The notes under the pieces are model-generated. The model was not told the DNA's origin, did not search any database, and worked only from the letters and a program-made list of their open reading frames with translations. From assembly GCA_027056485.1 (NCBI GenBank), contig JALUKQ010000043.1, positions 1-36,518 on the forward strand: a stretch of DNA of 36,518 bases, given 5' to 3'. Positions 1 through 36,518 of this stretch are shown in pieces (the stretch's first letter is position 1; each line of letters begins with the position of its first letter). The position numbers and the translations under genes are program-made. Source of the stretch: Campylobacteraceae bacterium (GTDB lineage: Bacteria; Campylobacterota; Campylobacteria; Campylobacterales; Sulfurovaceae).

Positions 1-1175
1 GTAATAATGGTTACAACTATGAGTACAAAGGCATCTGACTTTGGCATGTACTTAATACGCTTAAGTGATGAAAACTCAAAGGTTCCTATACTTACCATAA
101 ACATGATTCCTACCAATACAGCGACAGGAATAGCAGCAATAACCGATGAGAAACTTACAACCAAGATAATGAGTAAAACAGCAGCTGTTAAAGAGGAGAG
201 TCTTCCGAGTCCACCAGAGGTAAAGTTAATGACACTCTGCCCAATCATGGCACAACCTGCCATACCACCAAAGAGACCAGATGCTGTATTTCCTACACCA
301 AGTGCTACACACTCTTTGTTTCCTGAACCACGTTTTCCACCCATTTCATCAAGAACAGAGAGTGTAAGTAGTGACTCAATAAGCCCAACAAGTGCTACAA
401 TAACTGCTGTAGGTAGGATTATTTTCATCGATTCAACAGAGAAGAGTTCACTCATAGGCATCACAAAGGTAGGCATGGATACATGAGACAAATCAGCTAA
501 GTCACCTACAAGTTTGGTATCTAACCCTGTAAAATAAACAACCAAGGTAATAGCAACAATAGCAATTAATCCAGCTGGGATAGCTTTTGTTATTTTAGGT
601 AAAAAGTGCATGGTGAGCATGGTAATTAAGATGATAATATACATAATGTAGTTCTCAGAGAAACTGGCTTTTATAATCTCTAAAAAACCATGATACTGTT
701 CTATATTTTTAGGTTCTAAAAATTTTAGTTGAGCCAGTGCAATAACAATAGCCAAACCATTTACAAAACCAAAGAGTGCAGGTTGAGGAACAAGACGGAT
801 AAATTTACCCATTTTAAGTAGACCTATAACTATTTGAATAAGACCTGCAATGATAGAGGTGACTAAGATGTAGTTGAGTATCATCATAGAGAGAGCCTCT
901 TTATCTAAGTTAGGGTACATATGGTTTACTGCCAATCCCAGCGAGACAAAGACAACAGCAACAGAGCCAGTAGCTCCTGATATCATACCAGGTTTACCCC
1001 CAAGCAAAGAGGTTATAAGACCAATAATAAATGCACCATATAGACCTACCACAGGGGAAACCCCTGCAATAAATGAAAAAGCAATAGCTTCTGGCACTAA
1101 AGCAACAGCAACCAAAGCTCCTGATAGAACATCATTTTTAATGTTTTGTGTAGAGTAATTTTGTAGATTAAACAA
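1..1175 (-). CDS. SulP family inorganic anion transporter (5' part, cut by window edge)
   Basis: This is a multi-pass inner-membrane permease of the SulP (SLC26) family, which moves sulfate, bicarbonate or related anions. The minus strand reads open from a TTG at 1175 to the left edge, giving 391 codons. The N-terminus carries the SulP signature (LVPEAIAFSFIAGVSPVVG) followed by long hydrophobic segments; farther in are GLIESLLTLSVLDEMGG and GGMAGCAMIGQSVIN, typical of the family core. The C-terminal STAS domain would lie outside the window. The TTG start is chosen because AAAGGA stands about 8 nt upstream and no ATG precedes the family signature. The substrate cannot be told from sequence. 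The gene appears to have its own promoter (-10 at 1205-1210) rather than reading on from the rhodanese gene. Confidence 0.85.
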   Translation of the reverse strand, partial: MFNLQNYSTQNIKNDVLSGALVAVALVPEAIAFSFIAGVSPVVGLYGAFIIGLITSLLGGKPGMISGATGSVAVVFVSLGLAVNHMYPNLDKEALSMMILNYILVTSIIAGLIQIVIGLLKMGKFIRLVPQPALFGFVNGLAIVIALAQLKFLEPKNIEQYHGFLEIIKASFSENYIMYIIILITMLTMHFLPKITKAIPAGLIAIVAITLVVYFTGLDTKLVGDLADLSHVSMPTFVMPMSELFSVESMKIILPTAVIVALVGLIESLLTLSVLDEMGGKRGSGNKECVALGVGNTASGLFGGMAGCAMIGQSVINFTSGGLGRLSSLTAAVLLIILVVSFSSVIAAIPVAVLVGIMFMVSIGTFEFSSLKRIKYMPKSDAFVLIVVTII

Positions 1176-1204
1176 AAGAGAATTCCTTTAGAAAATAATG
1201 GCGA

Positions 1205-1210
1205 ATTTTA
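1205..1210 (-). promoter_or_regulatory. -10 box of the SulP gene
   Basis: On the minus strand the hexamer reads TAAAAT in the context GCTAAAATTCGCC, about 30 nt upstream of the TTG start. No clear -35 is seen. It is a match to the sigma-70 consensus only. Confidence 0.45.
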
Positions 1211-1277
1211 GCATAATTATTAAAGGCTTTAATTGAATTTTTTCTCTCTAAGTTAATTTGTCTTGAACCTTTTTTAC

Positions 1278-1811
1278 TTATTTCCACTTTACTTCTAAAT
1301 GATTTCTTTTCCATGCTTCAATACCTCCTAGCATATTAACAGCATCAAATCCATTGTCTCGTAAAAGTTTGGTTGCAGTTACACTTCTATTCCCTGTATG
1401 ACAATAAACTACTATCTCTTTAGATTTATCTAAACGATTTAAATTCTGACTTAAAACTTGAAGTGGTATTAAAACTGAATTAGCAATTTTTCCATCATGA
1501 GGTATCTCTTTTGCTGTTCTTACATCTAAAATGAATAGATTCGGATTTTCTAAAATTTTATCAAAAACCTCTAAAGGTTCAATATTAAAAGATTTTGTAC
1601 TTCTGATAGAAATAGGTTCCTCTATATAAGGTATTGCATTAGATACAGCTCTTCTCTCAGTGATATGCCTTAACTCATAAGTTGGAACTTCTTCATAGTA
1701 TTTAATAGGCTCTTCATTTATAATTTGTGTTCTACTATCTATTTTTATGGTTTTACTACATCCCAAAAATAAGAGACTCGATAGTGGAATCCATATTAAT
1801 TTATTTTTCAT
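1278..1811 (-). CDS. Rhodanese-domain lipoprotein
   Basis: This is a predicted lipoprotein with a single rhodanese domain, a fold that carries sulfur as a persulfide on one cysteine. The N-terminus has a signal peptide ending in a lipobox (LFLGC, lipidated Cys about residue 18). After a linker of about 60 residues, the rhodanese domain fills the C-terminal half: FILDVRTAKEIPHDGKI, then the active loop CHTGNRS with the catalytic Cys near residue 137, then GGIEAWK. An ATG four codons earlier (1823) is possible, but the GGAG lies inside those codons and is correctly spaced for the ATG at 1811. It follows the M14 peptidase gene by 38 nt and is probably cotranscribed with it. The likely site is periplasmic sulfur transfer; the partner is unknown. 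Confidence 0.85.
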   Translation of the reverse strand: MKNKLIWIPLSSLLFLGCSKTIKIDSRTQIINEEPIKYYEEVPTYELRHITERRAVSNAIPYIEEPISIRSTKSFNIEPLEVFDKILENPNLFILDVRTAKEIPHDGKIANSVLIPLQVLSQNLNRLDKSKEIVVYCHTGNRSVTATKLLRDNGFDAVNMLGGIEAWKRNHLEVKWK

Positions 1812-1849
1812 AAAATTCTCCATTTTTTAAATTATTAGTTTTTACAAAA

Positions 1850-4426
1850 CTATTTTGCTTTGTAAAATATACTTGATGGTTGAGAGTAGTTGGGGACATT
1901 ATCATAGGTAAACACAGCAAAATACTTATCTATATTGGTTGAACCATAGTTGTCAAAGGTGTAGTTGTCTGAACCAGCATAGAGTTTAACTCCATCAAAT
2001 GGGTTTTTAGGTGTGTGCCAACGGTTTCTTACAACATAATAACCTACCAAATCATCATCTTCTACCTTGTCCCATGTTATCTTAACCAATTTGTTTTCTA
2101 TGGTGGTTTTAAGATTAACAGGTGATGGTAGTGGAAACTTTCTACGTTTTATGTATTTTACTTTTAGTTTAGCAGCTTTTTTACCATCGTATGCCCAGTT
2201 TATAACATGGTCACGGCTCAATACAGATGTAGGACGAATAATGAATTTTGCTTCATCTCCTGCTCTTTGTTTCTCTTCAAGAGCCAGTTTTGAGTAGTGG
2301 TCAAAAATAAAATGATGTTTCTTCTTTGAACCAAGTTCTGCTGAACTTACTTCATAACCAATAAACTCTATACGTTCTCTGTCTTTAATATCTTGATAGC
2401 TAAACTCTTCTAAGTCAATAAACTCAACGTTATAGCGAATGTCTACCTCTTTTTTAACGGTAGAGGTGTTTGATATCTCTATCCAAGCATCGGTAATAAT
2501 TGCTTCATCAGGATTGGGTAGAGAGGTAAGGTCAAAAGACATGTAGGCGTAAATTTTTTCATCATCTTTGTTAAATCCACAGGCTAATGTTTCATGTGTA
2601 ATGTCATCTGGTGCAATGGTCATAGAGTTTTGTAACTCTATACTTACTTTATGACTAGGAACGGTATATTTTATGTCTATAGATGGTCGGTAGTGTAAGC
2701 CACCACCTTGAGTTCCATAACCAATGTCAAAGACCATTATTTGTGAGTCTCTTCCTACAGGTAGTTTGGTAGGACCTGCTAGTTTTAGTGTTATTTGTCC
2801 TTTTTTTACCTTTTTTTGAACCATTCTATTTTCAAACTCGTTACAGTCCCAATGTGACCAGATACCTTGTGTTAGCTTTTCCGAAGGAATACTTGCACCC
2901 AGTGTCTTTACATGTTTAGCTTTATGTATTTGCTCAAAGTCACGTATGTTTGAAACACTCTCTTGGTCTATGACAGAGAGAGACCATTCACCAAACTTTT
3001 CTATTTTAGCCGATACACGGTTTAGAGGGTAGAGAGAAATTTTAGTATCTAAAACAATAGCATCTTTAGGAATACTAGATAAATCAAAAGTCATAACCCC
3101 ATAAGATATACCTCGACCTTCACTTACACCAACTTTTAAGGAGTTCACACCAAAGTGTCCATGGTTTGCTTCGGGTGACTTCTCAGCAACATAACCAATC
3201 TCTGAAGCGTTAGGAAAGACAGTTCTTGAAAATTCATATTCATCGAGAAGCGTTTTTAACTTTACTTTTGGTGCATAAGGAGATTTGATTTTTGTTAGTT
3301 TATCAACAGCTCTTATGTAATAAAAGTACATAGTACCACTCTTTAGGTTCTCATCTATAAAGTTTTTGTTGCAAGTAACTCCAATAAGAGATGATTCATT
3401 ACATGCCATTTTGTTGTTGAGGTTTCTATATATTTTAAAGTATACATTTGGATTCTCTTCATACTCCCAATTTAGAGAACAGGTATCATTCGAAAAGCTC
3501 TCTATATGGAAGTTTTCTACTCTTTTAGGTGCTGCCTTTCCATAATTACTAGCCTCACTAAGTGCATAGAGTAGGGCAGGGATATTCTCTTGTACTGACT
3601 CTGACATGTTTTGAATATAGTCTGGAATGTTTCGTGTTCCAACCTCTACAACTATAGCGATGATACCTTTTGAGTAGTAGTACTCACGACCAGAACCTGA
3701 AATAAGCTTTGTAGGTGGCTTTCCACGGTTTATTCCATACTGTCGTCCTGTTACTTTATGAATATGGTAGTTCATGTTTGCACAAAGTGCATTCATGTCT
3801 GTTCCTTCTATTTCACTCTCATGGTTGAATTTGTGTGCAGGAAAAAATACATTTCCTTGTGAGTGGTAGTCTAATGCTATGGTAATATTTTCATGCTCAT
3901 CTACAAACTTTTTTATGGCTAGTGTTTCAGGCTCCGAAAATGGATGAGGTCCACCATAAACATTGCTAGAGGTATTGGTAGATTTTCGGTAACCTACTGA
4001 AAAGTTACGATTTAGGTCAACTCCAAAGGTTCCGTCACCATTGTCTCGTCTATTTTTTCTCCAAAAAGAGAAGTGTTTACGTGAGTATTCAAACCCATCA
4101 GGGTTAAGACAAGGAACGATATATAGAGTATTTTTACTTAGTGTCTCTAGTATCTCTGGGTTATTGGTATGGTTTTTAAGAATGTAGTCTATAAAGTCAA
4201 TAGCCAGTTCATGACCAATCCACTCACGAGCATGAGCAGTTCCTGTATAGAGTAGCGCAGGTTTTAGTTTTGCATAGGCAACATTTAGCGAGATGGTTGC
4301 AAGTAAGATTTCTCGACCTTCCCATGTAGTACCAATATTTTCTAAGCTAATAATATCTGGATATTTTTCAACACATGCTTCAAGAAAGGCACAGCTCTCA
4401 TCATAAGATTTATATTGTTGTTTCAT
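1850..4426 (-). CDS. M14-family zinc carboxypeptidase with FN3-like and DNRLRE-like modules
   Basis: This is an 858-residue metallocarboxypeptidase of the carboxypeptidase A type, expected to release C-terminal amino acids. The peptidase domain spans about 1-295. It shows the zinc ligands H65 and E68 (HAREW) and H188 (DYHSQG), the substrate-binding NPDGFEYSR and DLNRNF segments, and the catalytic glutamate E261 in VVEVGTRN. Next come a fibronectin type III-like domain (about 300-395), two beta-rich segments resembling DNRLRE domains (about 400-590 and 595-760, each with an MTFDLSSIP or MSFDLTSLP motif) and a second FN3-like domain to the end. The start is supported by AGGGGA just upstream. 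No signal peptide or membrane segment is visible, which is odd for a protein built from extracellular-type modules. It heads a transcript with the rhodanese gene and lies next to the ATP-grasp/M20 operon. Confidence 0.88.
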   Translation of the reverse strand: MKQQYKSYDESCAFLEACVEKYPDIISLENIGTTWEGREILLATISLNVAYAKLKPALLYTGTAHAREWIGHELAIDFIDYILKNHTNNPEILETLSKNTLYIVPCLNPDGFEYSRKHFSFWRKNRRDNGDGTFGVDLNRNFSVGYRKSTNTSSNVYGGPHPFSEPETLAIKKFVDEHENITIALDYHSQGNVFFPAHKFNHESEIEGTDMNALCANMNYHIHKVTGRQYGINRGKPPTKLISGSGREYYYSKGIIAIVVEVGTRNIPDYIQNMSESVQENIPALLYALSEASNYGKAAPKRVENFHIESFSNDTCSLNWEYEENPNVYFKIYRNLNNKMACNESSLIGVTCNKNFIDENLKSGTMYFYYIRAVDKLTKIKSPYAPKVKLKTLLDEYEFSRTVFPNASEIGYVAEKSPEANHGHFGVNSLKVGVSEGRGISYGVMTFDLSSIPKDAIVLDTKISLYPLNRVSAKIEKFGEWSLSVIDQESVSNIRDFEQIHKAKHVKTLGASIPSEKLTQGIWSHWDCNEFENRMVQKKVKKGQITLKLAGPTKLPVGRDSQIMVFDIGYGTQGGGLHYRPSIDIKYTVPSHKVSIELQNSMTIAPDDITHETLACGFNKDDEKIYAYMSFDLTSLPNPDEAIITDAWIEISNTSTVKKEVDIRYNVEFIDLEEFSYQDIKDRERIEFIGYEVSSAELGSKKKHHFIFDHYSKLALEEKQRAGDEAKFIIRPTSVLSRDHVINWAYDGKKAAKLKVKYIKRRKFPLPSPVNLKTTIENKLVKITWDKVEDDDLVGYYVVRNRWHTPKNPFDGVKLYAGSDNYTFDNYGSTNIDKYFAVFTYDNVPNYSQPSSIFYKAK

Positions 4427-4503
4427 TGGTAAGTTTCCCCTATGTTAATAAATGAGATTTTAACAGATTGTTACCAATATGGAGTTTAATGAACTATGTA
4501 TCA

Positions 4504-4509
4504 ATTATA
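4504..4509 (-). promoter_or_regulatory. -10 box of the M14 peptidase-rhodanese transcript
   Basis: The minus strand reads TATAAT about 78 nt upstream of the peptidase start, between that gene and the hairpin ending the ATP-grasp operon. This suggests the two blocks are separate transcripts. Confidence 0.45.
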
Positions 4510-4564
4510 ATATAAATAAATATTTGTTATATGTTTCTATTTAAAAGGGTATAGAGGATATTAA

Positions 4565-4584
4565 TCGGGCAGGAGTCTACCCGA
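4565..4584 (-). terminator. Hairpin terminator after the ATP-grasp operon
   Basis: An 8-bp stem (TCGGGTAG with CTGCCCGA on the minus strand, one G-T wobble) and an ACTC loop lie 19 nt past the stop codon of the ATP-grasp-HhH gene. The U-tract is weak (ATTAATAT), so termination strength is uncertain. Confidence 0.55.
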
Positions 4585-4602
4585 CTTGAAAGAGTATAAA
4601 AC

Positions 4603-6015
4603 TTATTTAGTTTTATATTCATCCCATACTGCAGTGATTTTCTCAACCATTTTTATTTTGATACCTTTTACATTTTCTAATGCTCTTGGATCCATCTCTA
4701 AAATGTTAATTAACTCTTCATGGTTATAGAAATTTAATATTTTCTTTAACTTTTTCTCTGTTAACCCTTTTACTGAAAGTAGTAAAATCTCTAACTGATC
4801 TTCAGAAATCTCAATAGCTAAAGAGGCTTCATCACCACTTGGTATAGGTGCTTCTTCTTTTTTAAGAGCTGGAACTTTCATAGATTTTATGTTTTTAAGT
4901 GCAAAACGGTCTTGGTAATTCCATTTTTCACTTGGCCACTCTTCAAATGTTCTCTCTTTTACATCAAACATTTTATAAGCAGAGTCAAGTTCATGTAGGT
5001 AGTATTCACCCTCTCCATACATTTTTTTCTTGTTCCCAAAGTAAGAACCATCGTAAGAAGCGTTATATTTACCAAAAGTAATATGTCTCATGGTTCTAAG
5101 CAAATCTGGAGAGATTTTTCCTAGCTCTTCCCAGTTAAACATAGGCATATGTGGCTTTCTAAATCTTCCTTCACTTAGACTCCACATTAGGTATTGACCT
5201 ATCCAGTCTCTGATGTATGGGAAGGCAGCAAAAGCAGTTGCACACTCTAAGATGCGAACTTTACCATCTTTACCGTAGGCAACATCACATGCCCAATATT
5301 CAGCATTAGCAGCTTTACTTACACGAACAGCAAGGTCAAGAACATTTTTAGGTACATCCATGTAGTCCATGCTTCCACCTTGAGAAGTATTGGTTAACCA
5401 CTCACCTTCAGGAGCTCTTCTCCAAAATGCACATACAGGTTTATGACCAATAAGCATTACACGAATATCAGCTTCCATTGGAACAAAATCTTGGAAATAC
5501 ATTGGGTGGTACTTTTTCTTATCGTACAACTTTTTTGCTTCTGCATATGAGTCTACTTTATGTACAAAGTATCCACCATAGTTAGATGGACCATAAGATT
5601 TTTTAACTATCTTTGGATACTCAGTCTTTTTTAGAAACTTATCACCATTTTCTCTGTTGTAGTAGATATATGTTTTAGGAATTGGTAGATTATATTTCCA
5701 TGCAAAACGGGTTACATTCTCTTTTGATTTGTTAGAGAACTGAGTATCAAGAGATGGAATAAAACGTACATGAGGAAGTTCTCTGGCTATCTCTCTAAAT
5801 GTTTCATAGGCAGTTGCAGGAATATTTCCTATAAGTACATCTATTTTTTTATCTTTTACCTCTTGGATAAATCTATCTTTATCTTTCCCCCAGTGGTATG
5901 TTACTGTCTCTATTTTGTTTGGCCAACCCTTAAAGTTAGAGTAGTCGAAAAATCTTAATACATAATCCATGTATAAGAATCCTAGTTTTGGTAGTTCTTT
6001 ATTGCTTAAGCCCAT
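4603..6015 (-). CDS. ATP-grasp ligase with C-terminal helix-hairpin-helix domain
   Basis: This is a 470-residue ATP-grasp protein of the RimK/glutathione-synthetase type, a family that joins a carboxylate to an amine through an acyl-phosphate. The N-terminal about 95 residues form the pre-ATP-grasp region. The ATP-grasp fold runs about 95-270, with ATP-binding lysine K138 (KIVKKSYGPSNYGG), FVPMEADIRVMLIG, the NTSQGGS loop (209-215) and metal ligands D244 and E257. The usual Asn two residues after the last Glu is replaced by Ala (ECAT), so one metal ligand seems changed. After a linker, residues about 400-468 carry two helix-hairpin-helix-like repeats (LLLSVKGLTEKKLKKIL and LENVKGIKIKMVEKI), as in RuvA- or UvrC-type non-specific DNA-binding domains. 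It is the last gene of the operon with the 305-residue ATP-grasp (22-nt gap) and the M20 peptidase. The substrate is unknown. Confidence 0.8.
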   Translation of the reverse strand: MGLSNKELPKLGFLYMDYVLRFFDYSNFKGWPNKIETVTYHWGKDKDRFIQEVKDKKIDVLIGNIPATAYETFREIARELPHVRFIPSLDTQFSNKSKENVTRFAWKYNLPIPKTYIYYNRENGDKFLKKTEYPKIVKKSYGPSNYGGYFVHKVDSYAEAKKLYDKKKYHPMYFQDFVPMEADIRVMLIGHKPVCAFWRRAPEGEWLTNTSQGGSMDYMDVPKNVLDLAVRVSKAANAEYWACDVAYGKDGKVRILECATAFAAFPYIRDWIGQYLMWSLSEGRFRKPHMPMFNWEELGKISPDLLRTMRHITFGKYNASYDGSYFGNKKKMYGEGEYYLHELDSAYKMFDVKERTFEEWPSEKWNYQDRFALKNIKSMKVPALKKEEAPIPSGDEASLAIEISEDQLEILLLSVKGLTEKKLKKILNFYNHEELINILEMDPRALENVKGIKIKMVEKITAVWDEYKTK

Positions 6016-6037
6016 TATTGTCTATTTCCTTTGTCTG

Positions 6038-6949
6038 TTATTTTTTTCTTTTAGTTTTTTGGTCTATTAAATCAACGATTAAATCAATCTTCTTATCGTT
6101 AAAGTTAAGACCCATTTTCTCTTGTTCTGGTGTTGCAAATGCTGGTATTCCATTTACTTCAAGTACCACGTACTCTTCTTTTTCTTGGTCGTAAATAATA
6201 TCAATACCAGCAATATCAGCCCCACATGCTTTGGCTGCTCTGGTTGCTATGTCTACTATCTCATCGTTTGCTTCTCTCATAAAGACAGAACCACCAGAAG
6301 TGATGTTTGTTCTCCAATCATCACCACCAGCTTTTCGTCCATAGCACCCTACAAACTGACCATCTACAATGTCTACTCTAAAGTCGGTGTTGTCATACTG
6401 TATGAACTTTTCAACAAAAAAGTAACGTAAATCCATTTGGTTAAGAAATGGCATAAGCATGTCTAAGTTTGCTTCGCTCTCTATTTTAGTGAGACCAACA
6501 CCACCCCAACCATCGGTTGGTTTATAGACCATTTTGTCCCATTTTTTTATAATCTTTCTAAGCTCATCACCATCATCACGGTGGCAAAGACGATAGTCAG
6601 CAGTCCTAATGCCACTATTTCTCAATATAAATGAAGTATGAAATTTATCTTCTGTTAATGAAAATGCATCATAGGAGTTAATCATAGGTATTACACGATT
6701 GAGTGCTTGATACAAATAGGTTTGATATATGGTCTGTTCACCAGCATTGTAAGAGAAAAAGAGGTCAAGCTTATTGAGCTTAACTTTGTTGTGAACGATA
6801 TTCCCATTTTTAGCTGTAGCATGACGTAAGTTTACGTTGTCTATAGTTTTAATGTCACGTTCTTTTAATTTTGCTTTTATTTTTTTACCAATAGCTTCCC
6901 CACCACTATTTTGGTAAAGCCACATACCGATTGTTCGTTTATCTGCCAT
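6038..6949 (-). CDS. RimK-like ATP-grasp ligase
   Basis: This is an ATP-grasp amide-bond ligase of about 303 residues, shaped like RimK or glutathione synthetase. Numbered from the ATG at 6955, it shows the ATP-binding K145 with glycine loop (YKPTDGWGGVG), FRVDIVDGQFVGCYGRKAGG, the WRTNITSGGS loop, and metal ligands D252 (GIDII), E266 and N268 (LEVNG). All catalytic features are therefore intact, unlike its neighbour. The start is placed at the second ATG (6949), because AAGGAG lies only 1 nt before the first ATG but 7 nt before the second. It is the middle gene of a tight operon, 16 nt after the M20 peptidase stop and 22 nt before the ATP-grasp-HhH gene. The amino acid added and the acceptor cannot be read from sequence. 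Confidence 0.85.
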   Translation of the reverse strand: MADKRTIGMWLYQNSGGEAIGKKIKAKLKERDIKTIDNVNLRHATAKNGNIVHNKVKLNKLDLFFSYNAGEQTIYQTYLYQALNRVIPMINSYDAFSLTEDKFHTSFILRNSGIRTADYRLCHRDDGDELRKIIKKWDKMVYKPTDGWGGVGLTKIESEANLDMLMPFLNQMDLRYFFVEKFIQYDNTDFRVDIVDGQFVGCYGRKAGGDDWRTNITSGGSVFMREANDEIVDIATRAAKACGADIAGIDIIYDQEKEEYVVLEVNGIPAFATPEQEKMGLNFNDKKIDLIVDLIDQKTKRKK

Positions 6950-6965
6950 ATTCATTCTCCTTAAA

Positions 6966-8066
6966 TTAAAATTGTTTAAACTTTTGATGATACGTTAGTA
7001 TTTTACTCATCAACTCTATTCTCTGCTCAAAACTACTTTTTAATGCTCTTTCATTTACTGTATGGTCACCATCCCCAAAAGGTCCAAAACCATCGAGTGT
7101 AGTCACCCCTTGTGAAGCGATGATATTCGCATCAGATACACCACCTCGTTGTTCAGTTAGAAGAATTGTATCTGATAGGGTTTCTATTTGTTTGATGAGT
7201 GTCAATTGTTCATCATTTGGTTCCATTACATCTCTTTGAATCAGTCCAGAAAGAGTTGCTTTTGTTCCTTCTACATAAGAGGTATTTGTAATTTTCTTTA
7301 AAGCATCTAAAAGTCTGTCTCTTTCAGAGTTTTGGGTATAGCGTAATTCTAAAAGTAGGGTAGCCGTAGGCGAAATAGTATTGGCACCAATTCCACCTTC
7401 TATTTTTCCTACATTTACTGTTGTTCCTATTTTTAAGTTGGTAAGCTTTGTAAGTTCTATAAGTTTATGAGCAGCTTCAAGGTTTGCATTTATTCCTGCT
7501 TCATAACGTACCCCAGCATGAGAAGCTTTTCCTTCTATGCTTATGCTAAAAGTTCCTACACCTTTACGACCTGTAACCACTTCTAGTTTTTCTCCTGCTG
7601 CCTCAAAAACAAAACAGACATCATAATCTTTTGCAAGTTTAGAACTAAGCATTTTACTGTCGTCAGAACCTGTCTCTTCGTCTGATACGAGTAGAATGTC
7701 TATATTTTCTATTTTTCCATTTTTTTCATAAACATTTCGTAGTGCTTGAAGGGCAACCATATTACCCCCTTTCATGTCACATACACCAGGTCCATATACC
7801 CACTCTTCATCTTCTGAATAGTTTTCAAACTTTCCTTGAGGAAAAACAGTGTCGTTATGTCCTAAAAGTAAAATTTTTATGCCATCAGTTTTTGGGCTAA
7901 TATATAAGTTATGGTTACCTATATTTTCACGTTTATAACAGATATTTTCAAAGCCTAAAGCTTCAAACCATTGTGTCATATAAGTAGATATTAAATCTAC
8001 ACCAGCTTTGTTTTTTGTATATGAATTGATATTAATAATGGTCTCAAGATCTTTAAAATATGTCAT
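6966..8066 (-). CDS. M20-family metallopeptidase, carboxypeptidase G2-like
   Basis: This is a cytoplasmic di-zinc peptidase of the M20 family. It most resembles carboxypeptidase G2-type enzymes, which remove a C-terminal glutamate or similar amino acid. Zinc ligands and catalytic residues are all visible: H70 (GHNDTVFP), D97 (YGPGVCDMKGG), catalytic E130 and ligand E131 (SDEETGS), E155, and H335 (GDGDHTVNER). The dimerisation lid carries the SHAG motif (EGKASHAGVRYEAG). Length (366 residues) is normal and there is no signal peptide. It is the first gene of the operon feeding the two ATP-grasp ligases, so its substrate may be the product of those ligases. That functional link is inference. The start has only a weak AAAGA upstream. 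Confidence 0.87.
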   Translation of the reverse strand: MTYFKDLETIININSYTKNKAGVDLISTYMTQWFEALGFENICYKRENIGNHNLYISPKTDGIKILLLGHNDTVFPQGKFENYSEDEEWVYGPGVCDMKGGNMVALQALRNVYEKNGKIENIDILLVSDEETGSDDSKMLSSKLAKDYDVCFVFEAAGEKLEVVTGRKGVGTFSISIEGKASHAGVRYEAGINANLEAAHKLIELTKLTNLKIGTTVNVGKIEGGIGANTISPTATLLLELRYTQNSERDRLLDALKKITNTSYVEGTKATLSGLIQRDVMEPNDEQLTLIKQIETLSDTILLTEQRGGVSDANIIASQGVTTLDGFGPFGDGDHTVNERALKSSFEQRIELMSKILTYHQKFKQF

Positions 8067-8128
8067 GTTTTTTTCTTTGGATTAGGTTAAATTGCTATAA
8101 AAATATTTCTATGTGTGGAAATTGTGAA

Positions 8129-8134
8129 ATTATA
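8129..8134 (-). promoter_or_regulatory. -10 box of the M20/ATP-grasp operon
   Basis: TATAAT is read on the minus strand in the context GTGGTATAATTTCAC, about 62 nt before the M20 start codon. No -35 is recognisable. Confidence 0.5.
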
Positions 8135-8275
8135 CCACTCAAATACCAATGAAAAGATAAAAAAACCTTAAAAATTTAAAAGAATTTTTAATAATTTACT
8201 ATTATAATTTAAACTGTTTTTAGTTATTTGAATATGTTTTAATATTGGTTTATTTTAAGAATTAAGTGTTGATTT

Positions 8276-8319
8276 ATATTAAAGAATAGAAAAATATATA
8301 TTTTTCTATTCTTTAATAT
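8276..8319. terminator. Perfect 44-nt AT-rich palindrome, possible terminator of the helicase gene
   Basis: Two 22-nt arms are exact reverse complements and meet without a loop, centred between 8297 and 8298. The arms contain AAAGAATAGA and TCTATTCTTT. It starts about 40 nt downstream of the helicase stop (minus strand), where a terminator would be expected. It has no GC core, so it is not a standard intrinsic terminator. The rest of 8067-8358 holds the operon promoter and no gene that I can see. Confidence 0.5.
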
Positions 8320-8358
8320 TAGGTTTTATACTATTGCTATAAAAAGTAAAATATATCA

Positions 8359-11202
8359 TCATCTTCGACGAGATTTTTTCTCGCCTCCTGTTTCTACGTT
8401 TATACTACCTTTTCCACCATTTCTAGCCCCTCTGTTGTTACTTCGACGTCCTCTTCGTCCTTTGGTGAAACAGGCATCACAGATGGAAAATCGGTAGGTG
8501 AAGTCTAGGCTTTTTCCACATCGGCTACATTTTTTTACAAAGTTTCCTTGTTTTAAAGAGGCTTCAATAAAATTGTTTAAGCGTACTCTGGCTTGTAGGG
8601 CTTTTTCTACTTGTGGGAAGAGTTCAGTAAATTTAAATGAGAGCCATAGGTAAAGAGAAATCTCTCGTACTCGGTCTTCGGCATTGAGCATCATCTCATT
8701 GGTTTGGGCGAACTTTGGTAGGTCTCTTGGGGGAATGTACTCAACGGTTAAACCTGCTTCTATCTGTTTTATGTAACGGTGAAAGACCGACTCAATGTAT
8801 GGTGACGATATGGAAGCTGGGGCACAAGCTAAGTGGAAACGGGTTTTTAGGTCTAAGTGGTATTCATCTACAATGGCTGCAATTTCTAACATTGAGTCAA
8901 TGTTGGCAGCGACAAAAGGTCCTTCAAACTCCATGTTGTCAGCAAAAAAGTTTAAAATGATTGAGAGATTTTCTGTCTCTAAAATTTCACCTATGAGCAT
9001 GACATGTTCTAAACTTGCCATAACGGAGACGGGGAGTTCTAACGTAGGGAGAGGTTGGTAAAACTTAGAGCTGATGGTCTCTAAACATTTTTCATCTAAA
9101 GCACCAATGTATCCGACCTCTTCTAAACCGTAACGACCTGCACGACCTGAGATTTGGGCTACTTCTGTAGGGAGAAGCTCTCTTCTTCTTAAGCCATCAA
9201 ATTTGTTGTCTTTTGAGAAGAGTAGGGTTTTTATGGGTAGGTTTAAGCCCATGGCAATGGCATCGGTGGCGACGAGTATTTCCGATTTTCCTTCTCTAAA
9301 CCGTCTGGCTTCTTCTCTTCTTACTTCGGGGGAGAGGTTTCCGTAAACGACCGAGACTTCATAGCGTTGGGAGAGTTGTTGTCGCAAACCTAAAACATCT
9401 CGTCTTGAAAAAGCAATGATGGCTGTTCCTGCTTCTATCTGTTTAATAGGGGTAGGTTGGGTAAGAAGCTTAAGTTCATTTTTACGTTCAAAATGTACGA
9501 CGCTTAGTGGCTCATCTAGGTATTCACACAACTCTGTAACAGCAGCTAAAACATCAGGAGAACCTGTAAGTATAACTTTTTTAGCAGGAGCTCCTATGAG
9601 TGCATTTGCCCATGCCCAACCACGGTCACGGTCGTTTATCATCTGTATTTCATCTATGACACAGACATCTACATCGACAGTACTATTCATCATTTCTATG
9701 GTAGAGCTTATATGTGTTGACTCTTCGTCTATAATCTCCTCTTCACCTGTAATGAGTGAAACTCCCACACCTTTAGCTTTTAGGTTTTCATACCCCTCTA
9801 GTGCTAAAAGACGTAGTGGAGCAAGGTAATAACCTGTGTCAGCATTTTCTAATGCTTTGAGTGCTTCGTAGGTTTTACCCGAGTTGGTGGGACCGACATG
9901 AAAAAAAATTTCACGGTTAAGTAATCTTGCCAAAGGGAAAAGATTTTTGAAGTCACGAATAGTTTTAGCCAATAGCTCTTCTTTTCTCTTTTTCTCTTTT
10001 AGAGGTCGAATATGTTCCATAAAATGGTAAACGATTCGGCGTTTTACTTTCTCTTTGATTTTTAAGTTCAAAGAGACAGAAACTTGTGGCTCTACAAATT
10101 GTAAAATATACTTATGTACAACCTCATCTTCTAACTCTAAACCTTGTGAAAGTTTAAAGAGTTCTTCTTCTAAATTATGTATGGTTTGCTCAAAATGTAC
10201 TTTCATCTCATTTTTAATACGTGCGATGTCTTTTTCTATAGGAAGTATTTCCTCTTTCCAAATGTTATGAAAAAGTAGCTTTCGCCCATAAGAAGCAACA
10301 ACAGTATAGGGTAGCTTTTTACCATATAAGTCATAGCTTTTTTCTTTTGCTACGACAAAACTATTGCTTTGCATGGTGACACGATAGTCAGGGTCGAGTA
10401 GTAAAATGATTTCCTTTACTATACTAAGTGGAATATCTATCTCATAAAAATCATCTTCTGGAGGCATGGAGCGTATGAGTTTTATAATTTCAGGTTCAGA
10501 GAGATATTTATGCTCTTTGTTCACTCTCTCTAAAAACAGTTCTATCTCCTCTTTCTTCATGGAAACAGAAGCATCTTTTAGGGCTTCTAACGTTTTATGG
10601 ATGAGTTTGTCATCTTCGTTTAAAAGTAGATTATTCTCTATACTTGTGGTAGTAGTCAGGAGTGATTTGTAGAAAGTCTCTTCATTCATGGCAAACTCGT
10701 AAGAGTGATAAAATTCCATTTCAGAGAGGGTGTTGAACTCTACGTCTACTCTTTTTTCCCAAAGTTTCATACGCTTTTGTTGACGTAAATAGTTTAGTTT
10801 TGAAGCAATTTTATCTTCACTTATTTTGTTAAACTTGGCATCTATAAAAGCAGATAAAATTAATTGTTCCTCTTCTTTTGTATGTTTGTGTTCATTTAAA
10901 AGAGAGACAATATGTGTAACTTTATCATGTTCGTCTGACTTGGCTACTTTGACATTCATCTGTTCTAAGTAGTTAACTACGCCAAGCCTAAAGGAGGTAG
11001 TACCCTCTGACCATGCTTGACGTAAAGATCGAACCATCTCTTTTTTTGTGAGCATAGAGACTTTTAGGTCTAGAAGCATGGTTAGCTCTACTAGTACATC
11101 TTCTTCTAAAAGTTTAATACCTTCATCAAAAGGTTCTCCATTCATTAACTCTTTTATTTTATTGTTTATTTTTATTGATTGTTTTTTCTTTTTTTTTGCC
11201 AT
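8359..11202 (-). CDS. SUV3-like superfamily 2 RNA/DNA helicase
   Basis: This is an ATP-dependent helicase resembling the SUV3 branch of superfamily 2, whose mitochondrial members unwind RNA for degradation. In the 947-residue form, Walker A is at 437-445 (GPTNSGKTY, a SUV3-type signature), the DEIQ box at 517-520, then ILTGSP, and motif VI QISGRAGRYG. A long N-terminal extension (about 430 residues, charged and helical, no domain recognised) precedes the motor. The C-terminus has a four-cysteine zinc knuckle (CxxC at 892/895 and 908/911) and a basic Arg/Gly-rich tail, which suggests nucleic-acid binding. An ATG 14 codons upstream (11244) is rejected as the start because it overlaps a TATAAT -10 box, whereas the ATG at 11202 opens MAKKKKKQ. 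It is a single-gene unit divergent from the DUF3298 gene. Confidence 0.88.
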   Translation of the reverse strand: MAKKKKKQSIKINNKIKELMNGEPFDEGIKLLEEDVLVELTMLLDLKVSMLTKKEMVRSLRQAWSEGTTSFRLGVVNYLEQMNVKVAKSDEHDKVTHIVSLLNEHKHTKEEEQLILSAFIDAKFNKISEDKIASKLNYLRQQKRMKLWEKRVDVEFNTLSEMEFYHSYEFAMNEETFYKSLLTTTTSIENNLLLNEDDKLIHKTLEALKDASVSMKKEEIELFLERVNKEHKYLSEPEIIKLIRSMPPEDDFYEIDIPLSIVKEIILLLDPDYRVTMQSNSFVVAKEKSYDLYGKKLPYTVVASYGRKLLFHNIWKEEILPIEKDIARIKNEMKVHFEQTIHNLEEELFKLSQGLELEDEVVHKYILQFVEPQVSVSLNLKIKEKVKRRIVYHFMEHIRPLKEKKRKEELLAKTIRDFKNLFPLARLLNREIFFHVGPTNSGKTYEALKALENADTGYYLAPLRLLALEGYENLKAKGVGVSLITGEEEIIDEESTHISSTIEMMNSTVDVDVCVIDEIQMINDRDRGWAWANALIGAPAKKVILTGSPDVLAAVTELCEYLDEPLSVVHFERKNELKLLTQPTPIKQIEAGTAIIAFSRRDVLGLRQQLSQRYEVSVVYGNLSPEVRREEARRFREGKSEILVATDAIAMGLNLPIKTLLFSKDNKFDGLRRRELLPTEVAQISGRAGRYGLEEVGYIGALDEKCLETISSKFYQPLPTLELPVSVMASLEHVMLIGEILETENLSIILNFFADNMEFEGPFVAANIDSMLEIAAIVDEYHLDLKTRFHLACAPASISSPYIESVFHRYIKQIEAGLTVEYIPPRDLPKFAQTNEMMLNAEDRVREISLYLWLSFKFTELFPQVEKALQARVRLNNFIEASLKQGNFVKKCSRCGKSLDFTYRFSICDACFTKGRRGRRSNNRGARNGGKGSINVETGGEKKSRRR

Positions 11203-11242
11203 ATGTTTATAATCTTTATATATGTTATTTTGTAAGTTATAC

Positions 11243-11248
11243 ATTATA
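11243..11248 (-). promoter_or_regulatory. -10 box of the helicase gene
   Basis: TATAAT is read on the minus strand in GCTATAATGT. It overlaps the most upstream in-frame ATG of the helicase, so transcription would begin inside those codons and translation would start at 11202. Confidence 0.5.
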
Positions 11249-11319
11249 GCATTTAATGATTACAAATAATCAACAATTATTAGTTATTCTAGTTCTTTAA
11301 TATAAAGGAATATATCGTT

Positions 11320-12054
11320 ATGAAAAATATTTTATTAATTATTTTAATTTTAACAAATTTAATTTTTGCGAATGAAAACTATTTGGGACTCTATTCAACT
11401 CAAGTGAAAGAGAAAGAGCTAAAAGATAAATATTGTAAAAATAATCAAAAAGGTGATGAGTTCTGTATGGAATATACATTAACTTATCCTGTTATCTTGA
11501 ATAGTGAAAATTCAGAATTAACTAGTTCTATAAAAGCTATTATAAAAGATAAAATAAAAAGCTTTAAAAAACTAAATGCAAAAGATAAGGTTTTAACTCT
11601 CCTGAGTGATGAGCCAGATTTGACATGGTCATGGGAAGATAAGACGCGTATTAAACTCTATGCAACAACAAAAACTACTTTTACTTTAGCCATTATAAAT
11701 TACAATTACAGTGGAGGAGCTCATGGCAATAGAACAGTAGAATATGAAAACTATACTATAGAAGAGGGTAAAGAGCTAAAGATGAAAGATATAATGCTAG
11801 AAGACTATTCAAACAAGTTAACTTTTATAGCCAATCGATTTTATAGAGAGAGTAATAAACTAACAGCTAGTGATAGTTTGACTAAAATAGGATGGTATGG
11901 TGACAACTTTATACTCTCTGATAATTTTGCTATCACAACAAAAGGTTTAGAGTTTCTTTATAATCCATATGAGATAAAACCTCATATTGCAGGCATTACA
12001 ACTTTTCTATTACCATATAAGAGAATAACATCTCTTATAAAAAGTGAAAAATAA
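11320..12054 (+). CDS. Exported DUF3298/RsiV-like protein
   Basis: This is a 244-residue protein with a Sec signal peptide (hydrophobic 4-16, cleavage near FANE). The C-terminal half matches the DUF3298/RsiV-like fold: YNYSGGAHGNRTVEYENYTI, then GKELKMKDIM, then DNFAITTKGLEFLYNPYEI, ending in LLPYKRI. The fold occurs in the RsiV anti-sigma factor and next to polysaccharide deacetylase PdaC, and many single-domain members have no known function. AAGGA lies 10 nt before the ATG. It stands alone between the divergent helicase and rpmH. The likely site is the periplasm. Confidence 0.72.
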   Translation: MKNILLIILILTNLIFANENYLGLYSTQVKEKELKDKYCKNNQKGDEFCMEYTLTYPVILNSENSELTSSIKAIIKDKIKSFKKLNAKDKVLTLLSDEPDLTWSWEDKTRIKLYATTKTTFTLAIINYNYSGGAHGNRTVEYENYTIEEGKELKMKDIMLEDYSNKLTFIANRFYRESNKLTASDSLTKIGWYGDNFILSDNFAITTKGLEFLYNPYEIKPHIAGITTFLLPYKRITSLIKSEK

Positions 12055-12089
12055 GATAGAATATAACGTTTATTTAAGGGAGTTTGGGA

Positions 12090-12095
12090 TAAAAT
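12090..12095 (+). promoter_or_regulatory. -10 box upstream of rpmH
   Basis: TAAAAT sits in GGGATAAAATCGCG about 65 nt before the rpmH start. A short CTCTTTTAAGAG palindrome lies in the leader at about 12118-12129; its role is unknown. Confidence 0.4.
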
Positions 12096-12160
12096 CGCGT
12101 TTCAATTTAATGCCTGACTCTTTTAAGAGAGGTAAATACTAATAAGGATGGTTATCAGTT

Positions 12161-12295
12161 ATGAAAAGAACTTTTCAACCCCATAACACACCAAGAAAAA
12201 GAACTCACGGATTTAGAACAAGAATGAAAACTAAAAACGGACGTAAAGTTATCTCTGCTAGAAGAGCAAAAGGTAGAAAAAGATTAGCAGTTTAA
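12161..12295 (+). CDS. rpmH: 50S ribosomal protein L34
   Basis: This is the 44-residue large-subunit protein L34. The translation begins [19 protein letters not shown] and ends [12 protein letters not shown], which is the family pattern along its whole length. Basic residues dominate, as expected for an rRNA-binding protein. AAGGA lies about 13 nt before the ATG. It is the first gene of the conserved rpmH-rnpA-yidC-jag-mnmE block, and rnpA appears to begin inside its last codons. Confidence 0.96.
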
Positions 12296-12624
12296 AACAT
12301 TTTAGTAGTGTTAAAACTACTAAAGAGTTTAATAGAGTTTATAAAAATTCTAAAACCGTACACACCTCACAATTTGTACTTTTTTATCAAGCTTCTGATA
12401 AAGAGTATAAAGTTGGGATAGTAGCCAGTAAAAAAGTTGGTAATGCTGTCCATAGAAATAGAGCAAAAAGAATTCTTCGTGCTCACTTTTTAACTTCAAT
12501 AGACAATCTTAAAACGGGTCAATATATCTTAGTAGCTAAGCCTAATTTACTTACTGTTGAGTATAAAAAAACCTCTAAAGAGTTTTTTAATGCATTAAAG
12601 CGTTTAAAAGCCGTCAAAGTATGA
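12283..12624 (+). CDS. rnpA: Ribonuclease P protein component, apparently starting at ATT
   Basis: This is the protein subunit of RNase P, which helps the catalytic RNA process the 5' end of tRNA precursors. The frame translates as [20 protein letters not shown], then the hallmark [19 protein letters not shown], and ends at a TGA at 12622. The whole open frame after the stop at 12274 has no ATG, GTG or TTG. The best start is ATT at 12283, preceded by AAAAGG at about 9 nt. It gives 113 residues, a normal RnpA length, and overlaps rpmH by 13 nt. The position after rpmH and the RNR motif make the identity firm; the start codon is inference. A sequencing error near the 5' end is the main alternative. 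Confidence 0.88.
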
Positions 12625-12644
12625 TATTTTTAAACACTTTTTGA

Positions 12645-12650
12645 TATAAT
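12645..12650 (+). promoter_or_regulatory. -10 box upstream of yidC
   Basis: TATAAT occurs in TTGATATAATCTACAG, about 90 nt before the yidC GTG. In related clusters this gap would be filled by yidD; here it is non-coding and AT-rich. Confidence 0.4.
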
Positions 12651-12739
12651 CTACAGATAATTTTAAATATAATTCTTAAAATATTAATATAATTTAACAT
12701 CTAGATTAATATTGAAAAAGAAATAAAAGGTAATCTCTA

Positions 12740-14338
12740 GTGGAACAACAAAACGATCTCCAAAAACGACTTCTTATAGCATTAGTACTCTCATTTTTAG
12801 TATTTGTAGTATTTGATATGTTTATGCCTAAAACGGCTAAAAATGCTGATAATAATGCAACAGTAACTACTCAAGTACAGGCTACTCCAACTACACAACA
12901 GCAAACACCTAAAGTTGTAAATAACTCAACAACAACAGTTCAATCAGTAGGACAAAATGCAGCTCCTATATCTAGCATAAAAGCTTTAACTACCGTGACA
13001 TCAGATAGATTTGTCTATACTATAGATGAATTTGGTCGAATGGCACAAGTTAAAATGTTAGAGAAAAAGTATGAATATGAAGGTAAAAAGCTAGAACTTT
13101 TAAATCCTAACTGGGTTAAGCCTTTAGAGATTCGTTTTGCTGATACTACTTTAAATGCAGAAGCACTTAAAACTCCATATACTACTTCATCAGCAAATCT
13201 TGATTTAAATTCGGGTAATTCTAAAATTACTTTGACTCAAAAGTTGAGTACAATAACAGTGACTAAAGAGTTGACTTTTTATAAAGATGGTCATTATGAT
13301 ATAAAGATTAACCTTACTTCACCTGAACAGTATTTTTTAACAACAGGTCAAAGACCAGATGCTGACCATACCAGATATATGGTCGTTCAAGGTTCACTTA
13401 TTAAAAAAGGTAATGGCGTAGTAGAGATAATTGAAGATGGTGATTCTGAGGGTTCACTTACTGTCCCAAATGCAGAGTTTGCAGCAGCATTTGATAGATA
13501 CTTTTCATCTATATTATATAATTTTGAAAAGCCATTAAATGTATCGACTTTAACGGTAGATGAAGAGAATGCTTTACTATTTATTCAAGGTGAGCAATCA
13601 TTTGCTCTGCATGGTTATATTGGACCAAAAGAATCGAAAATCTTAAAAAATATTCATCCTAAATTGACAGATGCTATTGAGTATGGTTGGTTTACTTTTA
13701 TATCTAAGCCTCTTTTTAAAGTTTTAGAATGGTTACATGGTTTAGTTGGTAACTGGGGTTGGGCTATTGTTTTAGTAACTTTACTGATTAAACTGATTCT
13801 TTTCCCTCTCTCATACAAGGGTATGATGTCTATGCAGAAACTTAAAGATCTTGCTCCTCAGATGAAAGAGCTTAAAGAGAAGTATGCTAAAGAGCCACAA
13901 AAAATGAATGCAAAAATGATGGAGATGTATAAAAAGAATGGAGCTAATCCAATGGGAGGATGTCTTCCTATGTTGCTTCAAATACCAATTTTCTTTGCAA
14001 TTTATAGAGTCCTTTTGAATGCAGTAGAGTTACAAGGAGCTCCATGGATGCTATGGATTACTGACTTATCATTGAAAGATCCACTTTTTGTACTTCCTCT
14101 ATTGATGGGTGCATCAATGTGGTATCAACAGAGAATTACACCTAATACCATGACTGATCCAATGCAACAGAAGATTTTCCAATGGTTACCAGTGGTTATG
14201 ACAATCTTCTTTGTAACATTCCCAGCAGGTCTTGTACTTTACTGGTTAGTGAACAATATATTTACAATCGCTCAGCAATTTGTTATAAACAATGCATATG
14301 AAAAACACAAAGCTGCAAAAGCTGCAGCACAAAAATAA
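12740..14338 (+). CDS. yidC: Membrane protein insertase YidC
   Basis: YidC (532 residues) inserts and folds inner-membrane proteins, alone or with SecYEG. The first membrane segment is at about 9-27 (LLIALVLSFLVFVVFDMF). A large periplasmic P1 domain covers about 50-335. The YidC/Oxa1 core follows with about five membrane segments: WGWAIVLVTLLIKLILFPL, then the cytoplasmic hairpin MSMQKLKDLAPQMKELKEKY, then GGCLPMLLQIPIFFAIYRVL. The arginine of the hydrophilic groove is present in TLLIKLILFPLSYKG only as a Lys-containing segment, so the exact groove residue is not assigned. The start is GTG with AAAGG about 12 nt upstream. jag follows after 23 nt. Confidence 0.95.
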   Translation: MEQQNDLQKRLLIALVLSFLVFVVFDMFMPKTAKNADNNATVTTQVQATPTTQQQTPKVVNNSTTTVQSVGQNAAPISSIKALTTVTSDRFVYTIDEFGRMAQVKMLEKKYEYEGKKLELLNPNWVKPLEIRFADTTLNAEALKTPYTTSSANLDLNSGNSKITLTQKLSTITVTKELTFYKDGHYDIKINLTSPEQYFLTTGQRPDADHTRYMVVQGSLIKKGNGVVEIIEDGDSEGSLTVPNAEFAAAFDRYFSSILYNFEKPLNVSTLTVDEENALLFIQGEQSFALHGYIGPKESKILKNIHPKLTDAIEYGWFTFISKPLFKVLEWLHGLVGNWGWAIVLVTLLIKLILFPLSYKGMMSMQKLKDLAPQMKELKEKYAKEPQKMNAKMMEMYKKNGANPMGGCLPMLLQIPIFFAIYRVLLNAVELQGAPWMLWITDLSLKDPLFVLPLLMGASMWYQQRITPNTMTDPMQQKIFQWLPVVMTIFFVTFPAGLVLYWLVNNIFTIAQQFVINNAYEKHKAAKAAAQK

Positions 14339-14361
14339 ATTAATATAGGAAGGGAGAGAAC

Positions 14362-15357
14362 ATGGAAATGAAAAGAATAGAAGCTGAAACATTAGAAGAA
14401 GCCTACAGCAAGGCAGCCAAAGAGCTATCATGTTCAGTAACAGAGATAAACTATGAGATAGTGCAACATCCAAGTGTAGGAATGATGGGGCTTTTTAAAA
14501 AGTCAGCCATTATTATTGCTGTTAAAAAGGTTGTTGAATCTGCTGTACATTCAGGAAATAACGAGAAAAAAGAATCTATAAAAAGTAAAAATAGTTCTAT
14601 TACCATTACACCCAAAAAGAGTGAAAAGGCTGATGGTGGGAATCAGCCTGAGCTAGAAAAAGAGAAAATTACAGAGATAGAAAGTACTGTAGAAGCAGAA
14701 AAAAGTCTTGAAAGTAATTTTAATGCTATCTCTACAGTTATAGAAGATAAAGATGCTATTGTAGATAGCTTTTTTAATAATGAAGAAAAAAAAACAGAAG
14801 CAAAAAAAACAGAAATAAAAAAAGTTCAAGATGACACTAGTAAATCTGTTGAATCCTTAGAATTTGATGATGATAGAGATAGTCCTGAAAATAGAGAACT
14901 TTCAATTGAAATTGAAAATAAGTTAAAAAAACTTATAGAGGCTGGATGTTTTGAGGTAGATACAGTTGAAGTAGATGTTTTTAATGGTATTGCTCATATT
15001 TTTGTTGATGGAGAAGATGCAGCTCTTTTAATTGGAAAAGAAGGTTATAGATACAATGCTCTTTCATACATGTTATTTAACTGGATTAACTCATCTTACG
15101 ATCTCTATATAAAATTAGAGATTGCAGAGTTTATTCAAACACAAGAAGAGATGATTGATAATTATTTAAAACCAATTGCCGAACATATTTTAGAGCATGG
15201 AAGAGGAAAAACCAAACCTCTTGATGGTATTTTAGTGCAGATTGCATTGGAAAAACTTCGTGCTATGTTTCCAAATAAATACATAGCTATTAAGACTGGA
15301 AAAGATGGTAAAAAGTTTATACTTATTAATAACTTCAATAGTCAAAAAAACAATTAA
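14362..15357 (+). CDS. jag: Jag/KhpB family RNA-binding protein
   Basis: This is a 331-residue RNA-binding protein of the Jag (SpoIIIJ-associated, KhpB/EloR) family. The Jag_N domain occupies about 1-55 (IEAETLEEAYSKAAKELSC, then VGMMGLFKKSA). A charged low-complexity linker, rich in Glu and Lys, spans about 60-175. A KH-type domain follows (HIFVDGEDAALLIGKEGYRY) and an R3H-like C-terminal domain (about 265-325). A GGGAG ribosome-binding site precedes the ATG. Its placement between yidC and mnmE is the usual one. In Gram-positive bacteria the family links RNA binding to cell elongation; its job in Campylobacterota is not established. Confidence 0.9.
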   Translation: MEMKRIEAETLEEAYSKAAKELSCSVTEINYEIVQHPSVGMMGLFKKSAIIIAVKKVVESAVHSGNNEKKESIKSKNSSITITPKKSEKADGGNQPELEKEKITEIESTVEAEKSLESNFNAISTVIEDKDAIVDSFFNNEEKKTEAKKTEIKKVQDDTSKSVESLEFDDDRDSPENRELSIEIENKLKKLIEAGCFEVDTVEVDVFNGIAHIFVDGEDAALLIGKEGYRYNALSYMLFNWINSSYDLYIKLEIAEFIQTQEEMIDNYLKPIAEHILEHGRGKTKPLDGILVQIALEKLRAMFPNKYIAIKTGKDGKKFILINNFNSQKNN

Positions 15358-15362
15358 ATACT

Positions 15363-16706
15363 ATGGCTAGTAGAACCATAGCAGCTATTGCTACAGCAAG
15401 TGGTATATCTTCAATATCTATTATAAGAGTAAGTGGCGATATGGCACTTACTCTTGCTAAAAAAATTTCTCAAAAAACTGATATTATTCCTAGGTATGCT
15501 CATCTCACTTCATTGTATAATAAAGATGCATATCTTATCGATCATGCTATTCTTATTTACTTTAAAAATCCCCACTCTTTTACAGGTGAAGATATTGTAG
15601 AGTTTCAATGTCATGGTGGAATGATAGTTGCCCAAGAGATTTTAGAGACACTTCTAGTTTATGGAGCTGTATTAGCAGAGCCGGGAGAGTTTTCTAAACG
15701 AGCATTTTTAAATGGTAAAATAGACTTAACCAAAGCAGAGGCTATAGCAAAACTTATAGAAGCAAAATCAGTTGATGCAGCTAAGATACTAGCCAAACAG
15801 CTTAAAGGTGATCTGAAAGATTTTATAGATGAGAGTAGAGAAGCTATGCTTCGTGCTACAGCTTACTCTGAAGTGATGATTGATTATGCTGAAGAGGATA
15901 TTCCTGCTGATATATTAAAAAATATTATTGAACAGTTGGATGCTTTAATTATAAAAATAGATAATATTGTAGATGCAAGTCATAGACGTAAAGGACTCAT
16001 AGATGGTTTTAGAGTTGCCATTATAGGTAAGCCAAATGTTGGTAAGAGTTCTTTATTAAATGGACTACTTTCATATGAACGAGCTATAGTTAGTGAGATA
16101 GCTGGTACAACACGTGATACTATAGAGGAACAAGTACGTATAGGGTCACATATTATACGTCTTATTGATACAGCAGGAATTCGTGATGCTCGTGATACGA
16201 TAGAAAAAATAGGTGTAGAGCGTTCTTTAGATTCTATTGCAGATGCAGATGTGGTGATAGCTCTTTTTGATTCCAGTAGAGTTTTTGATGATGAAGATAG
16301 TAAAATAGTAGAGATATTAAAAAATATAGAAAATAAAAAGCTTATCGTAGTTCTCAATAAATCTGATTTAGAAAAGGTTTTAGATGTAACTCAATTAAAA
16401 GAGTTTACTCCTATTGAAGTGAGTACTAAGTATCATTTTAAGACTCTTACAGATAAATTACAAGAATATTTTGATAATATTGGTTCAGATGAAGAGTTAA
16501 TGCTTATCTCAACACGACAAATAGAGGCTGTAGAAAAAACCAAACAAGCGATAATAGAGGCTAAAGAGCCTTTATTATTGGGTGAACTGGAGTTTTTCTC
16601 TTATCATCTTCAAGACGCTATTACAGCGTTGAGTTCTATATCTAAACCTTATGATTCTGAAGAAGTTTTAGATAAAATGTTTGGTGAGTTCTGTTTAGGA
16701 AAATAA
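15363..16706 (+). CDS. mnmE: tRNA modification GTPase MnmE
   Basis: MnmE (TrmE) works with MnmG to make the carboxymethylaminomethyl or related group on U34 of certain tRNAs. It shows the N-terminal folate-binding domain (about 1-118, with DIVEFQCHGG and EPGEFSKRAFLNGKIDL), a helical domain, and an inserted G domain with G1 GKPNVGKSSLLN, the TTRDTIEE switch, DTAG and NKSD. The C-terminus ends FCLGK with the catalytic Cys at 444. The length of 447 is normal. It starts 3 nt after the jag stop, so the two are surely cotranscribed. Confidence 0.97.
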   Translation: MASRTIAAIATASGISSISIIRVSGDMALTLAKKISQKTDIIPRYAHLTSLYNKDAYLIDHAILIYFKNPHSFTGEDIVEFQCHGGMIVAQEILETLLVYGAVLAEPGEFSKRAFLNGKIDLTKAEAIAKLIEAKSVDAAKILAKQLKGDLKDFIDESREAMLRATAYSEVMIDYAEEDIPADILKNIIEQLDALIIKIDNIVDASHRRKGLIDGFRVAIIGKPNVGKSSLLNGLLSYERAIVSEIAGTTRDTIEEQVRIGSHIIRLIDTAGIRDARDTIEKIGVERSLDSIADADVVIALFDSSRVFDDEDSKIVEILKNIENKKLIVVLNKSDLEKVLDVTQLKEFTPIEVSTKYHFKTLTDKLQEYFDNIGSDEELMLISTRQIEAVEKTKQAIIEAKEPLLLGELEFFSYHLQDAITALSSISKPYDSEEVLDKMFGEFCLGK

Positions 16707-16719
16707 ATAAAGGATGAAA

Positions 16720-17421
16720 ATGTTAAATAAAAATATTAAATATTTAGTAGTAGCATTGGCTATTATAGGTACTTCTGCTTGTAGCGAAAGAAAGATTGTT
16801 TTACATCAGGGTGCTGGAGATATAGTTCAAACTACAAGAAATTCCCATGTGGTTAAAAGACCTCGTGTTCCTATAAAAGAGGAGATATTAATTAATAAAA
16901 ACCCAAATTTGGGTCATAGAGTTGATGTTCCTAAAAATAATCCCTCTTTAGATAAGAATCTTACGTCTGAAATGCCTTTAGAAAATGGTGGTCGCATGGA
17001 GCGTATAGACTTTCCAGTTGAAGAGTATAAGCATATTAGAAAAATAGGTCGGAGTACAGTTAGTGGAACGGTATATTTGGCAAATTCTTATACCTCAGAT
17101 AAAGTTATGGGGCAAAAAGTAAAGCTCTACTTGAATCCAGTTACTTCATATTCTGAACAGTGGTATCAAGAGAGTTATTTAGGTGGATATAAACTCTCCA
17201 AGTCAGATCCAAGACTCTTTAACTATTTAAAGTTTACTGTCTCAAACGAAGATGGAAAATTTAACTTTTTTGGTGTCCCAACAGGTCAATATTATCTAGT
17301 AGGAACTATGAAGTGTGGTGCAGATTGTGGTTTTTCTGAAAATGAGGTAATCCGTTTGGTTAAAGAGATTTCTGTAGGACGGGGTACAACAAAAGTTGAG
17401 CTTATGAAAAATGTTCCCTAA
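16720..17421 (+). CDS. Lipoprotein with carboxypeptidase-regulatory-like fold
   Basis: This is a predicted lipoprotein of about 233 residues. The signal peptide ends in the lipobox GTSAC with the lipidated Cys near residue 21. A proline- and charge-rich stretch follows. The C-terminal part (about 105-230) looks like a beta-sandwich of the carboxypeptidase-regulatory type: VSGTVYLAN, then KVKLYLNP, then SNEDGKFNFFGVPTGQYYLVG. The second ATG (16720) is preferred because AAAGGA is correctly spaced for it and overlaps the first ATG (16714). It starts 13 nt after mnmE and ends in a hairpin terminator, so it is probably the last gene of the rpmH-to-mnmE run. The function is unknown. Confidence 0.75.
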   Translation: MLNKNIKYLVVALAIIGTSACSERKIVLHQGAGDIVQTTRNSHVVKRPRVPIKEEILINKNPNLGHRVDVPKNNPSLDKNLTSEMPLENGGRMERIDFPVEEYKHIRKIGRSTVSGTVYLANSYTSDKVMGQKVKLYLNPVTSYSEQWYQESYLGGYKLSKSDPRLFNYLKFTVSNEDGKFNFFGVPTGQYYLVGTMKCGADCGFSENEVIRLVKEISVGRGTTKVELMKNVP

Positions 17422-17433
17422 GAAACATTTTTC
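17406..17433 (+). terminator. Hairpin terminator after the lipoprotein gene
   Basis: A perfect 10-bp stem (GAAAAATGTT with AACATTTTTC) and an 8-nt loop overlap the stop codon and are followed by AAATATTTTGATTT. Confidence 0.6.
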
Positions 17434-17463
17434 AAATATTTTGATTTAAATTAATAAGTATGA

Positions 17464-17483
17464 GCTTATCCTTTCGGATAAGC
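17464..17483 (-). terminator. Hairpin overlapping the dUTPase stop codon
   Basis: On the minus strand GCTTATCC and GGATAAGC pair perfectly around a GAAA tetraloop; the stop codon TAA lies inside the second arm. Together with the opposing hairpin at 17406-17433 it separates two convergent transcripts. Confidence 0.6.
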
Positions 17484-18149
17484 CTCTTCTAATGCATCAT
17501 ATAAAGCATCTGGTGTAATTTCGCTTTGCTCATTCAAAACTCTTTGCATAACTACATTATCCTCTTCTTTATTCCATATTTTTATATATGTTCCCTCTTT
17601 ATATCCATGCTCTTGTCTAAATTTATTTAATATGTTTTTACCAATGTAAAGCTTATAAAGTTCAGGTAATTTTAAATTCAGTTTTGAGGCAATTGTCAAA
17701 AATGAAATAACCAAAGCATCAATATTGTCTTTATCGCAAAATAGTAGTCTAATCATATCTTCTACTAAAGCTATCTCCTCATAGTTGTCTAGCTTTTCAC
17801 TCTTCTCTTCTTTTTTAAACTCATCAAACCCTTTCATACTAGAAACAGCTATAGCAATATCTTTTATAGAACCTCTTGCTTCTATTTTATAGATACGTAA
17901 AGCTTCTGACATAATAAAGTGCCAAATATCGACAATTTCTATTTTGATATTTTCATAATCAGGAGATGCATCTATATTTTTCCAATGTTTCCAAGGATAA
18001 GACTCAACAAGCTCAGCAGCCTCAAGGTAGATACAACGACGCCAATCAATAGTTTTACCATTTTTAGTTATACCTTCTTCCCAATCAAGTCCATTGGTTG
18101 CATCATTTAATTCTTGTTGAAGTTTTAGCATTTGTAATATTTTGTTCAT
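17466..18149 (-). CDS. dut: Dimeric dUTP diphosphatase (MazG-like fold)
   Basis: This enzyme hydrolyses dUTP (and probably dUDP) to dUMP, keeping uracil out of DNA. It is the all-alpha dimeric type found in Campylobacter, not the trimeric beta type. Visible features are LQQELNDATNGLDWEEG near the N-terminus and the metal-binding pair EAAELVESYPWKHWKNI (E43, E46) and NIKIEIVDIWHF (E71, D74). The 227-residue length fits the family. AAAAGG precedes the ATG. It lies 56 nt downstream of the SPOR-like gene with its own -10 between them. Confidence 0.92.
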   Translation of the reverse strand: MNKILQMLKLQQELNDATNGLDWEEGITKNGKTIDWRRCIYLEAAELVESYPWKHWKNIDASPDYENIKIEIVDIWHFIMSEALRIYKIEARGSIKDIAIAVSSMKGFDEFKKEEKSEKLDNYEEIALVEDMIRLLFCDKDNIDALVISFLTIASKLNLKLPELYKLYIGKNILNKFRQEHGYKEGTYIKIWNKEEDNVVMQRVLNEQSEITPDALYDALEEAYPKG

Positions 18150-18175
18150 CTATTGCCTTTTGAAATATTTTTGAT

Positions 18176-18181
18176 ATTGTA
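18176..18181 (-). promoter_or_regulatory. -10 box of dut
   Basis: TACAAT is read on the minus strand in GATACAATATC, 26 nt before the dut ATG. It is a consensus match only. Confidence 0.35.
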
Positions 18182-18205
18182 TCTGATTTATTATTTATCT
18201 ATTTA

Positions 18206-19168
18206 TTAATATGGCAATTTTGTAACATAAGCACCTTGTATAATACTGTTTTTAGTATAGATTCTTTTTAACTTTTCAAGTCTTGCTTTAGCTGTATCAT
18301 AATTTTTATATGAATCTAAAAATAACTTATATTTTTTGATATTATCAGTTTTAACTTCCTTACTAATAAGTTTTTCTGGTAAATCATTCAAGCCCTTTTT
18401 CATCGCTACTAAGCTCTCTTTCTTATCAAATGCTCCAAGTTGAATAGTATAAGGCATTATTGCTACTGCTCTCTCTTCTGTTTTTAAAACTATTTTTAAA
18501 CCACCAGCACTATGTTCAATACTCATACTATCATTATTATCTACAAATATATTTGGACAGGCTTTGCTATAGTTGAGTGCATTCCATTTTGGTTGTTTAG
18601 TAGATGCTTCGGTATAAGAGGCTGACCATGTTCTTTCACTCTTTTTATGGTCAATCTTCCCAAAAGTAAGTTCTATATTATTGTCTAAAAAACAGAGTTT
18701 TAAGTCTTCAAAAGGACCAGTACTGGGTCTCTTTTTAGGGAAGGGTACAGCTCTCCAATCAACAGCATTTTTACTATAGTAAAGATAAGGGGAAACGCCC
18801 TCTATCATCCATAAAGTACGAAGCCAAACCCCACCTTTTGGGTCTTCTACTACCTCTTGTATCTCGGCATCTATTATGTTGTTAGAAATTTTCCATTGAC
18901 TATTACTATCTATAAGGGCAGAGAGGTTTTTATAACCATGTTGGTAGAGTCCATTTTTTTGATTAATATGAAAAAAGATAAGGGTTTGGTTGTTGTCAAA
19001 CTTATAATAGTAGTCAGAGGCTAAGGTTTGATTACTATCGCACTCTTTATTGAGAAGTTTTTGACATAGTTTTTTCTCTATATCTTTTGGTATTTCTATA
19101 TTGGTTGAATCAGCATATAAAAAAAATACAGGAAGTAGTGGAAGAACGAAAAAATTAAATGCTTTCAT
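18206..19168 (-). CDS. Exported protein with C-terminal SPOR-like domain
   Basis: This is a 320-residue protein with a Sec signal peptide (hydrophobic 5-18, cleavage near LYADS). The central part (about 30-235) resembles no family that I can name. The last about 75 residues look like a SPOR domain: YTIQLGAFDKKESLVAMKKG, then KKYKLFLDSYKNYDTAKARLEKLKR. SPOR domains bind denuded peptidoglycan at division sites, so a periplasmic, cell-wall-associated role is likely. It is divergent from gatB with facing promoters and upstream of dut. The SPOR call rests on pattern, not on a search. Confidence 0.65.
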   Translation of the reverse strand: MKAFNFFVLPLLPVFFLYADSTNIEIPKDIEKKLCQKLLNKECDSNQTLASDYYYKFDNNQTLIFFHINQKNGLYQHGYKNLSALIDSNSQWKISNNIIDAEIQEVVEDPKGGVWLRTLWMIEGVSPYLYYSKNAVDWRAVPFPKKRPSTGPFEDLKLCFLDNNIELTFGKIDHKKSERTWSASYTEASTKQPKWNALNYSKACPNIFVDNNDSMSIEHSAGGLKIVLKTEERAVAIMPYTIQLGAFDKKESLVAMKKGLNDLPEKLISKEVKTDNIKKYKLFLDSYKNYDTAKARLEKLKRIYTKNSIIQGAYVTKLPY

Positions 19169-19187
19169 AATATGACTCCTTTTTCTA

Positions 19188-19193
19188 ATTATA
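19188..19193 (-). promoter_or_regulatory. -10 box of the SPOR-like gene
   Basis: The minus strand reads TATAAT in GGTGTATAATTAG, 19 nt upstream of the ATG. It is divergent from the gatB promoter 32 nt away. Confidence 0.45.
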
Positions 19194-19225
19194 CACCTTT
19201 AAACCCCATAAAAACAAAGAAAAGG

Positions 19226-19231
19226 TATAAT
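19226..19231 (+). promoter_or_regulatory. -10 box of gatB
   Basis: TATAAT occurs in AAAGGTATAATCT, 45 nt before the gatB ATG. Confidence 0.5.
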
Positions 19232-19276
19232 CTAAAAAAAATTTTAAAGTAATTATTATATAAAAAGGTTTACTCT

Positions 19277-20707
19277 ATGTTTGAAACTGTTATTGGTCTT
19301 GAAGTCCACGTTCAACTTAATACTAAAACAAAGCTCTTTTGCTCTTGTCCTACAAGTTTTGCAGAGCACCAAAACTCTAATACGTGTCCCACATGTTTAG
19401 CACTTCCTGGTGCCTTACCTGTAGTAAATAAAGAGGCAGCAATAAAAGCAATGAGATTGGGTTATGCTATCAATGCAAATGTGGTTCATTCTTCTAACTT
19501 TGACAGAAAGTCATACTTTTATCCAGATAGCCCTTCTGCTTATCAAATTACGCAATTGAGTAATGCTATTGTTCAAAAGGGTGAAGTGTTCATCGACTTG
19601 AAAGATGGTACACAAAAAAGAATCGGTATGACACAAGCCCACCTTGAAGCAGATGCTGGTAAAAATATACATGAGGGTGATTACTCAAAAGTTGACCTTA
19701 ACCGTGCAGGTACACCACTATTAGAAATTGTATCTGACCCAGATATGAGAAATGCATATGAAGCTGTTGCTTATTTGAAAAAATTGCACTCAACTGTTCG
19801 TTATCTTAATATATCGGATGCAAACATGCAAGAGGGGTCATTTAGATGTGATGTTAACGTATCTATTCGTCCAAAAGGGCAAGAGGAGTTTGGAACAAGA
19901 GTTGAGATTAAAAATATTAACTCATTTAAGTTTGTAGAAGCAGCCATAGCCTATGAAGTGCAAAGACAGATAGAAGCGTATGAAGATGATATTTATGATG
20001 AAGAGGTATTTCAAGAGACAAGACTCTGGAATGTAGATGAGGGCGTTACCAAATCTATGAGAGGTAAAGAAGAAGCAGCAGATTATCGTTACTTCCCAGA
20101 CCCAGACTTGCGTCCATTGATTGTAACTCAAGAGATGATAGATGAAGCATTAGAAATGCCTGAACTCCCAGATGCAAAAGTAAAACGTTACACAGAAGAG
20201 CTTAAAATTAAAAAATATGATGCTTTGGTGCTTTGTGCAGAAAAGGAGTTAGCATACTTTTTTGAAGAGATGTTAGAGACAGGAGCCTCTGCTAAAAACT
20301 CTGTAAATTGGTTAACTACTGAGTTGCTTGGTCGTTTAAAGAAGACAGAATTTGATATTGTAAACTCTCCTGTAACTGCTTCTAAGTTAGGTGAACTTGT
20401 TTCTAAGATAGACGATGGAACTATTTCAGGCAAAGGTGCAAAAGAGATTTTAGATGTCCTTATGGAAAAAGATGAAGATATAGATGGACTTATAGACTCT
20501 ATGGGATTAGCACAAGTTTCAGATGACGGTGCTATCTTAGAGATTATTGATGCTATTTTAGAAGCAAACCCTGAAAAAGTAGAGCAGTTCAAAGGTGGAA
20601 AAGAGAAACTCTTTGGTTTCTTTGTGGGGCAGACTATGAAAGCAAGTAAAGGGTCAGCAAATCCTCAGAAGGTAAATGAACTTCTTAAAGAGCGTCTTTC
20701 GAAATAG
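19277..20707 (+). CDS. gatB: Asp-tRNA(Asn)/Glu-tRNA(Gln) amidotransferase subunit B
   Basis: GatB is the tRNA-binding kinase subunit of the GatCAB complex, which converts mischarged Glu-tRNA(Gln) or Asp-tRNA(Asn) to the amidated form. The opening [20 protein letters not shown], the cysteine pair in [34 protein letters not shown], and [22 protein letters not shown] are family hallmarks. Catalytic kinase domain about 1-290, helical middle, and YqeY-like tail about 330-476 (ending [17 protein letters not shown]). Length of 476 is normal. AAAGG precedes the ATG. gatA and gatC are not in the window. Confidence 0.97.
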
Positions 20708-20711
20708 GTAG

Positions 20712-20981
20712 GTGCAAGTAGAGCTTTTATCAAATGTGTTTAATTGTTCATATATTTAAGATTTTGTAGTACATCCTGATTATTAAGAATTAGGCAAAGC
20801 GATAATAGAAAAGTTAGTGTATGATTTACAAGAGCATCAAAAGATATTATTTTATACTATCTCTAGCAAAGAGCCATTTTATGTTAAGTTTATGTTTATA
20901 TGAATGAAAATAGCGATGGCTATTTTAAATGGTAAGAGTGATGAGCAAAAAAGGTTTACTAGAGTAGTATGCTATAATTAA
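20712..20981 (+). pseudogene. Decayed GNAT-family N-acetyltransferase (C-terminal part)
   Basis: Reading one frame through three internal stops (20757, 20784, 20901) gives a recognisable GNAT acetyl-CoA-binding core: DFVVHPDY, stop, ELGKAIIEKLVYDLQEHQ, KILFYTISSKEPFYVKFMFI, stop, MKIAMAILNGKSDEQKR. Intact relatives read VHPDYQ..GIGKAIIEKL and FYEKLGFKRMKTAMA. The N-terminal half is missing and the Q/RxxGxG/A pocket is damaged, so it cannot be active. It fills most of the 388-nt gap between gatB and the GyrI-like gene, which otherwise holds only AT-rich sequence. Confidence 0.7.
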
Positions 20982-21095
20982 GAAAATAAACAAGATAAGT
21001 ATAAAATTTGAATTTAATAAAAACATGACAATTTGAAACATTTCAGACTCTATAAATATAACTACTGTAAAATGAAGAAAAAGTAGGATAATAGT

Positions 21096-21542
21096 ATGAA
21101 AAAAATAAATTTAACAAATAAAATAATAACAGGTCTAAAAATAAGAACAAAAAACAGTGATGAGATGAATCCTGATGTAGCTAAAATAGGTGTACTTTGG
21201 CAAAGTTTTTTTCTAGATATTGTCCCTACATTAAAAGAAACAAATGTACCGATGTATGGTGTTTATACTAATTATGAGTCTGATGCGATGGGTAAGTTTG
21301 ATGTGTTGGTAGGTGTGGAAAATTTGCCAATATCTGATGAGCTAAGTTCTGTAACTTTAAAAGAGGGAAAGTATCTATGTTTTGAGAGTAAAGGTGAGAT
21401 GCCACAAGCTGTTATAGGGACTTGGGGTGAGATATGGAACTATTTCTCCGATGAAAACTGTAAAGAGAAACGAGCTTATGGAACAGATTTTGAACTTTAT
21501 TTGAGCCAGAGTGAGGCTGAGATTTATATTGGGGTAGAGTAA
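21096..21542 (+). CDS. GyrI-like / AraC effector-binding domain protein
   Basis: This is a single-domain 148-residue protein with the GyrI-like (SOUL/BacE-type) small-molecule-binding fold. The pattern includes KIGVLWQSFF near the start of the domain, VPMYGVYTNYESD, FDVLVGVE, LKEGKYLCFESKGEMPQAVIGTWGEIWNYF and the end TDFELYLSQSEAEIYIGV. Such domains occur alone or fused to AraC or MerR DNA-binding domains; no HTH is present here. Its stop overlaps the next start (TAATG), so it is translationally coupled to the alkyltransferase-like gene. A role in binding an alkylated or hydrophobic ligand, perhaps as a sensor or buffer, is inference. Confidence 0.8.
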   Translation: MKKINLTNKIITGLKIRTKNSDEMNPDVAKIGVLWQSFFLDIVPTLKETNVPMYGVYTNYESDAMGKFDVLVGVENLPISDELSSVTLKEGKYLCFESKGEMPQAVIGTWGEIWNYFSDENCKEKRAYGTDFELYLSQSEAEIYIGVE

Positions 21543-21985
21543 TGCCTAAAAAAACTTACCAAGAGCAGATGCAAAACTCTTACTCTGATTATCCTATTGT
21601 CAAAGCCATTCCTCCTTCTATGGTTAAAACTTGGGGAGAGGGTATGCAAGTGCTACCTTCTCCCTTAGAGATACAAGAAGCTATGAGAACTATACCAACA
21701 GGTGAAGTCATGACAGCAAAAGAGCTTTGTGATGTTTTGGCAACAAAACATAAGGTAGATATGGCTTGTCCTTATACGGTTGGAATTTTGATGAATATCG
21801 TAGCTCATGCTATAGAAGAAGATGAGTCTGATGATACACCTTGGTGGCGAACACTTGGTAGTTGTGGTGAACTAAAACCAAAGTACCCTAATGCACCAGA
21901 AGAGCAGATGGCACTGCTTGAAGCAGAGGGTTTTTCTTTTGTAAAAAAAGGTAAAAAGAGTATTTATTGGGTAGTTGAGAGATGA
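21542..21985 (+). CDS. MGMT-family alkyltransferase-like protein lacking the reactive cysteine
   Basis: This is a 147-residue protein whose central and C-terminal part resembles the DNA-binding domain of O6-alkylguanine-DNA alkyltransferase: IPTGEVMTAKELCDVLATKH, then TPWWRTLGSCGELKPKYPNA, then EEQMALLEAEGFSFV. The position of the usual PCHR active site appears to be PWWR, so alkyl transfer is not expected. Proteins of this kind (alkyltransferase-like, ATL) bind alkylated bases and flag them for repair, but this particular subfamily is less studied. It is coupled on both sides: 1-nt overlap with the upstream gene and ATGA overlap with ogt downstream. Confidence 0.72.
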   Translation: MPKKTYQEQMQNSYSDYPIVKAIPPSMVKTWGEGMQVLPSPLEIQEAMRTIPTGEVMTAKELCDVLATKHKVDMACPYTVGILMNIVAHAIEEDESDDTPWWRTLGSCGELKPKYPNAPEEQMALLEAEGFSFVKKGKKSIYWVVER

Positions 21986-22503
21986 AAAAGATATCAATAC
22001 AATATTACAAAAGCCCCATAGGGGAAATACTCTTAGGCTCTTACGATAACAAACTCTGTATTGCTGATTATCGGTACCGAAAAAAGAGAAGCACTATTGA
22101 CAATAGAATTCAAAAAGGATTAAAGGCTGAGTATGTGGAAGAGTCAAGTGAGGTTATAACTGAAACTAAAAAACAGATGGAGGAGTATTTTAATCTTAAA
22201 CGAAAAGATTTTAGCATTCCTCTTTTGTTGGTGGGGACTAACTTTCAAAAGTCTGTTTGGCAAGGTCTGATAGACACTCCATTTGGTACAACTGCTTCTT
22301 ATCTTGAACTCTCAAAACGTATAGGCAATGAAAAGGCTGTTAGGGCTGTGGCAACTGCCAATGGAGCAAACTCTATTGCTATTTTAGTCCCTTGTCACCG
22401 TATTATTGGCTCGAATGGTGACTTGGTGGGGTATGCAGGTGGGTTGGATGTGAAGAGGAAGTTGTTGGAGATTGAAAACAACTTATTCAACACCTGTCCT
22501 TAA
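21982..22503 (+). CDS. ogt: Methylated-DNA-protein-cysteine methyltransferase
   Basis: This suicide DNA-repair enzyme moves the alkyl group from O6-alkylguanine (and O4-alkylthymine) to its own cysteine. In 173 residues it shows the N-terminal ribonuclease H-like domain (about 1-75), the helix-turn-helix with GTTASYLELSKRIGNEKAVRAV, the AtaNGANSIAILVPCHR active site (C138) and SNGDLVGYAGGLDVKRKLLE. It overlaps the preceding gene by 4 nt (ATGA). Its end overlaps the convergent nitroreductase gene by 4 nt (TTAA), so no terminator fits between them. Confidence 0.95.
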   Translation: MKKISIQYYKSPIGEILLGSYDNKLCIADYRYRKKRSTIDNRIQKGLKAEYVEESSEVITETKKQMEEYFNLKRKDFSIPLLLVGTNFQKSVWQGLIDTPFGTTASYLELSKRIGNEKAVRAVATANGANSIAILVPCHRIIGSNGDLVGYAGGLDVKRKLLEIENNLFNTCP

Positions 22504-23129
22504 ACAATAAACTCCACCACTTTATCAAAAGGCAATCGTAATTGCGATGATTGTTCATTGATTCGATATCCAAATGGAAGTAACATTGCTACTTGATACT
22601 GTGTAGTATCCAAATCTAAGGCTCCCTCAACAGCACTCTTTTCGAACCCTTCAATGGGGCAAGAGTCTACACCTATAAATGCAGCAGCAGTCATCATATT
22701 TCCTGCTGCTATGTAAGTTTGTTTAGCAGTCCATGCATAGATGTTTTCATCTGAACTTAACGTGTGGGTTAAATGTTTAGAGTAGAGGTCAATGTACCCC
22801 TCTATCTGTTCATGGCTTAATGGTCGTCTAGCAAATCGTTTTTGAGGTTCGCCTGAACTTGGTTTAACATTTTCTATACCTGCTAACACTACAACCAAAT
22901 GAGAACAAGAGGTAATTTGAGCTTGATTCCAACATAGAGGTCGTAGTTTTTCTTTTAGCTTTTTGTTTGTTATAACTAAAAACTTCCAAGCTTCCATACC
23001 AAATGAAGAGGGTGAAGTTCGTCCTGCTTCCAAGATGTAGTGTATGTTTTCATCTGATATTTTTTTAGTCTCATCAAAGGCTTTACACGCATGTCTAAAT
23101 GCCATTGCTTCTGTAAATTGGTTTTTCAT
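22500..23129 (-). CDS. NAD(P)H-dependent nitroreductase family protein
   Basis: This is an FMN-dependent oxidoreductase of the nitroreductase family (209 residues), similar to NfsB-type enzymes that reduce nitro compounds, quinones or other electrophiles. FMN-binding features are RHACKAFDE near the N-terminus, SPSSFGMEAWKFLVI, AAGNMMTAAAFIGVDSCPIEGF and the C-terminal LLPFGYR. The gene is divergent from an HxlR-type regulator, and a palindromic site lies between them. That is a common arrangement in which an electrophile-sensing regulator controls a detoxifying reductase. The physiological substrate is unknown. Confidence 0.9.
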   Translation of the reverse strand: MKNQFTEAMAFRHACKAFDETKKISDENIHYILEAGRTSPSSFGMEAWKFLVITNKKLKEKLRPLCWNQAQITSCSHLVVVLAGIENVKPSSGEPQKRFARRPLSHEQIEGYIDLYSKHLTHTLSSDENIYAWTAKQTYIAAGNMMTAAAFIGVDSCPIEGFEKSAVEGALDLDTTQYQVAMLLPFGYRINEQSSQLRLPFDKVVEFIV

Positions 23130-23175
23130 TTTATATCCTTGGTTTTAATATATTGAAAGATTATCCTATATATGC

Positions 23176-23181
23176 TATAAT
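23176..23181 (+). promoter_or_regulatory. -10 box of the HxlR gene
   Basis: TATAAT occurs in GCTATAATGTC, 45 nt before the HxlR ATG and 9 nt before the operator-like repeats. Confidence 0.5.
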
Positions 23182-23190
23182 GTCAAGAAC

Positions 23191-23214
23191 TACCTAAAAA
23201 GGTATATACATACC
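23191..23214. promoter_or_regulatory. Overlapping palindromes, probable HxlR operator
   Basis: Two inverted repeats share an arm: TACC-6 nt-GGTA at 23191-23204 and GGTAT-ATAC-ATACC at 23201-23214. They start right after the -10 of the regulator gene, so a bound dimer would block the transcription start. Assignment to this HxlR protein is inferred from position. Confidence 0.55.
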
Positions 23215-23226
23215 AAAAGGATACTA

Positions 23227-23586
23227 ATGAAGCTGATTTATAATGAAAAAACTTATGCATGTTCTTTCGAATTTGCCCTAGATATGGTCTCTGGAAAGTG
23301 GAAAGCTCTAATTTTATGGTACTTAAAAGATGAGACTATGCGTTATGGGGAACTTAAAAAAGTATTGGGGAAAATTACCCAAAAGATGCTAACCCAAACG
23401 CTTAGAGAGTTAGAAAAACATCAGCTTATCACTAGAAAAGTATACCCTGTTGTCCCTCCAAAGGTAGAGTATACTATTACAGAACATGGGAAAAAACTTA
23501 TTCCAATCTTTGAGATGATGTCAGAGTGGGGTAATGATGTGGGGAGTCAATTGGGTGAGGTGATTGAGTGTGATAGTGGACAGTAA
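23227..23586 (+). CDS. HxlR-family transcriptional regulator
   Basis: This is a 119-residue winged-helix regulator of the HxlR family (YodB, HypR and relatives). It shows CSFEFALDMVSGKWKALILWYLKD, the recognition region MRYGELKKVLGKITQKMLTQTLRELEKHQLITRKVY, and the wing VPPKVEYTITEHGKKLIPIF. A conserved N-terminal Cys (residue 12) matches the redox-sensing cysteine used by several family members against quinones and other electrophiles. AAAGG precedes the ATG. It probably controls itself and the divergent nitroreductase through the site at 23191-23214. Confidence 0.92.
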   Translation: MKLIYNEKTYACSFEFALDMVSGKWKALILWYLKDETMRYGELKKVLGKITQKMLTQTLRELEKHQLITRKVYPVVPPKVEYTITEHGKKLIPIFEMMSEWGNDVGSQLGEVIECDSGQ

Positions 23587-23615
23587 AGTATAAATCAACA
23601 TTAAGGGAGATATTG

Positions 23616-23669
23616 ATGTGGATAATGAGTACTCCTAAACATCATAGGAGTACAAATGAAATTAGGTAA
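23616..23669 (+). CDS. Possible 17-residue small ORF with a strong ribosome-binding site
   Basis: An ATG with AAGGGAG at about 8 nt upstream opens a 17-codon frame (MWIMSTPKHHRSTNEIR). No family is recognised. A perfect hairpin lies inside it. It may be a true small peptide, a gene remnant, or chance next to a terminator. Confidence 0.2.
   Translation: MWIMSTPKHHRSTNEIR
23629..23653. terminator. Hairpin between convergent HxlR and TlpA-like genes
   Basis: GTACTCCTA and TAGGAGTAC form a perfect 9-bp stem with a 7-nt loop. There is no U-tract on either side, so terminator function is only inferred from its place between two convergent genes. Confidence 0.45.
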
Positions 23670-23677
23670 TATCATAA

Positions 23678-24190
23678 CTATTTAACAGAGTATTTCTCAA
23701 TATACTCTTCTAAAGTTTTTTCATCTATTACACCAGCTTGAGCGAAGAGTACTTCTCCTTTTGGGTCTATGGCTACAGTGTATGGGATGGCACCTTGCCA
23801 ATTACTTTTGTCTGCAACATATCTTACTAGTCTATCTATATCATAATTTGAAAAAGTAGTATAATTAATACCGTGTTCTGCTTTGTATTCATTGATTTGG
23901 TCTATTTCATTGTTTTGAACCTCAACAGCCAATACCTGTAGTTTGTCTTTGTACTTTTCTTGTAGGTTAATAAGGTGTGGCATAGCTTCTTTACATGCTG
24001 GACATTGAAGACCAAAAAACTCAAGAAAAACTACTTTTCCTTCCATACCTTCTATTTTAATACTATTATTTTCTGCAACTACTGTGTAGTTTGTACCATT
24101 TGTATCAGTTAGGTTCATATCTACTTGTTGAGCGTGTGAGTTTATAGTAAATAGTGCTATTGCCATAAGTGAAAACATTATTTTTTTCAT
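23678..24190 (-). CDS. Exported TlpA/ResA-like thioredoxin-fold protein
   Basis: This is a periplasmic thiol-disulfide protein of 170 residues. The signal peptide spans about 1-20 (cleavage near NSHAQ). The thioredoxin fold starts near residue 30, with the active site CPAC (C63, C66) in EFFGLQCPACKEAMPHL, and the cis-proline segment in GAIPYTVAIDPKGEVLFAQAG. TlpA/ResA-type proteins reduce disulfides, for example during cytochrome c maturation; no cytochrome genes are adjacent, so the client is unknown. It is divergent from the YceI-like gene. Confidence 0.9.
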   Translation of the reverse strand: MKKIMFSLMAIALFTINSHAQQVDMNLTDTNGTNYTVVAENNSIKIEGMEGKVVFLEFFGLQCPACKEAMPHLINLQEKYKDKLQVLAVEVQNNEIDQINEYKAEHGINYTTFSNYDIDRLVRYVADKSNWQGAIPYTVAIDPKGEVLFAQAGVIDEKTLEEYIEKYSVK

Positions 24191-24277
24191 AAAAATCCTT
24201 TTATTTTTTATGATGATACTATAAAGATGATTTAAAAATGATTTGAAGCAGATAAATAATATTAAGTTATATAAATG

Positions 24278-24283
24278 TATAAT
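24278..24283 (+). promoter_or_regulatory. -10 box of the YceI-like gene
   Basis: TATAAT occurs in ATGTATAATGCC, 20 nt before the ATG; the leader would be only about 13 nt and holds AAAAGGA. A weaker TATAGT for the divergent TlpA-like gene lies at 24218-24223 on the minus strand. Confidence 0.5.
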
Positions 24284-24303
24284 GCCTACAAAAAGGACAA
24301 ACT

Positions 24304-24927
24304 ATGAATAAAATAATATTTTCATTTTTAACACTTAGTGCATTAAGTTATGCTGGAGGTTGTGTACTTACACAGTCTGATGATATGAACGTAAGCTGGA
24401 AAGCTTACAAAACATTTGCCAAACTTGGTGTGGCTGGTAAGTTTACATCGGTAGATTATAAGCCCAATAAAAAAGAAGGTAAAAACTTTAAAGAGTTATT
24501 AATGGGTTCTACTGTCTCCATAGATATATATAAAATAGACACAAGCAATGAAGGACGAGATAAAACTTTGGTTGAAAACTTTTTTGGAAAACTTAATGGA
24601 AAAAGTATAGATGCTAAGATTGTTGCTATTAAAGCAGATAAGCGAGAAAAAGGAAAACCATATACAGGTTCACTTGATGTCAATATCACGATGAATGAAA
24701 AAACTTTACAGATACCAATGAGCTATATTTATGAAAAAGAGAATTTTAAGGCTAAAGGTACGATCGATTTATTTGATTTTCAAGCACAATCAGCATTGAG
24801 TAGTATCAATCAAAGTTGTTACGACCTACATAAAGGTAAAACATGGAGTGATGTAAGTATCTCTTTTGCCACTATGATAAAAGCAACTCTATGCAACACT
24901 AAAATAGAAGAGAAAAAGGCTAAGTAA
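24304..24927 (+). CDS. Exported YceI-like domain protein
   Basis: This is a 207-residue protein with a Sec signal peptide (about 1-17, cleavage near SYAGG). The rest resembles a YceI-type lipocalin-like beta barrel: VSWKAYKTFAKLGVAGKFTSVDY, then GSTVSIDIYKIDTSNEGRDKTLVENFF, then YIYEKENFKAKGTIDLFDFQAQSAL. YceI proteins bind long-chain polyisoprenoids or similar amphiphiles in the periplasm. Two cysteines (GGC near the mature N-terminus and NQSC) could form a disulfide, which would fit the divergent TlpA-like neighbour; this is inference. Confidence 0.75.
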   Translation: MNKIIFSFLTLSALSYAGGCVLTQSDDMNVSWKAYKTFAKLGVAGKFTSVDYKPNKKEGKNFKELLMGSTVSIDIYKIDTSNEGRDKTLVENFFGKLNGKSIDAKIVAIKADKREKGKPYTGSLDVNITMNEKTLQIPMSYIYEKENFKAKGTIDLFDFQAQSALSSINQSCYDLHKGKTWSDVSISFATMIKATLCNTKIEEKKAK

Positions 24928-24934
24928 TACTAAT

Positions 24935-24940
24935 TATAAT
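24935..24940 (+). promoter_or_regulatory. -10 box of the OmpA-like operon
   Basis: TATAAT occurs in AATTATAATATAG, 54 nt before the ATG of the OmpA-like gene. Consensus match only. Confidence 0.4.
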
Positions 24941-24993
24941 ATAGATTTAGATAAAAAAGACTATACTTCCAGACTTAAAAAAGGAATAGCCAG

Positions 24994-25857
24994 ATGAAAA
25001 AAAGCAATAAAGTACTTTTGTATGGTTTATTAGCTTCTATTTTACTTATACTTCTTTGTTTATATACACATCAAGATGAGTTTGTTAATCAACAAGAAGA
25101 TAAGGTATTAGAGTCTAATATGGAGAAACCCATAAAGAATACGGCTCTAAATATAGAAGATATTGAAAAAACTGAAACAGTAGAAAAAGTTGAGCCTAAA
25201 GAGCAGAAAACTGAGATAGTCAAGACCAAAGTAGTTCCTCAAAATAATGCAACTATTATGCTAGCAGTAGATGAGAATAAAACACTTTTAGAAGATAATG
25301 GTTCAAGGGAAATAGTAAAAAGAGGTATGTTTAAAAATATAGATGAGATAAAATTAAAAGAGCATCTTAAAGTGGAAACTCCTAAAAAAGAGATATCTAA
25401 CGTAGATAAAAATCTTCCTAAAGAAGATAATAAACCTTTAATTGATAATGAAAAATCTATTTCGCAAAAGCCAAAAAAAGTAAACAGTAATAAAAGTATA
25501 GCATCTATTCAAGAGAGTATTACAAAGGTTATAAATCGTAATATATCATTTTATAAGAGTAAGTCACAACTTACAGATAAAAGTAAAAGAACCTTAAATA
25601 AAGTAGTTAAAATATTAAAAACTGTACCTAATGCCAAAATAGTTGTTAAGGGTTATACTGATGCAAGTGGTAAAGAAAAAACCAACTTATGGATAAGTCA
25701 GGAACGTGCAAAAAGTGTTAAACGATACTTAGGTAAGCATGGTATTCCACTTAAAAACATAAAAGTTAAAGGTTTTGGAGAGAGAGAACTGCTTTATGGG
25801 GATAAACCATACAGTGAATTAAACAGACGTGTAGAAATAGAGATAAGAAGGAAATAA
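24994..25857 (+). CDS. Membrane-anchored OmpA-family protein
   Basis: This is a 287-residue protein with one N-terminal membrane segment (about 7-24), a long Lys/Glu-rich linker (about 30-170) and a C-terminal OmpA/MotB-like peptidoglycan-binding domain. The domain shows ISFYKSKSQLTDKSKRTLNK, then IVVKGYTDASGKEKTNLWISQERAKSVKRYL, then GFGERELLYGD and NRRVEIEI; the Asp of the GxTD motif and the Arg of QERA are in place. The topology suggests an inner-membrane anchor reaching across the periplasm to the wall. AAAGGA precedes the ATG. It is the first gene of a three-gene run; the next gene starts 1 nt after its stop. Confidence 0.87.
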   Translation: MKKSNKVLLYGLLASILLILLCLYTHQDEFVNQQEDKVLESNMEKPIKNTALNIEDIEKTETVEKVEPKEQKTEIVKTKVVPQNNATIMLAVDENKTLLEDNGSREIVKRGMFKNIDEIKLKEHLKVETPKKEISNVDKNLPKEDNKPLIDNEKSISQKPKKVNSNKSIASIQESITKVINRNISFYKSKSQLTDKSKRTLNKVVKILKTVPNAKIVVKGYTDASGKEKTNLWISQERAKSVKRYLGKHGIPLKNIKVKGFGERELLYGDKPYSELNRRVEIEIRRK

Positions 25858-25858
25858 T

Positions 25859-26314
25859 ATGGTAGAAATAATAGGAAAAATAGTACTTTGTTTAGTAATA
25901 GCATTACTATTAGGTTTTTTAATTGGTTGGTTGTTTTCAAAAGCACTAGGGAAAGAAGAAGAACATATAGATGTTGAAAGTTTTAATGATAGTGACAGTC
26001 AACTCAATATTGAGTTGGTAGAGTTAGAACATAAGTATGAAAAAGAGAAAGAACTCGTTGCTGAATTTTCAGCTAAAAACAGAGAGTTAAAGGGTGAATT
26101 GATGAAGAAAATATCTCTTCTTGAGAGTACTTCTAATACATTAAAAAACCTTCAAACCAATACACTCTCTAATCAAAATAGAAGTAATGATTTTAGTATA
26201 GAAAAAATATCAAAACTTGAAAAACTTTTAGAAAAGAAAAATAGAGAGCTTATAGAGTTTGAGACAGTTTTGGTAAAAGCAGAAGAGACTATAGAAGAGT
26301 TAAAGCGTAAGTAA
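25859..26314 (+). CDS. Small membrane-anchored coiled-coil protein
   Basis: This is a 151-residue protein with one strong membrane segment (about 6-29, glycine-rich: LVIALLLGFLIGWLFSKALG) followed by a mostly alpha-helical, charged region likely to form coiled coils (VELEHKYEKEKELVAEFSAK; KLEKLLEKKNRELIEFE). I recognise no family. It begins 1 nt after the OmpA-like stop and ends 9 nt before the J-domain gene, so all three are probably one transcript. A scaffold role with its neighbours is inference. Confidence 0.75.
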   Translation: MVEIIGKIVLCLVIALLLGFLIGWLFSKALGKEEEHIDVESFNDSDSQLNIELVELEHKYEKEKELVAEFSAKNRELKGELMKKISLLESTSNTLKNLQTNTLSNQNRSNDFSIEKISKLEKLLEKKNRELIEFETVLVKAEETIEELKRK

Positions 26315-26323
26315 GGTTTAGTA

Positions 26324-26611
26324 ATGATGCATCAAGTAAGTTTACGTGAATTTCAAGATGCAGTTGAGAGTCTAGAACTGTTGTCTTTAACGAGTAGAGA
26401 GCATGTACGAAAAAAGTACTTAAAACTCTCACGACTTTATCACCCCGATATGGAAGGTGGTTCTACTGAAAAGTTTCAAGAGGTACGAGAAGCCTATGAA
26501 ATATTAACAGAATATATGGATAATTTTCGTTTTGTTTTTGATGAAAATGAGTTTAAACAACAAAATCCTATTTTAGTGAATGTTGAGCAGAGTTGGCTAG
26601 AGGGGCGTTAA
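26324..26611 (+). CDS. Small J-domain (DnaJ-like) protein
   Basis: This is a 95-residue protein that is almost only a J-domain, the module that stimulates DnaK-type ATPases. The helix II region (EHVRKKYLKLSRLYHPD) and the invariant HPD at 40-42 are present, followed by FQEVREAYEILTEYM. There is no Gly/Phe region or client-binding domain, so it likely targets DnaK to a specific partner. An alternative start is the next codon (ATG at 26327). It is cotranscribed with the coiled-coil and OmpA-like genes. Its stop shares a TTAA with the stop of the convergent DUF502 gene. Confidence 0.87.
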   Translation: MMHQVSLREFQDAVESLELLSLTSREHVRKKYLKLSRLYHPDMEGGSTEKFQEVREAYEILTEYMDNFRFVFDENEFKQQNPILVNVEQSWLEGR

Positions 26612-27282
26612 TCCTCTTGAGGATTCTCTTTTAGCCACTCGTCTATGGTTTGCATCTCTTCAATCTTTTTAGGTTTTACATTTAACACTTCAGCAATACT
26701 TCGCACACCCATAGATAACAGATACTGTAAGTTATCATCAAATGTTGCATGTTCTATAATAAAGATATCTTCTTTAGGTACCTCAAACATATATCCTCCA
26801 TTTGGTATAGGAGTCATAGATAGGGTCACAGTATAGTGGTCTTTTATAATACTCTCTTTTTGTGAATACATAAGCCCGATATTGTACCCCTCATTTGCAA
26901 AACCTCGTATAGCTACTACCAAAACTTTGTTCGCTCCCTCTTTAGAAGAGTTGAAAATGCCTATAATATCTTTAAGTGTAGAAAAGCCTGGAATATCATG
27001 AAAGAGTGATTCGACATAGTGTGCTATTTGGGTTTTGATGAGGTATCCAATAATATAGAGTATAAAAACAAAAACAAAAACTACACCCACTACCCATAAA
27101 AATTCATTGTTTTGTGGGTTAATGCCTATAAAATCTAAAAAGAGGTTAACGATGTTATCAATTTTGTCATAAACCCAAAATATTATCATGAGTATGGCAG
27201 CTATTGGTAGAATCCAAAAGAGTCCTTGTATGGTTCTACTTTTGAACTTTTGCATAAATGTTTTATTGTTGTCTATTTCCAT
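26608..27282 (-). CDS. DUF502 family membrane protein
   Basis: This is a 224-residue inner-membrane protein matching the DUF502 family. Two membrane segments lie at about 19-40 (GLFWILPIAAILMIIFWVY) and about 62-84 (FLWVVGVVFVFVFILYIIGY). Then comes the family pattern IPGFSTLKDIIGIFNS, VLVVAIRGFANEGYNIGLM, and MTPIPNGGYMFEVPKEDIF. The function is not established. The gene has its own -10 within the end of the upstream AEC gene region and overlaps the convergent J-domain gene by 4 nt. Confidence 0.85.
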   Translation of the reverse strand: MEIDNNKTFMQKFKSRTIQGLFWILPIAAILMIIFWVYDKIDNIVNLFLDFIGINPQNNEFLWVVGVVFVFVFILYIIGYLIKTQIAHYVESLFHDIPGFSTLKDIIGIFNSSKEGANKVLVVAIRGFANEGYNIGLMYSQKESIIKDHYTVTLSMTPIPNGGYMFEVPKEDIFIIEHATFDDNLQYLLSMGVRSIAEVLNVKPKKIEEMQTIDEWLKENPQED

Positions 27283-27305
27283 ATATATTCCTATACTTTT
27301 CTTTA

Positions 27306-27311
27306 ATTATA
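27306..27311 (-). promoter_or_regulatory. -10 box of the DUF502 gene
   Basis: The minus strand reads TATAAT in TTGATATAATTAAAG, 24 nt before the ATG and between it and the AEC stop codon. TAGGA is present as ribosome-binding site. Confidence 0.45.
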
Positions 27312-27326
27312 TCAATAAATATTGAA

Positions 27327-28241
27327 CTATAAATAGAATCTGTTGATTATCTCTGATAAAATAAATAATATAGGTATAAAAATAATAGTACTTAAAAGAA
27401 TTAAGCTTGTAACATCTTTAGGTTTACACTCATAGAGTGATGCTAGGTTTATATTGGCGACAGCTAAAGGAGTTATCATCTCCATTAAGATAACACCTTG
27501 AACAAAAAATGATAACTCTGTAAAACTTAATATAAATGCTGTTGCTAGTGGAACGAGAATGAACTTTTGACTCATAACTGTAAAAAATAGAGACTTTTTA
27601 AGTGCTGTTAGTTTAATTCCATATAGAAATGTTCCAAGTAGAAATAGTTGTAAGACAATTCCTGCATAAGCTCCCATTTTAAAAAACTCTTGAATTTGAG
27701 GAGGAATAACTATATTAGTAATATTAATAAATATTGCAAAAATAGATGCAGGTATAATAGGAATTTTTATAATATTAAAAAGTGATTGCCTAATAGAGAA
27801 TGAACCACGAGAATAGATATAGACTCCTAATATGTATACCACAAATACATTGGCAATATTAATAAGTGTGGTATAGATAACGGATTCCATACCAAAAAGT
27901 GCAATACCTAGGGGAATACCAATATTCCCCGTATTGCCTACAAAACCAGCTATGCTTATAATGGCTCTCTCTTTTGGCTCTTTTATGAATTTTTTAGCTA
28001 TAAAAAGAGTGGGTAAAAGTAGAATAAAAATAATACCAATGTAGTAGAGAGGAACCAGTATATGTTCTACTGAAAGTTTGGCTGTAGAAAATCCCCAGAT
28101 GGTTACAAAACCTTGTAAAAAGTAGACAGAAAAGAGGGTTAAAGTTTTTCTGTCCATCTCCTCTTTAAAGATACGTTTTGCCAAGTAGCCTAAAAATATA
28201 AATATATAGACGAAGATAATAGAGAGTAGGGTTTCAAACAT
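27327..28241 (-). CDS. AEC family transporter
   Basis: This is a 304-residue permease of the auxin efflux carrier (AEC) family with about ten hydrophobic segments in the usual two-halves pattern. The conserved GNTGNIGIPLGIALFG motif in the first half is clear, and the second half has GVILMEMITPLAVANINLASLY. Bacterial members move dicarboxylates or other small acids; the substrate cannot be named here. It is divergent from the DedA gene, with overlapping -10 boxes between them. Confidence 0.9.
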   Translation of the reverse strand: MFETLLSIIFVYIFIFLGYLAKRIFKEEMDRKTLTLFSVYFLQGFVTIWGFSTAKLSVEHILVPLYYIGIIFILLLPTLFIAKKFIKEPKERAIISIAGFVGNTGNIGIPLGIALFGMESVIYTTLINIANVFVVYILGVYIYSRGSFSIRQSLFNIIKIPIIPASIFAIFINITNIVIPPQIQEFFKMGAYAGIVLQLFLLGTFLYGIKLTALKKSLFFTVMSQKFILVPLATAFILSFTELSFFVQGVILMEMITPLAVANINLASLYECKPKDVTSLILLSTIIFIPILFILSEIINRFYL

Positions 28242-28272
28242 AGATTTTTAGCCTAATTTTTAAAGAAATCAT

Positions 28273-28280
28273 ACTATAAT
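28273..28280. promoter_or_regulatory. Overlapping divergent -10 boxes of the AEC and DedA genes
   Basis: ACTATAAT reads TATAAT (28275-28280) on the plus strand and TATAGT (28273-28278) on the minus strand. The two hexamers share four base pairs, so polymerase can bind in only one direction at a time. Each is about 25-32 nt from its start codon. Confidence 0.5.
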
Positions 28281-28304
28281 CTTTTTAAAAATTAAAGGCT
28301 ATTT

Positions 28305-28976
28305 TTGAACGATTCAGATTTTCAAACAAAAGATTTACTTCTATTTATTCCACTTATTCTTGTGGGAACTCTTTTATATTGGTTAAATAAAAATATTGAT
28401 GGCATTGATGATATTTTAGAGTTTATTAAAGAGTGGCAGATTCTTGCTTATATGATTTTAGCTTTTTTCTCATTTGGTGGCTCTTTTCTTTGGACTATTG
28501 CAGCAGGAATGGCAGCAGCTGTAGGGGTTATGAACTTGTATGTTGCACTAGCAGTAGGTATTACATTTAACTATATTGGTGATATGTTTCTTTTCTATTT
28601 GGGTAAATATCAAAAAGATGAGATAAAACCCTATTTTGAAAAACATAAAAGAAAATTGGCTTTGTCTACATTGATTATGCGTAAGTATGGGGTGTTGGCT
28701 ATTTTTATACAAAAGTATCTCTATGGAATAAAAACCTTAGTTCCTATCTCTATGGCACTTTCACGTTACGACTTTAAGAAGTTTGGTATTTACAATATCT
28801 TTGCCTCTATCGTCTTTGTTTCATCTATTATGCTAGTGAGTTACTATTCAACCGATAAAATACGAGCTTTATGGGAGCTTGTAGATGGTTATCCTTGGTG
28901 GGTTCCAGCTTCTATTTTAGTAGCAATAATTGCTGCTATTTGGTATGCCATGGAATACTTTACAAAAAGAAGATAG
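28305..28976 (+). CDS. DedA family membrane protein
   Basis: This is a 223-residue inner-membrane protein of the DedA (SNARE-associated/VTT) family, proteins linked to lipid-carrier flipping and membrane homeostasis. It shows the family glycine motif FGGSFLWTIAAGMAAAVGVM, then FNYIGDMFLFYLGKY, then the amphipathic MRKYGVLAIFIQKYLYGIKTLVPISMALSRYDFKKF segment, which contains the re-entrant region with Arg/Pro-type conserved residues. The start is TTG, with AAAGG about 6 nt upstream. The next gene starts 2 nt after its stop. Confidence 0.87.
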   Translation: MNDSDFQTKDLLLFIPLILVGTLLYWLNKNIDGIDDILEFIKEWQILAYMILAFFSFGGSFLWTIAAGMAAAVGVMNLYVALAVGITFNYIGDMFLFYLGKYQKDEIKPYFEKHKRKLALSTLIMRKYGVLAIFIQKYLYGIKTLVPISMALSRYDFKKFGIYNIFASIVFVSSIMLVSYYSTDKIRALWELVDGYPWWVPASILVAIIAAIWYAMEYFTKRR

Positions 28977-28978
28977 TA

Positions 28979-29575
28979 ATGAAAAAGCTTCCAACTATTA
29001 TATTGGTTCGCCATGGTCAAACCAAGTGGAATGTTGAAGGGCGTTACCAAGGACAGTTAAATTCAGATTTAACAGAAAAAGGAAAAGAACAATCAAAATC
29101 TAATGCTATTAAAATAGCTAAAGTACTTAATACTAATAAACCTTTTAAAATCTTCTCTTCTCCTTTGGGTCGAGCAAAGGAGAGTTGTTACATTATTTGT
29201 GAAACATTAGGAATTGATAAGAGTAAAGTTGTTTTTGATGAACGTATTGCAGAGTTTCATTATGGCATATTTGAAGGAAAAACAAAAACCGAGTGCCAAG
29301 AGAAGTATCCTCAAGTTTTAGCAGACAGAGAAGCCAATAAATGGTCGTATCAAATAGAAAATGGAGAGTCCTATATATTGGTAACAGAAAGACTTAAGTC
29401 ATGGCTAGAGTCTGTTAAAGATGAAGAAACAGTAGTGATGGTTGCACATGAGATGGTAAACAGAGCTTTACGTGGACTCTACTGTAGTTTAGATTCAGCC
29501 TCTATGTTACTTTTGCGTCAAGCAAATGATGTTGTTATAATATTAGAAAATACTGAAGAAAATATAATAGAGTAA
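28979..29575 (+). CDS. Histidine phosphatase (phosphoglycerate mutase-like) family protein
   Basis: This is a 198-residue phosphatase or mutase-like enzyme with the catalytic RHG motif in ILVRHGQTKWNVEGRYQGQLNSDLTEKG, the second arginine in FSSPLGRAKESC, EFHYGIFEGKTKTECQ, and the second histidine in VVMVAHEMVNRAL. Members hydrolyse phosphate esters of sugars, cobalamin precursors or other small molecules; the substrate is not evident. An open frame extends upstream to 28871, but the ATG at 28979 directly opens the conserved domain and lies 2 nt after the DedA stop. It is cotranscribed with that gene. Confidence 0.9.
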   Translation: MKKLPTIILVRHGQTKWNVEGRYQGQLNSDLTEKGKEQSKSNAIKIAKVLNTNKPFKIFSSPLGRAKESCYIICETLGIDKSKVVFDERIAEFHYGIFEGKTKTECQEKYPQVLADREANKWSYQIENGESYILVTERLKSWLESVKDEETVVMVAHEMVNRALRGLYCSLDSASMLLLRQANDVVIILENTEENIIE

Positions 29576-29644
29576 AAAAGTTATTTAAACTCCTAAAAAT
29601 AATACTTTTCTCTCTTTTTTAATATAGCTTAAATATTATTTCGG

Positions 29645-29650
29645 TATAAT
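29645..29650 (+). promoter_or_regulatory. -10 box of rpoD
   Basis: TATAAT occurs in TCGGTATAATGCAC, 54 nt before the TTG start. It is preceded by a T-rich tract, as is typical for sigma-70 promoters in this phylum. Confidence 0.6.
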
Positions 29651-29703
29651 GCACAAAAATTACTACCCGAGAATACCACATTATTTAACAAGGAGTCTTC
29701 CTC

Positions 29704-31563
29704 TTGGCTGCAAAAGACATCAACAAAAAAATAGACGAAATTTTTAAAAACTGTAAAAAAGGTGATTTAATTACCTATGAAAACTTGGCAAAAGAGTTTG
29801 AAAAACAACCTACTGCTGTACAGTCACGAAGAATACATAAACTCTCAACAGATACTAAAATTAACCTTGTAACATCATCTGAATATGCAAAGTTTCTTTC
29901 AGCTGCTGAAAAGAAAAGAAGAGCATTAAGACGAGAAAAAAATGCAAAAAATGCTGATGAAGAAGGTTTTGACTTCCTAAAAGAGAAAGAGCTTTTAGAG
30001 TGGAGCCGTTCAGATAGCCCTGTACGTATGTATTTACGTGAAATGGGAAAAATTCCACTACTTACAAAAGAAGAAGAAATCTACTTAAGTAGAGAGATAG
30101 AGTCTGGTGAAGATGTTATTTTAGATGCCATCTGTTCAGTACCTTACTTGATAGATTATATTCTGAACTATAAAGAACCTCTACTTAACAGAGAACGACG
30201 TGTAAAAGAGTTGTTTAAAAGTTTTGAAGATGAAAAAGAGACTACTGATGATAAGGAAGAGGCTGAAGAGCCTTCAGCTGAAGAGAAAAAAGCAGCCAGT
30301 GAAAAAGGTGCCAATAAGCGTGTAAAACAAGTTGTTACAAGTTTTAAAGCACTGGATAAAGCTAAAAAAGAGTGGCTAAAAAGTTTAGATGAACTTGAAG
30401 TTATTTTGGAGAGTAATGAGAGTGATGAGAAAAAACTTCATGAGCATATGAAGGTTGCTTTTAAAAAGCAACAACAGAAAAAAGCACTGATTGATTTAGG
30501 ACCTACATCTAAACTTATTAATGAACTAGTAAAAGCTATGGAGACAGCACTAAGAAGTGATGATGGTTTTGAGAAAGAGTTAAAAAGACTTGAGTATAAG
30601 TTACCACTTTTTAATGATGCTTTAAAAGAGAATCATAAAGGTATATTAGAAAATATTTTAGAGATGGATAAAGAAGATATTACCGATGCTGTTCCTGAAA
30701 CAACCATGGTAAGTACCTATGTTGAGATAAAAAAACTTTATGAGACGCGTGAAGCTAGTAAAGATAGTTTTGACCTTGATCCTGAAAAGCTAGAAGAGAT
30801 TTTAGGACAAATTCGTCGTGGTAAGCATCGTTCAGAAATTGCAAAAACTAGAATGGCAAAATCTAACCTTAGATTGGTCGTCTCTATTGCAAAACGTTAT
30901 ACAAACCGTGGTTTACCATTCCTTGACCTTATTCAAGAAGGGAATATTGGTCTTATGAAAGCTGTTGATAAGTTTGAATATCAAAAAGGTTATAAGTTTT
31001 CTACGTATGCTACTTGGTGGATTCGTCAAGCCATTTCAAGAGCCATTGCTGATCAAGCACGTACGATTAGAATACCTATTCATATGATTGAGACCATTAA
31101 TCGAATTAACAAGATCATTCGAAAAGGTCTTCAAGAGACAGGTAAAGAGCCAGATTTAGATACCATTGCTAAAGAGGTTGGATTGTCTGTAGATAAGGTT
31201 AAAAATGTTATTAAAATTACAAAAGAACCTGTAAGTCTTGAAACTCCAGTTGGAGATGAAGATGATGGAAGATTTGGTGATTTTATTGAAGATAAAGCTA
31301 CCGTTAGTCCATCGGATGCTGTACTGAAAGATGACCTAAATAACCAAATAGATGAAGTCCTTGACCAGTTAAATGAGCGTGAAAAAGCAGTTATTCGTAT
31401 GCGTTTTGGTCTACTTACTGATGAGAGTGATAGAACACTTGAAGAGATAGGTAAAGAGCTTTCTGTAACAAGAGAGCGTGTAAGACAGATAGAATCTTCA
31501 GCTATTAAAAAGCTTAAACATCCAAGAGTAGGGCGTAAACTTAAGAACTATATAGAAGGTTAA
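29704..31563 (+). CDS. rpoD: RNA polymerase sigma factor RpoD (sigma-70)
   Basis: This is the primary sigma factor (619 residues). An N-terminal region 1.1-like domain is at about 1-75. Region 1.2 is [23 protein letters not shown] long charged non-conserved region covers about 150-370. Region 2 has [40 protein letters not shown] and [19 protein letters not shown]. Regions 3 and 4 follow, with the -35-recognising helix-turn-helix [21 protein letters not shown] near the C-terminus. The start is TTG, with AAGGAG about 9 nt upstream. It stands alone, with its own promoter and a hairpin overlapping its last codons. Confidence 0.97.
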
Positions 31564-31575
31564 GCCCTTCTATAT
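31550..31575. terminator. Bidirectional hairpin terminator after rpoD
   Basis: ATATAGAAGG and CCTTCTATAT form a perfect 10-bp stem with a 6-nt loop holding the rpoD stop codon. It sits between rpoD and a convergent gene that ends 9 nt further on. The U-tract is weak on both strands. Confidence 0.6.
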
Positions 31576-31583
31576 AAGTTTAA

Positions 31584-32066
31584 CTAAAATGAAAAACCAC
31601 CTGTAAACTCAGGATATCCTCTATTTTCATTATCATCTGCATCGTTTGAGAACTCTTGTACCCAACCAAATGACATAAATGAGTTTTTAGAAGTTTGAAG
31701 AGATAAACCTGCACGACCTCCATATATATTATAATCTTTATACGGCTTATCTATAAATGTTCGGTTATAAAAAGCACCTAAATATGGTCTATATGTTGTA
31801 TTTTCTAAAGGTAAGTGATAGGTAACTGGAACTGTTACTTGGTTTATATCAGGATTACCACCTAAAAATGCTTGGTAAGATGCACCTAAAGATAGATTAT
31901 CTAAAACAAAGTAGTTTACATTTGCTCCTAAAACAGTGTAGTTATTACCAAAACTGTTATCCGTCCCTATGGTAAATCCTACATTTTTACTTCCTACTGA
32001 AAAAACTCCCCCTTCAGCATAGATAGTAGAGCTTGTTATTAGTAATAATAAAATTAATTTTTTCAT
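31584..32066 (-). CDS. Small outer-membrane beta-barrel-like protein
   Basis: This is a 160-residue protein with a signal peptide (about 1-17, cleavage near IYAEG). The mature part alternates polar and aromatic or hydrophobic residues in short strands (NVGFTIGTDNSF, NYTVLGANVNYFVLDNLSLGASYQAF) and ends in phenylalanine (EFTGGFSF), the usual C-terminal signal for outer-membrane barrels. No specific family is recognised. It is preceded by a strong GGAGGG ribosome-binding site and its own promoter. Confidence 0.7.
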   Translation of the reverse strand: MKKLILLLLITSSTIYAEGGVFSVGSKNVGFTIGTDNSFGNNYTVLGANVNYFVLDNLSLGASYQAFLGGNPDINQVTVPVTYHLPLENTTYRPYLGAFYNRTFIDKPYKDYNIYGGRAGLSLQTSKNSFMSFGWVQEFSNDADDNENRGYPEFTGGFSF

Positions 32067-32119
32067 AAATACCCTCCTACAGTTTTAATATGTTAATATT
32101 TATTTTAATATATTTATAT

Positions 32120-32125
32120 ATTATA
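32120..32125 (-). promoter_or_regulatory. -10 box of the small barrel gene
   Basis: The minus strand reads TATAAT in GCTATAATATA, just past the stop of the upstream solute-binding-protein gene and about 54 nt before the barrel gene start. Confidence 0.5.
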
Positions 32126-32129
32126 GCAT

Positions 32130-33227
32130 TTAACTTCTTATATTTAGGAAGTTTTTAGTGCTAATGTCATCCCATTTTTTATTTAATGTAGTAAAGTTGT
32201 TATAGGATTCTAAAACTTGTTTAAAATCCTTGCTTTTCTTAGATTCTAATTCTAATACTTCACTTAAAGCTGCTTTTGCTGCATCCATTATCTCTTTAGG
32301 AAAAGTTTTTATTTGTACATTTTTTGGTAGTTCTTGTAGGGCTTTTGCATTTTTGTAACGAAACTCTTGAAGCATATTTCCTGTCATCTCTTCAGAGGCA
32401 GCTGTAATAATGGCTCGATGTTCATCGCTTAGTTGTTCCCAACGTTTTTTGTTAAAAGTTATTTCTAAAATAGAACCAGGTTCATGCCACCCAGTATAAT
32501 AGTAGTCAGCAGCTTTGTCAAAACCCATCATACTGTCGAGTGCAGGACCAACCCATTCTGTAGCATCGATGGTTCCACGCTCTAAAGAAGTAAATATTTC
32601 ACCAGCAGGAAGAAGCACAGGGTTTACACCAAGTTTTTTCATAACCTCCCCACCTAGTCCAGGGATTCTCATTTTTAGACCTTTTAAGTCGGTTAATGAG
32701 TTGATTGGTTTTTTAAACCAGCCACCCATTTGTGGACCAGTTGTACCACCTATAAGTGGGTATAGGTTAAATTTACCATAGAGTTCTCGCCAGAGGTCTA
32801 GACCACCACCAAATTTCATCCATGTTATCATCTCTTCACTAGTAAGTCCTAATGGCATACCACCAAATATAGAGAAAGCAGAGTTTTTACCTTTCCAGTA
32901 GTAGACACCAGAATGAAAAGCATCTATCTGTCCTAAAGAGGTTGAATCAAAAACTTGTAGTGCTGGAACCAAAATATTTTTAGGATAAACTTTTATATTA
33001 AGTGTTCCACCACTAAGCTCTTTACAACGTTTGGCAAAGTTATCAACCCCTGTCCCCATGATAGGAAAATGAGCAGGCCATGAGGTAGCAAGTTTTAGTT
33101 TTACTACTCTTCCTTTTTTTATATGAATATTTTTATCAGATATCTTATTTTCTTCTCGGTAACAACCACTTAAACCAAAAGCCCCTAAACCAAGAGCAGA
33201 GGTAGTTAAAAAGTCTCTTCTTTTCAT
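32130..33227 (-). CDS. TRAP transporter solute-binding protein (DctP family)
   Basis: This is a 365-residue periplasmic binding protein of the TRAP (DctP) family, resembling the alpha-keto-acid/carboxylate-binding group. The N-terminus MKRRDFLTTSALGLGAFGLSGC combines a twin-arginine motif with a lipobox, so export by Tat and lipidation are likely. The core has KLATSWPAHFPIMGTGVDNF, LKGLKMRIPGLGGEV (ligand-binding arginine region) and ERGTIDATEWVGPALD. The membrane partners DctQ and DctM are not next to it in this window. AAGGAC precedes the start. The ligand is not certain. Confidence 0.92.
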   Translation of the reverse strand: MKRRDFLTTSALGLGAFGLSGCYREENKISDKNIHIKKGRVVKLKLATSWPAHFPIMGTGVDNFAKRCKELSGGTLNIKVYPKNILVPALQVFDSTSLGQIDAFHSGVYYWKGKNSAFSIFGGMPLGLTSEEMITWMKFGGGLDLWRELYGKFNLYPLIGGTTGPQMGGWFKKPINSLTDLKGLKMRIPGLGGEVMKKLGVNPVLLPAGEIFTSLERGTIDATEWVGPALDSMMGFDKAADYYYTGWHEPGSILEITFNKKRWEQLSDEHRAIITAASEEMTGNMLQEFRYKNAKALQELPKNVQIKTFPKEIMDAAKAALSEVLELESKKSKDFKQVLESYNNFTTLNKKWDDISTKNFLNIRS

Positions 33228-33254
33228 TATAAAAGTCCTTATTTTTAAAAAGTT

Positions 33255-33260
33255 ATTATA
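33255..33260 (-). promoter_or_regulatory. -10 box of the TRAP binding-protein gene
   Basis: TATAAT is read on the minus strand in TAGATATAATAAC, 28 nt before the ATG. Confidence 0.5.
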
Positions 33261-33354
33261 TCTAGTTAATAAGTGTTTATGGGAAAAATTAGTAAAATAG
33301 TTATAAATCTATTAGCAAAAAAGTAAAAATATTTACATTCTAATTTTATTAGCT

Positions 33355-33369
33355 TATAATAAATATAAT
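33355..33369 (+). promoter_or_regulatory. Two candidate -10 boxes of the 310-residue barrel gene
   Basis: TATAAT occurs twice in 15 nt, at 33355-33360 and 33364-33369, 22-36 nt before the ATG at 33391. I cannot tell which is used. Confidence 0.45.
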
Positions 33370-33390
33370 TTATACTAAAGGGAAATAGTC

Positions 33391-34323
33391 ATGAAAAAAA
33401 TTGTATGGTCATTGGTTACACTTACAGCATTAGCATCAGCTGCTGAATTTCAGTATGGAACAGGAACATTTAATATGAAGGGAGGGTTCCTTGGTTTAAC
33501 TGGTAGTATCGGAACAGATATAGATACCTTTACTCTTGCAAATCGCCATACCAACATAGCTGGGTCTGATGTTTTTTATAGTTATGATTTTACATGGATG
33601 GACTCTCAAACTTTAAAACAAGCACAACATACCTATAACAACATGGCTACAGCTGCCAATGGTTTTAACCCTATGCCTTCAAGTACTTTTGAAATTCCAA
33701 GTATGGATTATAGAGTAAAAGGAATGGATGCAAACATTAGACTAGGGTATGATGTTATTCATAAAGGAGAGGGTGACTTTTTAGGTTTGGGTGTTTTGGT
33801 AGGAATCTCCATGCCTTGGATAGATAGTTCAAGCTCTGCAGCACCTTCAGGGGATGCTATACGATTTATAATGGATAACCAAGATTCAGCACTAACAGCT
33901 GCAGAACTTTTTAAAAAGAGTAAAACAGAGATTATGACTTATAAAATAGGTCCTTCTGTAAATTTTCAAAAAACCTTGGTTAGTGACAAACTCTCTGCAT
34001 ATGGTATAGCAAGTTTGGCATATCAAACAGGTTATATTAAAAATGACTATGTTGACTCTAAGTTTACTGTTAATGGTTCATTTCAAGAAGTTAACCTAGG
34101 TCTCCACTATACTCCTTTTACAGAAAACTATAAATTGGGTTGGCTAACTCTTAGTCCGCGTATTTATGCTACTTTAGGGTACAAGTACTCAAAATGGGAT
34201 GTAGATGAGATGCTTATTAATATTTCAGGAGCAGAGATGAGCTCTAAAATCTTAGACCCACTAGGTATGAAGTTTGGTTTTGATAGTTCTGTAGGTTATG
34301 TTGGGCTTGGATATTCATTTTAA
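33391..34323 (+). CDS. Outer-membrane beta-barrel-like protein
   Basis: This is a 310-residue protein with a signal peptide (about 1-18, cleavage near ASAAE). The mature part is rich in glycine, aromatic residues and short amphipathic strands, and ends YVGLGYSF, a typical barrel C-terminus. Internal segments such as FLGLGVLVGISMPWID and LKLGWLTLSPRIYATLGYKY-like strands support a barrel. I recognise no named family. AAAGGGAA precedes the ATG. It lies upstream of the response regulator gene with a 68-nt gap, and need not be related to it. Confidence 0.72.
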   Translation: MKKIVWSLVTLTALASAAEFQYGTGTFNMKGGFLGLTGSIGTDIDTFTLANRHTNIAGSDVFYSYDFTWMDSQTLKQAQHTYNNMATAANGFNPMPSSTFEIPSMDYRVKGMDANIRLGYDVIHKGEGDFLGLGVLVGISMPWIDSSSSAAPSGDAIRFIMDNQDSALTAAELFKKSKTEIMTYKIGPSVNFQKTLVSDKLSAYGIASLAYQTGYIKNDYVDSKFTVNGSFQEVNLGLHYTPFTENYKLGWLTLSPRIYATLGYKYSKWDVDEMLINISGAEMSSKILDPLGMKFGFDSSVGYVGLGYSF

Positions 34324-34379
34324 TTGATTGGAAAATTCATTCTATTAAAGGTTTCAATGGAAAGTTTTAATAAAAATGT

Positions 34380-34385
34380 TAAAAT
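34380..34385 (+). promoter_or_regulatory. -10-like box of the response regulator gene
   Basis: TAAAAT occurs in GTTAAAATGCCC only 6 nt before the ATG at 34392. Transcription would start at or next to the ATG, and there is no ribosome-binding site, so the mRNA may be leaderless. Confidence 0.4.
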
Positions 34386-34391
34386 GCCCTC

Positions 34392-35066
34392 ATGAAAATT
34401 CTAATAATAGATGACAATCAAGAGATACTTTTTGGGGTAGAGAAACTTCTCAAAGCCTCACACTACCATACTGATACAGCTTTAACTCTAACTTTAGCTG
34501 AGGAGGCTTTAGCTCAACGTGAATATGACCTTATTATATTAGATTGGATGTTACCAGATGGCTCTGGTGTTGAGTTTTTGGCTCGTTTACGTCAAGAGTA
34601 TTTGTCAACACCAGTACTACTGCTCTCTTCTAAGTCAGAGATAGATGAAAAAGTTGAAGCACTTGATAGTGGAGCCGATGACTACTTGGCTAAACCTTTT
34701 TCTAACATAGAACTTTTAGCACGTATAAGAGCTTTACTTCGGCGTGAGAGTAGTTATAAAAAGGCTGAAATGACCATAGAGAACATGAATGTAGACCTTG
34801 CTTCTCATAAAGTACTAGTCGATGGTAAAAAAGTAGAGTTAACTAAGAAAGAGTTTACTCTTTTGGAGTTGTTACTTTTAAACCAACAAGTAATCTTAAC
34901 ACGCTATCAGATAAACGACCATTTAAACCATGATTTTGATAGTTTAAAACAGAGTAACTTAGTTGATGTTCATATAAAGAATCTACGTAAAAAGCTAGGT
35001 TCTGCTTCTTCGTTAATAGAGACTGTCAGAGGTGTTGGGTTTCGGATTAAAATGACGAAAACCTAA
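34392..35066 (+). CDS. OmpR-family response regulator
   Basis: This is a 224-residue two-component response regulator. The receiver domain (about 1-118) has the acidic pocket D7-D8, phosphoacceptor D51 (ILDWMLPDGSG), S79/S80 and K101 (LAKPF). The C-terminal winged-helix DNA-binding domain shows VELTKKEFTLLELLLLNQQVI, then SNLVDVHIKNLRKKLG and IETVRGVGFRI. It should be activated by the histidine kinase encoded on the opposite strand, whose 3' end overlaps this gene by 20 nt. Regulated genes are unknown. Confidence 0.95.
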   Translation: MKILIIDDNQEILFGVEKLLKASHYHTDTALTLTLAEEALAQREYDLIILDWMLPDGSGVEFLARLRQEYLSTPVLLLSSKSEIDEKVEALDSGADDYLAKPFSNIELLARIRALLRRESSYKKAEMTIENMNVDLASHKVLVDGKKVELTKKEFTLLELLLLNQQVILTRYQINDHLNHDFDSLKQSNLVDVHIKNLRKKLGSASSLIETVRGVGFRIKMTKT

Positions 35067-36486
35067 AAACAGCTTTTACTCCTTGGTTTAGTCCTTCACT
35101 CTCTATGCTTATCTCTCCATTGATAAGCTTTGCCATTTTTTGGCTCAGTGCCAAGCCCAAACCTGTACTGTGTGAGACCTCTCGGCTATGGGCTTGGTAG
35201 AACTCTTGAAAGAGAGCTTTTTGCTTCTCTTTGGCTATACCAATACCTGTATCAATAACGGTAAAGGTATAGCTTCCATCTTCTTCTTTTCGTAAATAAA
35301 TAACTATTTCACCTTTATGGGTATATTTGACTGCATTAGAGAGTAAATTCATCACTATCTGTTTAAAGAGGTTTACATCCGTATCTATTAAAATATCTTG
35401 CGTTGAGATATCTCGTACTAGTCCCAATCCTTTCTCCTCTATAAGAGGCTCGACTATCTCTATCATCTCTTCTATGATATTGAGTGCATAGACTTTTTCT
35501 TTTTTAATTGGCATCATATTTGATTCTAGTTTAGAGAGCTGAAGTAGTCCATTTATCATCCCTAAAAGATGCTCAGATGAGTTCTCAATTCGCCCAAGTA
35601 TTTCGACCTCGTCATCCCCAATTTTAGGACTAACCATCAGGTGTTGTGTCAAGCTCAATATTGACCCTAAAGGTGTACGTAACTCATGTGACATGGTTGA
35701 TAGAAAAGTACGTTTTAACTCCAATACCTCTTGGGTATGTTCCAAAATCTTCATCTGCTTTTTTGAGAGTACCCAAACCACAAAAAGTAATGAAAGTAAC
35801 GACAGTACAAAGGCAAAAAGTAAAATTTTCTCTACTTCTCTAACACTCTTTAAGGCATACTCTTTTTCATACGACAAAGAGAGCCTCCAGCCTTTTAAAA
35901 TGCTATCTAACTCTTTTGAAATGACAATATTCTCTTTTGTATTAGGAGCAGTAAAGTGACTTTTCTCTAACCATAGCTTTTGGTGAGGGTTGTCTATTTT
36001 TAGTTCTTTAAGGTTTTTAAAGGGATAAAGCAATAAAAGAGAGCCAATGCTTTTATGTCTGTCAAATGAAGCTTGAACTGATACTTTAAATTCTAAATAA
36101 TCATTTATATTATACCTTTTATGAGAAGAGGCAATAACCCCTTTTCTATCTATAGACACTAGAACAATATTTTCAGATAAATCTTTAGACTTCTTTTCCA
36201 ACAAAACAGCTATACGTTTGTCAATATCTTTAACCAAAATATCGTCCATCACCTCCAAGGTAGCCAAAAATGCCAACTCTTTTTCTAGGCTTTTCATATG
36301 TTGCAAAAGAAGCTTTGCATTGATGTCAAGTTCATAAGAGAGGTTCTGACGCTCTTTTTCTAAAAGCACTTTTGATTCAACCTTCCAAATGTAGATAAGT
36401 GTACTAAGCTGAATAAGCATGACAAAGAGAAGCATAGAGATTAAAATCTTATAGGTGTCGGGTAGGTTTTTCCATAGAGATTTCAT
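35047..36486 (-). CDS. Membrane sensor histidine kinase
   Basis: This is a two-component sensor kinase of about 479 residues. Two membrane segments (about 14-34 and 221-241) enclose a periplasmic sensor region of about 185 residues that is partly helical and unassigned. The dimerisation domain has the phosphoacceptor histidine in STMSHELRTPLGSIL (about residue 267). The ATPase domain shows the N box NLLSNAVKY, then DTGIGIAKE, the F box and TGLGLALS. A GTG at 36495 would add three codons; the ATG at 36486 opens a typical MKSLWKN start. It is convergent with its likely partner regulator, an uncommon order. The hairpin at 36493-36510 lies just upstream. Confidence 0.93.
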   Translation of the reverse strand: MKSLWKNLPDTYKILISMLLFVMLIQLSTLIYIWKVESKVLLEKERQNLSYELDINAKLLLQHMKSLEKELAFLATLEVMDDILVKDIDKRIAVLLEKKSKDLSENIVLVSIDRKGVIASSHKRYNINDYLEFKVSVQASFDRHKSIGSLLLLYPFKNLKELKIDNPHQKLWLEKSHFTAPNTKENIVISKELDSILKGWRLSLSYEKEYALKSVREVEKILLFAFVLSLLSLLFVVWVLSKKQMKILEHTQEVLELKRTFLSTMSHELRTPLGSILSLTQHLMVSPKIGDDEVEILGRIENSSEHLLGMINGLLQLSKLESNMMPIKKEKVYALNIIEEMIEIVEPLIEEKGLGLVRDISTQDILIDTDVNLFKQIVMNLLSNAVKYTHKGEIVIYLRKEEDGSYTFTVIDTGIGIAKEKQKALFQEFYQAHSREVSHSTGLGLALSQKMAKLINGEISIESEGLNQGVKAVFRFSSF

Positions 36487-36492
36487 GTCAAA

Positions 36493-36510
36493 CACCCAAA
36501 CCGTTGGGTG
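36493..36510. terminator. Hairpin upstream of the kinase gene
   Basis: CACCCAA and TTGGGTG pair perfectly around ACCG. On the plus strand it is followed by CTGTTTTC, on the minus strand by TTTGACATG. It may terminate a neighbour outside the window or affect kinase translation, since it covers the likely ribosome-binding region. Confidence 0.4.
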
Positions 36511-36518
36511 CTGTTTTC

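Follow-up and report, generated by a model that had tools for sequence, protein, structure and literature searches.

The window analyzed here, a 36,518-nt stretch of DNA from a Campylobacteraceae bacterium, carries four neighboring genes that travel as one unit in related genomes. The genes encode two peptidases, from families M20 and M14, and two ATP-grasp ligases, here termed GraspA and GraspB. The four-gene set looks like an uncharacterized reversible labelling system, and we read it, with a probability of about 0.5, as a cytosolic writer-eraser cassette, complete in itself, for tails of acidic amino acids, most likely glutamate.

Three of the genes had been described in the initial annotation as a tightly spaced minus-strand operon. 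Their arrangement was confirmed, with closely packed open reading frames separated by 10 nt (M20/GraspA) and 22 nt (GraspA/GraspB). The proposed operon was incomplete, as the M14 carboxypeptidase gene downstream of GraspB also belongs to the unit. GraspB and M14 lie 176 nt apart in the window; in about half of the relatives, M14 overlaps GraspB or is found within ∼25 nt of it. The single −10 box and hairpin end previously assigned to the three genes were not upheld, since promoter- and terminator-like matches were no more common than in shuffled sequences, and a pattern scan identified no terminator-like site after GraspB. The features of the unit are as follows.

6966..8066, minus strand: 366-aa M20 metallopeptidase resembling carboxypeptidase G2; proposed eraser (Pfam PF01546/PF07687)
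6038..6955, minus strand: GraspA, 305 aa, RimK-like ATP-grasp ligase; proposed writer that extends the tail (PF08443; E=1.2e-19)
4603..6015, minus strand: GraspB, 470 aa, member of a distinct ATP-grasp ligase subfamily, with a C-terminal helix-hairpin-helix (HhH); proposed writer that recognizes the acceptor and starts the tail (PF08443; E=3.3e-12)
5239..5241, minus strand: GraspB A259, Ala at the EVN Asn position of RimK-type enzymes (LECATAF)
4621..4803, minus strand: GraspB C-terminal HhH module, about residues 405-465 (HHH_5; pLDDT 79-92)
1850..4426, minus strand: M14 zinc carboxypeptidase (858 aa) carrying beta domains of the fn3/DNRLRE type; proposed eraser of acidic residues (PF00246; E=3e-56)
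3686..3688, minus strand: M14 Arg247, residue setting S1' specificity (position 255 in bovine CPA)

Homologues were collected from relatives of the window and from GTDB contigs, and their neighborhoods were then compared. As some locus counts include one contig twice, genomes rather than loci were used as the statistical unit. Among 72 relatives that were ≥90% complete and ≤5% contaminated, with gene presence entered by hand from search tables, 33 carried all four genes, 34 carried none, and 5 carried one to three. Pairwise Fisher tests for co-occurrence, which ignore relatedness, gave p values of 1e-15 to 1e-18. Kinship alone does not account for this pattern, because five genera (g2, g4, g5, g10, and g28) each mix genomes holding all four genes with genomes holding none. 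GraspB was identified in 10 of 121 genomes in a phylum-wide sample, the window's own counted; the cassette is therefore accessory.

The most common gene orders were M20, GraspA, GraspB, and M14 all reading in one direction, and M20 divergent from GraspA, GraspB, and M14. Gene order was compact, frequently with overlaps, and the sequences flanking the cassette were unrelated between loci. In one Sulfurimonas-like genome (G075), the set was complete though split, with M20-GraspA-M14 at one site and GraspB beside efp at another. The spread beyond Campylobacterota consists of one record from a plasmid collection, that of Photobacterium sp. DA100 (Gammaproteobacteria; locus L195), which carries a complete four-gene cassette with reading frames that overlap from GraspA through M14. 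Its proteins share 56% (M20), 54% (GraspA), 55% (GraspB), and 52% (M14) identity with those of the window, and the catalytic residues compared in all four are conserved in it. Judging by record titles, several of the named cassette carriers are marine. The initial annotation had made its proposal depend on the genes being conserved together in relatives; they are nearly all-or-none across the 72 genomes, and the full set occurs in two phyla.

GraspA had been called an intact RimK-like ATP-grasp enzyme, a description borne out by its PF08443 match and by the retention of the listed catalytic residues. K145 (the ATP-grasp lysine), R193, N217, D252, E266, and N268 were invariant in 49 of 49 sequences. 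In a comparison of two contact positions, R193 and N268 align with R189 and N262 of Pseudomonas RimK; R189 and N262 touch the last resolved residue of bound poly-glutamate (PMC10092738). The best NCBIfam matches of GraspA were MptN (145.7 bits; cutoff, 350 bits) and the RimK family TIGR00768 (132.5 bits; cutoff, 143.4 bits), both under cutoff. CofF, the other cofactor ligase compared, reached 63.5 of 300 bits, and the LysX and glutathione synthase models also scored under their curated cutoffs. GraspB gave 80.7 bits against TIGR00768. A separate, well-characterized orthologue with an unrelated role, which the initial annotation held would count against its proposal if each gene had one, was not recovered for the ligases with any of these five models.

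The second ligase had been annotated as an ATP-grasp enzyme with a C-terminal HhH domain, and both parts of this description stood. K138, R185, N209, D244, and E257 of GraspB were invariant in 65 of 65 homologues. In the same 65 sequences, Photobacterium included, LECATAF stands in place of LEVN (ECA for EVN), so that the Asn is replaced by Ala259, a position placed by profile alignment with GraspA. Of the RimK poly-glutamate contacts Arg189 and Asn262, GraspB therefore retains the Arg only (R185; A259). As judged from these alignments, Ala for Asn is a fixed property of the GraspB subfamily and not the decay of a single copy, and with the EVN Asn lost, GraspB chemistry could differ from the usual.

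In the window's GraspB taken alone, the HhH match was weak (HHH_5; E=0.0012, under the Pfam cutoff), but HHH_5 was matched at the C terminus in 40 of 40 close homologues (E≤0.1). The AlphaFold model of GraspB had an overall pLDDT of 49, and the HhH was the sole part to be modelled confidently. In four members (L079, L123, L124, and L126), the HhH matched HHH_3, alone or together with HHH_5, and a further member, L128, gave no Pfam HhH match. The module is similar to the HhH found in RecD2-like helicases, and this holds for the Photobacterium tail as well. HhH folds bind proteins too. Retention of the HhH while its subtype switches suggests that binding to nucleic acid, or to a protein on nucleic acid, may be important for GraspB.

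The M20 protein matched Peptidase_M20 and M20_dimer in Pfam, and its nearest solved structure was carboxypeptidase G2 (CPG2; 1cg2; E=3e-26), an enzyme that acts on folates. H70, D72, D97, E130, E131, E155, and H335 were invariant in 42 of 42 sequences, so that all zinc and catalytic residues are kept, in agreement with the earlier description of a carboxypeptidase G2-like enzyme with its zinc ligands. Against NF004788, the model for carboxypeptidase G2-type glutamate carboxypeptidases, M20 scored 195.7 bits, under the curated cutoff of 349 bits. A preference for glutamate would follow only from the family.

The M14 protein carries, besides its PF00246 domain, a DNRLRE domain identified with NCBIfam. 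H65, E68, N139, R140, H188, and E261 were invariant in 41 of 41 sequences and correspond to the zinc ligands (HxxE...H), the substrate-binding Asn-Arg pair, and the catalytic Glu. The S1' pocket was aligned with the M14 family profile. In this alignment Arg247, invariant in 40 of 40 sequences plus Photobacterium, falls on an Arg of human carboxypeptidase O (5mrv; 'sgsgReyy' and 'sgssRdwa') and on an Asp in carboxypeptidase B. Arg255 of carboxypeptidase O confers specificity for acidic C termini (PMC9925722), and in a bacterial carboxypeptidase, too, a basic residue in the S1' pocket has been interpreted as a sign of acid specificity (PMC3940198). As Arg247 aligns with the specificity Arg of carboxypeptidase O, M14 is predicted to remove acidic residues. 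The structural model (pLDDT, 78.5) matched the folds of carboxypeptidases T, A, B, and O and contained large beta side domains. By eye, no signal peptide or propeptide was evident at the M14 N termini, and the enzyme should therefore act in the cytosol.

Under the preferred reading, GraspA and GraspB would activate a carboxylate at the expense of ATP and then attach an amino acid there. GraspB, assisted by its HhH module, would probably recognize the acceptor and start the tail, and GraspA would extend it. M20 and M14 would trim residues back from the free C-terminal end, with Arg247 tuning M14 to acidic residues. We infer glutamate as the tail residue, the division into starter and extender, and reversibility in the cell; glutamate is supported by the nearest ligase families, MptN and RimK, both of which are glutamate ligases. 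A macromolecular acceptor is slightly preferred in view of the HhH and of the large side domains in M14, and because of the HhH a nucleic-acid-associated protein is slightly favored. The most specific form of the proposal is reversible glutamylation of a nucleic-acid-bound protein, started by the HhH ATP-grasp with its altered active site, lengthened by the RimK-like ligase, and trimmed by the two metallopeptidases, which belong to different families, in a parallel invention of tubulin logic on an interphylum cassette; we regard this form as possible but clearly less likely than not. The more general idea of adding and removing amino acid tags had already been put forward in the initial annotation. 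It gains from the co-conservation, from ligases that score under the curated cutoffs of the families compared, and from the second peptidase, M14, whose specificity residue strengthens it by predicting the removal of acidic residues. The shared promoter and terminator that accompanied it are unsupported, and the reaction is a prediction.

The same chemistry could also yield a soluble acidic oligopeptide or a glutamate-tailed cofactor, such as an osmolyte or a coenzyme of the pterin/folate type, which the ligases would make and the peptidases recycle. This alternative is possible, though at clearly less than even odds. It draws on the marine origin of several named carriers, on the proximity of M20 to the folate-acting CPG2, and on MptN, a cofactor ligase, being the best curated family of GraspA. 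There is also a precedent in the poly-glutamate tail of methylofuran, which is built by two ATP-grasp enzymes in turn, MyfA and MyfB (PMC8141765). However, neither the GraspB HhH nor the large beta domains in M14 would be expected for a small substrate, and no other biosynthetic gene was constantly linked to the cassette in the compared neighborhoods.

Modification of EF-P by the cassette where EpmA is absent, in the manner of EpmA with beta-lysine, appears improbable. In Sulfurimonas, efp sits immediately upstream of GraspB, and three Sulfurovum species, a separate clade from Sulfurimonas on the GraspB tree, carry it upstream of M20-GraspA-GraspB; EpmA scored under cutoff in all 100 relatives. 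Nevertheless, efp is located elsewhere in most loci, and the EF-P tip (HVKPGKGAAF) is identical with and without the cassette. Although efp adjoins the cassette in two independent placements, a repeated neighbor among an estimated ∼20 placements is not improbable. RimK-style tailing of ribosomal protein S6 is very unlikely. A RimK-type ligase is present, GraspB-M14 adjoins rpsF at one locus (L043), and S6 tails are acidic; however, these tails are just as acidic in cassette-negative relatives, both ligases score under the RimK cutoffs, and a search for RimB (PF05618) came up empty in 13 of the 14 genomes with the cassette that were searched, the exception (G025) giving two matches. A LysX/ArgX-like ligase together with an M20 hydrolase would be the signature enzymes of a LysW-type carrier pathway of amino acid biosynthesis, but this explanation is largely refuted. 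LysW (TIGR01206) was identified in none of the 14 cassette-bearing genomes by a search that did recover it from 4 control genomes (3 over cutoff), scores were far under the LysX and LysW-lysine hydrolase cutoffs, and the pathway has no place for M14 and GraspB. As a candidate role in anti-phage defense, the four proteins were screened with PADLOC, which gave no match for any of them.

No paper describing the four-gene set was found in searches of the open-access literature. The writer-eraser reading can be placed beside known systems. In RimABK, RimK is an ATP-grasp glutamate ligase acting on S6 and the peptidase RimB removes the glutamates (PMC11957791). The cassette, with activities predicted from sequence, likewise pairs ATP-grasp ligase with peptidase, whereas RimK/RimB employs one ligase and a retropepsin-like aspartic endopeptidase in place of two ligases and two zinc metallopeptidases. 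The rlo operon (RloA, RloB, and RloC) also joins a RimK-like ATP-grasp, RloC, with proteases (PMC12239564), but these are secreted aspartic proteases (RloA), accompanied by a membrane transglutaminase-like protein, and the cassette has none of these. LysX/ArgX-LysK-LysW shares a RimK-like ligase and an M20 hydrolase working on a common substrate, whereas LysW was not found alongside the cassette (14 of 14 genomes), which has an extra ligase and M14.

In methylofuran synthesis (PMC8141765), MyfA and MyfB resemble the two proposed writers of the cassette in acting in sequence, and MyfB shares 33% identity with MptN, to which GraspA is nearest. The passages on these enzymes do not mention linked peptidases, and GraspB differs in carrying an HhH and in being without the EVN Asn. 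The TTLL/CCP system of tubulin combines ATP-grasp-type writers with M14 erasers and keeps starting and extending, and chain and branch, activities separate. The cassette differs in being bacterial, in having an M14 nearest carboxypeptidases T, A, B, and O, and in the addition of M20. As RimK/RimB, MyfA/MyfB, and TTLL/CCP are matched in logic and not in parts, the cassette was not filed under any of them. GraspB, a conserved ATP-grasp subfamily with an HhH in place and the standard active-site Asn replaced, raises the question of a ligase role near DNA or RNA. The cassette, which seems self-contained and has carriers in Campylobacterota as well as in Vibrionaceae, is open to study in a culturable marine bacterium. 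If true, the writer-eraser reading would add to RimK/RimB and TTLL/CCP a third architecture for the reversible tailing with glutamate.

Two genes border the cassette in the window. A SUV3-like helicase gene lies immediately upstream, and the M14 zinc carboxypeptidase gene is followed on the same strand by a gene for a rhodanese-domain protein with a lipoprotein-like N terminus:
window 8359-11244, SUV3-like helicase, 961 residues (DEXQc_Suv3, SUV3_C)
window 1278-1823, rhodanese-domain protein, 181 residues

Among relatives, the GraspB ligase gene of Sulfurimonas loci has an elongation factor P gene immediately upstream, as in these contigs and likewise in further Sulfurimonas loci:
L048, 2681-3244, elongation factor P gene
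L149, 6402-6965, elongation factor P gene
M20-GraspA-GraspB is also preceded directly by an elongation factor P gene in three Sulfurovum species, and these adjacencies represent two independent placements.

The ligase core of GraspB is conserved while its HhH subtype varies, with an HHH_3-type HhH replacing or added to HHH_5 in the C-terminal part at four loci (L079, L123, L124, and L126). Two complete cassettes were found on separate contigs (L134 and L135) of a single genome, G009 (6% contamination). The cassette was reduced to M20 and GraspA in genome G068 and to GraspA alone in genome G024 (loci L117 and L147); these partial cassettes could be informative on the role of GraspA by itself or else reflect assembly gaps.

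An argininosuccinate synthase-like gene (argG) was located immediately upstream of M20 in three related loci (L051, L053, and L058). In a Sulfurovum locus (L043, 9616-14000), a 95-residue ORF comes directly after GraspB-M14, with rpsF-ssb-rpsR next in line; the established substrate of RimK is S6.
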